A stretch of DNA of 63,411 bases from Rhypophila decipiens (lineage: Eukaryota; Ascomycota; Sordariomycetes; Sordariales; Naviculisporaceae). The position numbers and the translations under genes are program-made. Where the stretch lies: assembly GCA_033297075.1 (NCBI GenBank), contig MU858252.1, positions 1-63,411 on the forward strand. Reading direction: 5' to 3'. Shown piece after piece: positions 1 to 63,411 of this stretch. How positions within the stretch are numbered: position 1 is the first letter of the stretch; each line of letters opens with the position of its first letter. The notes under the pieces were generated by a model. It searched no databases. It had not been told where the DNA came from and saw nothing but the letters and a program-made list of their open reading frames with translations.

Positions 1-3
1 GTA

Positions 4-1184
4 ATGGCAGAATTGGATGAACCGAATGTAGTTAGCGTGCATAGGCCCTTTAGGCTTAGTGCCTCCGGGCGAAATAAATTCCATCCATCCATCCATCACT
101 CCCAGGTCCTTTCTTCCTGCTGCAACTTCTCGCTGCTCGCGTTACTCGGTGCCTCTTTCGCAATACCCCTTTTACGATTGCCACCCGAGATTGTCGTCCA
201 AATCTTCAATGAGATTGGCTCCTTCTTTTTCCAGCAAGATTTAGGCCGCCTTTCAGTCTGCAAACAGTGGTTCGAATTCGCTCTTCCTGCCTGCTTTAGA
301 CATATCACACTTTCTCGAAAAACGCTGAGTAGTCTAGTCACCTCCGGGGTGATAAATCGCCATTTCCACTCAAAAGAAGCGTGGAAACCTTAGACATTGA
401 CCTACACGTCTCGTCCTCCTATGCTCAACAGCACATTTACGAGCCGTCTGGTTACTGGCTCCGGGCGTTGAACGATGTGGCGACCCTGAATAACGACCTC
501 ACCAAGCTTGCCACTATCGTCCAACAGTCTCCCAGGTTATGTAACTTGCGCATACGAATCTGTAGTTGCAACTCTCATGAGCCCCCCAACTTTCCCGGGT
601 GTTATCCGCAGCCAGCCACAATACAAGCCCTCCTATCAGTGGAGAATCTCCGCCTTCTAGTTCTGGACCTATCCGGCTGCTATCTGAATTCACCCAGCCA
701 GCAAGGGGACGACCATCATCTTTGCCCACATATCAATGCCCTTCTTCGCACTCTTCGGACCCTTCACGTACGAATGCGCAGCATCTGCCCAGACGTTTTG
801 AAACCGCGAGATTCTCCTAACACCCTACACCTGAGCGAGATGGTCATCAACCTAAGCTTGATCACAAACACAGACCTAGCAACCTCGGCTGTTCACTCTA
901 AACGATGCGGTTCCGAGGGCGTAGGAGGATTTCTTCAGCTGAAGGCGGAGATAGAGGAGCAGGCAAAAGCTCTTGCAACCCGGATGGCGTCCCCTAGAAA
1001 GATAAGGATTCTAAGTCATGCCCTCCCGCAGTTTGAAATACGATCGCTGGATGTTTTGACTGGCAAGATAACAGTGCTGGACGACGATATGGCGTGGGAC
1101 GAGGATGGCAAGAGCATCAGGGATGACTCGGAGCCAGAATCTGAGCTTGGAGAGGATGAATTTGAAACTTATTTGGACGATTAA
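4..1184 (+). CDS. F-box protein, broken by a 1-nt frameshift
   Basis: An F-box-like segment is readable in frame 1 from about position 172 (RLPPEIVVQIFNEIG, then a conserved-looking Trp in CKQW and HITLSRKTLSSLV). F-box domains bind Skp1 and bring substrates to SCF ubiquitin ligases. The rest of the protein (residues KRSVETLDIDL onward, to an acidic C-terminus ending at 1184) lies in frame 3. The break falls at the GGGG run 346-349: one extra G would join TSG directly to DKSPFPLKRSVETLDI. I see no intron of reasonable length that would do the same. The true start is uncertain: ATG at 4 gives an unconvincing N-terminus, and the real first exon may lie outside the window. Either a real frameshift allele or a homopolymer error. 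Confidence 0.6.
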
Positions 1185-1735
1185 TATCATATTCTCGTAT
1201 ACAGCGGCGGGACGAATAAAAAGGAATTCCAGGAGAAGTATTTCTAGCACACTCGGTAGTTATCGAACCATCTGTCCGGCCGTCGCGCCGTCCTGCCGGA
1301 CCCATTCAGCTTTTAGTCTAGCAAAAGCCCAAGGGTCCAATTTCAGGGACGGTTCCAGACCGGCTCGTCTAGATAAAATGGTGACATTGAGGACCTATTT
1401 TATGCATGAGCTGAATAGAGCGCAAGACCGATGCAACAGCAAAAACAGCAGCGGCGCGGCATGGCGGCAAGCGGCAGGAAACGGTTGAAATTGCTGCCCA
1501 AGACCCGTGACTGACCAATGATGTCACCGGGATGGGCGCAAGCGGGGAAGTTTGCTTGTTATTCGGGTCGTTCTCCTCTTCCTTATTTTCCCGATGCGTT
1601 GTTCATTATTGATATCACCACCATCGCCCCCTTTTTCTCAACCGTAGTCCTCCTTTTCACCCCCAGACAACACGGCTCTTTAAGACACCAACAAAGGGAA
1701 CAGGCCAAACACACTATACTTGCACTCCCAAGAAA
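1185..1735. other. intergenic, no gene seen
   Basis: Only short shadow ORFs are present. The last 150 bases are pyrimidine-rich (CACCACCATCGCCCCC, CTCCTTTTCACCCCC), as is common for fungal promoters, and probably drive the gene starting at 1736. Confidence 0.5.
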
Positions 1736-3298
1736 ATGGGACCACCACCGTCCGCCATGGACTCAACTGACGACTCAAACGCCATGTCAACAATGAGAAT
1801 CAACCTCTCCAACTTGACCCTCTCCTCCTCCTCCTCAGACCCCTACAACCCAAACACCCTCCCCATCCACGCAGATAATGTCCTACCAGCAGGCCGAGTC
1901 CCCTTCGGCCGCCCAATGCGCTCCCTCTTCAACTTTGCACAATCCTACCACCCCCTAAACCACGGCTCATACGGGACATTTCCCCGATACGTCCTCGAGC
2001 ACAAGATCCAAAAACTCAGGGAATTTGAATCTCGTCCCTCTGTCTACCGCACATTTGTTTACCCTGCTGAACTGCACCATTCTCGTTCCCTGGTGGCGCC
2101 ATTCTTGGGAGCGGATATCGATGAAATTGTTTTGGTGCCGAATGCCACGACGGGGATTAATACCGTTTTGCGGAATATCCTGCCTGGGTATGGGGAGAAT
2201 GATGTGGTGGTTTTTCCGAGCAGTATTTATCCTAGTTGTTGGAATACACTTCGCAGCGTGCAGGAGGAGATGAGTGGAAATGGGAAGAAGGGGTTTGAGC
2301 TGGTCGAGATGAAACTTGATCATCCGATTACCGATGATAAGTTGGTGGAACTTTTCACGCAAACGGTGGAAAGGCTCACAAAAGAAGGGAAGAAGGTCCG
2401 GTTGGCGATATTTGACACGATTGTCTCTGGGCCGGGGGTTCGAGTACCCTGGGAGGCATTAGTGGCTGAATGCAAAAAGCTCGGAGTGAAGAGTCTCATT
2501 GATGGGGCGCATGGGATCGGACATATTGATCTGACCGAGACGGGCAAATCTGTACGGCCGGATTTCATGGTTACGAATTGTCACAAGTGGCTGTTTGTGC
2601 CGAGGGGCTGTGCGGTTTTATATGTCCCCTTTGAGAATCAGGACTTGATCAAGACGGCGCTGCCTACTTCGCATGGGTATTTGGCGCCCGAGGTCAGGGG
2701 GCATGATAGGGAAGATGAGCACGGCGGGAATATCTTTGCGGGAGAGTGGCAAGGGCGAGGAGGCGAAAAGGGAAAATGGTCGGAATATTTTATGAATTTG
2801 TTTGTGGATGTTGCTACGGTCGATTGCTCGAGTTATACGTGCATCGAGGCGGCTATCGAGTTTCGGGAGAAGGTCTGTGGTGGGGAGGAAGCCATTCGGG
2901 AGTATTGTTTCCGATTGGCGTATCAAGGTGGGAACCGCGCAGCCGAGATTTTGGGCACCGAGGTGATGGATGTTTCTGATATTACTGGGTATGGCAATCT
3001 GAGGCGGTGTAATTTTGCGAATGTGCGGTTACCACTTACGGTGGTGAGAAAAGGTGATACAGCTGGGCAAGGGGACGTGGCGGAGGAGGATATCAGAGCG
3101 GTGGTGGTGTGGATTTATCGGACTTGTGCGAGGGACTATGATACCTATTTGCAGACGTTTTTCATTGGGGGACATGTTTGGACGAGGTTCAGTGCACAGA
3201 TTTATCTCGAGGTTTCGGATTTTGAATGGGGTGCTAGGACGCTGCTGGAGATATGTGAGAGGGTCAAAAAGGGGGAATGGAAAGGGGTAAGGTTATAG
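1736..3298 (+). CDS. PLP-dependent class V aminotransferase-fold enzyme (Egt2/LolT/isopenicillin-N-epimerase-like)
   Basis: Intronless 520-aa ORF. The N-terminus is Ser-rich, followed by a class V fold: NHGSYGTFP (about residues 75-83), ATTGINTVLRN (phosphate-binding region), LIDGAHGIGHIDL with the cofactor-ring Asp256 and His259, and NCHKWLFVPRG with the PLP Schiff-base Lys284. This architecture is shared by fungal hercynylcysteine sulfoxide lyase (Egt2, ergothioneine pathway), LolT and isopenicillin-N epimerase-like proteins; the sequence alone does not decide between C-S lyase, desulfurase and racemase activity. It is likely cytosolic, as no signal peptide is visible. ATG at 1757 has a better Kozak context (CCGCCATGG) than the one at 1736, so the first seven residues may be untranslated. 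Confidence 0.85.
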   Translation: MGPPPSAMDSTDDSNAMSTMRINLSNLTLSSSSSDPYNPNTLPIHADNVLPAGRVPFGRPMRSLFNFAQSYHPLNHGSYGTFPRYVLEHKIQKLREFESRPSVYRTFVYPAELHHSRSLVAPFLGADIDEIVLVPNATTGINTVLRNILPGYGENDVVVFPSSIYPSCWNTLRSVQEEMSGNGKKGFELVEMKLDHPITDDKLVELFTQTVERLTKEGKKVRLAIFDTIVSGPGVRVPWEALVAECKKLGVKSLIDGAHGIGHIDLTETGKSVRPDFMVTNCHKWLFVPRGCAVLYVPFENQDLIKTALPTSHGYLAPEVRGHDREDEHGGNIFAGEWQGRGGEKGKWSEYFMNLFVDVATVDCSSYTCIEAAIEFREKVCGGEEAIREYCFRLAYQGGNRAAEILGTEVMDVSDITGYGNLRRCNFANVRLPLTVVRKGDTAGQGDVAEEDIRAVVVWIYRTCARDYDTYLQTFFIGGHVWTRFSAQIYLEVSDFEWGARTLLEICERVKKGEWKGVRL

Positions 3299-3451
3299 CA
3301 GGTTGGTTGAGCAAAGTTTGGAAGAATATGTATTTTGAGATACTACTAGGCAATGATCAAGGAAAGATGTCAAAATCAATTGCCTGGTCCATTCGGTTTA
3401 TGTTTGGGGTTTCCTAAATAAAGAATAATATGAGAGCTGTCTTGGGGACAA

Positions 3452-6224
3452 TCACTCCATGGCATCAAAAAACTCCTCAACGTAATCCTCTTCGCCATCT
3501 TGGGACATCCCTGGGCTGTCCATAACTTGATCGAGCCGACCGAAGAGTATATCTGTATTGTAATCAGCTTTCAACTCTTCATAAATGAAGTCTTCTGGAT
3601 ATTGGTCATAGTAGTCGTTGAAGCAAACGTAGGCGAACTCGGGATCATCATGCATCATCTGCCACTGCCAACCCAACCACCCCCGGATGTTCTTGACATG
3701 GCCGTTTCTTTCGAGCTGTTCTTTCCTCTCCAGGAACATGCTCAGTTCCCGGTTCCTGCAACGTATCTCTGAAATGAGGGCGTAAAAGGAAAATACACTC
3801 CTTTGTGTTTGCCGCATGTCTCCAATTCCCAGTTGCCTTGTTCTCCCCTTAAAGTGGGCAACTGCGGTTTCGCCGAAAGTGTTCTCGCAATCCGGGTCAA
3901 TTCCCCCAATCTTTAGTGAGCGAATACAGTCTATTATGGACAGATCCTGCGTGCTTGCGGTATAGTGGAGTATGTTGTAGCTGTCATTATCAATCGCATC
4001 AACTCGAGCGCCTCGTCGGTGAAGGAATCTGGTCATTTCATGATGTCCCGACCGCACCGCCGTGAGTAACGCCGTACTTCCCACAGATGATCTAGCCTCC
4101 AGATCACACCCTGCACGCAGAAGCTGGAGTGCTATATCGCAGCGCTTTTTGTCCAGCAATCTAGCGGTTGTCAGATAATCCTCCACCAGGTGATGTAAAG
4201 GACTGCGTTTGCCGGGACATTGTGCTTCGTTAGGGTCTGCGTTCGCTTCAAGCAACATGCGGACCACCTCGGAATCAGTGCACCCATGCAGCATCCCACA
4301 CCCGTTGATGTCCCGGGCAGCTGTACTGGCTCCCTTGGACAACAGGAAGGCAACGATCTGCCGGTGACATCCAAATACTGCGAGCCGAAGAGGGGTAGTA
4401 TGCTGATATCGATTTGGTAGCTCAATGTCTGCCCCGTACTCGACAAGTTGCCGAACGTGCTCCTGTTTGTCCAACCTGACTGCCCAGTGGAGAGGTGAGT
4501 AGCCTCCATCATCAGGTTTGTTGACGCGGCACCCCTCCAGAGCAAGCGCATCCTCGAGGTTGACATTGCCAATTCCAAGAATGGCATCTCTGGTCAAAGT
4601 TGAAACCTCTGACTGTTCCTCTATATCTCCCGCTATTTTGACGCACGTTTGGAAACCCAACTTGTCGCGGATAATTCCCAAACCGAGTTTGTCTTCCAGT
4701 AACAGGTGTCGTGCTAATTGCTTGGGCGACCTATCAGGCGTCAGATTCAGGTGACATTGTTATTCATGCGTTTGGGTGGAGAGAAGGGACTCGAAAAGTG
4801 TCGATATGAACTTCCCAACCGGTCTTGGGCTCCTTAGATGAGGGATTGAACCCTACATCCAAAAGGAATGATGCCGACTGGAAGCAATGTCTTGAGAGGC
4901 AAATCTAAAACTTTAAAGTTAGTCACCCTCCTCCAACAGGCAAGACAAGGAGAAGTGCCCTTGAACTTGACATTTATGAAATCAGGCATACCAGCAGGAA
5001 GTCTCGTCCGTGTACACTGACGTCTGTCGGTAACAGGTGGCGAGTTGCAATAATCTCCCTCAGCCCAGCCATGTCTTCCTTATACAAGATAGAATTCATA
5101 CCATATGTTGCCCGGCGTACGGTCGGAACGCGAAGGTGTAAACTGGCTCCCATGTCCGTCAACGAGCCCCAATAGGCCGAAAGCTGAACGGCGCGGCGAG
5201 TAAGCCAGGAAGGAAAAGCGTATGCCACTCTAAGCTCCCGACCCTTGCCAGATTTACAGCCTGGAGTATCACAAGGGCTGCTGTCCAGCCTCACAGTTCC
5301 ATTGTACTGCAGCATGATCGAGCCAACAAGGGCCTGTGACCACGACGGTGTCCGGATGGCAGAGCTTCTGTGGCATTGACATTTGCAATACCGAGAACAC
5401 TTCAACTGTCGGACGGGTACCTGGATACGCGTTGTTGAGAACTCTCTGTCCATTCTAGTCATGCCATTTTCGGATGATACCATGTTGCGACTCTTGTCAG
5501 TCGAATCGGGTTCAGCACAGTGTTCTTCCGGCAACGGCTCCATAACCGGAGGTTCTGGAGTCGGCATATTTCTGAGTAACATGGACTCGAGGTCATTGAA
5601 CCGTGGCTCAAACTTGACCAACGTCGTCTGCATGAGCGAGTACTGTGTATGCGAGATGGTGAGAATATCCCTGCTGGTTTGATGTTGCTGGAGACTGCCA
5701 TGGTGGTCAGTCACTTAGCACTTTGAGTGAGAAGAGATCGTGAATGGGTCCGATCACCCCGGTATACTCTGGACTTACTGCTGAGAGAGTCCAACTAGGT
5801 CCAAGCAGGCCGATAATTCCTCCCGGCACCGCTTTGCCCTGTCTTTGAGCTTCTGAATCCTTCCACGCATACGCTGCCAAGTAATCACGGAAACCTTTGG
5901 CACCCCTTTTTTGCTCAGTTTCTTCTCTTTCTCATCGCCCATCAACTTTACTCGGATATCGCCCATGGCATTAACAACTTGACTGAGTTCTACTCTGGCC
6001 AACTCTAGTCGTCTTAGAACATCCAAAGGCACCTGCACCTGGGCGACGGTCATGTTATCAATCGTTAATCGGAGTTGGTCAAGCCACGCCTGCAAAGACG
6101 ATAGTTCGGCCAGCATGTCGCTGAACTCGGAAGACGTATCGGCCAGACCTTTCAGCGTCTTGACACCTACGCCGAATGCTTCCGTGATGGCGAGCACCGA
6201 GGCGATGGCCGAGAGCGGGTCCAT
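3452..6224 (-). CDS. PigL_N/HeLo-like N-terminal domain plus ankyrin-repeat protein
   Basis: Multi-exon gene. Exon 1 (6224-5779) encodes MDPLSAIASVLAITEAFGVG, the typical opening of the fungal N-terminal helical domain (PigL_N/HeLo-like) found on NLR-like and incompatibility proteins. A GTAAGT intron (5778-5695) joins in phase to exon 2 (5694-4992), which has a Cys/His cluster (YCKCQCHRSSAIRTPSW) seen in fungal ankyrin proteins of this type. Exon 3 (4904-4812) encodes SRHCFQSASFLLDVGFNPSS. The last exon (about 4720-3452) carries ankyrin repeats (GYSPLHWAVRLDKQEHVRQLVEYGADIE and following), then an acidic, aromatic C-terminus. The joined product is about 836 aa. The donor after exon 3 (GTTCAT) is weak, so that join is tentative. 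Probable role: cytosolic sensor or scaffold in heterokaryon-type recognition (inference). Confidence 0.72.
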
Positions 6225-7080
6225 GATGACGAATTCTCACGACCGATAAGCCAAAGAAAAGATGATGTGCGGGCAACCGAAGGCCCAACAAGAGGTAATA
6301 TAATAACAAAATAACAGCGATATCCTTTTGACAATCGCGGCAACAGGGACACAGGATACTAGGTATAGAAACTGTCGCAGCGAGCTTGTCGACGCTAAAC
6401 AGTGGAGGAAGCCGTTATCTTGTCGTTCAGTGTTCTTATCCTGGCTGTGCTGTGGCTGTGCCGAGATTCTGCCACCTCATCGCGAAGCCCCTCACCCGGT
6501 CATGCAGCCATCAGGCACTTTCAGAACCGTCCAAAGCGCCTACTTGATGCCTGAGACCTGTTTTCTTATGCATCTACTCACGTTACACTGCATACAAGTG
6601 CACTTTCTCCCTTTGGGGGCCAAAGGATTGACTGTCTGGAACAAGTACTACTGACGAATCTCGGAATAAATAATAATAAATCGACTATTCTTCTCACAGG
6701 AATGATAAGAGAGTTGTATTAACAAAGGGCAGCTGCTTTAGCCACAGTGATGACCTGGCTTATGGGTGGTATCAATACCGCGGGAAAACAAGGGGGTCAG
6801 TAACTACCAAAGTAAACGTATCCAGCTTCCAGCGGACAATGCGATGCATACCTAATATGGTAGATATGTCGATATGCTCACTTGTTTCATTACTAGAGTC
6901 CAGCCTTATTATATAAGGAAAATACTAGACACCGTTTCTCGGTAGCCAAAGTACATACTACGAAAATTGGATAACCCGATGTTGATCGAAGTTGCTACCC
7001 GAGATACAGGCCGCAGGTCAAGTAAAGAATTACACGTGTTGCGCTAAAATGAGATATCTGAATAAACATTGGGGTCCGCT
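6225..7080. other. intergenic, no gene seen
   Basis: AT-richer stretch between the 5' end of the ankyrin gene and the 3' end of the NACHT gene, both on the minus strand. It should contain the ankyrin gene promoter and the NACHT gene 3' UTR. No RNA gene or repeat recognised. Confidence 0.5.
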
Positions 7081-10000
7081 TCAACACCGTGAATGTCGAC
7101 TTCCCCCGCTAGCAGCCGACCGGAAACTCCCGACGCTGCCTTGTCTCCGTAGACCTGACCGAAAACTCCCCACACTGTCTTCTCTCCGTAGACCGTGGCT
7201 CTTGGCGGGTTGTTTGCTATTTTCTCTTCCAAAAGAAACCGCGTCATAGGAGAAGTACTCTTCCAGTTTCTGTAGATCCAGTATCTTTAGAGTTTGTTCA
7301 CTTTGTTGTTGTTGTTGTTGTTGTTGTTCTCGTTCTTCTTGTTGTTGTTGTTCTTGTCGTTGTCGTTGTCGTCGTTGTTCTTGTTGCCGTTCTTGTTGTT
7401 CTTGTTCTTGTTGTTGTAGTTGTTGCTGCTCTAGTTTTTCCCGGAGAAATTGCTCTCGTTCCGCCCCTTTAAACCCATATTTACTCTTGTGAATGGCCAG
7501 AATTTGTTGGTAGTATTCTTCAAGTGTCTCCCGTCCTTCTGAAGGCATCGATGCGGTCGCGTCTTTCGTGGGGATGACACTTGGTTTACCCGAGAGAATA
7601 AAGTTAAACCCGTGATCGATCAGGAGCAAGTACTGGTGCAAGGTAAGCGGTTGGTTCCCATCCACTGGGTATATGACATGCAGCTCTTCCCTTAGGGCAA
7701 GCCATCTCATGGAAAAGTCGCTGTCGAGTAACCGGTCCATAATGGGTTCCATACCGGTTTTGATCAGTTGCCTTAGTTTTGAGTCATGCTTGGAATCAAG
7801 TTCCCAGACGTCGAAGCAGGAGCCAGCATGGTGGAAAAACTCGTCAGTGACGTAATGTAGGAGCCCTGGGTAGGCTTCTAGTTCCTGAGTACGGGTTGAG
7901 TAGTCTGAGTGGCGAGAAAGTCGCTTGACTGCGGCTGCGCAATCGGCTTCGTCCTTATTTCCTGTGTCATTGCGATTTAGGGGCCCTATACCCGCTAGCC
8001 AACACGCAACGTCGATCCCTTCGGGTCCAATTGGAGATTGATATGACTCCTCGTTGAAGGTATCGTCGACTTCGACAGTTATACCTTCTTCTAGCTCATC
8101 TCTCGGCGGCGAATTCTTCCCCATAGCGTTGAACCTCCGAGTTTTGCGCTTTGCTTCTTTGAGTCTGGCATGAACTAGAGCATCAAGCTCCGAAACGCCG
8201 AGATACTCGAGGCATGTGCTCATGATGGCAATCTCACCCATAATTAATTCGGAAATTATAGGGCGCGCGATGCGCAAGTCGGAAAGGTCTGCAAATCCGG
8301 TGCTGGACCTGAAATACTCGCTCACAGTCTCGTGGATTACTCGGATTATCCTTGTCTCGCCTGGATTCATCATAAACGACCCAGCCGCGGCGAACTGAGA
8401 AACCGACCTCGCCCTGGGATCATTCTCTGGCTCTTCCGTGTCAACCGCAACTTCTAGTAGTCCTCTAGAAAGTGACCGGACTTTTCGCTCCAATTGGTCG
8501 TAAGTGGTGGTGAACTCATCCGACTCTTGGCATTCTTTCAATGACTTCGGGGCGGTGGTTGTGCCGATAAATGCCATCAGGTCGTGCCATTCTCGAAGCT
8601 GGAGGGGACGGGAAGCCAGGATAGCCCATTGAAAAAGCCCCAATGTCACTAGCTTTGTCTCTTGAGGCACAGTTGTGATGAGATTCTCGTAAAGTTGCTG
8701 AAGCTTGCCAGGGAGGCAATCGAGATGACGCAGGAGTTCGCGCAGACTTTGGCCTTGCTGCCAACGCTCTATAATACCATCCACAACCAGCACCACCCAC
8801 AGAAACACTCCGCGGGCTTTATTACAGATAGCGTCCCGGAGCTGAGACCGTTCTGATTTCACAGCCGTGATCCCCAGTGCCAGTCTCTGCTCGACATATC
8901 GGCCGATGTCGCTCCGGTTCCACTGGTTCATGTCTAGCTGCCTCGGCGTTTTTCCCACTTTCAGCAACGGGAAGTTCCGGTTGCTTATCAAGATATTCAA
9001 ATTGACGTTGGACTTGGCAGCCCGGAGACCGGTAGCCCCAAGGAAGAAGGACAGTGCCGTCCGTTCAGAACCCGAACACTCATCCAACGCATCAATGAAT
9101 ATCAGGGTTCTCTCAGCAGAACGCTGGCGTGACGGTTTCATCAAGAAAGACTGAAGGGTGCTCTCTAGTTGTTCCACAGAATAAAAGATATCCTCCTTTT
9201 CGTCCGCTCTCGGTACTTGGTTGAGGATACTGCTGCTCCAGCGCAAGAACCTCTTGGACGCTTTGGATAAATGTTCTCGGTCCTGCGGCAAGAGTTGGTA
9301 AAGCAAAGACCGAAGAAGTCCTTCCTTGGACTTCTCAAGCGCTCCACCATTTTCATGAAAGAAATATGCTGCAATGCAGTAACCCGATCCTGCATACTTC
9401 TGGAGTGCCTGGCTATAAGCCTCTTTGACTAAGACTGACTTTCCAGATCCGGGGCTCCCTGAGATCTGGAGCAGTCCGTGATCGGATTGTTGTGTATGAC
9501 CCTTTATCCAATGGATGTAGGCCGGGTCGTTAAACAGCCAGTCACATGTTCCGTCCGCTGGAGTGGTCACCATTCTCCTCCGCGAGTTCATGTTGGGGTA
9601 CCACAAACTCGTCAAGAGAGCCTTCTCAGCCTCGTTAAATGGGACTTTGTCTATTCCCCAGAGGTCAAGAGAGTTCACACTAATCGGCATGCTGCCCATC
9701 ACCGAGGGCGGGTGGTTGTTAACTGAAGATGTGATACTGGGAGGCTGTACTGATGCAGGCAACCGCATTGGAGGGCCGACATGCTTTTCCATCGTCTGGT
9801 AGATGGAACGCAGCTCGCTAGATACCTGCCGGTAACCTGGGTCATCAGCGCCGTAAAATCGGCACATCTCACGATGGTTCGCTTGAATGGTCTCGGCGTG
9901 TTCTCGATGATCGCCCAACGAAGATGAGTAAGCCGGCACCACTTTACTCCCCAGCGCTCCAATACTTAGGCCGGTCAACCCGAGACCCTCTTGGAAGGTC

Positions 10001-10898
10001 TTAACACGAAAACCATGTTTGAGCCAGAGGCCCGAAAAGGATTCCTGGGCCCGTTCCAAATCGGTCGTCTTCAAGCCCAGGGCATGCAGCATAGCTGGAT
10101 TCGTCTCTACACCGAAGAAGTTGACAAAGGTTCTGGCCCAATCACCTGCTGCAGCAAATTCTGGACTCCCTCTGTGGGGCGTGCCCAGGAACACCACTCC
10201 TGCTGTCGATTCCACAATCCGGGCATGTTGAGGCTCCGTCGAGGTTGAAGATCGTGACAGCATCTGCAGCAAGCACAGGTGTCAGTGACTGGTAAAGATG
10301 GCGAGTCCTGGAACATGCTTACCTCTTTGACCACAATACCACCAAGACTATGGGCCACGAAAATGACCTGCTGCGGCTTGCCGGCAGGGCCAACACAACC
10401 CTCCGTCTCGCGTGACAAGGCGAATAAGAGATCCTTGGCATGAGAATAAATACTGTTCTTGTTTGTCGAAGCCGCTCCATAGTTGGTTATCTTGGTATCA
10501 TACCCAAACACGAGTACTCGTGCACGTGGACAGGCTTGCGGAAGCAAGTCGGCAGGCCAAAATACGCCAACCTTGCTCCCCGAGGCAGTCGCGATCGACA
10601 CATTCGTCGTGTTTCGAGAAGACGCGGCCAAGGAAGGTATTGCTGCCTGTTGAGAACTCTCTTGATTGACCCTGTTGCCATCGATGCCACCTTGTCCAAA
10701 CCCCAACGACTTTCGCTTGAGTTTCTTGGATATCCAAGACAACGGCCCACTTTTTGCCTTCTTCTCTTCCAACGAGTTTCCAGACTCTGACACCGATTGA
10801 TGTTGACGAGGGCTTTTAGGGACCTTTCCTTTGGTCCAGGTTCCTCGCGGATGACCTTGGAGTCCGTGAACGAGGACAATGCTGTTGCCAAGAGTCAA
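7081..10898 (-). CDS. NLR-like protein: alpha/beta-hydrolase (SesB/DUF676-type) + NACHT, polyQ C-terminus
   Basis: Two exons, 10898-10323 and 10263-7081 (59-bp GTAAGC...CTGCAG intron, phase 0), give 1252 aa. N-terminus: serine-hydrolase fold with LVHGLQGHPRGTW near the start, nucleophile in AHSLGG (Ser about 184), FLGTPHRGS and a catalytic-His candidate in NHREMCRF (about 322). This domain is used as a predicted lipase-like effector (SesB type) in fungal NLRs. Centre: NACHT NTPase with Walker A GSPGSGKS (about 461-468) and a Walker B-like LIFIDALDECSG. No WD40, ankyrin or TPR repeats follow; the C-terminus is a Gln/Glu/Arg-rich predicted coiled coil ending in two copies of an R-R-x-x-S-V-G-S-F-R-S motif. 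Likely a nucleotide-gated trigger of a non-self or xenobiotic response (inference from family). Neighbour ankyrin gene is on the same strand. Confidence 0.85.
7291..7440 (-). repeat. CAA/CAG-rich trinucleotide tract encoding polyQ
   Basis: On the plus strand this is an impure TTG/TTC/GTC triplet tract that includes a pure TTG run around 7302-7327. On the coding strand it reads Q-rich with interspersed E and R. It lies inside the NACHT gene C-terminus and should be length-variable between strains. Confidence 0.85.
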
Positions 10899-11672
10899 TA
10901 TCAGGCTCTGAATACGGATACGGAGGAAGCGGGGGACACTAACTCAACAATGGCCGCCGACGGCTCTTCAGGCTCATAAACAACTGATAGCCCAGTATCA
11001 GTTACCGTTCCTATTGCCATGCTGAAAAAATGGAATCGATTCGTTTTGGGTCGATATCTGCTCAGTCCATGCGCTTGAACATGAGAAAAAAGGTGGCTCG
11101 GGTCATGATCGTGATGTGTCTCTGGGGCTGAGTCTTGCATCATGCATCCCACCCTCCCCAGCCCCTCTTGGGTCTCGCGACATCATTATTCCTTTCCGGT
11201 TGATTGGATCTATCGCGAAATTCCATGATTGGCTACGCGCCGCAACGAGAAACTGGTGTCGGTTCCCGAGACGGGCCTACCGCGATATACGGAGCACCTA
11301 TAACCCTAACCCTGGCTCACTCGCATTACTCAGTCGTCAACACCCCACTCTCCCAACAACATCACGCCTCCAATATGAAGCTATCAAACTCGGACAACGT
11401 CATTCACAGGCCGCCACAGTTCTGCATATGTAGAGCATCCCAAGGTGAAATAGCCAACTTGAACTACCTAATCTGGGGCCCTTTCTCGTGACATCAAAGG
11501 GCCTTGATAATGCAGAATAGGCCAAGTCGATGTGTTGTTTGTACAATAACATTGCATCGACAAAGACAACAATGTTCAACTAGGTACCTTTCCACATGCC
11601 ACCAAGCTCTGCAAACCAACCTAACTAAACCCATCAACCCTTGAGCATAAGTACCCACATCCAACAGAAAAA
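10899..11672. other. intergenic; two telomere-like repeat units
   Basis: No convincing ORF between the NACHT gene start and the UstYa gene end. It includes TAACCCTAACCCT at 11301-11313, two fungal-type telomere units, too short to be an interstitial telomere by itself. It marks the left border of the candidate RiPP locus. Confidence 0.45.
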
Positions 11673-12773
11673 TCAAGGATAAACATCCCGATCCAACGGA
11701 ACAGGATCAAAGATATACCCAATCCGGTTATCAAGCGTGGTATTCCTCCCGTCCGGCAGCACAGGTCCAAACTTGGGGTGAACCAACACGCCCGGTTCGA
11801 ACGGGTCAACCTTGGCTTTGTCCATCCCCTCCAAGAGCAGCTCGAAATTGACACATTCGTGCGCGATTGTCCGGTTTCCTCCCGGCAGGATGCTGTTGTC
11901 GAACCAGATCATTGTCAGGGGGGTTTCGTCTGCTTTGCACATTATTGCTTCTGTGAGCATTTGGAGGCAGTGCACTTTTTGTGATGACGCCTTGTTAGCT
12001 TTGGGGACTGGGGAGAATACATGTAAAGGGGGAAGGGAAGGAAGAATCGTACGGCTGTGTTCGGTTTGTAGTTTTCTTTCGAAGTCAGTCATGTGGGGGT
12101 AGTACCGCTCTTGAAAGTGCGCTTGGTGGAGGCGTTTCTGTCATCGTGTTAGCTCCTAACCAGCCTTCCTTGGAAAAGATTTAGAAGGGGACGGATGATG
12201 TGAAAAGCATACAATGCAATGCAACTGGTGAACCCAGGCATAGTTGGCGAGGTAATTCCCATTCTCGAGCCGAATGCCCGTCTTCTCGCGGCCAAGCTTC
12301 CTCATGTACTCCGCGGGAACCTGGGCATAAAAGTACTGCATCAAGTTGGACCATCGCTTGTCGAGCTCGTCGCTCGGCTGGCCGACGAGCTGGTAATCTT
12401 TGGATGTTTCGGTCATTTTGAAGATTATGGGCTCGTAGTTGATGTACTCCCTGATTGGACCTAATAGTGCCGCTGTAAGCCAAGGGATTTAGAGAGCTGA
12501 TTGGGATGGACATGGCATACTGTCGATAACGTTGGCCCCGTGTTTCATTTCTCGTTTCCACCATGCTGATGTAGCGGATATCAAGGCCAGTGAGTATATC
12601 ACGAGGACCGTGAGACCTCCGAGGGCGAGGTATAGCTTCTTCCTTGGAGACGGTTTTGGTCGTTGAAATGCCGGGTGCTCGCCATCGTAGAGGAAGCCAT
12701 CGGACGAGCTTGCTGACCGGTCTGACTCGATGGGCGAGTACTCTGCCTCGGTCTTCTTTTCGAAAACGCCCAT
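11673..12773 (-). CDS. UstYa-family (DUF3328) membrane oxidase
   Basis: Four exons, 12773-12521, 12472-12213, 12137-12053 and 11974-11673, with introns of 48, 75 and 78 bp; phases agree and give 299 aa. A short cytosolic N-terminus ends in PRKK, followed by one transmembrane helix (about residues 47-68). The lumenal domain has the family hallmarks PIREYINYEPIIF, then HQLHC (H166, H169, C170), the KRLHQAHFQERYYPH segment, and a second motif HSLHC (H198, H201, C202) made only by the splice at 12053/11974. Paired HxxHC motifs are the proposed copper-binding site of UstYa enzymes, which oxidise and cyclise Kex2-processed fungal RiPP cores in the secretory pathway. It is transcribed away from the precursor gene at 13660. 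I chose the start at 12773 because it directly precedes a typical UstYa N-terminus; an in-frame ATG at 12830 would add 19 residues. Confidence 0.88.
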
Positions 12774-13659
12774 GATGCAGGGTTGAGTGAAGTTATGAGG
12801 AAAAAGTTCGGGAAATGGTGAGAATGTCAACCAGCAAAGTCAAAGAGAACAAAGCCTTAGAGGCAGAGATAGAAGTTAAGGTCTTGGAAGGGGGAACTGG
12901 CCAAGATACGGACTGATGGCAAAGAAAAAAACACATCCAAAGATCTCGATATAAGTGAGAGGAACTAGTCTTGATCACAAACTCTGATTAAGCGCTCACT
13001 GTGAGGTGGCAAGGGTTCGTAATGCTCCGGACCCACGCGGCCGCTCGCTGACTGCAACATCGAACCCCGGGAGGAAAGCTTATCCTTACTCGTAGTCTCG
13101 TATCTCCCTAATCAAAACTACAGATGTTATCGTCCTTCCTAAAACATCACGATGATCGTTCTACCCCGCAAGCTTACCTGCTCCATGTTTGATACTTCCA
13201 AGGATTCTGATTCGTCCGCAAGTGGCGACTATTCACCGCATCTTTGAAGGATCATGCCGTTTCTCGTAGGAGATGGGATATGTTGACGTAGTTTGTAGAA
13301 CGCCGACGGCGAGTAAGATGCGGGGCTGGCTGTTTACGTGATCGAGATAATGACCTCGACCCTGGACTCGGATGTTTCGGGTACAGGCGCTCGCGAGTTT
13401 TGACTCCGGAACGGGAAGGTCGGTGAAAGTGTGTAACGTTGTTGTCGATGTTGATCGGTTGATCTGATCGGTCGATTGCGTTTCTCTCCGAAGAGGAGGC
13501 AAATGGAATTTCCTGGATATGAGCGTTTATATCCCGTGTTATCTGGCTCTCTGTCAGTCTGTCAGTCTGTCTCCGACGATAGAAATTTGGCGAAACCGAC
13601 CATTCTCTCGATACTTGAACAGCTAAATCACACAAAAGTTAGCATTCAGAAAACCCAAG
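12774..13659. promoter_or_regulatory. divergent promoter region, UstYa oxidase / RiPP precursor
   Basis: 886 bp between two divergent genes that should be co-expressed. No convincing ORF. It has several CGG/CCG half-sites (for example near 13033, 13366 and 13404) but no copy of the CGGATCATCCG site found upstream of the regulator at 19994 and 20089. Position is the main evidence. Confidence 0.5.
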
Positions 13660-14271
13660 ATGCAGCTCCTCAGGAATCTCGCCATCGTGGCCCCGTTGAT
13701 CCTGGCCTTTGTCAACGCTGCCCCAACCGCCGGCGACGTTGGTATGTCATTCTTTCTTTTCTCATTATCTTCATCACTAACAAACTCTACAGCAAAGAAA
13801 GACGCAGCCCCCAAAGACGCCGACGCAATCTGGCTGTGGAAGAAGGATGCTGATGCCGTCCCCAGCGACGCAGATGCAATCTGGCTCTGGAAGAAAGACA
13901 GCACCACCGGAAAGACCCGTCTCGCCAAAGACGCAGATGCCATCTGGCTCTGGAAGAAGGACGCCGTCATTGGCAAGCTCCAACGTGATGCTGCCGTTGA
14001 TGCAGATACTATCTGGCTCTGGAAGAAGGACGCCGACGCACTGGCTAAGGACTCTGATGCCATTTGGCTGTGGAAGAAGGACACCGAGGCGTTGGCCAAA
14101 GATGCCGATGCCATTTGGCTTTGGAAGAAGCGTGAGGTGACGGATAAGATCGTGAGGGCTCCTACCGCAGCTGATGCGGATGCCATTTGGCTTTGGAAGA
14201 AAGATGCTGTCGAGGCGGAGAAGAGAGATGGCAAGGTCGTTAGAGATGCTGATGATATTTGGTTGTGGTAA
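13660..14271 (+). CDS. Secreted multi-core peptide precursor (candidate Kex2-processed RiPP, D-x-D-x-IWLW-KK repeats)
   Basis: Exon 1 (13660-13741) encodes a signal peptide, cleaved probably after FVNA (residue 20). A 51-bp intron (13742-13792, GTATGT...CTACAG) is followed by exon 2 (13793-14271); product 186 aa. The mature part is eight repeats D-(A/S)-D-(A/T/D)-I-W-L-W, the first seven followed by Lys-Lys and the last ending at the stop codon. Spacers of 7, 11, 13, 7, 7, 14 and 14 residues vary freely. A further KK sits just after the leader. KK is a permitted Kex2 site, and the D-A dipeptides before the core resemble substrates of Ste13-type dipeptidyl aminopeptidase, so the final unit could be IWLW or DADAIWLW. 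The intron length is divisible by three and open, so unspliced RNA would also be read through. With the adjacent UstYa gene this fits a dikaritin-type RiPP; a pheromone-like peptide is the alternative. Cores contain no Tyr or Cys. Confidence 0.88.
   Translation: MQLLRNLAIVAPLILAFVNAAPTAGDVGMSFFLFSLSSSLTNSTAKKDAAPKDADAIWLWKKDADAVPSDADAIWLWKKDSTTGKTRLAKDADAIWLWKKDAVIGKLQRDAAVDADTIWLWKKDADALAKDSDAIWLWKKDTEALAKDADAIWLWKKREVTDKIVRAPTAADADAIWLWKKDAVEAEKRDGKVVRDADDIWLW
13816..14271 (+). repeat. eight coding repeats of the D-x-D-x-IWLW core
   Basis: Units start at 13816, 13867, 13930, 13999, 14050, 14101, 14173 and 14245; each is 30 bp except the last (24 bp plus stop). Ile is ATC or ATT, Leu is CTG, CTC, CTT or TTG, Asp is GAC or GAT and Ala takes several codons, yet IWLW is invariant. 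Unit 4 has Thr and unit 8 Asp in the fourth position, unit 5 Ser in the second. Confidence 0.95.
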
Positions 14272-14479
14272 ATATCAAAACGGGGAGGACTGGTGGATGA
14301 CCTCAGAGGCTGGCGGGTGTTCAGGGGCTAGTCCTAACGTTTGTTTGCCAAGCCAGGGGCTAAAGGTTGGCCGGTGGCCCGGTGAGGCTTCTGAGGAGTG
14401 GGGTCCGGGGAGCTGTGGAGGAAAGAACAAAAGCCGCCAAGTCTTGACGGCGCACCAACCAGAAGACATGCCAAGGAAA

Positions 14480-14579
14480 GGTTGTGTAGTGTAGTGGTTA
14501 TCACTCTGGATTTTGATGAGGAAATCCAATTTCGAGTCATTCTCTTCCAGTAACCCCGGTTCGAACCCGGGCACGACCT
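14480..14579 (+). tRNA. tRNA-Gln(UUG) with intron
   Basis: The acceptor stem GGTTGTG pairs with CACGACC at 14572-14578 (one G-T pair), T at 14579 is the discriminator, and the T arm is CCCGG-TTCGAAC-CCGGG. The anticodon stem CTGGA/TCCAG encloses TTTTGA, giving anticodon TTG, with an intron of about 28 nt directly after position 37, the canonical place. The D arm includes TAGTGTAGTGGTTATCA. Confidence 0.9.
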
Positions 14580-14772
14580 TACTTTTGCATTTTCCTTTCA
14601 TTTTTGAAGCCCTGGGAACTTCGTGCTGCGAGAGATCCACATACATGTCCACTTTGACTTTTTACCTTTTTTTTCTCCCTCCACCTAACGGCACAACCCG
14701 TCCTCATATATCCACATACTCCCACAAACCGTCAACAGCAACAAATCGGAAGCCATTCCCGGCTTACAGCAA

Positions 14773-14843
14773 TCGGGTATGGTGTAGCGGTAACATCAGT
14801 GACTCTCACTCACTAGCCCGGGGTTCGACTCCCCGTATCCGAG
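14773..14843 (+). tRNA. tRNA-Glu(CUC)
   Basis: The acceptor stem TCGGGTA pairs with TATCCGA (14836-14842), with G14843 as discriminator. The anticodon stem AGTGA/TCACT holds loop CTCTCAC, anticodon CTC. The T arm is CGGGG-TTCGACT-CCCCG. No intron. Confidence 0.9.
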
Positions 14844-15016
14844 ATGGAAGCCCAGAGCTTCTCCTTTTGTGCATTTTTGACACCTGGAAAGCAGGCAGGT
14901 TCTTCCTTCCGTCCATCTATCTACTCCATATCAAGATCACCAACAATCCACACGCCAGGCTCAACGGTCTCACATCGTCCTCTCAGTTCCTACCAGCCGA
15001 ACTATTTTTGAACCAA

Positions 15017-16219
15017 TCAATCCTCCGAATGCTTCCTTCCATCGCCATTATTAACCTTTCTAGTCGCACCTCCATCCTCTGTTACAACCTTGGCACCATT
15101 CCCATTCCCATTCCCAACAGTCTCCAAGTTCCCGTTCCCACCATCCCAAAGCCCATTCTCATTCACCCTCGCGCCCTTAAACTCCCACCAAGCATCCCTC
15201 TTCCTCCGAATGGTATCAACAAACCCCTTCTCCAGCACGGCATTCCAATCCAGCCCCGGAATCCACCAAACAAGCCAATCCAACCCGCCATTCAAGATCC
15301 CCGCCTCAATCCCATGCCCCAAATGCGGTCTTATCTCCCATTCCCCCCTCCTAACAGCATTATCCACCTTTTGAACAATCTCCCGTCCAAAATCATCCCA
15401 GTTCGGTGCATTCCCCGGTACGCCTTTGCTGTTCCCCTGACTTTTGACTTCATGCGGTATGACACAAATACAATCAATGTGCTTCGTCTGGGGGTTTAAC
15501 TTGAGTTCTCGGCCTAGACCGACTGAGAAGCCGTGGTTAAAGGCCTTGGTAGCGCTGTACATTACTAGCCAGGGGCAGCCGACTTTTCCTGCGCTGGAGA
15601 AGTTGATGATTAGGGCTTTGGGATTCTTGGCGAGGGAGGGAAGTATAAGACAGGTTAGTCGGCTCATGAAGCGCGCGTTCTGGTCGATTACGCTGTCGAT
15701 ATCGCGGGTTGTCATGTCTTTGACTTCGAGAAAGTTGGGTTCCCTTATTGCGTTGCCTCCGACGTTGTTGACCAGGATTGAGACGTCCAGATGGGAGAGC
15801 GAATTGACTAGGGAGGTGAGGTCGTCGTCTGTGGCTGTTCGTGCGTCTAGGACTCGGATCTCGATTTGAGGCGGCGGCGTGGACTTGACTTGTTTACGTG
15901 GTGGATGGGATTGTCCGTATTTGAGGAGATGGTCTTTTGCTTCTGCCAGTTCGACTGGCAGGTGGCCGTGGAGAATCACACCGAACCCTTGGAGGATGAG
16001 TTCCTGGGCGATGCCGAGACCTATTCCCGCTGACGAGCCGGTTATGAGCGCCCATGTGGTCTTTTCGTCCTCGGTATCGTCACGGGGTTGTGACGTCCTC
16101 TTGTACGAGGACAACGGTTTGGCGGGCTTGACAAAGTGGAAGGTGAGGAATTGGTAGGCGTTCTTGGCAAAGTTGAGGGTCGCGAGGGCGCCAATGACGG
16201 CGAAAAGTTGCATCATCAT
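15017..16219 (-). CDS. Short-chain dehydrogenase/reductase, membrane-anchored, KAR/17beta-HSD12-like
   Basis: Intronless 400-aa ORF. A hydrophobic N-terminal segment (about residues 3-20) can anchor it in the ER. The classical SDR signature follows: TGSSAGIGLGIA (NADP-binding, about 60-71), NNVGG (about 152), INFSSAG with the catalytic Ser, and YSATK with catalytic Tyr and Lys. The layout matches 3-ketoacyl-CoA reductase / 17beta-HSD12-type SDRs, which are usually about 330-350 aa. The extra length is a Gly/Asn-rich low-complexity tail (GNGNGNGAK). In this locus it could reduce an oxidised peptide side chain, but a lipid role is equally possible. The nearest gene on the same strand is the Zn2Cys6 regulator at 17026. 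Confidence 0.85.
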   Translation of the reverse strand: MMMQLFAVIGALATLNFAKNAYQFLTFHFVKPAKPLSSYKRTSQPRDDTEDEKTTWALITGSSAGIGLGIAQELILQGFGVILHGHLPVELAEAKDHLLKYGQSHPPRKQVKSTPPPQIEIRVLDARTATDDDLTSLVNSLSHLDVSILVNNVGGNAIREPNFLEVKDMTTRDIDSVIDQNARFMSRLTCLILPSLAKNPKALIINFSSAGKVGCPWLVMYSATKAFNHGFSVGLGRELKLNPQTKHIDCICVIPHEVKSQGNSKGVPGNAPNWDDFGREIVQKVDNAVRRGEWEIRPHLGHGIEAGILNGGLDWLVWWIPGLDWNAVLEKGFVDTIRRKRDAWWEFKGARVNENGLWDGGNGNLETVGNGNGNGAKVVTEDGGATRKVNNGDGRKHSED

Positions 16220-16851
16220 CTTTGCGATGCGTTGGTGAGAATCTTGAGTTTTAACCAGTCAAGACCAGTTGATGTCGTGTCGAATCCTCGATGTTTGTGT
16301 TCCCGAGTGACTTTGCGGCGACGGGACTGATGAGATGGCTTCTCACAATGGCTCGACGTAATGAGAGAGACTCGCATAGGTATATATTGGGTAAGCGTAG
16401 AGAGATCCTTCCCCCCCGCACTGCCTACTTTTTAGCCAACACAGAACCTTGTCGGACGGCGTTAGGGTCACTGGGGTCTCTGCGGGGGTCTCTGCTAGGG
16501 TAGGATTGCTCCTCGACGGGGTCTTGAAATGACCGAGTTGCTGACGCAAATGAACGCCGACACTGTGTCACTGAATGCCGTGTAGCAAGAATGGCACAGA
16601 AGAAGGAATATTGCCTTGAAAGTTGGAGTGATACAACCCGCAGTATAATTCGAGGGCCGGCCAAATTTCTCGTCATCCGCTCTTGGAGCCACTTCATTTC
16701 TCACCACCCCTGTTCCTGGCCCATCGGAAATCTTAATCGTCCCAGCGGTTTGGGACAAGTGAGCGGAGTGATAAGCCACCAGCCACCTAATAAACATACC
16801 AGGTCTCGACAGAATGGAACTGACCAGCAAGTTCAAGTCAGAAACCCCTTG
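16220..16851. other. intergenic, SDR promoter side
   Basis: No gene recognised. Contains the probable SDR promoter and the approach to the MITE-like element at 16852. Confidence 0.45.
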
Positions 16852-16999
16852 TGTACAAGAGTGCTCCTAATAAATCAAATGACTCAAATTCAAACAAAGC
16901 AAATTGGACAAAAAAAGAGGATCAAACAAAGCAAATCTTACGATCTTTGGATTTGACTGATTTGCTTTGTTTGATATGTTAGGAGCACTTCACTGTACA
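16852..16999. mobile_element. MITE-like 148-bp inverted-repeat element
   Basis: The ends are TGTACAAGAGTGCTCCTAA at the left and, on the opposite strand, TGTACAGTGAAGTGCTCCTAA at the right, an imperfect terminal inverted repeat. The interior also has opposed copies of CAAACAAAGCAAAT (near 16891 and 16923 against the reverse complement near 16959). AT-rich and non-coding. No clear target duplication was found, so the family is unassigned. Confidence 0.6.
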
Positions 17000-17025
17000 T
17001 ACCCATGGGCCATAAGAGTCCACAT

Positions 17026-19889
17026 TTACGAGGGCCCCACGAAATACTCCAAATCAGCAAACAAATGATCCCACTGGGTGCCATCGTCGAAGTTTCCACC
17101 AAAAAGTTGCCCATCCATGTTCGAATTCTGAAAGGACGCATCTCCGCCAAACGAACCAGACGCCGCATCGACGAGATCTTTCCAGAGCCCATCAAGCGGC
17201 AAAATCTCACTTTGCGCCGGAGATGGAATCTGAGGCGCGTACGGGGTGTCGACCTGATAGCCGGCGCTTTGCTTTTCTGCCGGTCGAAGTGACTGTGACT
17301 GCACTGGGGCCGCTGCAGCTGGCTTGTGCTTAAGCTGTTGGGCATGCTGCGCTCTAATCCGTTCCTGCAACCGATCTATGTCCCAGATGTCGCTCACCGC
17401 CTCTCGATCGTCGATATCGGAAGTAATAAAACTCCCAGTGAACGGTTGCTGAGAAGGAACATGGTTATTTTGTTGCTGCAACGCAAGAGGCGTCGGTTCA
17501 ACTGGAGAGAATTGTTCCAAACTGTGTTGTTTTTCGAGGTCAGGACGGTCTTGGTTGCAGAACACGCGTAACTTGTGCCGGTTCAGTATCATGGTCAGAG
17601 TCTCCATCAGACCAGAGGCCATCGAAGACCTTTCCCCTGCCATTTTTAGGAGAAAACATCCTTGCGCAAGTTCCCTTCGTCGAGCCGATACATCATTTGT
17701 CTGATCCGGATCACTGGGTGACAAGGTGGGATCGGTAGCAAGAATCACGCAGGCCATGAAGAGATGCATCAGGATCAGACCGCTGCGGTGCACAATCTTG
17801 GGTCTCTGAGAATGCTGCTGACCGACAGCACCAAATGTTTCTGCCGCGTTGCCAACACCGCCCCTACCGACAAGGGAAGATGTGATGGCAAGGACTATAC
17901 GAGCGGAGTCTCTACAGACTCGAGAGAACCTTTCATACTTCAAGTCCCAACTTTGAGGGCCATTCTGCCTTGACCCTTTTTTCCGACCAGTATGGACCTG
18001 GGTACCAAGTTGTAAGAATGGCCGGAATATCCGAGCTCGTCTGGCATGGAAGAATAATAGAAGCACTTGTCGTTGGAGGTCAAGATCAGCGGGCGCACCA
18101 GGCGATATCGGTGCGCCCAGACCGTATGATGCGGGGAATGAAGTAAGAACTTGGTCAAAAAGCTGGTCAATCCTGACGATCTCGTCATACGGCAGTTGTT
18201 CGATCCCGCCGCTGCTCGATCCATGCCGTGAGCAGATTGGTGGCAGGGCGTCGACGATTTTGTAGCAAATCTCAGCAACACGTAGGCGCAGAAGGGAATA
18301 AGTAAAAGTAGTCGGCGGTTCAACGGTCGTATCCGGCCACTCTCTTGGGTCATCATTCGGCCAAGGCACCAGGCTTTGTAGGTCCTCGTCGTTGATGTTT
18401 CGCGGATATCGGACGTTCATGTGCAGTGGATTGACTGTGTATGACTTGTAGAGCGGGCCGCCCATGACAGACAGGAGCCAGTCGGTGCCAGCAAGGTGCC
18501 ACCAAACCCGCCTCTTGATTTCCTTTACGGATTCACTGTCGCGAGTCTGGTACAGTGTAATGTCATTGCCTGACTCCCCATGCCTATCCCATGGCAGGAA
18601 GGCATTCGGAGCATCCACCACGTGCAGTGATATTTCGCGGGCAATGGTGATGGCGTTTCCTTGAAGTCGGCGATACCTTGATGGGCAGCCTTCAATTTGA
18701 GAGATCAAGTGGGCGAGGATGCAGGTCGCCTGCAGTTCCTCCAATGATCCCGCAACATCGCGCCGCAGCTGGTCGAGCAGGTCCCAGGCTGAATTGCGCC
18801 AGAACACGGACCAGTTGGCCGCATCGAAAGCCGACGAGAACTGGTATTTTAAGCGGCCATCTTCCTTGTCCCAGAAAAATGCGCTTGTGGCTGCAATAGC
18901 GAGCAGAAGCGCAACTTGGGATAACTCCAAACTCTTCCGGTGTGGCAGGTCAGAGTAAACGTGACTGATGAGGCTTCGCACCGCCCTTGGGTCGATGATG
19001 CCGAGAAACATGTGTTGTCCCTGAAGGTAATCATCTAGCAATGCCAGGATCCCTTCCTTGCTTGGCAGCCAGATGGACTTGACAGAGGTCCCCAACATGG
19101 TATGACTGGGAAGGTCATCCGTTAGGCTGCTGGAAGAAGTTCCAGGCAGTCGAGACGACTCGGCAAACCGGAATCGAACATTATGATAACCTGATTCCTG
19201 TTCTTCTTTGTCAAGATTGGACAACGATTGAAAATCTGTGGGCTACTTACAGGCGAGACGGAGTCACAGGCCGTGGCGCAGTCAGTTTGCTCGCTCTCTT
19301 GCAAGGTAATCGGAGTGTTTGGGGAGACATCTCGCATTCCGTCACCATTTGCGGTTGGTCTGCTGAGTCCAAGTGCAGGTTGGCTGGCATCGGGTGGTCC
19401 AAAGACAGCTTCCTCTAACCTCCGCAGTCTATCGAGAACATCGTTCGGAGCATCGGTAGTCCTGTAACAGTGAGGATTCTGATTGTTAGCGGGGGATAAG
19501 TCTGGAATCGAATCAGATTGACAAGCATACACAGCAAATAACCCGGAACGCCGTTTAGTTATTCCCGCAATGGGTGCGCGCGGCGTACCCTCGGAGTCGG
19601 GGGTGATTTGGCCATCCGAGGAAGACAAGGTCGCCTCGGGAGTTGGAGGCCCGTTGCAGGGTCGACGACGGGCCACACAAGTTGAACAAGGTTTTGCTCT
19701 GTCGCACTTGAGCTTCTTAAGCCGGCAGAAATCGCAGGACGTTTGGGGTTGTCGTTGCCGATGTGGAGGTGGATGGGATGCTTTGAGGTGCGTTGCTGGC
19801 AGGGAGCTGGAACTGTCGCTTTTGTCCAGTCCCGATTGCGTGATGGTGCGCTTCATGGTTCGGGGCACAAGTTTGACAACGGAAGACAA
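17026..19889 (-). CDS. Zn2Cys6 fungal transcription factor with MHR domain
   Basis: Three exons, 19889-19531, 19461-19251 and 19197-17026 (introns 69 and 53 bp), phases consistent, 913 aa. The binuclear zinc cluster is CDFC-x6-C-DRAKP-C-STC-x6-C near residues 51-77. A leucine-containing linker (NDVLDRLRRLEEAVFG) is a likely dimerisation coil. The middle region (KRRVWWHLAGTDWLLSVMGGP) is the fungal-specific regulatory (MHR) domain. Its start faces the MFS exporter, and the shared 318-bp promoter holds two identical inverted CGG-type sites, suggesting autoregulation and control of the cluster. A second possible start is the in-frame Met12 (MKRTITQSG). Confidence 0.88.
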
Positions 19890-20207
19890 CTTGAAGTGGA
19901 CTGGAGTTTTTCGGAGAATCCGTGGATTGTTCTCAAGACCAATTGGCCTTCCGCAAAGTTGAATGAGGAAGGGACGTCTTGTCCCGGATCCGTCGGATCA
20001 TCCGCGGGCTGCGCTCCCGGTCCGATTGGTGGAAGTTGGTGCTGACAAACCTCCTGTTCTTCGACTCTGACCAATCGCGGCACAATATCGGATCATCCGA
20101 GGAAGGTGCTAACTCAGGGGCTAGGAAGGGACATACAAATATGTTGTTGGCCTTGAAGATGAGAATGTTCCTATATGGCCAGATTGTTCATATCACCTCA
20201 ACTCGAA
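19890..20207. promoter_or_regulatory. bidirectional promoter with two CGGATCATCCG sites
   Basis: 318 bp between the regulator and exporter starts. CGGATCATCCG occurs exactly twice, at 19994-20004 and 20089-20099, and is an inverted repeat of CGGAT around one base. The palindrome CCGGATCCG lies at 19984-19992. Zn2Cys6 dimers bind paired CGG triplets, so these are candidate sites for the adjacent regulator or another of the same class. Confidence 0.6.
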
Positions 20208-21758
20208 ATGGACTCGTCAAAAGAAGAAGGCCTCCGTACCCAGCCTCCTCCAACAACTGGGGCTTCCACAGGCAAGGTGACGTAGGTCCACCCAGCTTCC
20301 TAGCTCTCATTTTCACTTGGGTAATTGCACTCTATACTAACATTAAATCGTAATTCCAAAGATTCAGGGCATGTCTCACGGTCATTGGCGGATTCTTTGC
20401 CCTATTCTGTGGTGTCGGCTTCACCAATGCGTTCGGGATATTCCAAGAATATTACATGACCAACATTCTTCCCGAGTACTCCGCATCCGCCATATCATGG
20501 ATTGGGTCTGTCTCCATCTTCCTGACTTACATCCTGGCGCCTGTCACAGGTGTTGTGGTTGACCGTTATGGGCCTACGGTGAGTTTCCGCCATCCTATTC
20601 ATGATGCTCATTCATGGCGAGCCGTTCACTAACAGTGCGAAGCCCCTGATAATTGCCGGAAGTGTTCTTGAACTGTTTTCCGTCTTCATGGTCTCGCTCT
20701 GCAAGGAATATTACCAGTTCTTCCTCGCCCAAGCCATCGTATTTGGAGTCGCCACCTGTTTCTTGACACTCCCTCCCATAAGTGCTGTCTCGCGTGCCAT
20801 GCCCTCTCACAGGGGCTTGGTAATTGGTATAGTGGTGGGCGGATCCTCAATCGGGGGCATAATCTGGCCCATCATGCTCGAAAGACTCTTCTCCAACCAG
20901 TCTCTTTCATTCGGATGGGTAATGCGCATCGTCGGCTTCACTATGCTCCCACTCCTTGTATTCGCCTCGGCCACAATTCGCGACCATCCAAAAAGAAATC
21001 AAAAGACAGTCCTTCCAGCATCTGAATCTTCCGAATCCGACACCCCAAGCTCTTCAGCAAACCCAAACCGAGCTGCAAGTCAATGGCGCTCCTCCATCCT
21101 ATCGATCCTCAAGTCCCCCGTCTTCCTCCTCCTCTCCATCGGCCTAGCAATCTCGTATCTCGGCATGTTCCTACCCTTCTTTTACATCGTTTCCTACGCT
21201 ACATCGTCCATCCTGTCCCTTCCAAAGGACATTACATTCTACCTAGCATCCATCGTCAACGCAGCTTCCCTGTTTGGGAGGACGGTGCCAGGCTATCTAG
21301 CAGATCGCTATTTCGGACACTTCAACCTTCTCTTTGCGGCTGTATTCTTGTCGGGCGTGATTGGATTCACCTGGACTGCTGCCGATACTCTTGCCGGAAT
21401 CGTGGTTTGGTGCCTGGCTTATGGGTTTACTTCGGGGGCAATTCTTAGTTTGCAGAGCGCTTGCGCCGGAAAGATTGTTGGGTTGGAGAAGCAGGGGTTG
21501 GGTGTGGGACTGGTTATGGGCGCCGTTTCGGCTGGGTGAGTTTTCCGATCCCTCCCTTGATTAGCCGGAGTGTTTTCAAATGCTAATCATGTCAACATGA
21601 ACAGGTCGCTTGCTGGAGCACCCATTGGAGGTAGTCTGGTGGGAAGCTATGGGTATCTGGGCCTGTCAATGTTTACGGGTGCGACTCTTGTGGCTGGGTC
21701 GCTTTTCGTTGGAGCGGCGAGGCTTGGGCTTGACAAGAAGATATTCGCAGCGGTGTAA
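20208..21758 (+). CDS. MFS transporter, monocarboxylate-porter-like
   Basis: Exons about 20208-20281, 20362-20578, 20643-21535 and 21605-21758; phases consistent, about 445 aa. The short Pro/Thr-rich cytosolic N-terminus is followed by ACLTVIGGFFALFCGVGFTN (TM1), VVDRYGP, GSVLELFSVFM, the ISAVSRAMPSHRGLVIGIVVGGSSIGG loop and helix, a hydrophilic central loop (RNQKTVLPASESSES) and six more helices including GRTVPGYLADRYFG. This is the MCT-type fungal MFS pattern, found both as carboxylate carriers and as exporters in metabolite clusters. Divergent pairing with the Zn2Cys6 gene favours export of the locus product (inference). The exact acceptor at 20362 or 20368 is uncertain. Confidence 0.83.
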
Positions 21759-22390
21759 AGGCATATTCTCTCTGTAAGCATTGCGTTAAAATGCAAGACA
21801 ATTAGAATTCTGATACGATGATGATAATATGCAACCTGCCGCAGACGCCGCATAAAGGGGCGCTTTTAGTGGATTACGTGATTGTCTCAGAACGGCTTCA
21901 TCTTTACGAGCCAGCCTCTTGCGATGCATATTCCAAGGATGGATTACTAATGTGTATAATGATACTGCTAATAATGGATAATTCCTCAAATACGCACATC
22001 CTCATTCTAATCAGCGCAAGAGCTAGTAGCAAGTTGTTGTCTCGTTGATTTCATACTCCTTGGCCGTTGTTGGAAAGAGCAGTTGTAAGTAAGGCTGACA
22101 GTGTTTCAGGACACCATGAGACAGTTCATAACTGTCAGAACTGGGGGTTTTCATAGCAGTGAAAGTCGAAAATAGATCGTCTGGCAAAATGGAACTCCAG
22201 CAGCATTTATCTGATGTCAGATTTCAACCGAAGGTGGTATAAAGCCATGAGTTCCTGGCGTTCCTGTGTTACTTGATGTGATCTGTATCACTTACAGAGT
22301 CTTAATCTTCTTACTCTTGTGGGATACAATTCATACAGTTATTCTTGCACAGATCTAAAAAGATTTTTACATCCACATATCCAAATACCA
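21759..22390. other. intergenic, no gene seen
   Basis: AT-rich spacer between the exporter and the caspase-like gene; likely right border of the candidate cluster. Confidence 0.45.
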
Positions 22391-23335
22391 ATGGCCTCCA
22401 CATCGACTAGACCTGCACGAACTCCCTCGCCAACAGAGTACACCACGTCCAAGATCTTCACCTTGAAATGGAACCACTCCTACGACGATCCCGACCCGCA
22501 AGCTCCACAGCACCAAGCCCGCAACGTGAGGTTCGACGCCGACGTTATCCATGACCGGGATAACCTCAAAGTCATTCTTCATGACACGTTCGGTGTCACC
22601 GTCGGGACCGACTACATCGTCAGGCGCAAGCGGAATTTTCTTGGCATCAAACAGCCTTATACCGCTGAACCCGTTGTTCAAGCCATCAACGCCGATGCAC
22701 GTGGCTTGGGCAACCAAGACCTCTTTGTCTTTTATTATAGTGGTTATGGGGAGCATGATAACCGGCAGGGGCTGGCCTTTGCCAAGTAAGTAGTAGCACA
22801 TCACCACAAAAAGAACACAGAACATTCCTTTGGTGTACAATAAATGGCTTAAACCGAGCATTACGAATACTGATCAAATGATGTTAGCAACAAACCGGGA
22901 CGCTTTATCCTCGCCAGCCCAATCCTGGCCGCCCTGCGCGCTCTGCCATGCGACGTCCTAGTCATCCTCGATTGCTGCAACGCAGTAAATACCTCGCTTC
23001 CGCCACCCACCGGTCCAAGCAATAAAAGGATGGTACGTATCTATGAAGAAGATAAAAAAAGACAAAGCTGATATTATGGTAATTAGATGATCCTCGGCGC
23101 GTCTCTGTCAACCGACCTCACCACGGCCGACTCGACGCGAACAATGACCAACCGGCTCAGAAAGGTTCTCAGGACATGGGCCACGACGAATAACAACGAG
23201 TTGAGGATTGCCGAGCTCGGTCGCTTAATCAACCGTAGCACTGCTGAACTTCAACGAAGTGGGGATACTTATGTCCGGGATGTTGTCATTCAGGATTATA
23301 CCGGGCGTGGAGATATTACACTCGGAAGAGGCTAG
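22391..23335 (+). CDS. Caspase-like (C14-fold) protein with substituted catalytic His
   Basis: Exons 22391-22785, 22888-23032 and 23087-23335 give 262 aa. Core motifs of the caspase/metacaspase p20 domain are visible: KVILHDTFGV (where metacaspases have L..LGF), LFVFYYSGYGEHD (normally YYSGHG, with the catalytic His) and VLVILDCCNA (the nucleophile Cys environment DCC). The His is replaced by Tyr, while the Cys-bearing motif is kept. The protein is shorter than type I metacaspases and has no Pro/Gln-rich prodomain. It may be an inactive pseudo-protease, or use another base. Such orphan caspase-like domains occur as effector or partner proteins in fungal NLR systems, and an NLR lies 11.5 kb upstream. 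Confidence 0.75.
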
Positions 23336-24006
23336 GTCTTCCAGTGGCAAGATGTTCTGTCGGTTTTCATGATAAAGGTGATGTATCTGTTATGTATAGA
23401 GCATGGTGGAGTTTGGCTTGCGTGTTGCTTGGTGTTTTGTCTTGTTTTATTTTTCCCTCTGTTTTGCTGCCTCTCTTGAGGTTAATTACAAATGCGACTT
23501 GTACTATAGAGCGCTGTCCAGGCTACAACCTGGTTTTGCAATGGAACTTGCAGCTGCTCGTGATAAACGGTCCCTAATTGGTTACCTGCGCATTGAAATT
23601 AAGACAAACGGCCAGAACCGGTTGTTGGGCAAACTCGCTTCAATATCCAGGACCAATCGGCCGTGTTGCTATCTGTTGGTCTGGTCTTCCCATCCTCTCG
23701 TAGTATGACAGTTGGTCAGATGCAGGGGCCAATGACCAACCACGAAGGTCGTCCCTGTCACAGTGAACTTCGTTGCGTAACATTCTACCAGTGACATGTC
23801 ACATTACACATTAGATAGTCAGCAAAGGGAAAATCAGCGAAGGGCGTCGGGCGAGTGGTACAAAGAAGAGGAGAGGTGACGATAAACACTATCAGCCAGG
23901 TACATGTAGTCAACGGACAAATTTGCACCATATTCCCACCAGCAGATTCCCCTGGTACTTGTCCAATGATTTCTTCGAAGCATCCTTTCCCAACCCCAAG
24001 CACATC
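23336..24006. other. intergenic, no gene seen
   Basis: Convergent 3' regions of the caspase-like and GST genes. Only short shadow ORFs; no RNA gene recognised. Confidence 0.45.
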
Positions 24007-25069
24007 TCAAGAATCCTTTGGAGTTGTATCCTCACCCGCCGCAATCTTGGCCTCGTACTCCTGCAAGTTCTTGATCCCCTTGGGCATCCCGTTCCACATC
24101 AAGCCCTGCTCGTCCATGAGCTTGTCGCGCTTCTCCATGGCGCGCTTCCAGGCCGGGCGGCAAGTCATGCTCTCGTGCCAGGCCTTCACCCTGGGGAACC
24201 CAGCGAACTTGTCCTCATCTGGGCACAAGAGCACGCTCTCAAGTCTGTCATTCCAGGGGACAAACGCGAGGTCGGCATAGGTCATCTTGTCGTCGACTAG
24301 CCAATCCTTGTCGGCCAGTACCCCTTCTAGGACACCCAGCACTCGTTTGACCTGATTGTTGTAGCGCTCGATGGCGGAAGGGACCTTCTCCGGATGGAGG
24401 ACGTTGAACCTAAGAATGGCGTCAATGGGGATTCGTAATGGGACCAAGACTTTGGAGATGGGTAAATAACGCACCAACCTGCAGTGCCCCAGTAGGGACC
24501 CTGCCCGCTCATTTGGAAGTGAAGCCACTGGTTTATGAGGTGTTGCTCCTTGAGCGTGTTGTAAGTCAAGAGCTTGTCTTTGTCATACTGCTGGACGAGG
24601 TATGTGATGACGGCGCCGGATTCCCAGAGGACGAGGTCGGTATTGGGGTCCTCAATGGCTAAGATGCAAAGTCAGCCCAAAACCGCGCACCGGGAGTCGT
24701 CGTCGATGGAAAAGTGGCTGGGGAATCATACCCGGCGCGCGGCCGTTGGGGTTCAGGTCGGTAAACGGCTTCTTCTTTACATGGTCGAACTTAAAAGAGA
24801 CAACTTCGTAGGACAGACGAAGCTCTTCGAGGATAACAACAACCTGCGGAAAGGATGGTGAGCACGATGAAGATGCCGCCAGCAAATACTCTTACAAAAA
24901 AACAAGATGGAAAATTACTTACTTTCCAAGGGTTTGGGCCCGATGCTTCAGTAGGTCAGTAATCTTGATGTTGGACACGGGATAGAGTGACTGTGTGTTC
25001 CATGCGGCCTTTTAGAGAGACAAACTTACGAGTCAACCACACCCGGATAGGTTTCAGACCTTGGTCCAT
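24007..25069 (-). CDS. Glutathione S-transferase, Ure2/GstA-like
   Basis: Five exons, 25069-25030, 24945-24923, 24843-24732, 24658-24475 and 24409-24007; every join is in phase and the product is 253 aa. The thioredoxin-like N-terminal domain reads WLTPSGPNPWK, VVVILEEL, FTDLNPNGRAP (the cis-Pro turn) and LWESGAVITYL (glutathione gamma-Glu contact ES). The all-helical C-terminal domain includes QGPYWGTAGWF and WLVDDKMTYADLAFVPW. This is the fungal Ure2-like class, used in detoxification and in metabolite clusters. The micro-exon of 23 nt is unusual but its borders are canonical. It could conjugate a reactive intermediate of the neighbouring cluster, or be unrelated. Confidence 0.9.
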
Positions 25070-26765
25070 GTCTTCTTTTCTCAATAATTCGTTCCTTTCT
25101 CGTATATCCGGTGCTTAAACTGGGCCAGTCTTGACAGTATCACTTTGGAGAAAGTGGCAGGCATGTCAAGGGCAGCTTGTTGAGGGTGGACGCCTTCCTA
25201 TATAAGTCGAATCAGTTTTCGGTGTTGGTGATATTAGGGACGGCTGGTTGGTTCACCACCGACAAATAACACGACGACTCCTTTGGGTGTTGGTTGTAAA
25301 CTTGTATCACATAATGCTGACACCCGGGTATGTCGGTAATTCTGCCGACTCGGGGCACGCCTGGTGTGTTTAAGGGATGATGACGGGCATGCCAGATTTG
25401 CTACAGAGAGGTGCACACCAAATGATGTTGGTCGCCCATCAAATCTCGGCCGACCTAGGAAAGACCTGAGGGGGGTTTCCTACCAGTTTCCTACCCCAGT
25501 GATTGTAAGATTCATCACACCTGTTTCTGTGGGTCCGATCGGGCGTCACTGCAGGACATTGCGATCGAAGGAAGGTTTATCCCCACATTTGTGCAAATCC
25601 ATGGCCAAAAACGTTTTCATGAATTCGGGCATCAGAAAGAACGTCGCTCGTACTTGACGGCGTACCGTTCTCCTCCGCTGAGCAATGGAAAGATCCTTTT
25701 ATGACACGCGATGTAATATTGATCAAGATGCTTTCAAACCAGCCCCCTGTATGGACAGGGCGTCAGCCTTGCCAAGACCGGATCGGCATTAACAACTTCC
25801 CAACCTCGCAGAGAATCACAAGGTAAAACCATAAAGAAAACCATTTTGATTCGTGAAAAGTTTACGGTGATTGCCAAATTGCCAAATTCTCTGATCTGAT
25901 GTGTTATCCCGGAAGTGTAAAGCGGTGTACCATTAGATGGCATCGAAATATTTCAGATGAATCCGTTCTGTTTCCGGGAGATTTTGACCTAGGGAGATTT
26001 ACACGGCTAATAAACGACCGACGTGAGGATGAGGGATCGTAAGGGTATGATCAAAATACAACGAGAACCCGGCCATGTCATGTTTTTAGTTGTAAAGACG
26101 GTTAACTTTCAAACCGTGTCAAGACAATTCGAGCCAAATCAAACCAATCGGGCAACATGATTGAGGAATTTACTGAATTTGACGCCTCCTGATTTTATAA
26201 CATGAAGCTCCAGAGTAAACAAGATGCATCTGTTCTGGCCAGTTGGGGCATTTATTCTAAGAAGTCAAAGGATCTATTCTAACCCGTCAAAGCATCTAAT
26301 TCTTGCCTGCAGCGCATTCAGTCCAGCGAGTCAAGGCAGTTCGTTCGTAATTTGGTATCGCGGCACCTGCTCCGTGTTTTTGCCGTGGGCGCCCGCCCAC
26401 CCCCATCTCATCCATCTTCGCTCTGCTCCTGCCTTCAACACTCTAGCCCCACACCGTCCCTTTCCTTCCGGCTGACCTTTCCTCCCATCTTGACCCACCC
26501 GTAAAGACCCCTCCACCGCCGACCCGTCATCCCATTTGCGGCCGATGACCACTCCCAGCGTCTTGACCCCTCCTTCCGTGATCTTCCACCTTTCGCCGTC
26601 GCCCATACTCTGTTATTCCTGCTGCAGCCCCCCGGCTCTGGACAACCTTCGTGCCTCCATTTGCCCCTGGCAATCCTTTGCGTCTTTGCCCGAACCGACG
26701 ATTCTCTGGGCCTCCGCAATCAACCTTTCTTTTGAATCGTGCCTACATTTTACATCTGCTTGGCC
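25070..26765. other. 1.7-kb intergenic, no gene seen
   Basis: No ORF with recognisable protein character. The stretch around 25700-26250 is AT-richer; the last 350 bases are strongly CT-rich, as expected for the promoter of the highly biased gene that follows. Confidence 0.45.
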
Positions 26766-29700
26766 ATGGCTTCGCTCAATAGAGGAGTTCGCTGGGCTGT
26801 AGTGGTCATCGGCTGCCTCTGTCTCGGCGCGCCTGCCCAATCCACAACAGACAGTATCGTTACATCTGTTTCTGTGACAGCGAATTCGACTGGTGGTGGT
26901 ACTGCCCAGGACATCACTTTGAACACCATCACGACCTACCCTGTCTTTGGCCCTCCTCGATTGACCATCTCCAAGATCACCGGCACGCTTCAGACCGAAG
27001 AAACATCCTTGTCAACTTCGAGCAGTGATACTCGGCCCACAATCTCGGAGACGGAGCTGCCATCGACCTCGACCTCGACCTCGCCCCCCGATAGCAACGT
27101 GCCTTCCAGCTCGCACACCTGGTTAACCGCCAGTCCGAACGGCGGGATCAGTAGCAGCTCGATCCTCGATGGCTCCACGACCCAAATGCTACCACCAACC
27201 GAGAGCAGCCTGTCGACAACATATTCTCTATCCACCTTGGAGACCAGTACCTCTCTGGCATCACTCTCCGCTGCTGTCAGTTCGCAGAAACCAACAATTA
27301 CTGACAGCATCGGTCCCGTTACGTCATCAACAAGCTCATTTAAGTCAGGTTCGACTGTCGGTGATTCAGCATCATCAACCAACCTTGACTCCGACAAGGG
27401 GACTTCTGTTGTCACTTCGGCGACCGAACCCGCCTCCACAGAAAGCAGTGATCATGATGCTACTCTCGCACCGGGCTCGTCTTTGACATCACAGCCCACC
27501 CAGTCCACCAGCGGAACAAGTCCATCATCAACCGACCTTGAACCCCACAAGGGGACTTCTGAAGTCCCGACCCTAGCTAGTGGGACAACTCCAAGCTCAT
27601 CATCAGCAATAGCTTTATCGTCTGGACTCACGACGCTGGCCAGCGGGTCAACTTCAAGCTCGTCAGCGATAGTTTCATCGTCCACGACCACGACTATGTC
27701 TGGCGCGACAACTCCAAGCTCATCGGCAATGGCTTTGTCGTCTGGACTCACGACGCTAGCCAATGGGTCAACTTCAAGCTCGTCAGCCATGGGGTCATCT
27801 TCCACGACTACGGCTATGGCTGGTGCGTCAACTCCAAGCTCATCAGCCATGGGTTTATCTTCTCAAGTCAGCAGCCTAACCAGTAGGACAACTCCAGTGT
27901 CATCAGAGACGGTTGCATCTTCTGAAGCCACGACCCTCGCTAGTGGGACAACTCTAGGATCATCAGTAATGGCTTCATCCTCTGAACGTCCGATCCTAAC
28001 CAGTGGGACAACTCCGAGCTCATCAGCGATGTTTTCATCTTCTGTAGTCACCACAGCAGCTAGTGAGATGACGCCGGGCTGATCACAAACAGCCATATCT
28101 TCTGAAGTCACCAGCCTAACTAGTGGGGGACTCGGAACAACAGGCTCACCAGGGACGATTCCATCTTCTGGAATCACCACAGCAGCTAGTGAGACGACTC
28201 CGAGCTCATCACAAACAGGCATATCTTCTAAAGTCACCAGCCTAGCTAGTGGGGAAACAACAAACTCACCAGAGACGATTCCATCATCTGAAATCACCAC
28301 CCGATCTGTTCAGACAACTCCAAGCTCGTCAGCAACGGTCTTATCTTCCGAGAAGCCCACTATAACTGGCGGAACATTTACAGCCTCATCACCGACGGTT
28401 TTATCTTCCGGTGCCACCAACCTTGGCTCCTCTTTGCCTGCGACACTGAATTCCACCAGTCTGCTCGGCACCGTTCCCTTCCCGTGGTCAAATTCGTCAG
28501 TGACCCGTTCTGGCCTCGAGTCCTTGTTGACTGGGAGCCCGGTGACAACTAGTCAAGATGTACCCGGGGAGACAATGGAGGGTTCTTCCTTCACACTGTT
28601 TCCTACAACCGGCGTCATGAATACGACTCTGGCTTCATGGACAAGCTCTACAATGCAACAAGCGACGCCGCTACCTGCTCCGACCAGTGGCAGCGGGACA
28701 ACGCTTCCAGGTCTTTCTGGAGGCACCAGTACAGCCACTACATCCACCGAACCGTCCATAACCCAGGCGCCAGATGCTAGCACTAGCTCAGGCCAGATTC
28801 CATTCATGAACGGAACCTCTGAGGTCACTGGCAACTCCACAGCCTTACCTGGAGACCCCCAGTCCATCGTCGATTCCTCGCTCATGTCGACCAGCATGTC
28901 TACCGAGACCTTGGTTCTATCAGATGGGAGCACCACTACAGAAACCATACCCGTACCAGTACCTGTTCCCACTGGGAGGGGGGGCGGAGGTGGCGGCAAT
29001 GGCGAAGGCAGCGGTGGTTGTTCGGACCCGGGATGCGCGAATGGAGGAGGTGGTAGTTCAGGGAGTGGAGGCGGTGGTAACGGAGGAACGGGCGCGGGCT
29101 CAGGCTCTGGAGGTGGAGGTGGAACGAGTGGAGGTGGGGGCGGCGGAACAGGAGCGGGCTCGGGCTCTGGAGGTGGAGGGGGAACGAGTGGTGGTGGAGG
29201 CGGCGGAACGGGAGCTGGATCTGGAGGAGAAGGCGGAACTGGTAGCAGTGGAGGCGGAGTAGGTGGTGAAGGAGAAGGGAGCGGTGGTAGTGGAAGTGGT
29301 GGTGAGGGTGAAGGTGAGGGTGACCCAGACGATAACAAGCCGTCAGAAACAGCCTCTCCGACATCCTCGGCGACATCTTCGAGCTCGGAATCGTGCACAA
29401 GCACCGTCACGGCCACATACAAGAGCGTCTTTTGCACCGTTACCACCAGTTCGACAACTATAACCACAGGCACTGACGAAGCGAACCAAGCGACTGTTGC
29501 AGTGGCCCGTCGCGATAAGGACTGCTCGACACTCGACTACAGCACAATCATGAAGTGTTCGGCCACTGCCACCACCGCGACGTCGTCGGTTACGGCGACG
29601 GCCACAGTCTATGCCAATATCCTTTGCTCGGGCGATACTTGTGGAGGCGGGGACTGCTCTCTCGAAGGCAATCCTAGCGATGGTGGCCTCGTCGAGGTCA

Positions 29701-30734
29701 GGGATGGTAAGCCGGTTATGCGGCCAAAGAAGAAATCGCCATACAAGCCGAAGAAGGCTCCCAAGCGCAACTCTGAGCCCGCAGTAGGAAAATGGGCGAC
29801 GCCCGCCAACTACAACAATGACTTCTTCAACTTCATGCGTGGCGAGGTGGCGCGGGCATACAAGGCGGGAACCATCGTCGGCGAAACACCAGATATCGCT
29901 GGGGCTTATTTCACGAAATGGGCCAATGAACCGACCCAGATTGCCGTCCAAGGAGTCTTCGGATGTACAGTGATTGTCGTTGCATCCCGGAGAGGTGCCC
30001 TAGTATACCACATCTGGGAGGATCCCGTTTTCGGTCGCTGGGACAAACAGCACCGCAAGATCGACCCCCCGAATGAGGCGGACGTGAGCACGGCCATCCG
30101 CCAACTGTGGCTCAAGGATAACTCTGCGCCAGACCAGATGGCGGGAATTTTGGATCTCCGCAGTGACCACCCGAGTTATGCCACGGATAGCAAGATGGAC
30201 AGGGCTTACCACGACGTACTCAACAATGATGCCTTCCCGCAGGTATGGATCATAGCACCCGTTGTCGGCTACGCGAGCCCTATCCAGACAGCCAAATATC
30301 AGGAGCTCAGGTGGGACGAGGCTATCCGTCAGAGACTTGTGCCCGAAATCGAGAGAATCTTTGCCGAGGGAGACAAACCATATATCGCAAACCCCACCAT
30401 CGTCAAATACTCGTCCCAGGATTGGCGAGATGACAACAGGGTGGACTTCGAGTACAAGGTGGCCAACGGCAAGACCCTTTTGCAATATCAACCTGCCGAG
30501 GATTGTGCAGGCACCGCTGCATACAAGCTCTGGGTCGAAGCCGCTGAGTTTGGTTCCGATACCTGGTCACCGCCTTATCCCGGACAAGCCATCTATGCTG
30601 TCCAGCAAGGACTGTCGAGGCGAGAGGATGGGATGACCATCCCACCTGTGGGCCGCCTTGTAGTTTTGATACTTGCGGCGGCGATTCGTGCGATCTACCA
30701 GACAATGGTCTCTCGGCAGAGCATTTTGGCGTAA
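26766..30734 (+). pseudogene. Ser/Thr-rich secreted adhesin-like protein, paralog A, one in-frame stop
   Basis: A signal peptide (MASLNRGVRWAVVVIGCLCLGAPAQ) opens a long Ser/Thr-rich region with imperfect tandem units around TTPSSSA. Frame 3 is open from 26766 to 30734 except for one TGA at 28080-28082. Comparison with sister units (CCG AGC TCA TCA CAA) shows a TCA codon changed to TGA. Downstream come a Gly-rich segment (about 28977-29330), a Cys-containing SSSSES-type linker, a dibasic region (RPKKKSPYKPKKAPKR) and a conserved-looking C-terminal domain starting ATPANYNNDFFNFMRGE and containing VIVVASRRGALVYHIWEDP. The only intron-like span over the stop is 30 bp, too short. Either a nonsense allele, a readthrough gene, or two proteins. 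Confidence 0.6.
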
Positions 30735-30805
30735 ATGTCTCTATGAAACTTGACGGCATGCGGCCAGGACTCGCTCCGAAGCGCATAAGCAACCCCCCTC
30801 CACAG

Positions 30806-32887
30806 CAATGGGTCTAGTCTGCCAACTATAGAAATAACGACCCCATGCTCTTTATGCGCGGCGAGATAGCATTGTGTCATCTGGCCGAGACGGCGGTGAA
30901 GGTACAACGAGGTGGCACAAGTACATTTGCCGCGAAATGGGGCAACTAAGTCGAGTCTATGGCAATCGAGTCTCTGCGTGGGTGCGTAGGAGTAATCGTG
31001 GTGTCGCAGAGAGGCGCGCTCATGTTCCACATCTGGGAGGTTCCTTCCTTCATCCGCTACGGCTCAAAGACGGGCCAGCTGTTGCCTCGAGACGAAAACG
31101 CGTGGCCAATGCACGTTTATTGGCCCCTGCGCTACATCAATTACAACATGCAGGAGAGCAGCATGGCGGGCATTCTGGACCTGCGGACCGACAGCCAGAA
31201 TTTCCATGAGAGCGACAATCTGCCAGACGATGATGAAGATTGGCACTATGTGCTCAACAACGACGCGGGCCCGGTGGTCTACCTTGTGAGCCCAGTCACG
31301 CTAAGCAAGCAGACGGACGAAGTGGCACAACAACTGCCATACAGATACCCCACGCTGGTGAACCAGGTAGAGCAGGATATACGCGACATTTTCGCAGACC
31401 AACCTAATCCATATCCTAATATCCCTATCTACCCACTAAGGTACAGCCCTCCAGCGCAAGAGATGGATGCCAACTATGCGACCCCAGGTGGCAAGGTGCT
31501 GCTGCAATATCAACCAGCACCCGATTGTCAGGGCCAGGCTCAGTGGAGAATGTGGGTGGAGGGTAAGCCGATTCCAGGCACGTCGTGGAGTCCGCTGCCT
31601 GGCCAAATCTACAGGGACCCTACCAGTCCTTGGGGCCGATCTACTGACGGTTCATGTCCCAAGAGAAATGTTACCGACACCAACACGACTTCGACGGCCT
31701 TCAGCAACTCTTTGACCGTGCCACTGGCTAGTTGGACGTCCTCTGCGGCGAATAGCTCTTTCACGCGTACATGGGGACCCGCGTTCAACACCTCGTCCGT
31801 TGCGAATGCCACTCTGGGTCAGACCATCACCAGTCTCATGGGAACCACCGGGCTTCCCTGGATGAACATCACCGTGGGTCCAACAGTCTCGCAAACACCA
31901 CAAGCCGGAAATTTATCGTCATCTTCCAACCTTTTGCACCGCATCACCGAGGTCTCAACTCTGACGGCCAACATTTCTTCCTTGACGTCGACAGCGGCCC
32001 TTTCGTCAAACACTTCATCAACGTCGATGCCGCTACTGAATTCGACGTCGACTTCATCAACCTCGATGCCGCTACTGAATTCAACGTCAATGAAGCTACT
32101 GAATTAGACGACTTTGACTTTATCAACGTCGATGCCGCTACTGAATTCGACTTCATCAACGTTAATGCCGACGCCGACGCCGACCTCGACTTCGACTTCG
32201 ACTTCATCAACGTTAATGCCGACACCGACTTCGACTTCGACTTCATCAACGACGTCATCAACCCCAATCACTTCGGTGGTATCAGTAACATGGACTTGGA
32301 CAATTACCAGCACCACTACCGTCACTTCCACTGCCTCGAGTCAAGCACCGAAGTATGCTCGTGGCACCTGCAGGGTCCATGTCAAAGAGTCGGTCGCTAT
32401 CCAGATCGACCACGACAAAAAGACCTTTTTTGCAGCGGGACTCCAGGTAGAGGTTGACATTTTCGACAATGCAAACAACTTGATCACCAGTGGCTCGTCG
32501 AGTTCCTCGTCCTTTACACCGTCCATGGAACACCCCACAGAGTGGTTTGCCTGGGGACAAGACGTGGTAATCCCTAGGGGCAAGTTGGATTATGAAGTGA
32601 TTCTTACCATGAAGGATCACGCGATCACGGTCACTTATCCGGCGGGGTCTAAAGAAGCTCGGCCGATCCGGCACGACCCGGGGGTTCCAGCTCTCAAGCC
32701 TCGCGCGCACGTGCACGATATCCTACAAGACACCAAGGGGATGGTAAATGACATTGTCTTCAAAGCTGGAAGTTACACTTTCTCGACCAAGAATTATAAG
32801 GTGGTCAACGATGGCTACTGTAGTGTGGGCGGATGGGCCGCTTGGGACATCTCGAACCAGTATCCGGTCCGGAATATGGATTGTTAG
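30806..32887 (+). pseudogene. Paralog B of the adhesin C-terminal domain, several in-frame stops
   Basis: Directly downstream and homologous to the end of paralog A: SANYRNNDPMLFMRGE, AAKWGN, VIVVSQRGALMFHIWE, MAGILDLRTDSQNF and GGKVLLQYQPAPDCQG match NYNNDFFNFMRGE, TKWAN, VIVVASRRGALVYHIWE, MAGILDLRSDHPSY and GKTLLQYQPAEDCAG. The same frame has TAG at 30815-30817, TAA at 30947-30949 and TAG at 32105-32107, the last inside a tandem MPLLNSTS repeat where a TCG codon became TAG. The longest intact piece is 30959-32107. A different C-terminal domain follows (ARGTCRVHVKESVAIQIDHDKKTFF to about 32887), not seen in paralog A. A tandem duplication that has decayed; the remaining ORFs might still be expressed. 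Confidence 0.65.
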
Positions 32888-35800
32888 TGGCCTTGCTAGC
32901 CTGGGTCCGACTAGGCATTGACGGAAAAGGGAATATAGTATGGGAGGATATGGGATTATGTTTGTTTTGTAATTGAAGGGTGATTCTTTTGGGGCAAACT
33001 GAAATGGGTCGTGTTACTTATGTGTTCATATCATATGATCTGGACGCTAGAGGGAACGATCTTGAAAGTTTCTTTGGCAAATCAACTCTTCTTTTTCAAT
33101 TTAATAAAAATTCTTATAACGTTAACGTTACATCGTTTTTTAAAGTTTTAAGGCTGTTTTCTTCATTGATTGTACCTTTGTGTCTGTAGGATGTGGATAG
33201 CCTAGAATACATGACTTGTTTGCCAGACCGAGGAATGACGAGGTTGCTGCCGAGCGTGTTTAGATGCGTGGGTGCTTTCCAGCACATGGATGGGTAGCAT
33301 CGACGCACTGCGGGCCACGAAAGTTCCGTTCTGCCCCAGTTCCGCTTCCACAGCCTCCTTCAGTTTTGATTTGGGCCTAGTAGTAGACTGTAGTGCCAGC
33401 TTATGTGCTGTGATTCCAGTCAATGCTCGAAACAGGGACAGGCAAGTTAGCCAAGTCGCAAAAAGTGTTTTTTTTTGGGTGGGTTCAAGTATAGCAGAAT
33501 CCCATGAGTGGATGGGGAGGAAGGAAAGAGGAGGGAGGGGAAACAAAGTGCGAGTACCATGGCAGGTGCAATGGTACGTACGATGCTGCCGCTGCCGCTA
33601 CTACGACCCGAGAAGACTTGAGTTTGGAAGGTGCTAGCTGTGTTCTTGGTTGGGTTGTCGAAAGCAGGATTCTTTTGCAGGTGTTGTTACCCTTTTCCCC
33701 TTGGACTTTGTATTTTGTTCTGTGGTTTTTGTTGTGACTGGGCACGCGGGTGTAAAATGGGGTGTGTGATTTTCTTAGCAAAACACACCCCCCATTTTTA
33801 CACCCACGTGCTGGGCAAGGTTGGCCGGTGGAGTATCCGGATGTGCTGGAAAACAGCTGTGCAGTAGTCAGACGTGACAGTGTTGGAACAACGAGCCGGC
33901 GGATGAACTAGCGATTCGTTTACCTATTCCGTAGTCGCGACGGCTCCGTACTGGGGCTCCGTACTGGGCCAAGCGGTCCAACAATTATAATCTTTTCGGC
34001 ATGCAGTTCGTGACTCTGTAGGGCGTCGGGGGATGGCTCCCGGCGGACTGTTCGGTATTCCGGACAGTCCGACTGGCCAGTCTGAATTCCGTGACCGCGT
34101 ATACGGCTTCATTTCCTGTATTCTATGATGTTTATAGACAGACTCAATTGGACACCAGGATCACGAGTTACTGTATGCCACCACGGCTTCAGTAGCTAGC
34201 TCCTACGTTCTTTGACGTTGAATACAATTTTTGAGCCAAGCCAACAGACAGTGGAATTGGAAGAAGGGCGGTGGGTTTGTGGAGAGTGGTAGACTCTGTC
34301 TGGGAGTAGGCAGCTAACTATAGCCAGGCAAGGCAAACCGGAAGGTGGGCTCGCAGTGTAGCAGCACTTCCGTCGTCGTATTAAGCTACAGCCACCAATG
34401 TCATTGTGCGTTGTGGCGGGCATCTTTTGTGGTGGGTGTCCCGTATCTACACTACTCAAAAAGGAGAAAAGCCACTAACGACTGGTTCCCGCTAGGTTTT
34501 GCGGGCAAAGTGGTCTAATTTTTACTTGCGCTTGACCTCTTTCTCTGACTTACTAGGCCTACTCTGTTGTGAGGGGTTTTTCTCTTTCTTTGAGTAGATA
34601 TGGTATCTGAATAGGTCTTTCCCGTGACTCTCTTCCGGTCATAGCGTTGAACGGAATCTGTTATGCTTACACCATTCGAATGTGTGAGACGAACGAGGTG
34701 AGGGTGCTTACGGCACGTGAACCATGGATTTAAATCGCGATATTGCGTTGCAGTTGGTACCCTACCGGCCGAATGGTTGCATATCCCGAGTTTGCGTTTG
34801 TGTGGACGTTGTGGGGATTTCAGAGTTGTCAAAGTGATCAACGCTTTCGCTTCCGTACCTGTCATTGGGATCGTCACTCGGTACGGGACGCTGATTGGTG
34901 GATGGCGGGTTGGACCAGATGTGCGGCGGGACCCGGGTGCGACGGCGGGAAGGACAGTTCACGATCACGATCCGTGGCTCGCCCGCCCGGCCCGGCGCAA
35001 AACTTGGAATCACGGAACTTTCTCATGTCGTTCTGACATATCAACACTACACACACGTGGGTTACCAGGTATAAGGTCGTGTTCCGGGTGGACGTTTGTG
35101 TTTTATTTTCGTTCACTCCCCGCAAAATCTGGGCAATGCCAATGGTTCATGTCCCAGAAAGTTAATCCTGACGTCGATCACTATTGACAAGATGATGAGA
35201 GACATGGGGCCTAGCGTGGTCTGGGCTATACGTATTCGCTTCCTTCGTATTTTCGGCTTCTCACCACCAGGTCCACCACATCGTGATTCGTCTGCTTGAC
35301 CTTGTCCAGATTAGGTACACAGTTCGGCAGCTCAAACTCAACCGTTACTTCCAAGCCCCCCACGCCCTCAAAATACACAACTTTCTCTACAAATTACCAA
35401 TTTTTACGCTGGAAAAAGGGCTTTGTATTACTCGTCGTGGGTTCCTGATTTAGATGAGCCTTTTCATACGGGGCAAGGCCCTTCTAAACTGCGTTTTTCG
35501 CTGTGTTTTGGCGGTATTTTGACGTTGTGGTCGGGAGCCCCTGTAAGTTGGACCACGCTAACAAACAAACAAGTTTGTATCAGTGTGGGTAGGGAAGGTG
35601 CGGACCCGGAAATATCGGGCACCCAGACACCTCTGACTCGAGGACGGTTGAGTTAAAGTTCCATCAAGTGGCTTGCAGAACCGAAACCGAACTTGAGATC
35701 TGGGAGCAGAATCAAGGCACACGGTTTGTTACCAAACACATGGGCAAGCCAAGCCAAGCCAAACCAAAAAAAAAAAGAAAAAACCTGACAGACCTAACGG

Positions 35801-36047
35801 TGCCTGGTCAAGACATGGCGTTTCTCCGAGTCATGTATCTGCCCGAGACATGGCGTACCTGTCAGGTTGACCTTCTAGCGATGAGGTCAACGGTTATGCA
35901 AGGGCGGTTACCTCGCAGCTTCCACATATAATAAGGGTTCCGCCGCTCTTGCCAATAGCCCGGGACTGAGGTCAAACGAGCTTGGGGAACTGTACATAGC
36001 TTTTGCTTTCACCTTGTTGTTTCTTTTCCGCCCTTGTGTCATCAACC
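32888..36047. other. 3.2-kb gene-free stretch
   Basis: No ORF with protein-like composition beyond shadow ORFs. Contains a 70-bp hairpin at 33742-33811, a small direct duplication of GGCTCCGTACTGGG near 33940-33970 and an A-rich run near 35768. No tRNA or rRNA recognised. Confidence 0.5.
33742..33811. repeat. 70-bp near-perfect inverted repeat
   Basis: Left arm GCACGCGGGTGTAAAATGGG followed by GTGTGT; right arm is its near reverse complement, ending CCATTTTTACACCCACGTGC. A loop of roughly 14 bases separates the arms. Could be a minimal MITE or a structured RNA/terminator; no coding content. Confidence 0.6.
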
Positions 36048-38015
36048 ATGGCCGGCTTTACCCTGCTTCGGTTCGTCCCCGTTGCTTTGTCTCTCGCTAC
36101 GATTGCCGCGGCCGCCCCGGCACCAGAGCTGGACCCGATTCTATTCCCTGGCGGCGACAAAGAGGCAATCCCAGTCTGCCGAGATATCGAATCCAAAGTT
36201 TCATCGGCGAGTAAAGTCATATGGCGTAAGATTCATTCTCTTTACCCCTGACCTAAACGACGAGATATGTTGACACTACACAACAGCTTTCCACTTGGGC
36301 TATGGGAGCGCACTTCATCACTGGTTCTTCTCGTCGTCTCAGAACTCGACCTGTGCGGTTGAGGTTGGATCGGCCAGGGACCTTTCGACTGTTGTGAAGA
36401 TTGTGGGAGATACCCGGACGCCGTTTGCCATCAAGTCTGGTGGCCATGCTTCCAACCCGGGTTTCTCGAGCACACCATCGGTTCATATCTCCTTGGAAAA
36501 AATGAACCAGGTCATTCTGTCGGCCGACGGTAAGACGGTCGAGCTCGGTTTCGGCAATACTTGGTTCGACGTGTACAAAGCCCTTGAATCCGCCGGGGTG
36601 AATGTCGTCGGCGGAAGAGTTCCCGGACCTGGCGTTGGTGGTTTCACGCTTGGTGGCGGGTATTCATGGTGAGTCTTGACGGCCAGGCCTCACCCTAGAT
36701 TTGGAGACATTGACGTATAATGTTCTGACACAACCGATCTCTACAGGAAAACCAATCAGTATGGTGAGTGATTGAGAGTCCAAGACTCAGCATCGAGCAT
36801 GGACCACTAACTTTGTTCCAAAGGCCTTACCGTTGATACCGTCCTCAGTTTTGATGTTGTGCTTCCGGTAAGAACCAACCACCTTACTGCAGTCGGGGCA
36901 CAATAGCTAGAAACCCACATGACTAACCTAAGCTCCAATGCGTTCAGAACGGAACATTCACCAGAGCGTCCGCCAGCCAGAACTCCGACCTCTTCTGGGC
37001 CCTCAAAGGAGGCACGAACCGCTTTGGAATCGTCACCTCGGCCGTGATGGAGACCCATCCGCAGCCTCCAAAGGTCTACGTACGTCTCGCCTCTCCCGCG
37101 CAACCTTCCCTGGTTCTCTCTAACATTTGCGTCTCAATTACAGGCCGGCCTAGCTATCTACAGCTCAACCCAAGTCCCCGCCCTTCTGAACGCAACCTCT
37201 CGCTTTTTCTACGAAAACACAGACCCCAAAGCATCCATAATCACCACTCTCGAGGGCAGTCCTCTGGGTACCGGAGCAACTGCTCTTCTCCTCTTCTTTT
37301 ACGATGGCCCGAACAAGCCCGATTCGTTCAAGCTCTTTGACGACATCACCCCACTTGTCTCGACCGTCAAGCAGCAGACTTTCGTGCAGTTCCTCAACGG
37401 TATTCCCTCCCGTTTGGGGCAGGTTCGAAACCCAAGAGGCGCGTTCATTACCATGTCTACGTCGGAGATTTCGCAGCGGTTTGTGGATGTTGTCAATGCT
37501 GAGGTTCAGGTATGTCACTCCTCTTTTCTCCTTCTAGTGCTGATACAAACCTGACTTTCCATGCAGGCCGTCAGCAAAGAAATGGCCCTCCACGGAGGCA
37601 TCGTCGCATCTTTTGACATTGAGCCTTTCACCCCTTATGGCGAACACGCCACGGACAGCTCTTACCCACACACGTCTTCACCTCTGCCTGTAAGTTCAGT
37701 CACTCTTGAGAGCCATTTTGCATTTCTAACATTATTGCGAAATAGCTCAATGCCTACTTCTCGTGGATCTCCAAATTCGAAGACGAGTGGTGGTGGGCCC
37801 GCATGAGGCAATCCATCGATAACATCACGGCTCAAGCCAAGGCCGAAGGTATCTATGTCAATGCCGAACTTCAACCTGCCTATCCCAACTACAGCTTGTT
37901 CGATGAGCCTGTTGAGAACATGTATGGGCCTACCAATACCGCAAGATTGCGTGCCGTGAGACAGAAGTATGACCCAGAGAGGGTCATGGACTTGGCTGGT
38001 GGTTTTGATATTTGA
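36048..38015 (+). CDS. Secreted FAD-linked oxidase, BBE-like (VAO family)
   Basis: Eight exons with seven short introns (first 36226-36286; a 17-nt micro-exon at 36747-36763) encode a protein of roughly 490 aa. A signal peptide (MAGFTLLRFVPVALSLATIAAAAPA) is followed by the FAD_binding_4 domain: CAVEVGSARDLSTVVKI, PFAIKSGGHASNPGFSSTP with the His normally bound to the 8-alpha position of FAD, and GGRVPGPGVGGFTLGGGYSW. No Cys is present at the second attachment position, so the flavin should be monocovalent. The C-terminal BBE-type segment (YPNYSLFDEPVENMYGPTNTARLRAVRQKYDPERVMDLAGGF) is complete. The family oxidises sugars, alcohols or secondary-metabolite intermediates with O2. Too far from the peptide locus (22 kb) to assign to it. 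Confidence 0.87.
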
Positions 38016-39665
38016 GAAGGAAAGTTCCGGTCTGGGGCGTTGAAGATGATTGATCTTGTATATATCGGAGATGGGAAGTGATGTTTATAGTTCAATATGT
38101 ACTTATTGAATTTGTAGAAAAATTGTAATCCGTGTGGACTTTTCAAGAAAATAAACGAGCTGGTGACTGTGAAGTTGTGAACTAAAAGATCACACCTTCT
38201 AGCTTATGATGAGCTCGGAAATGGTTTCAACAAACATTTTCAGATTTGAAACTCCAGTAAAACGCCATGGAATTATTCGCCGCTCCGGTCCCGTGTTTTC
38301 GGCTCCGATGAATTGCGACAATGTTGGTGATCCCTGCCAAGTATGGCGACACGTATCTCGACCGCATCTCGACCAGCGCTATCAACCGGCACCTGGGCTC
38401 GAAGCATGAACGGAGTTAGTGCAACTTTCCGAAGAATGCAAAAAGCAACTGAGCACGAATGGAAAACGACATGAAGTGTGTTCAATTCCTGGCAAAGTCG
38501 AGACCAGACCCGGAACGTATGTCTCATATCTCAGGTCTACGGCAAGTAGCCTGATACATGCTCTATATTAGCTCGGGACTCCTCGGACATAACGACAGGT
38601 CATCAGGGGATATCAGCCACCAAGATATGGCATGCACCACGTCGATGCTAACATCCAGGGGTGTGGTTGCTCCAACCCGCCCCACAGAATCATTAGGAAT
38701 CTGGTTGGGGTCAGACAGGGATAGGTGTAGATAGCAGTTAGATAGTTGACACCCTTGGAGGCGTCACGTGCCATTCCTCAATCTTGGAGGAGAACCACAT
38801 GCACGTTAAATTCTATTATTATTATTATTATTAGGGGTGTGGTTGCACAATCATATTGCTGGGACATTACCGTCCCGCCATCCAGCAACCTGCATCCAAC
38901 GACAACCCGGCGCGCCAATCATAGAAGGATGATATATTGCCAACATCGAGGCTCCTATTGCACCATAGACGTGTCCCGACATCTGGACCTCAGGCCTCTC
39001 AGGATCAGTCCAAGGAGCGGCCGAAGACGAACAAAAGCACAGCGCACGAACCCTTCAAGTTGACGTTGGTGAAGAGCCCGGGACCAGGATACTAGTCTAG
39101 GAGGCAAGAATACTGACATGAGTGAAACTGTGAAAGGGGAATGCAATTTTGATGAGGCTGGTTGAAGGATGCTGGTAATGGGGTAGTCTCTTCACACATG
39201 AACCGCATCATGTCCGCGGAGAAGCAACAAGGCAAGATGCCATGGGGACCTCAAGTGATGCCATTCTTCAGGATAACGTCGGATTCCAGAGATGGACAGT
39301 GGCGACCTGTGACCTAGGGTTTGAGCAATCACAAATGATGATACCAATTATTGGTGTGTTGACACCATGCTGGGCATCACTTCCTGGCCTAGATACCTAG
39401 TTAAAGGCGTTCTAGGCGCCTTTGTCAATACTGCAGCTGAGTGGCGACAGTGTGACCAAATACGAGAAGAGGTTAGAGGATTGACTTCACATATAATAAT
39501 ACGACCCTCTTGTTGATGGTGACACAGGTCATGGGGTCATATATTGCCCTCTCTCCTTTCCATCAGCCATTGCTTGACGAGTAGTAATCACACAACACTT
39601 GAAGCATTGTTTTCTTCCTCGATTTCGAGCTGGCTGTCTCGTTTAACTAGTCCATCTTCCGCAAT
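38016..39665. other. 1.65-kb intergenic with a (TAT)n microsatellite
   Basis: No gene recognised. An uninterrupted TAT/ATT triplet run of about seven units lies at roughly 38814-38833. Confidence 0.5.
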
Positions 39666-41733
39666 ATGTCCGAGAAAAAAGATCATGTGCAAGACCCTGA
39701 GAAACAGCCCTCACCTTTCCCACCAATAAGCACGGCCAAAGATGTCACCACCATACAAGTTCAAACGACCATATCTGACTCGGACTCGTCCAAGGATGGA
39801 GTTCCCTCCAAACAACTCTCCAAAACCTCAGACGACATCCGTCAACAGATCCTCACCCAGCAAGCCGAACTCGTCGCTTCCCAGAAGCCGTCTACATCCC
39901 TCTCCTCCCTATGGAACCGCTCAAAGACACCCCGAGTCGATCCAAACTCCATCGCGACCCAGCCCTCCGTCTTCGATGATCCGTCCCTAGCGCCATACTT
40001 CCAACCATCCCCCGAATACGAAAACCGCCATCGTTTCGACCCATCCTTCCGATGGACCTGGGCTGAAGAGATGCCATTGATCAAGAGAATTGACTGGAAG
40101 GTTACAGCGTGGAGCTGTATCGCTTTCTTTGCGCTCGACCTGGACCGAAGTAACATCAGCCAGGCCAACACTGATAACTTCTTGGAAGATTTGGGGTTGG
40201 ATACGAATGACTATAACCTTGGCCAGACGGTGTTTCGTGTGGCGTTTTTGTTGGCTGAGTTGCCTAGTCAGCTGATCAGCAAGAAAGTTGGCCCGTACGT
40301 ACTTCCATTTCCGTTCTTGTCATATCTTTGCATGTTGCATGGACTCAAACTGACATGGGTGAAACAGCGATCGATGGATTCCCGCGCAGATGATCCTGTG
40401 GAGCATCGTCAGTGCTGCTCAGTTCTGGCTCAAGGGCCGGCAGTCGTTTCTGGTCACTCGCGCATTGATTGGATTGCTGCAAGGTGGTTTTATCCCTGAT
40501 GTTATTCTGGTAAGGGCTGTCGTCCCCAGATACAGTTCTTGGTGTCATTGCTAACTGTAACAGTACATGTCCTACTTCTTCAAAGGCACCGAGCTTCCCT
40601 TCCGTCTCGCCTTGTTCTGGATGGCCAACCGCCTGACCGATGTGGTGTCTCCTCTCTTGGCTTATGGACTCCTCCGTCTTCGCGGATACCATGGCTTGGA
40701 AGGCTGGCGATGGCAAGTAATCCATCTGGACACTTCCTACCTGCACAAACAAACTCTAACACTGAGACAGGCTCTTCCTCCTAGAAGGCATCCTAACCCT
40801 CATCATCGGCATCTGGTCCGTCTTCGCCATGGTCCCCTCCCCCACGCAGACCAAAGCACGCTGGCGTCCAAACGGGTGGTTCACCGAGCGCGAAGAAAAG
40901 ATCATGGTCAACCGGATCCTGCGCGACGACCCGTCCAAGAGCGACATGCACAACCGACAAGCCATCACGTCCAAGCTCCTCTGGGAATCCCTCTGCGACT
41001 ATGACCTCTGGCCCATCTACCTCATCGGCCTGACATTTGCTGTCCCCGCCGGACCGCCAGATCAATACCTCACCTTGACGCTGCGTCAGCTAGGATTCGA
41101 TACCTTTGACTCGAACTTGCTGAGTATACCATGTCAAATCACCACAACGCTCAACGTAGGTTCTCTTTCCCCACCATTAGTTCATTTCCCCAACTAACCA
41201 TTCATGTTTGTGTGAAAAAGATGCTTCTCCTAACCTACCTCTCCGAAAAACTCAATCAACGGGCCTTCTCGGGCCTCTTCACCCAGCTCTGGTTCCTCCC
41301 CTGCGTGATATCCCTCGCCGTCCTCCCCCCCTCGACAAACCGCTGGGCAGCCTACGCCCTCGTCACAGTCCTCCTCTCCTACCCATCACCCCACCCCCTC
41401 CAAGTAGGCTGGTGCTCCCGAAACTCCAACACCGTTCGCACAAGAACTGTTTCCGCAGCGCTGTACAATATTGCCGTGCAGCTGGGGAGTATCATCTCTT
41501 CGAATATTTACAGACGGGATGATCGGCCCGAGTATCGGCGCGGGAATCGAGTGTTAGTGGGTATTTGTTGCTGGAATATTGCGCTTTATTTGGGTGTCAA
41601 GGGTTACTATTGGTGGAGGAATAAGAAGAGGGATGAGAAGTGGGATCAGATGGGTAAGGAGGAGAGGGAGAGGTATCTTGAGACGACGGGGGATAAGGGG
41701 AGCAAGAGGTTGGATTTTCGGTTTGCTTCTTAG
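39666..41733 (+). CDS. MFS permease, allantoate/Dal5 (ACS) family
   Basis: Several exons, with introns after KKVGP (about 40294), after PDVIL (about 40510), after EGWRW (about 40712) and before [11 protein letters not shown] (about 41157-41220). A long Ser/Lys-rich cytosolic N-terminus of about 135 residues precedes TM1. Family signatures: [52 protein letters not shown] and [38 protein letters not shown]. This is the anion:cation symporter branch that imports allantoate, vitamins or organic anions. The C-terminal tail is highly charged. Substrate cannot be read from the sequence. It is followed at 42039 by a convergent protease gene. Confidence 0.85.
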
Positions 41734-42038
41734 GTACTCTTGCAAGAAAGAGGTGGTACAAGTGGACAGTATTGACTTGGAGTATCTTTTGTTTACTTGT
41801 GGTAGGCACGCCGAGGGGGTTCGTGGGCAACCGGGGGTCTTGGTTAGTTCTTTCAAGGATGGGTTATTACAGAGCAAGGAATATCATATATTGTGATTCG
41901 TTTAATCACAACATGGACAAATAGTTGGAAAGACGACCGTGTTGACCTCGGCCTTTCTGCATGTCCGTACATTCATAATCAGGCCTTTGATCACACCACC
42001 CCATTAGTTACACACAACTTGCAACCGTAGATACAGAA

Positions 42039-43072
42039 TCAAGGGAAGTCAGCCCTCGCCCGGTTAATAGCCTGCACCATGTAGTCTCCGCCTGCAAAGC
42101 TAGAGTACTCTCCCATCAGACTCAGCGTGCCGACGACGTTGCGCACGCCGCCGTCCTCGAGCGCCCAGAGCGGGCCACCAGACTGTCCGCCCATGACATC
42201 GGCATAAGTCAGCAGCGGGCCGTACTGGTTACAACTGTCACAGTTGACCGCGGCGATAGCCTGAAGCCGATACGGTCGCTGCCCGCCGAGGTCACCAGGG
42301 TAGCCAATGTGATACTGTGCCAAAGTCAGCATTCAACAACAAACAAACTTCTTACTTGCCTAGGTTCCGAAAAAGAACAAGAAACTCACAAGCTTCCCAT
42401 GATTCCTCTCAGCAGGACAATTAAACGTCCGACTCTGAAACCACCCATTCGAATCCCCAATAGGATCCCTCAAGATGGCAATCGCCCAATCCTCGAGCTG
42501 CGAACAGACCGTCCACCCATCAGCAGCACTCGGCGGCGGGCTCGCCAATCGAATAAAAGCCGTCACATCAGACCCTCCCAGCCTTTCACCATCGTAATAA
42601 GACGGCGCGAACCAGCAGGGCCGGAACTGCCCCACATGCAATGTTTGGCTGTTAGTACGTGGCGACGACCGACGAGCACGCCGCTGCAGAAGCCCCCGCC
42701 GCGGGTGAATCTTCCCGGCGCGGACCAGGGGTAGTACGTGTGCGGCCAGAGTTCACGGTCGTCGGGGGGGTAGATCCACCTGCGGGAGAGCTCATCTTCT
42801 TCGTTGGCGGTGGTGGTGGTGTTGGCAGGTATGCCGCTGCCGGGGGAGGAGATGGTTGGGAAGCCCGCGAGGTCGGACTTGGTGTAGATTACTTCGATGG
42901 GGTCTTTGGCGCGGCTCTTGGCGTTCTTTTGGTTGGTGATTTGGAGCTCCTCTGGGCTGAGGGTGCCGATGGGGAAGGCGGTGGGTTTCTTGTCGGTGGC
43001 ATTGGGGGCGGCGAGGACGCCTAATATGGCGGTTAGGGAGAGGGCGCCCAGGAGGAAGTTGATGTGGACCAT
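42039..43072 (-). CDS. Secreted trypsin-like (S1 family) serine protease, 1-nt frameshift
   Basis: A signal peptide (MVHINFLLGALSLTAILGVLAAPN) and pro-region lead to the mature-looking start SRRWIYPPDDR. Catalytic triad: His in GRRHVLTAKHC, Asp in LEDWAIAIL, Ser in GGQSGGPLW. The frame carrying His57 runs into nonsense soon after KHCMWG, while GQFRPCWFAPSYYDGERLGG continues in the next frame; one extra base in the C-run 42630-42633 (G on the coding strand) would join them. A normal intron (about 42391-42318, donor GTGAGT) joins the last exon at YHIGYPGDLGG. It resembles fungal V8/glutamyl-endopeptidase-like S1 proteases of about 310 aa. Either a broken allele or a homopolymer read error. Confidence 0.75.
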
Positions 43073-44254
43073 TTTGAACTGGTTGAGAAAGGTCGGGGGG
43101 GAAGAGAAGTGACTGATGGGCAGGGGATGAGGGACAAGATTCACAAAAGCTGGTGATGCTGGGAGGGAACGGATGTACTTGTACTTTTTTTGGATGACGG
43201 TTATCATCATGACTGCAGTCTCTCGGTCACTCCAAGTCAAAAGGAGGTAAGAATCTTGACCGTGGTCTCATTCATCACCGTACTCGGACTTCTAGACCGA
43301 ACAGGTCAGAGACGTTCCATTGCCCAGGCTAGGCTAACAGCCTTTGCCGTTTCTTCGCATGTAGTCATTTCCTCTCTTGGGATTGTAAGCGCCGGGCCTT
43401 AACATGTTCGAATGCGTAGTCCGACTTGCCAAGTTCCGTAACCCTGGTACAGCAAGGTTGTCTGGATCGTATACGAGCAGGGGACGACCCGAGGTGAGGT
43501 CAGGAATAGTATTGAGACTCGCGGGTCAGATATCAAGAGTTCTTGTGTCTCTTGGCCTAGCAAGTTGAATATTGCAGATTTTCCAACGGCCACACATGAC
43601 TAGATCTTGCCAAAGTGAGTTTCAGAGATCACTAACTGTTGATTATCTTCCTCCTTTCCGGCTCAAGGTCCTATTAACTTCGTCACCCAAGCATGAACAC
43701 GATCGACGTTGATAGAGGAGGCCATAAACACGAGACTATATCATTATCCATGCTTAAAAATACAATGCATGGTTACACGGCAGTTCAAATCCAAAAGGGG
43801 GTAGGTTGACCCTTGAGAGTATCTTGGTAGCATGACCCATGGCTGACGGTGGAAAACTCAGTTTGGGGTTACACATAACCGTTCAATCGAACGGTCAACG
43901 GCCTTGTTGCGTTACGTACAAGGAATCAATAATAAGCAGAAGAACCACTAGTCACATGTGGGGAATTTGTGCTATCAGAAATATTGATGCACAGAACTTG
44001 GGGGCCGCACGCGGCCCCAGTATTATTTGCTCGGTGTGAGAGTTGCCCAACGTCAACGATGAAGAACAAAGCGGCTTTGCAGCTCACCGGGCACGTGGCG
44101 GCTTGTTGCCCGCAAAGGCCAAACACCGCAGCGGGTAATGTGCATCCATATCTTGGTGGCTAGATCTTAAACGTCTCCATTCGGACCGTCAGAGTCTGGC
44201 GGTTTATTATCTAGGTCGATTTCCATGAACCTGAAGAAAACTGGATTATAGTAA
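43073..44254. other. 1.2-kb intergenic, no gene seen
   Basis: Protease promoter and downstream region of the subtilisin fusion gene. No ORF with protein-like features or RNA gene found. Confidence 0.45.
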
Positions 44255-47200
44255 CTATTTTAGCAAATCCCCCAAAGTGGCATCAATAAATGCCTTATCC
44301 TTCCCAAACAAGCTATCCTCGTACAAGCTGATGTCTACAAAATAATACCCGTCTCGCTTCTCATGCCTATAACCTCCGGGTCCCTTCTCCGCCAGTCTCC
44401 TCAGCACCGCTTGCATACGTCTGTGGCTCCTCAGCGCGGTCGCCTGTTCTGTGGTTAGATGAATCCTCGCGTAGGTGAGCAAAAAAGCAGCGATGCCCGC
44501 CAGAATGGGCGTTGCAAAGGATGTCCCCGATTTGTGCAGAGTCCAGCTGCTGTCGTATGAGAAGGCGGGTGGTGGCGACGGCGATGGGGCATGGTCTAGG
44601 AGATGGACTGGCCAGGCACCCCGCACCGACTCACCAACCGTTGCTAGGTTGATGTCCTCGGCTACTGGTGTCGGGCTGAATGAGGAGCGATTACCGCTCG
44701 TGTCGGTCGAGTGAACGGCAATGACGGTTGGTTCTCTGGCCGGGAAAGAACGACCCAACCTGCCGCCATTGTTGGATGCTGCGGCAAAAAGGAGGACATC
44801 CCGTGAATAAGCGTGTTTAAGCGATGCCTCGAGCTCCTTGTAGGACGGGGCTGAGCTAGTAGGGAATCCAAATGACATGGTTATAATGTCGACTTTCCAC
44901 ACGTCGACGGCGTGGAGGATGGCCTTTGCGATGGCCGATGGCGAGGGTGGTGTGTTGCTGTCGGCGATTTTGGCAACGTGGACGTGCGAGTCGGGAGCGT
45001 AATCAAGAAGGACGCTCGTGACAAACGTGCCGTGGCCGATGCGGTCGTGCACTGCCTTGGGGCGGCCTTCATCTAACAGGTTGTATTTGCTTCGTATTCC
45101 TTTGTGTCTGTCTGCTATGTCTGGGTGATTGAGATCGAGACCCGAATCCAGGATGGCGACCTTTACAGGGGGCAGCGCGGTAAAGTCGTTCTCGAAAGGG
45201 ATAAACTTTTCGTACACTGCTTGGTACTGCGCCTTCCATTTTCGGTAACTCGTTTGTCTGCGGCCAAGTATCAGTCAGCGTAAGTAAAGGCATGAGACTT
45301 ATGCAGATTCAAGACAGCTGTGAGCTTACGACTGTGGAGTTTGATATGCCGAGGGAACCTCGTCGTCAAACAGCCTCGGGGCGCTGTACTCATCATAGGG
45401 TTGTACGATATTTGAAGATGATGGGATCGGAAGGTAAGTAAATGGCGACGATGGTTCCAGTACCGGAGATGGGCCCCTGGAGGTTCGTGTAGAGAAAGGT
45501 AGGTGTAATTGGTCCAGTGTTAGCATCGTTGGTGGGTTAGGAGGAGCGGGAGCTTTAGCTACGGCCTGGTCCCAGTTGGAAAAATCAATGCTCTGTGCAA
45601 ATCGGTCAAGATCATCAATGGGGATGGAACTGTAAGCCTGGCTCAGTTCTGTCTCCAAGGGAAGCACTACTTGGCTGTATATCTTGGAGCTGAGGGTGTC
45701 ATGGTCAAGTTTCATTCCATCCTCGTTTTCCCACACAGTCGGGTCCAGACATCTGTCAATGGCGTAATGAAACTGCGAGTTTTCGGGAATTTCGCGCTTA
45801 CAGGCCTGGAATACGACAAGTGCGTCGATATATCGTAGAGCCCCGGACGACCGGTCCGTGTCAGCATGGTCGTCCCCGAACCTCTTGACCAGGAATTCAA
45901 AGGGGGTCATGAAATACACTTCCATGAGCATGATGGCCAGAGTGACTAGATTTGGGCACTGATGTTGCACAAAATCGTCTGGATCAAGGTCGTCAGGATC
46001 AAAATCGTCAGGGTCCAGATCATCGCTGCCGCCGTCGTCGTGATCATGGTTTCCGTTGACTAGGCCTGGCCCAGGGTCTGCTATTGGTATATGAATAAAA
46101 GGGCGAAGAGGGATAGCAGACGTAGCCGTGCGAAAGAAAAAGATGTTGGAAGAGCCCCAAGCCGGCGGCAACCAGTTTGTATCTTGGAGATGAAGAACAG
46201 TGTAGCTCAAAATAACGGCAAGAATGCGTCTGGTCCTCTCAGTAAAAGTCCGTGATCCCTCGCCAAGGAGCTGGCGCAGTGAAACTGGATCTTTTGTTTT
46301 GTCGAGATCCAAGTCATCTCTGACAGACTGTAGCTTGAACAGTTGGTTCCTGGCCACCTTGAGCTCAAGCCGGTAGGCTGCCATGGTGCGCATCTTGGTC
46401 ATTGGCTCACACAAACGTTTGACCTTCATGGGCCGCGGTTGAGGCTTTCTTGACTTCTGCGATGCTTCGTCTCCCAATGACCATTGTACCGTGGTAGCTC
46501 TTACGGACCGGATCCGAGCGGGTTGGAGGTCTTGGCCGTTGGAGAGCAGCATGCGAAAGTAAACATCATTGTCGGGCTCGTCATCGCTTTTGTCCGACGA
46601 GGATGGGCGATAGGTTCCCAGACCGAGCCGGGCACACAGCTCATGGGAAGGGTTGCAAACGCATTCTTTGCAAGCCAAGAGGGCATCAAAGATTGACTGG
46701 GCTGCTTCGCATACCGCATACGAAGGTTCTCTTGCCTTCCTCATGGGGGCGAGGTCGTTTGCCAAACGAGCAGACGCCTCTTCGGTATAAGAACTCCTGA
46801 TCTCGTCCTCAAGGGCAGAGAGCGTGGCAATGAAACCATCTCGCTGTCCCGCGTCCCCAAAGTTCAACAATGTGCCAAGGAATGCCAGTTTTGCATCAGG
46901 TGCAGACGATGTTCCGACTTCCTCCCAGGAACTAGTCAGGTCGCGGAGTCTGTGACCTGCTGGTGTCTCGGTGTCCAGAAGTGTGCTGCATGTCAAGACC
47001 GATTCAAGGTGACGGGCTATTCTAGAGACGACGTCATTCCGTCCAGGTCCCGAGCAGATATAGCTGGAGTGAGCGCGGATCATGGCACAGTAGGCGGTAA
47101 GGTCGGCGTAGAAAATCTTGAGCTCGACATCGTGTTGTTGAGTTCTCTGAAACTTGGCCATCTCCTGCAGCGTTCCGAGAGAAGAAAACACCACCTGAGG

Positions 47201-47305
47201 GTCTACCCATTCTCGATTTGAACCATCGACCTCTGTTGAGGGACCCATTCTCGGCTGGTGAGTTGGAAATAATGAGTGACACCTCTCTGTTATTGAGCAT
47301 GGCAA
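44255..47305 (-). CDS. DUF7580-like helical domain fused to subtilisin-like (S8) protease
   Basis: Two exons, 47305-45330 and 45257-44255, joined in phase across a 72-bp GTAAGC...CCGCAG intron: 992 aa. The first 400 residues are helical, Cys-poor and lack a signal peptide. They lead into the segment TERTRRILAVILSYTVLHLQDTNWLPPAW and LVTLAIMLMEVYFMTPFEF, typical of the fungal DUF7580 (kinase-like remnant) domain. The second exon is a complete S8 catalytic domain: VAILDSGLDLNHPD (Asp), IGHGTFVTSVLL (His), ASNNGG (oxyanion Asn) and SGTSFATP (Ser). A cytosolic subtilase attached to a STAND-associated helical domain suggests a recognition-triggered protease, not a digestive one (inference). Head-to-head with the AcuF-type gene at 47642. 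Confidence 0.83.
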
Positions 47306-47641
47306 ACTTCAGCTGACCGAGAGATCCATCTTGTCCCGGGTGCGGGGTATTCCTCGCAGACAAGATGTTCTTTGATGCTCTTTCCTCTGCCAAGCTCAGC
47401 TGAGCATGAAATGATACGGTACACGGGGTGTAAATCCCCCCCAGGCCCAATCAGAGAAAAGGCTTTATCATCACGCAGTCTGTATGATTACACAAGTGGT
47501 ATTTTCCCCGGCTAGTTTCGGGGGCCCACACTCTCCATTCCGAGTGGACATGTCGTGCAGCGGGGTCGACCGCAGCTTCTCTACAGTCCTTGACCTCTCC
47601 CCGGTCAGGACTGCAGTAACAACTCCTCACATATCATCAAA
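47306..47641. promoter_or_regulatory. shared divergent promoter, subtilisin fusion / AcuF-type gene
   Basis: 336 bp between the two start codons. The spacing and orientation suggest co-regulation. No specific operator recognised. Confidence 0.5.
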
Positions 47642-50640
47642 ATGGAGACAACAGACTCTGGGGTTCACAACCACAACCAGCCCTCCCCGGCGACCATAGC
47701 TGGCCGGGCCACAAAATCTCTACAGTCCTTTCAATCATGTCTCAATCGCGCAGCATTGGTACACGCTCGCGAGCTTTCCCTGGTGGAAAACCAAGCCGCG
47801 AGATTTTCTCTCTGGGTCGCCAACAGCATGGTCTTTTCCAAGGGCCGAGCTTCGATGGACTATCGGCTTCGCGAGGCTCCCGATGTCCAAGATGTGGTCA
47901 TAGGGCTGTTGGAGGCTCTCGGTCATCGAGTGCAACGATGCACAGATCTGTTGGCCGCCCAAGCGGATCGCACCGACCCTCCCCCATCTGTCAGGGACAC
48001 ATTCGCGCAAGCGCTAGAGGGAATTTCCAACAGCGTTCAACTGCTGTTCAGATTTTCGAACACGGTGCGGAAGGCAAGCAAGGCCGTTCACAACCGGAAG
48101 GTTGACGACGGGTTCCGAATTCGTGACGACGAAGGAAATGACATCGAGTCACACTTGCGGCAAATGTTTGCCAACTACATCCTCGATCGATATCCGGGAG
48201 CCAGTGATATACTCCATGAACGGCTTGTTTCAACAATGCTTCTACGGAGGAAGCGAATACTGTACCGCAAGAGCCGGTACGGAACCGTCACCCAGCCCAG
48301 TCAGCAGCCGCCGTTAGAATTACGCCGTCATGATGTTGCGCCTGCCGCGGCAGTTCCACCAGAAATGAACGCCATGAGAGCTCCAGTCACTATCGATTTT
48401 GAACCTAATGATTTGAATACCACTCCCGAGTCTGTGGTCCGGACTGCAACCACATTGTCCCCCGAGAATTTTCACAAGGCGTCGACTCCGTCAGTTATGT
48501 CCGTCGCCAAAACCGTGCCCTTGACCCAACATGAGGAAATAGTGTTCCCTCCCGCCCCGTTTGCCAAACAGCTGCAGCAATACAAGATTTGGCATTGGGA
48601 GGTGAAGGACAGACGTCGGAAAAGAGACATGGCTTTTGCTGGATTTGGTCATGGGCCGCCTACAGACATCTATTCCAACTGGATCCCATACGCCGCGAGG
48701 TACCACCAAGACCTCGAGAACTCAGTTTGGGAGCGATTTTACCAGGGCGCGGAAAGCTTTTCCTGTCCTTTCTGCTTTTGTACGCTCTCATCGGAGGATA
48801 CGACGCAGGAGGAAAAATGGAGGTGAGATTAGTGACTCTCCTGCTCTGGGTAGAAGTGGCTATGAAAAATAACCAAAGTCTTCTGCTGTTGTATAGGTCT
48901 CATGTCCTCGGCGACCTCGACCCCTATGTCTGCCTATTCGAGAACTGCGGTATGGAGCATGAGCTCTATAGCCATAGCCACGCATGGTTGGACCACATCC
49001 GTGGCCATGCTCTGCGATGGAGGTGCTCTTCGAAATCACACCAAGAGGACTTTATCGCAGCAACCAAGGATGAATATCTGAACCACATGGACTTATCGCA
49101 TAAAGGAAAGTTCACCACATCTCAGCTCGCCGTTTTGGGCCAAAGAAATGCCCGTCTGATTGGTCCATTGTTTGAGTCATGTCCTCTGTGCGGCATGGTT
49201 CCTGACCTTGACACTGGGCCGATGGAAGACCACGTGGTGGGCCACTTGAGAAAAATAGCCATACACTCCCTACCCAAATTTCATTTGGATGCAAACGAGG
49301 TTGACGAGCCTGTGGACCCCCAACGACAACGTGCGCCCAGCTATTACTCGGAACCACGCAGCAGGAGTGACATTATAGATGATGACGATGATGGGAATGC
49401 CGCGCTTGATGTCCCGTTGATCGAAGATGCAGCAAACGATGCAGTGAGACCCGAGTCCGTAGAGGACATGGAAGAGGTTCCTTTGATTGCACAGCAGACC
49501 ACAGGCTCTCAAATGCGAATGTTGCAATGGGGATTCGTCCCTGGGATTTTTACACCGCAAATGGACCCTGATTCAGACACTCAGTCCATAGTCGACAGAG
49601 AAATCGGTTCCAGGTCAGATGTTCAGTCAACGCCCGCTCCGGAACAACTTGACTTTATTGAAGATATTCAATCAACAACGGCCCCCGATATCCTGAGGAT
49701 GGACCCGAATTGCGCGGTTTGCGATGAGCCAGCAGTACAGTGTTGTGATTGTGAAGCCACTGGTTTGACTGTCGCACGGGCTACGGCGGAAAGAAAGGTC
49801 TTTTCAAGAATCCAAGATCGCGTCCGTGCATGGGTTCGGGGGCATGCTGAGGAAATTATGAAGAACAAGTTTGAAAGACCAGAACTTCGCGAGTTTGCGC
49901 TTCAAACCTTGGCCAAGTCCTACCGGGACGCCGAAAACGCCTCAATGGACACCCTTCCGCACTGGACGGACACCTACAGTGGCAACAGTCAGTATGTATA
50001 TCTGGCGCCAGATATTATATGCGATAGGGCATGCATTCGAAGAGAAGCTCAAGGAGCTGCGGATGAGAGAAGTCGTCATCCGCACCTGTCTGAGAGCCCT
50101 GACAAAGGACCCATACTGCCTGACAGACCGGATGATGATATGCAACAAGATCATCCCGTCGCCGAGGCATACCGTGCAGTCCTAGACCACCTTTTCTCGC
50201 TCCCTAAACTAGCATGTCCCGACGACGACCATCCCACCATGAACTTAGCATTTCCACCTATCCCACTAGCGGATTTTAAGGACGCCTACGGGAGCGACAC
50301 GTCGTCGCCACGAAGTGTTGTAGCCGACGGCGTTTATGACCAAGTGAATGAGCAGTGCGGAATAGGAGACTCAATGAAGGACACCGCGACACCACCACAA
50401 GGGGAATACTACCGGCCCGGGCCCAAGAGGTGGAAACAGTCGCTTGTCGAATTCGGACCACGTAAGGGGCAGCCAATCAGTGTTCCTACCTACAGCTACC
50501 ATGGTACCACAGAGTTGGAACAAGATAACGAAGAACGGAATCAAGAACAAGAATGTGGGTCACAAAGCGACGGCCGCGAGGAAGAAGCAACCTCATCCAA
50601 CAACAGACAAGGGCGAAACCGTATCTACTCAGTAGACTAG
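47642..50640 (+). CDS. AcuF-type C2H2 zinc-finger protein with helical N-terminus
   Basis: Two exons, 47642-48822 and 48897-50640, in phase, 974 aa. The N-terminal helical domain (ATKSLQSFQSCLNRAALVHARELSLVEN) is the usual opening of fungal proteins annotated as oxidoreductase-AcuF-like C2H2 zinc-finger proteins. The finger block follows: FSCPFCFCTL, PYVCLFENC with paired His, and CPLCGMVPDLDTGPMEDHVVGHLRKIAIHSLP. These proteins often sit beside NLR-like or STAND genes; their biochemical role is not established. The C-terminal 300 residues are acidic and disordered, and a Cys-rich patch (CAVCDEPAVQCCDCEA) resembles a degenerate B-box or MYND-like site. An overlapping frame at 49871-50185 also looks protein-like, so the 3' end may be spliced differently. 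Confidence 0.75.
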
Positions 50641-51213
50641 AGATGGAAGAAGCTTGTTGGTGTTGAAAGAAGTACAAACCGGGCTCTGGTCGGTCCCACA
50701 GTCGCTCACTGGACCCAGTTTGCAACAGTCCAGTTTCCTCCATCCTGAGTTTATACGGTAGACGGCGTATGCAGATAGGCAACCGGCCGTTGACAGTTGA
50801 GGAAATATTCCCGGAAACGCTGTTGAGGGGCTTACTGACACCAATACCAAGACTTTCGGTATATGGAAATGGGGTTTGGGTGGTCAGGCTGTAATATTTG
50901 ATCGGATTTGGGTTAGTACTGGATCAGCATCTCAAATCCACCAATAGTTCAACAAAGACATAAGCAGTCGGGGTTACGTCAGACGGGTTTGTAAGTACAT
51001 TAGCTTACCCACCCTATAATAGTGGCTTTGGACACTGACAGAGCCGCCAGTTGACGGTATCTTCTCGAACACTTAAGACTTTGGTTCTTATAGTTTGTTC
51101 AACTGTCCGGCGACGCGATCAAACTACCTTTGAGGCTCGATAGAACCTCAAATCCCTTAAACCAACCCTCAAAGCACCAAAGAAAAAGAAACAAACCGAC
51201 AACTCAATCAAAC
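50641..51213. other. intergenic, no gene seen
   Basis: Spacer between the AcuF-type gene and the small secreted protein gene. A CAAAG/AAAGAAACAAACC leader lies directly before 51214. Confidence 0.4.
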
Positions 51214-51613
51214 ATGTATCTCCGACTATCTCTCAACCTCCTAGCCACGTTGACCTCCATGCCGATGGTGTTCAGTTTCCCCCTCAGCGAGCTGGAACAA
51301 ATCAGGACACTCAACGAGCGACAGGGAACACCAATGCCTTGGATCCTCAACGGGACCTGCATAGTCTCGACAAACATTTGCACCGTCGACTGGTGGCTCT
51401 CGAACCCGCCCACTACCGCAAACTACGTCTGTGGGAGATACATCGCCCCAGGGACTATCACAACTAACCCGAACAAGGCCTGCCCTTCTGATGGACATGT
51501 ATGTGTTTATTTTCCTTTCCTTTCCTCATTCTTTGTTCTGTCACGGACCAAACCCTTCTACGGACCATATTTCCATACAGACTAAAGTACCGAAGTGGAT
51601 GACGTGTACTTGA
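51214..51613 (+). CDS. Small secreted Cys-containing protein (effector-like)
   Basis: Exon 1 51214-51498 and exon 2 51581-51613 (82-bp GTATGT...ATACAG intron, phase 0) give 105 aa. The signal peptide (MYLRLSLNLLATLTSMPMVFS) is followed by a pro-like stretch ending NERQ and a compact domain with five Cys (GTCIVSTNIC, YVCGRY, KACPSDGH, WMTCT). An odd cysteine number is unusual for a disulfide-rich protein and may mean that one exon border is wrong. No homolog recognised; function unknown. Confidence 0.6.
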
Positions 51614-51948
51614 CTGACAGTAACGTTAGTTTTGTTCGACAACGTTAATGGGTTTTTCTGGGAATACGGTCTGCGTCTGAAACTATGAGTTTTCTTGTAT
51701 CAAGAACGTGAGAGGAAATAGCAGAGCACAAACCTTTCCATGTTCCGACCTGCTCCTCTATATCACTAGTTTGCAAACAACATGAAGCCGTCTCGGGATG
51801 ATGACTGGATGAGTTGGATGGATCAAACAAAACCGCACAAATGGGACATCTCGGCTATCAATCAACAAGACAAGGGCGGTTGTGTTCTAGAACAGTACTG
51901 GTCTCATTGCATTTTCGCGTCCCGATTACCATTATATCCGACTTTATA

Positions 51949-54083
51949 TCAACTGCTGCCCTTCCCCTTGCTTCTGCTCCTTCTTTCCCCTCCCCGACCC
52001 GCGGAACCCGGCTTTCTTCCTCGCCATCTACCGTGCTTACGGTGGAATGCCTTTGTGTGCTGCGCCAAATCTTGCCCCACAATATCGTCCAGCAGTTCGT
52101 CGGTGGGAGTGTACACATGGGGCTGCTCCAGCCCCAGAAAGCTCGCTGCGGCAAGAATCGCAAAGAACAGGCTAGAGGCAGTGGCAATGTAGCTGGCGAG
52201 GGAGATCGCATTGGCCACATCCTGCAGCAGCATGCCATAGATTACGCCGACAGCAATGCTCATGGGGATGGTCAAGAGAGCCAAGGTGACCAGGAACCTG
52301 ATTCAGTTAGTTAGTTGGGGTTTGATCTAGTCTTTGCCGGCTTGACCGGGACACTCACGAACCTCTGGTTCAGCAGATCAGTAAACTCAAACATTAATAG
52401 CACTTCGGGTTCCTTGTCTTGACCTCTCTTTGCGTCTTTTTGCTTTGTTCGCGCCTCTCGTACTAGTTGGCGTACCATTCGCCCGAAAGTGGCCCCGTGG
52501 GGAGGATGCTCCAGCAGGTGTCTGAAATCAGATGCGAAGAAGGAGGAAGTCGAGGTGGCCCCGTTCTCGGCAGACCCGCCGACGAGCTCAGCCTTGTTGA
52601 GCAGCTTGTAGCTGTTACGGCGGCTGTCGTAGGACCAGATCAGCACGTATATCATGCCGATATCGTGGGCCCACGCGTAGGGTCGAAAGATCCAGCCGCG
52701 GTGCAGGTTGAGATACTCGGTGCGCAGACAGCCCAGGAGCTGCTGGTTGTTCCACTTTAGATCCATATCGTACGGCCTTGGGATGAGAACGGGGTTCTTG
52801 TGGGAAAACATGAAGAACCAGGTTGGGCTGTAGAAAGAGAGTGGGTTAGCAGATCCATTCGAACTGCAAAGCGGATGAGAAGCAAGCAGCCCAACTTACT
52901 GTTTATACTTGGACTTTGGCCGTAGCACTTTAATCATGTCCACTCGCAGCCCACCTCCTCGTTTTCGCACAGGCTCCTCCGTCTCCACCTGTCGTATCCT
53001 CCGGGAAGAACTGGCATCTGCATCTCGGTCCCGTTCCAAGACCTGCCGGTCCTGGAATTGCAAGACATGCCGGTCCCGTTCCAAGGCCTGCCGGTCCCGT
53101 AACTGCCGTTCCAAGACATCCCGGTCCTGATACTGCTCTGGTTGGCCCTGTCGCCCTGGAACCCGATGTCCACTTTGTCGTTGTGGTGGTTGGGCGTGCA
53201 CCACCGTATGCTGGGGCGGTACCGCTGGTGTCATCGGCATGTGGAAGGCCTCATGTCGGACGGGCGCTGGGGCCGGGGGCGGATTCGGTACACTTCGCAC
53301 GGGCTCGGGGGATCGACGAATCCCAATCTCGGGCCTGTCGTGCGGATATGCTGTAGCCTCTCTTTCATGGTGAGCTCTGCGCGAAGAAGGTGGAGGCGGA
53401 CGCTCCGCTATTATCACAGGCCGCACAGGCTCGGGTGGGGGTGGTGGCCGCTCCATGTCTGCTACATGTATTCGGACATCATGATCAATGTCAACCCGAC
53501 TATGCCCTCCTCCGCCACTGCTTGATCTCGGTCCAGCATCTACAATGCGCACGCCGCGATCCCCATCCCCTCTTGGTGGGTTGCCACCGGTCATGAAAAC
53601 AGCCCCGCCATCTCCCCTCGGAGGCGGGCTCGGGCCTCTCCTCCTTATACGTATAGACCCATCACCAGACGAGTTATCATCATCATCATCACTACTACTA
53701 GTAAACGGATCCTCCTCGCTGCCGTAGCCGAAGGACCCACTATCCGTTGGAAAATACCTCCGCGGCGGCAACCCAGTCGTGTCGACGCTCGGCACAGTTG
53801 CCGAAGACCTCGCCGACGACCTTCTCGCTTCAACTTGGCGAATCACCTTGTTGCGCTGTTACTGCTGGCGCCAGACGTCGCGCCCGCGGCCATTTGCGCC
53901 GTAATCTCGCAGGACGCTCTTGATGACTGCCGTCGACGGGAATGGCGAGCGGACCTGGCGCACATCTATGGTAGATGCGGACTGCCGCGCACGGGAAATG
54001 TTGTACAGCGGAGTGTTGCGGCGACGTCGACGTTGAATCTGAAAGTTGTCGTCGTCTTCCTCTCTGAAGTTGGCGGCGAACAT
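51949..54083 (-). CDS. Hypothetical two-TM membrane protein with Pro/Arg-rich disordered N-terminus; in-frame TAA
   Basis: Exons 54083-52900, 52827-52363 and 52297-51949 are in phase and would give about 665 residues, but the first exon has TAA at 53859-53861 (WRQQ, stop, QRNKVIRQVEARR). The first half is disordered and rich in Pro, Arg, Asp and Ser, with DRQVLERDRD-type repeats (about 53030-53130). Then comes PTWFFMFSHKNPVLIPRPYDMDLKWNNQQLLGCLRTEYLNLHRGWIFRPYAWAHDIG, and at the C-terminus two membrane helices (LVTLALLTIPMSIAVGVIYGML and SYIATASSLFFAILAAASFLG). This is a fungal protein pattern I recognise only as hypothetical. The last donor is non-standard (GTTCGT). Start may instead lie downstream of the stop. 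Confidence 0.6.
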
Positions 54084-54201
54084 GGTGTTTAAGCCGAAGG
54101 AGTGAATTGGATGGGTTGACCGAGTTACGAAAAGGGTAGGCCTTTTGAGGGGTAAAAGACGCCGCCAAGATTTCGGAAGCTGTGAGGAAAGAAACAGAAA
54201 G

Positions 54202-54521
54202 TGTTGCAATATAGACTCAGCTAGTCTTGGTGCGATTAACGTTTTACCGGATGACAGGTTATGAGCCCGGGTGGCGCGTTTGGTAACCGCTACACTCTTC
54301 TAAACTGCTATAGAGCTTATAAGCCCGGCGGAAGCGCAAGAGGTAGTGTGTTCGATCCAATCCGCAACCGAAAGAAAAAGACCTCCAGAACCGGCCACTA
54401 AGACTACAAAGTTGTATTCATACACATAGAACCTATAGAGCTCCAAGACTATTGAGCCCGGGGGAGTGTTGCAATATAGACTCAGCTAGTCTTGGTGCGA
54501 TTAACGTTTTACCGGATGACA
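54202..54521. mobile_element. TRIM-type LTR mini-retroelement, 320 bp, 5-bp target duplication
   Basis: Two identical 55-bp direct repeats (54202-54256 and 54467-54521) begin TGTTGCAATATAG and end CCGGATGACA, the TG...CA rule of LTRs. GAAAG flanks both sides (54197-54201 and 54522-54526) as a target-site duplication. A purine-rich GGGGGAG lies directly before the right repeat, like a polypurine tract. The 210-bp interior has no ORF but carries tRNA-like boxes (GTGGCGCGTTTGGTAACCG and GTTCGATCC). Identical terminal repeats point to a recent insertion. Confidence 0.85.
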
Positions 54522-56043
54522 GAAAGTTGGTCCGATGTTAGCGGTCTGCAGACAGTCTGCAGTCAATGTGTGACCCCAACAAGGCTCTACATTCGGCGTT
54601 CTCAGACTATCTAGCTCCCAATGCCGGCGAGGGGGTGTGTTTCGATATCTGCAAGTATCGAGCAAATATGCAGCCATAGGCCGCATCTGTCGCAGCTGAA
54701 ATCTGTCTTGCGTACCTTTATTTGACATGCATCCATTCGGACCACTAAGATTTGCCAAATAGAGGTGTGGTCAGCTTGGTGTGGCACCAAAGCAGCAGTA
54801 GGGGTTCAGGGATGACTTCAGGGTGCAGAATTTTCGAGCAACTTTCATTGCTTTCAATCCATCAAGGTCTTTTGAGAGTGTCCTGATCTGAATAGGTAGC
54901 TTCAACGCGATTGTTAATACATTCTCCAAGTGTGCCCCAGCAGGGATTCAACGGGCATCATTTTGCGAGTTATCTTTGCGTCGTTGGCATGGGCCACGCA
55001 AAAGCCTGTGTACCCAGTAGTGTGTTGGTTGCAAGAATTCAATAGTCTTTCTACAAGGACATCGCACCACCCCCTTTCGTGCCCTCCGTGGCCGAGTCGT
55101 ATCCTCACACGTCGACTTTTTGGACGTGATAGTGACGGGGAAGGCCACTGTTTGGAGATTATCAACGGTCTGTCCGTAAGTATGATCGTGACGAACTGTA
55201 TAAACCGCATTCGTCCAACTTACCACCGATCGCCTAGTTGGTTGCATGTACGCTGCGCCAGGGAGGCGCTGCGAAAGCTTACCGCACGTGGGTGGGATTC
55301 TATCGTCCCAGCATCGTCTGTTACTTGGAACACCACAATGAACAGGACAACTACTTTGTTTTGCAGACTGGTGGAATTAATTCCGTCTGAAGGATCTACG
55401 GAGCAAAGACCCTTGCACATTGCGGTGGTTGTCACCTCACCACGTGAGTCTAAGGTGAAGCTCACCAGCATCTCAAAGGGGATCAGGTGCAGCGGTAAGA
55501 CTTTAGCTTCGGCTTTTCGAGTACCTAAGGGGACATAACCTTCATTGTGATACCTTCCAGCGAGCTATTACCGCGTGAACCAAACGTTTAGTGTTCGGTG
55601 CTAAGTTTGTAGAATGCGGATGTGGCGAACATGAAGACCTACCAATAATTCCCAGATAGCTCGCGTGACGACATATCAACAACTTGTGAATTGTGGGCTT
55701 GCGGTTGCACAACACCGGAGATATCTGTCAGGTGGTGTATTTCTCAAACAGGATCAAGTTATTGCCAATGTTTACCAGATAATTAGGGCGGTGACACATC
55801 GACAACCGCCCTACCTAGCCCCTTCAAGATGCCCGCAGCTCCGGGCACGTCTACGGTGTACTGCCAATAACGAGGCTGTATGCCGGTGGAACATTGAGTG
55901 GAGAGCTTCGAGTTCCCAGGTATATAACCCCATGCCGTCGCCCATCGGGATGAACTGAATATCTTAACTCTTCATCGTGTTCCATCTACACCAGTCTCAC
56001 TCGCACTCAACCACTTTCGTCACTTTCCTCAAATCTTGCCAAT
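54522..56043. other. 1.5-kb intergenic with a gene relic
   Basis: Apart from the relic at 54898-54943 no gene is recognised; the 202-codon ORF at 54930-55538 has no protein-like character. Confidence 0.45.
54898..54943 (+). pseudogene. Relic fragment of the secreted protein gene at 56044
   Basis: AGCTTCAACGCGATTG, then AATACATTCTCCAAGTGTGC and CCCAGCAGGG, closely follow the third exon of the 56044-56757 gene (AGCTTCAACGCGATTG, AATACATTCTACAAGTGTGC, CCCAGCGGCG), with about 10 bases missing between the two blocks. No other exon is recognisable nearby. Confidence 0.7.
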
Positions 56044-56757
56044 ATGCGCGCTGCACTTGTCTCTTTTCTGGCCGTCATCATGGCTCAGATTGTAAGCTTC
56101 CCCCATAACAGAATGCCTGTTTGCTTACCTAACCACTAACATATCGGAAAACTTTTCACAGACTTTGGCAGTGGAATCCCCCATTGCCGGATACACCGTT
56201 GTCGATATCCAGTGGGATATCGAAGTTGCCCCCGGCCAGCGAGAGATTCTGAACGGCACTGTCCAGGAGATATACTCCCAGGCTCTCGAACTCAACCCCG
56301 ACTTCGAGATCAAGCCCGTTGCTCCCATCTTATCTGCAAGGTCCAGAATCGACCGTCGTTGGGTGAATTGCAACAACTGGCCGTTGGGTAATGGCGAACG
56401 TCTTCAGTCGGGGATCAACTACCTCCGCGGTGTGCGCGGTAGGCCTACCAACGGCCCGGGGCCCGGAAACTGTGGCCAGGTCAGCTGCTCCTGGGGCTCT
56501 TCCATCTGGTGGTGCAATGACGTAAGAATTTGTTTTCTTTCTGTATTTTCTTTCTGTCCGCTGCTTTTACTTACTTTGGCCTCCTCCTCATCCAGAATTC
56601 AACCCCCAAGACGTTGGACAGCTTCAACGCGATTGCCAACAGCGCGCAATACATTCTACAAGTGTGCCCCAGCGGCGACGGTCTCGGCGAATACTCGGGC
56701 CAGAACTTTGAGCAGGGCAACTGGAACACTATCATTCGCGGCCAAAGCAACTGCTGA
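56044..56757 (+). CDS. Secreted Cys-rich protein (effector-like)
   Basis: Three exons, 56044-56091, 56162-56521 and 56596-56757; all phase 0, 189 aa. The signal peptide (MRAALVSFLAVIMAQITLA) is interrupted by the first intron. The mature part has a hydrophilic N-terminal domain (AGYTVVDIQWDIEVAPGQREILNGTVQEI) and a compact C-terminal half with six Cys: WVNCNNW, GNCGQVSCSWGSSIWWCND, QVCPSGD and the terminal SNC. The SCSWGSxIWWCND block is a pattern seen in secreted fungal proteins of unknown function. A relic copy 1.1 kb upstream shows that the family duplicated locally. Role unknown; secreted effector or antimicrobial are the usual guesses. Confidence 0.75.
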
Positions 56758-57186
56758 ACGGCATGATCTGGTGCTTGTGTGACTACATGACGCGGGTAGT
56801 CGTGTCTGGTCCATTCTTCTTTACATGTTTTCATCTTCTGTTCCTACCTGCATGTAACGAGCACACCGGAAATACATGTACCCTAGTTAGCGGAGCTGGA
56901 CGGGTAATATCCAACGTTCAACACTTTGGTTTCCCGGACGCTTTTTTTCCCAATAAACCTACTATTCGCGCGCATCTTTTAGAGCCCTGTGTTTCGAGGT
57001 CTAACAAAAGTACGAGCCCATTAAGGCTCATGTGACCTTGAATTGTATTGAAGTAGTTCTCCAGTGTCTTAGTCTCACTGATATATGTGCTAGAACCCAT
57101 GTCCGTGCTCAATACCAGAGTCCGGTACGGCTCATTGCATCTACTGCAACTTCCAGAACAACCTGTTGGCCGGGCTGACCCTGCCT
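56758..57186. other. intergenic, no gene seen
   Basis: Convergent 3' ends of the secreted protein gene and the DUF3433 gene. Confidence 0.4.
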
Positions 57187-60100
57187 CTACCGCTCCGTCA
57201 GAACGGCATTCGCCCCGTTTGTTCCAACAATATCTATCCCATACCTGACAGTACAGCGACTGCCACAGCTACTATCATATCCGGAGCCGGAAATATCCCA
57301 CGAACGCAGTGAAAAGCTCTTGTCTCTGAACCAGAGATCGACCTCCTCTCTTTCTTGCGGTCCATCCCTATCCTGGCTGATTTTGAGTCGCTCCACCAGC
57401 TTACTACCAGCGAGCAAACTCATCCTGGCAGCTACACTGCTCGGGTCCAGCGGCAGAAGCACGTCGGCCTTTTTTTGTAGTGATGTCCAGAGGATGATCA
57501 GGCCGCAGATCATGAGCAAGAGCAGTAGCGACTCGAGGATGCGCGTCGACTCGAGGTTCTGGACAAGACGGCACGTCAAGTCGCCGGATACCATTGTCTT
57601 GGCTTGTATCGTCGGGGTCATGACGAATTTACCTTCACTGCCACCAGCGGCGGTAGTTTCCTTGCTTGTTGTAGACGTGGCACTGGTCGAATGATAGGTG
57701 GAACGGTATTCCGAGTTGATGTACTGCGCTGCGAGCTGTGCGTACAAGTGCCGGATCCGCTCCAGCATGAGGGGGGTGTTGTCTGCGGCGGCCAACTTGG
57801 ACTCGGGAATGCCCTGGTAGGCTGTGCTCAGGGCGAGGAAGAACCAATCGTGGCTGCTGCTGCTGGGTTGTAGTTTAATTTTGCCGTCGTCGTAGATGTG
57901 GTCTTGGCCGCGCTGCGAGTTATCACGCATGGGAGGGAATTCGATCGCATAAGGTGTAGAAGAAAAGGGGCGGGCGCTGCCGGGAACTTCGCGTGGGGGT
58001 GAGGGTTCCCCGTCGTCGGGGTTGCAGTCGTTGATGTTGACCGTGACGTATGGTGGCTCGGCGGGAGTTGTGTCTATGGAGAGATTGGTGTCAACGTAGA
58101 GGGCTTCAACATAGGGCATGCAGTGCAGCACGGTGAAGTTGTCTAGTTGAGCCACTGTGCCGACTCCATATACGAGGAAGACGTGTTGGAGACCACCGTC
58201 GTTGCAAATTGTCGTGGGCGTCGTGGGGATGTATTCCTCTTTCTCTTTGAATGGGTTCATGGTGGCTTTGTCGCGGCCAGGAACATGCCATTGTGGAATC
58301 GCGAGGAAGCCGAAGGAGCTGCTGTTCAGGGGATGCAAGAAAGTGTTTGTTGTTGGCGCGGTGGCGTTGGTAGAGAGCACGAGGCTGGCGTCTTCGGATG
58401 GGGAGGAGGAGGCAGAACTACTCTTACTCAATATAGGAAGAGGAGGAGGCCTGCAGCCGGGCGGTGGATATGCTCGAATGGTAAAGTTGCCCTGCTTAAA
58501 GGTATCGTAGGGTCGAGCATATCCGTCATCAAGGACGGTACAGTTCGGTTGAGCACGTATGGCGGGGAGACGGGCTTGGGCGGTGATATGCGAGCCGAGA
58601 GGCAGTAGGTTCTTGAGCTGCCCCGGGTCTATCGAGGCAAAGACAAACTCGTCATATGTCCACGGGGGAAAGGACAAGTTGTTGTATTGGATGGCCTCGT
58701 TGATAATCAAGGCAGCACTCGTCGCATTTTTGGTTAATGGCTGAGATGCCCGATCCTCGAGATCTACCCACCCATCAACGTCCAGCTGGATCGACCGGGT
58801 GACTATGGATTTCTGTACGGTGAATAACCCGCTGGAAACGACTGGGAGCAGCGGACTGAGGAACAGTATCAGCACAGCTGCAGACAGCGGATAGAGTCCC
58901 AACTTGACGAGACGAGGTAGGAGGAACAAGCTACATTTGGCGAAAGGGTCGAGTCTCATGGCATATGCGTTGCCGGGCCGCTGTTTGCGCAGTTCCTGAT
59001 ATGGATGGATCGTGCGCAGGGAGAAGCTGATGGAGCCGTATGCCAGCCCGACGAGGACGAGCAAGGCTGTGGTCAGATAGCGCCACCAGTCGACATTCAT
59101 GTTCCCCTTCATGGAGACATCGGCGATGCCATTGTATGTTCTGGAATGTTGGTATGTTGACTCGAGGGCCGCGATGATGGCTGCAGATAGGGCGATTATG
59201 ATACAAACAAAAGGTAGTCGGAGGGAAAAGGGCCGCCGCCAGGTCTTGGCGTCATCTTTGTTGGTTTCTTTATTACCATGTGATTTTGGCAAAGAGGCCT
59301 TGGATGTAGTCTTCTCAACCAGGATTTCTCCATCAGATGATAGGTGGAACAGAAAACCTTGCATGTCCGCTTTCAAGGATTTTATGCTATGTCGTCCTCG
59401 TGCTGTGAGCAACTCGGCAAGGCTTTGGCTGTGCGACAGCGTAAGAGCAATAGAAATGAGAGAAGAGTTGTATTTCGAGTAGAACCTATGTTGGATGGCC
59501 ATTAAAGCTATGGTTATGAGTGCCAACAGTGCTAAAAGCGCCTCCATAATCCGGAGAGGTCTTTCTTCCACCATCAGCCGCATGACTTCGAAAGCCATTG
59601 TTGCACGATGGGGACGATGGGAAGAGTTCACCCGGCCGACCTTGATGATGCGGGAGGCGACATTTGCGAACGTCTGGCGAAGAATCTCGGAGAGATATGT
59701 AGTGTTCCGAGTCCAGAGTTCAAACCCCGAGTCGTCATGTCTGTTACATGTACCCCATCGACCCGTGTAATTCATCAGCTGCCACCAACGAGTGTCCAAG
59801 AGCCCGAAAACGTTTTCTTCATCAAAGGCCTGACCCACGGTGCCAAGAATGATTTTGGTGACGTTGATATCGGGCAGCCCAATAGGGGTCTCGTCAAAAG
59901 CCTGATTGGAAACTGACAACACATTGCCTGGTGATACGGTCGCCCATTCTGTAGTCACCTCTCGTGTTCTGATGTGGTATGACTGAGTGCACAACAGAGA
60001 CGATATCTCGGCAGCTTGGTCGAAGCCAAAGAAGAATGTGACGAAAATACCGCGAGAATCACGCCGCTCAGTGAGATTCGGACAAGACTCAAATGCAGTT

Positions 60101-61241
60101 ATACTCATAACATGGTTCCTTGAGATTCAGAAAGACGCGAGTGATTGTGCCGGGCTTCTGACGCCAGCTTGATACGGCGAGTTTTCGAGGCTTGCGGAAC
60201 AGAGCCGAGACAGAATCTCGAGATCCCCTGGCGGGGCAATATCCGAGACTTTCGCAAGCCCAGCAGCCCCATACGGAGGCTGCCAGCTGAATATGTGACA
60301 GTCTTGATCGACTTCAAAAACCGACACGTTTGCCGTTATATTCACTGCTGGTCCTATAATATTGTGAGTACAAAACCGTTAACAAAGAAAGAAGCGTCCA
60401 AATTACCTTCCGTAGCCACGAATGACTGGACCGCGCCACCTTGCGCGGTCACCCATGATGGGGCTTGAAGATTCTTCTGCGTCTCGGCCCATATGGAGAT
60501 TGCGGGATCGACAATTGATAGTTCATCCGTCAGCCTAGTAAGATTGAACTGATCGAGGAGACTGACAGCAGTGTCCTTGGGAAAATATCTCAGTTCCGGG
60601 TTGAAAAGGCCCGTGGAGATAACGATCAGAACTCGCAGACTGATGTCGCCCATGATAGCAAGGCTTACTGAGAAATGCCGTGCTCGAGCACTTCGAACCA
60701 GAGAGATTATATTCAACGGTGTGTGATGGTTCAGCAGGAGGCTGTTTCCTGCCGTTTCTGGGCCCCTGCTCAGAAGCTTCCATGGCAGAAGTTGCGTCTC
60801 GTGGTACTTGACCCGACTCCAACACGCCGCAGCGATGGTTAAAACTTGGGAAGCATCAATAAAGAGTCCATGTGTAGCTGTAACATTGGCACTGTTGGCA
60901 GTCACTGACTTACCGAATGTGGGCCCGTATTTCCACAGGAAGTGCTGGTCTTGCGAGACAAAGGCAAGCCCTTGTTGTGCGTCCGAGAAGTGCTTGAGCA
61001 CCTCAAGTCCCCCAGCCATGGCAGCTAGCACCAGCACGAACAGCGAAAGTCCGAGCAGGAGATGAATATCCAGTGCTTTCTGGCCACCTGTTGAGGCCTG
61101 CGTCCGAGTTCTGCCAGCCCTTAAATTGACATCTTCCTTGATTTGAGAGGTGCCTTCTCCCCTGTGTCCATCGGGCTCTCTTTCTTGGGGCTCGGTTGAA
61201 TCGGAATTTGCTCTTGCGATGCGAACGACATTTTCTTCCAT
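57187..61241 (-). CDS. Large multi-pass membrane protein, DUF3433 family
   Basis: Exons 61241-60407, 60353-60176 and 60118-57187 (introns of 53 and 57 bp) join in phase to 1314 aa. The second intron is divisible by three and removes an in-frame TGA at 60127. The N-terminal half has an acidic cytosolic tail, one TM (DIHLLLGLSLFVLVLAAMAGG) and the lumenal WKYGPTFGKSV...LLPWKLLSRG pattern; the middle has further helices (SLRLPFVCIIIALSAAIIAALES, WRYLTTALLVLVGLAYGSISFSL, LYPLSAAVLILFLSPLLPVVSSG). A last TM (ILESLLLLLMICGLIILWTSL) precedes the C-terminus. Two tandem DUF3433-type units are typical for this fungal family. Function is unknown. Confidence 0.82.
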
Positions 61242-62061
61242 TGCGACTGTCTGAATGAAGATGACTTTGGAAAGTCTGAGGGACCGTCGCGGGCCGAATT
61301 TTGTCTCCTCTCTTTCTTAATTGCCAGTTGTTAATGTTCTTACTGTTCTTCTTATTTCTTCTTAGACCGCAAACTGCCCATGTAGCTTGGTGGTTTGTGC
61401 CACCAATTCCACGATTTGAATTGTCATGTTGATTCGGAGACAGCAACACCTTTCCTGGCGGATGGACACATCTTATTCAACCTTGCTGGCTAGATGCAGG
61501 GAAGAAGAACTCTGCGTGATGATGTCCTTTCGTTAGCCTATATACGTCTCAATATAAGCAAGGTTGAGCCGGGTAAACCAAGCTGCATGTGCGATGCATA
61601 ATCTAAATCATGGCTAAACTCCAGAGACGGTGGACGGAAAAAAAGCATTTATAGCGATGGGGCTTTTGATCTCAGTGGCGGTCCTACAGTTTAAGGTCGT
61701 ACAAGATTCATGTAATGTACTTGTGCCTCCCACTATGAAGGAGAGTAATGCATCGTTGTAACAGAGTGTATGACCTAGTGTGAACTGGTAGGGGTGTTGG
61801 GGCTGCGCTCGAAAGGCAAACAAGGATGAACCCGCTGAGGGATGCATGCTCTAAGTGAATTACAGTACCTGCTTTTATCTAGAAGCCCATAAACTAGGCG
61901 CAGCATGCGGCGCAAGGCGTTGAGTCATACAGCCTTTACCTTTAAATCACTTTGTTGTGGATTTTATATCTGGCCCCTATGTCTATTTTACAATCGCATA
62001 TCAAGTAGCTCTTTCGCTTCGCTCGATTTTGACGGCAGTTACCAAAAGCCATGCGGCATAC
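61242..62061. other. intergenic, divergent promoter region
   Basis: Between the DUF3433 gene start and the GH16-like gene start; no gene recognised. Confidence 0.4.
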
Positions 62062-62553
62062 ATGTCTTGCAGTCGCGTTAAAGTATTCTTCCTATCTGTC
62101 ACTTTCGTGTTGATAGTTACAACTATTATTGTATTGATTGTCTTTCGACAGCCAGTCTTTACGGATTGCGACTGCGGATATGTCATGAACATCAATAATC
62201 AGTCGGTCGTTTTCACAGAGACTCTTAGAACAGACTTTACGCAGCTGTCTGACGTGTCGGCTAATATGGACTGGCGTAGACAAGAATTCAATGTAACGAA
62301 AGAGGGCTCTTCAGGGCCGTACGGCAAACTCTTCACACCGCACAATATCTATTCCAGTCCTATCAATCCTGTCGCCAGTAACAACGAAAGAAATCCGTCT
62401 GCAGGGCTGCTACTTGAAGTCAAGGCAGCCCTGGTAGACGACATGGTCCCTGGGGCCGAAATAGCTACTACCCGTACCGACATGTTTTACGGGACATACA
62501 GGGCAAGGATCAAAGTGAATTGCCTACCTGGAAGTTGCGCGGCCTTCTTTTGG
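62062..62553 (+). pseudogene. 5' part of a GH16-like glucanase gene, truncated by a transposon
   Basis: From MSCSRVKVFFLSVTFVLIVTT an N-terminal signal anchor leads into a secreted domain with CDCGYVMN, TETLRTDFTQLSDV, GLLLEVKA and MFYGTYRARIKVNCLPGSCAAFFW, the N-terminal pattern of fungal GH16 endoglucanase-like proteins. The exon ends at a normal donor (GTAAGT at 62554). The next exon, which should hold the catalytic E-x-D-x-E region, is not found: within about 65 bases the sequence changes to GGGTACCC-rich repeats and transposon-associated coding sequence. The gene is therefore probably interrupted in its first intron; the rest may lie beyond the window. Confidence 0.65.
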
Positions 62554-62616
62554 GTAAGTACCTTCCTTATGCTCTTACCTGGCGAATGTGCCCCGTTCTT
62601 CCAAGAGGGGGCCCAT

Positions 62617-63411
62617 AGGGACACGGGTACCCGTGTCTCTAAAATTTCACGGGTACCCAGGGCCCAATAGGTTCGCGGGTACCCGCGAATCTAAAATTTC
62701 GCGGGTCCCGCCAATGTTACGTAAGCCAGCAATTCCACCCCAACCACCAAACTACTGGACATAAGCCTTTTTCACGACTGCAGTTGCCAAAACCTCCCTT
62801 GCATTCTCCATACTAACCGCTAACTATAATACATTCCTCTTCCAGATTCTCGGCTGAGTATAAAGCCTGCTGCTCCTCGGTATCCTTATCTATCCTCCTC
62901 CAGATATCGTCCACACCTCTTCGTCCGGTGTCAAATGGCTCCTTTTCTCTCTCTCGAGCTACTTGAGCGTCAATTCGACTGTCTTCCGCTCTAGTCCAAT
63001 CCAGATAGGCCATCATCTCCTCCTTCGTCCAGTCCCTTGAGCCTGTTGGCGTTGTACACTGCTTTGTCATCTGCTTATAGTCAAGACACCACTCGTAGCT
63101 TGCCTTATTGTAACGTAGTGGTAAGCCCATCGCCTTCCGGTATTCTTGGTTGGTTTTGATGCTCCCACGCGGTTGGGCTTTATACCAGGTTTCTCTTGCC
63201 TTGATATATCTCTGGTAGATTGCCCGTGGATCATCGTACGCTAGTGAAGCCGACGGTGGATGTAACGAAGGCGGTGGTATAGGTTGTGGGGGTCCAGGCG
63301 GTGATGGCGTACGGGCTGGGGGTGTATCTTCGATAATGAGTTGGGATGGTGGTTTTGCAGGTTCTATTGCTTGGGAGATTGGCTCTGGAGCTGAGGCTAG
63401 CCGGAATAGCT
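62617..63411. mobile_element. One end of a probable hAT-type DNA transposon (continues off the window)
   Basis: TAGGGACACGGGTACCCGTG at 62617 opens a block with three GGGTACCC palindromes (62624-62695), a pattern of clustered terminal and subterminal repeats common in hAT elements. The ORF at 62813-63411 (minus) has the RDWTKEEMMAYLDWTRAEDSR motif that I associate with proteins encoded beside fungal hAT transposases. The other terminus and the 8-bp target duplication cannot be checked here. Confidence 0.55.
62813..63411 (-). CDS. Transposon-associated protein, partial (5' end outside the window)
   Basis: The frame is open from 62813 to the right edge, about 198 residues. The N-terminal visible part is Pro-rich (PPARTPSPPGPPQPIPPPSLHPP), then YDDPRAIYQRYIKARETWYKAQPRGSIKTNQEYRKAMGLPLRYNKASYEWCLDYKQM and the charged motif TKEEMMAYLDWTRAEDSRIDAQV. 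It is not itself a transposase domain; I infer an accessory or DNA-binding protein of a hAT-like element. The start codon is not visible. Confidence 0.6.
   Translation of the reverse strand, partial: LFRLASAPEPISQAIEPAKPPSQLIIEDTPPARTPSPPGPPQPIPPPSLHPPSASLAYDDPRAIYQRYIKARETWYKAQPRGSIKTNQEYRKAMGLPLRYNKASYEWCLDYKQMTKQCTTPTGSRDWTKEEMMAYLDWTRAEDSRIDAQVAREREKEPFDTGRRGVDDIWRRIDKDTEEQQALYSAENLEEECIIVSG

Follow-up and report, generated by a model that had tools for sequence, protein, structure and literature searches.

Whether a short fungal gene that encodes little besides repeated IWLW units is a RiPP precursor, and how a core of this kind might be modified, is the question raised by this locus. 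It lies in a 63,411-nucleotide stretch of DNA from Rhypophila decipiens (Sordariales, Naviculisporaceae; contig MU858252.1), referred to here as the window. A sequence-only reading had described a 186-aa protein with eight D-x-D-x-IWLW units, the first seven followed by Lys-Lys, and translation confirmed this description. The same reading had proposed the protein as a new fungal RiPP precursor. That proposal is partly supported, by a signal-like N-terminus, a multicore Kex2-repeat design, an adjoining UstYa/DUF3328 gene (12773-11673, minus strand) that the earlier reading had not placed and the presence of both proteins in other fungi; the product and its crosslink stay putative.

The precursor and its relatives

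The precursor gene occupies positions 13660..14271 of the plus strand and consists of two exons, 13660-13741 and 13793-14271, separated by a 51-nt intron (13742-13792, GTATGT...CAG). The intron is in frame; the unspliced ORF has 203 codons and the spliced product 186 aa. Splicing is backed by sequence comparison with the relative P0055, in which PTAGDVAK matches the window protein across the exon junction. The N-terminus, MQLLRNLAIVAPLILAFVNA (13660..13719, plus strand), resembles a signal peptide in its hydrophobicity: of all 11-residue segments in the protein, the most hydrophobic lies here, with a mean Kyte-Doolittle value of 2.87 at residue 8. The repeat region (13816..14268, plus strand) extends from the first DADAIWLW to the last unit. 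IWLW is preceded by DADA in five units and by DADT, DSDA and DADD in the other three. Lys-Lys directly follows IWLW in units 1-7, and the stop codon directly follows it in unit 8, which leaves the last core at the C-terminus. The precursor has neither Tyr nor Cys, and the repeats also lack Phe. On the opposite strand, an open frame of 187 aa overlaps the repeats (13623-14186, minus strand) and probably arises as a by-product of the repeat codons. No database copy of the R. decipiens precursor was returned by two protein searches, and the gene seems to be unannotated in this species. No second copy was found in its own genome.

The eight-unit array is neither a chance arrangement nor a recent duplication. 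When IWLWKK was searched as an 18-base degenerate pattern in the 45.7-Mb genome, all 7 matches fell within the precursor gene, and the reversed-pattern control gave 0 matches. Silent codon variation is found among the eight copies for Asp (GAC/GAT), Ile (ATC/ATT), Leu (CTG/CTC/CTT/TTG) and Lys (AAG/AAA), with IWLW constant throughout. A single array was reported by Tandem Repeats Finder (13999-14130), with a 51-base unit, 2.6 copies and 79% matches. Since codons vary between copies while the core residues are constant, the core protein sequence is being kept while the DNA drifts.

The two protein searches yielded 12 relatives, 11 of them assigned to Sordariomycetes plus P0004. They come from Thyridium curvatum, Xylariaceae FL1272 and FL0255, Xylaria scruposa, Xylaria CBS 124048, Camillea tinctor, three Biscogniauxia entries, Xylariomycetidae sp. 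FL0641 (P0053) and Naviculisporaceae sp. PSN 640 (P0055). Taxonomy places Thyridium, Biscogniauxia, Xylaria, Camillea and FL0641 in Sordariomycetes, and the remaining names indicate Xylariaceae or Naviculisporaceae. P0005 and P0006 (Zasmidium cellare) were excluded from the family, as they matched weakly (E 0.27 and 6.3) and have other cores; they belong to another family that resembles Kex2-repeat proteins and combines LWKK units with spacers of EAEA/DADA type. The database listing gives P0056 a PF28562 label that is absent from the Pfam scan. A scan of viral-contig DNA gave 65 pattern matches, none of them a precursor relative.

A WLW search collected 53 units from the 13 proteins (window plus 12), so that WLW in 53/53 units is true by construction. 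Fair measures of conservation are the preceding Ile or Val, the D-x-D, the C-terminal position and a core-free count of D-x-D. The residue before WLW is Ile in 37 units and Val in 16, which accounts for 53/53; X. scruposa has the IWLW form. Both Asp residues of D-x-D are present in 51/53 units, and both exceptions are in P0055. Because the units had been picked by WLW, D-x-D was also counted independently: 51/58 D-x-D sites run into [IV]WLW, and 5 of the remaining 7 are overlapping registers. The C-terminus is WLW in 13/13 proteins. Among non-terminal units Lys comes next in 38/40, with KK or KR directly after the core in 32/40; six other units have Lys-x ahead of the dibasic pair and would need extra trimming. 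Copy number varies from 3 to 8 units per protein, and the spacers drift as well.

By Kyte-Doolittle hydrophobicity the most hydrophobic 11-residue stretch is N-terminal in 13/13 proteins, the peak of P0003 falling inside its N-terminal extension. Tyr is absent from 12/13 family proteins, and the other has a single one in an N-terminal extension. Trp outside WLW is confined to one degenerate unit in P0002, one residue in the P0003 extension and four residues in P0053, all within two copies of a second unit. In P0053 (residues 34-51 and 73-90) the VWLW core alternates with this second unit, GDEWKDEGGPSVIWPAKR, and two peptide types may come from one precursor. In P0055 the first two IWLW units are followed by NL and ET in place of a dibasic site, which reflects either decay or a wrong gene model.

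The adjoining UstYa gene and its clade

The UstYa/DUF3328 oxidase gene (11673..12773, minus strand) encodes 295 aa in four exons (12773-12521, 12460-12213, 12137-12053 and 11974-11673). It is transcribed divergently from the precursor gene across 886 bases between both start codons (12774..13659). The gene model is identical to the public protein P0007 (QBC37DRAFT_379274). Two candidate acceptors exist for intron 1 (12472-12461), and the acceptor giving an exon start at 12460 reproduces P0007 exactly. The protein matches PF11807 (UstYa, formerly DUF3328) with E 3e-38 and 132 bits against a curated cut-off of 25, and it scored 94 bits in a six-frame genome search. It carries two HxxHC motifs, HQLHC and HSLHC, and a hydrophobic stretch close to the N-terminus as read by eye. 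Both motifs are present in 28/32 aligned UstYa proteins, the alignment (A2) covering 32 of 41 UstYa matches. NCBIfam assigned no family to the protein, and no solved structure was related to it by sequence at E up to 1.

Two tRNA genes (14480-14579 and 14773-14843) flank the precursor gene on the side away from UstYa. The first comes from Rfam and is absent from the ARAGORN list; at 100 bases it probably contains an intron. Past them Pfam identified a short-chain dehydrogenase (15017..16219, minus strand, PF00106), a Zn2Cys6 regulator and an MFS gene that begins about 6 kb beyond the precursor, all three being candidate cluster members only. No tyrosinase or methyltransferase was found among ten window ORFs scanned with Pfam. 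Elsewhere in the window, a large NPHP3_N/AAA_16 protein with a Gln-rich tail (7081-10263, minus strand) is a candidate fungal NLR or cell-death gene, as is an ORF that looks caspase-like by eye and has no Pfam match (22391-22789, plus strand).

Both partners occur in other genera. That D-x-D-x-IWLW-type repeats would be found with DUF3328 genes in other fungi was borne out for part of the 12 relatives: in 6/11 of those assigned to Sordariomycetes a related UstYa, 58-65% identical to the window protein, is on a contig of equal base count. Co-location is judged from equal contig base counts and locus numbers. The contigs are those of FL1272 (593282 bases, loci 474021/474023), X. scruposa (894332 bases, 445705/445704), B. 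mediterranea (115179 bases, 645331/645333), Xylaria CBS 124048 (858724 bases, 690496/690495), FL0255 (265514 bases) and FL0641 (142785 bases). Locus numbers are consecutive twice among these six. No UstYa partner could be placed for five of the assigned relatives (P0002, P0050, P0051, P0052 and P0055) or for P0004. Because the database lists cluster representatives only, these absent partners are mostly missing evidence; for Thyridium curvatum, however, no UstYa at all was listed at E 1e-30 or better.

The R. decipiens genome contains 67 exon-level UstYa matches by six-frame profile search. Several are grouped (contigs C3, C251 and C306), which hints at additional RiPP loci. Identity to the window UstYa is 32% over 138 residues for the best-scoring paralogue and up to 34% in shorter matches. 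A quick tree was built from 30/41 UstYa matches and eight of these paralogues; as its outgroup branches are long, only the tight inner clade was used. A single 23-row clade contains all seven precursor-linked UstYa proteins and none of the eight own-genome paralogues. For its other 16 members the relative lists give no precursor; among them are proteins from Thermothelomyces, Coniochaeta and Nemania, and two from Kalmusia (Pleosporales) and Karstenula. On the tree the label "precursor found" is scattered, with 5 changes, and 28/500 shuffles gave a number as low. Unannotated precursors, as in the window, or real losses would both fit this scatter.

A putative route to the product and its alternatives

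The sequence evidence points with good probability to a minimal two-gene dikaritin-type RiPP locus with Kex2/Kex1 release and UstYa oxidation. We infer secretion, processing, oxidation and a crosslink at a particular site as follows. The precursor would enter the secretory pathway via its N-terminal signal. UstYa would oxidise each D-x-D-x-[IV]WLW unit, D-x-D being part of the recognition sequence. Kexin would cleave after Lys-Lys, a Kex1-like carboxypeptidase would strip the lysines, and aminopeptidases would trim the N-side. Each precursor would then give as many as eight molecules of the same small cyclic peptide for export. Such a route of secretion, Kex2 cleavage at dibasic sites (KR, RR or KK) and Kex1 trimming is described for dikaritin precursors (PMC9769878). 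In the R. decipiens genome one match was found for the kexin P-domain profile (1-58 of 86), two for DPPIV and 12 for S10 carboxypeptidase. All three are expected in any ascomycete.

Since the repeats contain neither Tyr nor Phe, any aromatic UstYa link must use Trp. UstYa would most likely join both Trp residues across the invariant Leu (i, i+2), with 2 H lost per core. This Trp-Trp link is favoured because W-L-W keeps its Leu and because YLY is linked i to i+2 in a bacterial aminopyruvatide, where an indole N-C bond forms in a WLY variant (PMC13192836, preprint). Taken by itself, and by analogy, the Trp-Trp link is proposed only tentatively. Several observations count against the scheme. Tyr, through which ustiloxin, phomopsin and asperipin are crosslinked, is absent from the precursor, and Trp was not enriched in repeats beside DUF3328 genes in the 2020 survey (PMC7329392). 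The unplaced UstYa partners, the 16 precursor-less rows of the clade, the first two cores of P0055 and the six Lys-x units also weigh against it. Furthermore, in many relatives Asp directly follows D-x-D; this is unlike a Ste13 signature and leaves N-side trimming unaccounted for. D-x-D may be an enzyme recognition sequence or part of the product; because it is almost as conserved as IWLW, the actual core may include it, as the octapeptide D-x-D-x-[IV]WLW, instead of being IWLW.

The same RiPP logic would hold if UstYa coupled the indole of a Trp to C-beta of the Ile or Val at core position 1, as in the Tyr-Ile linkage of ustiloxin and phomopsin, or if it only desaturated or hydroxylated a residue. 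All 53 units have Ile (37) or Val (16) at position 1, which fits the need for a branched beta carbon. In asperipin-2a a DUF3328 enzyme links the Tyr phenol to the Phe beta carbon (PMC12186524), and UstYa homologues are required for desaturation in phomopsin biosynthesis (PMC10512285). Against a link to the beta carbon is the aminopyruvatide, whose YLY is crosslinked across Leu and whose WLY variant uses the indole nitrogen, although the enzyme is an unrelated P450 and the comparison is analogy only (PMC13192836). With position 1 restricted to Ile and Val, this chemistry is about as likely as the Trp-Trp link, and is held just as tentatively; the Trp-Trp link is favoured.

A second alternative departs from RiPP chemistry. 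The protein could be a Kex2-repeat precursor that frees a linear, unmodified IWLW or D-x-D-x-IWLW signal or pheromone, with UstYa coincidental or acting elsewhere. Alpha-pheromone Kex2-repeat precursors are built in this way, and 6/8 window units have Ala just before the core, like the X-A signature of Ste13 (PMC6339444). Nor is the pheromone role visibly filled, as no canonical alpha-pheromone core was found in the R. decipiens genome by exact, loose or 3-mismatch DNA patterns; the single 3-mismatch match is in a 24-residue open stretch, unlike a pheromone gene. However, a UstYa gene adjoins the precursor here and a related UstYa is on an equal-sized contig in six relatives, whereas pheromone-type repeat genes in the 2020 survey almost all, with three exceptions, have no DUF3328 gene nearby (PMC7329392). 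Moreover, Ala directly precedes [IV]WLW in only 21/53 family units, and the core has no Cys. We regard the linear peptide as unlikely.

Very unlikely is a structural or surface-active repeat protein of cell wall or repellent type left mostly intact. It would suit the signal-like N-terminus, the repeats and the hydrophobic units between charged spacers. Against it, the eight-residue unit and its usually dibasic exit are preserved although the spacers and the number of copies (3-8) differ between proteins, the last unit is at the exact C-terminus in 13/13 proteins and the window protein has no Cys.

Known systems and the meaning of the locus

The dikaritin-type locus can be compared with several described systems. 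Five dikaritins are given in a 2022 review (PMC10512285), and the original five-gene definition, which also called for a tyrosinase, a methyltransferase, and a transporter or peptidase, later gave way to one based on the DUF3328 protein (PMC12048977). A Venturia study took as its criterion a DUF3328 gene near a signal-peptide repeat protein with kexin sites (PMC9632046). The locus has a signal-like N-terminus by Kyte-Doolittle, multiple cores with kexin sites and a close UstYa with two HxxHC motifs; Tyr in the core, which is usual and not formally defining, is absent (0 Tyr in the precursor). By its predicted architecture it comes within the working definition of a dikaritin.

Like the ustiloxin and phomopsin systems, it combines a signal-peptide-like N-terminus, short repeated cores, Kex2 sites and UstYa/DUF3328 proteins. 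Ustiloxin cores are four residues long, YAIG and YVIG (PMC7329392), unlike the Tyr-free [IV]WLW. One UstYa gene is seen here compared with two for ustiloxin and five for phomopsin (PMC7329392), and the tyrosinase and methyltransferase of those systems are absent among the ten window ORFs scanned. Asperipin-2a has a single DUF3328 protein in its pathway beside a Kex2-repeat precursor (PMC7329392), as seen here. In contrast, asperipin-2a is bicyclic via two linkages from internal Tyr side chains (PMC9233826), and the IWLW core has two Trp and no Tyr. In vitro activity has been achieved for the UstYa family with a dicopper site and oxygen, an example being the Tyr-O to Phe C-beta ether of asperipin-2a (PMC12186524). 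The bacterial aminopyruvatide biaryl RiPPs (YLY, WxY, YLW) share the aromatic-Leu-aromatic core motif (PMC13192836); they are made by a P450 enzyme, and no homology is claimed.

Alpha pheromone precursors of ascomycetes have the same Kex2/Kex1 layout, with X-A dipeptides in some units (PMC6339444). They differ in their Cys-containing core from the IWLW precursor, which has a UstYa neighbour and, in many relatives, D-x-D-D units. In the yeast alpha pheromone precursor the last copy is at the C-terminus, as it is here. The Sordariomycetes alpha-pheromone core follows a W-C...GQ.CW type pattern. The precursor does not fit a canonical alpha pheromone, since it has no Cys to form this core. Nor does the X-A or X-P expected by Ste13 stand before each core, Ala being found in 6/8 window and 21/53 family units.

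The claim of newness has to be limited as regards the type of precursor. Among the titles listed by literature searches, which leave out most subscription papers and supplements, none concerned an IWLW or VWLW family or a UstYa-made Trp link. IWLW and WLW are absent from the main text of the Umemura 2020 survey, its supplementary tables being outside this comparison (PMC7329392). That survey counted 1758 Kex2-repeat proteins beside DUF3328 genes (PMC7329392). Tyr occurs in 65.6% and Trp in 20.5% of repeats beside DUF3328, compared with 38.2% and 24.5% without DUF3328 (PMC7329392). As Trp is not enriched in repeats beside DUF3328 genes, Trp alone is a poor mark of crosslinking, and it is the pairing with one UstYa clade that carries the dikaritin-type case. 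Type P-3 proteins of the survey also have Trp in the repeat and a DUF3328 gene nearby, but there W occurs with Pro and the hosts are Fonsecaea, Cladophialophora, Galerina, Psilocybe and Coprinellus (PMC7329392). Since the 2020 counts already include Kex2-repeat proteins with Trp next to DUF3328 genes, the IWLW locus is a variant of a known precursor type. It is real and conserved, ordinary in architecture and unusual in core.

The fungal UstYa crosslinks described so far in the cited accounts involve Tyr (PMC9233826, PMC12186524, PMC7329392). Here Sordariales and Xylariales retain a Tyr-free core with two Trp together with a single UstYa. With only a precursor and an enzyme as components, the locus offers a compact setting for asking if the copper-dependent DUF3328 fold oxidises indole. 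The apparent absence of the precursor gene from annotation suggests that such genes can be overlooked. The sequence conservation speaks for a genuine biological function. As the spacers drift but the core is the same in different orders, the product might act as a conserved signal and not as a toxin particular to one species. That an ancient sordariomycete peptide of this kind has been retained widely, with a dedicated copper-type UstYa clade joining two indoles across Leu, is a speculative proposal that we consider rather doubtful as a whole. The locus points to an undescribed natural peptide, whose precursor and modifying-enzyme gene are both kept by distant fungi.
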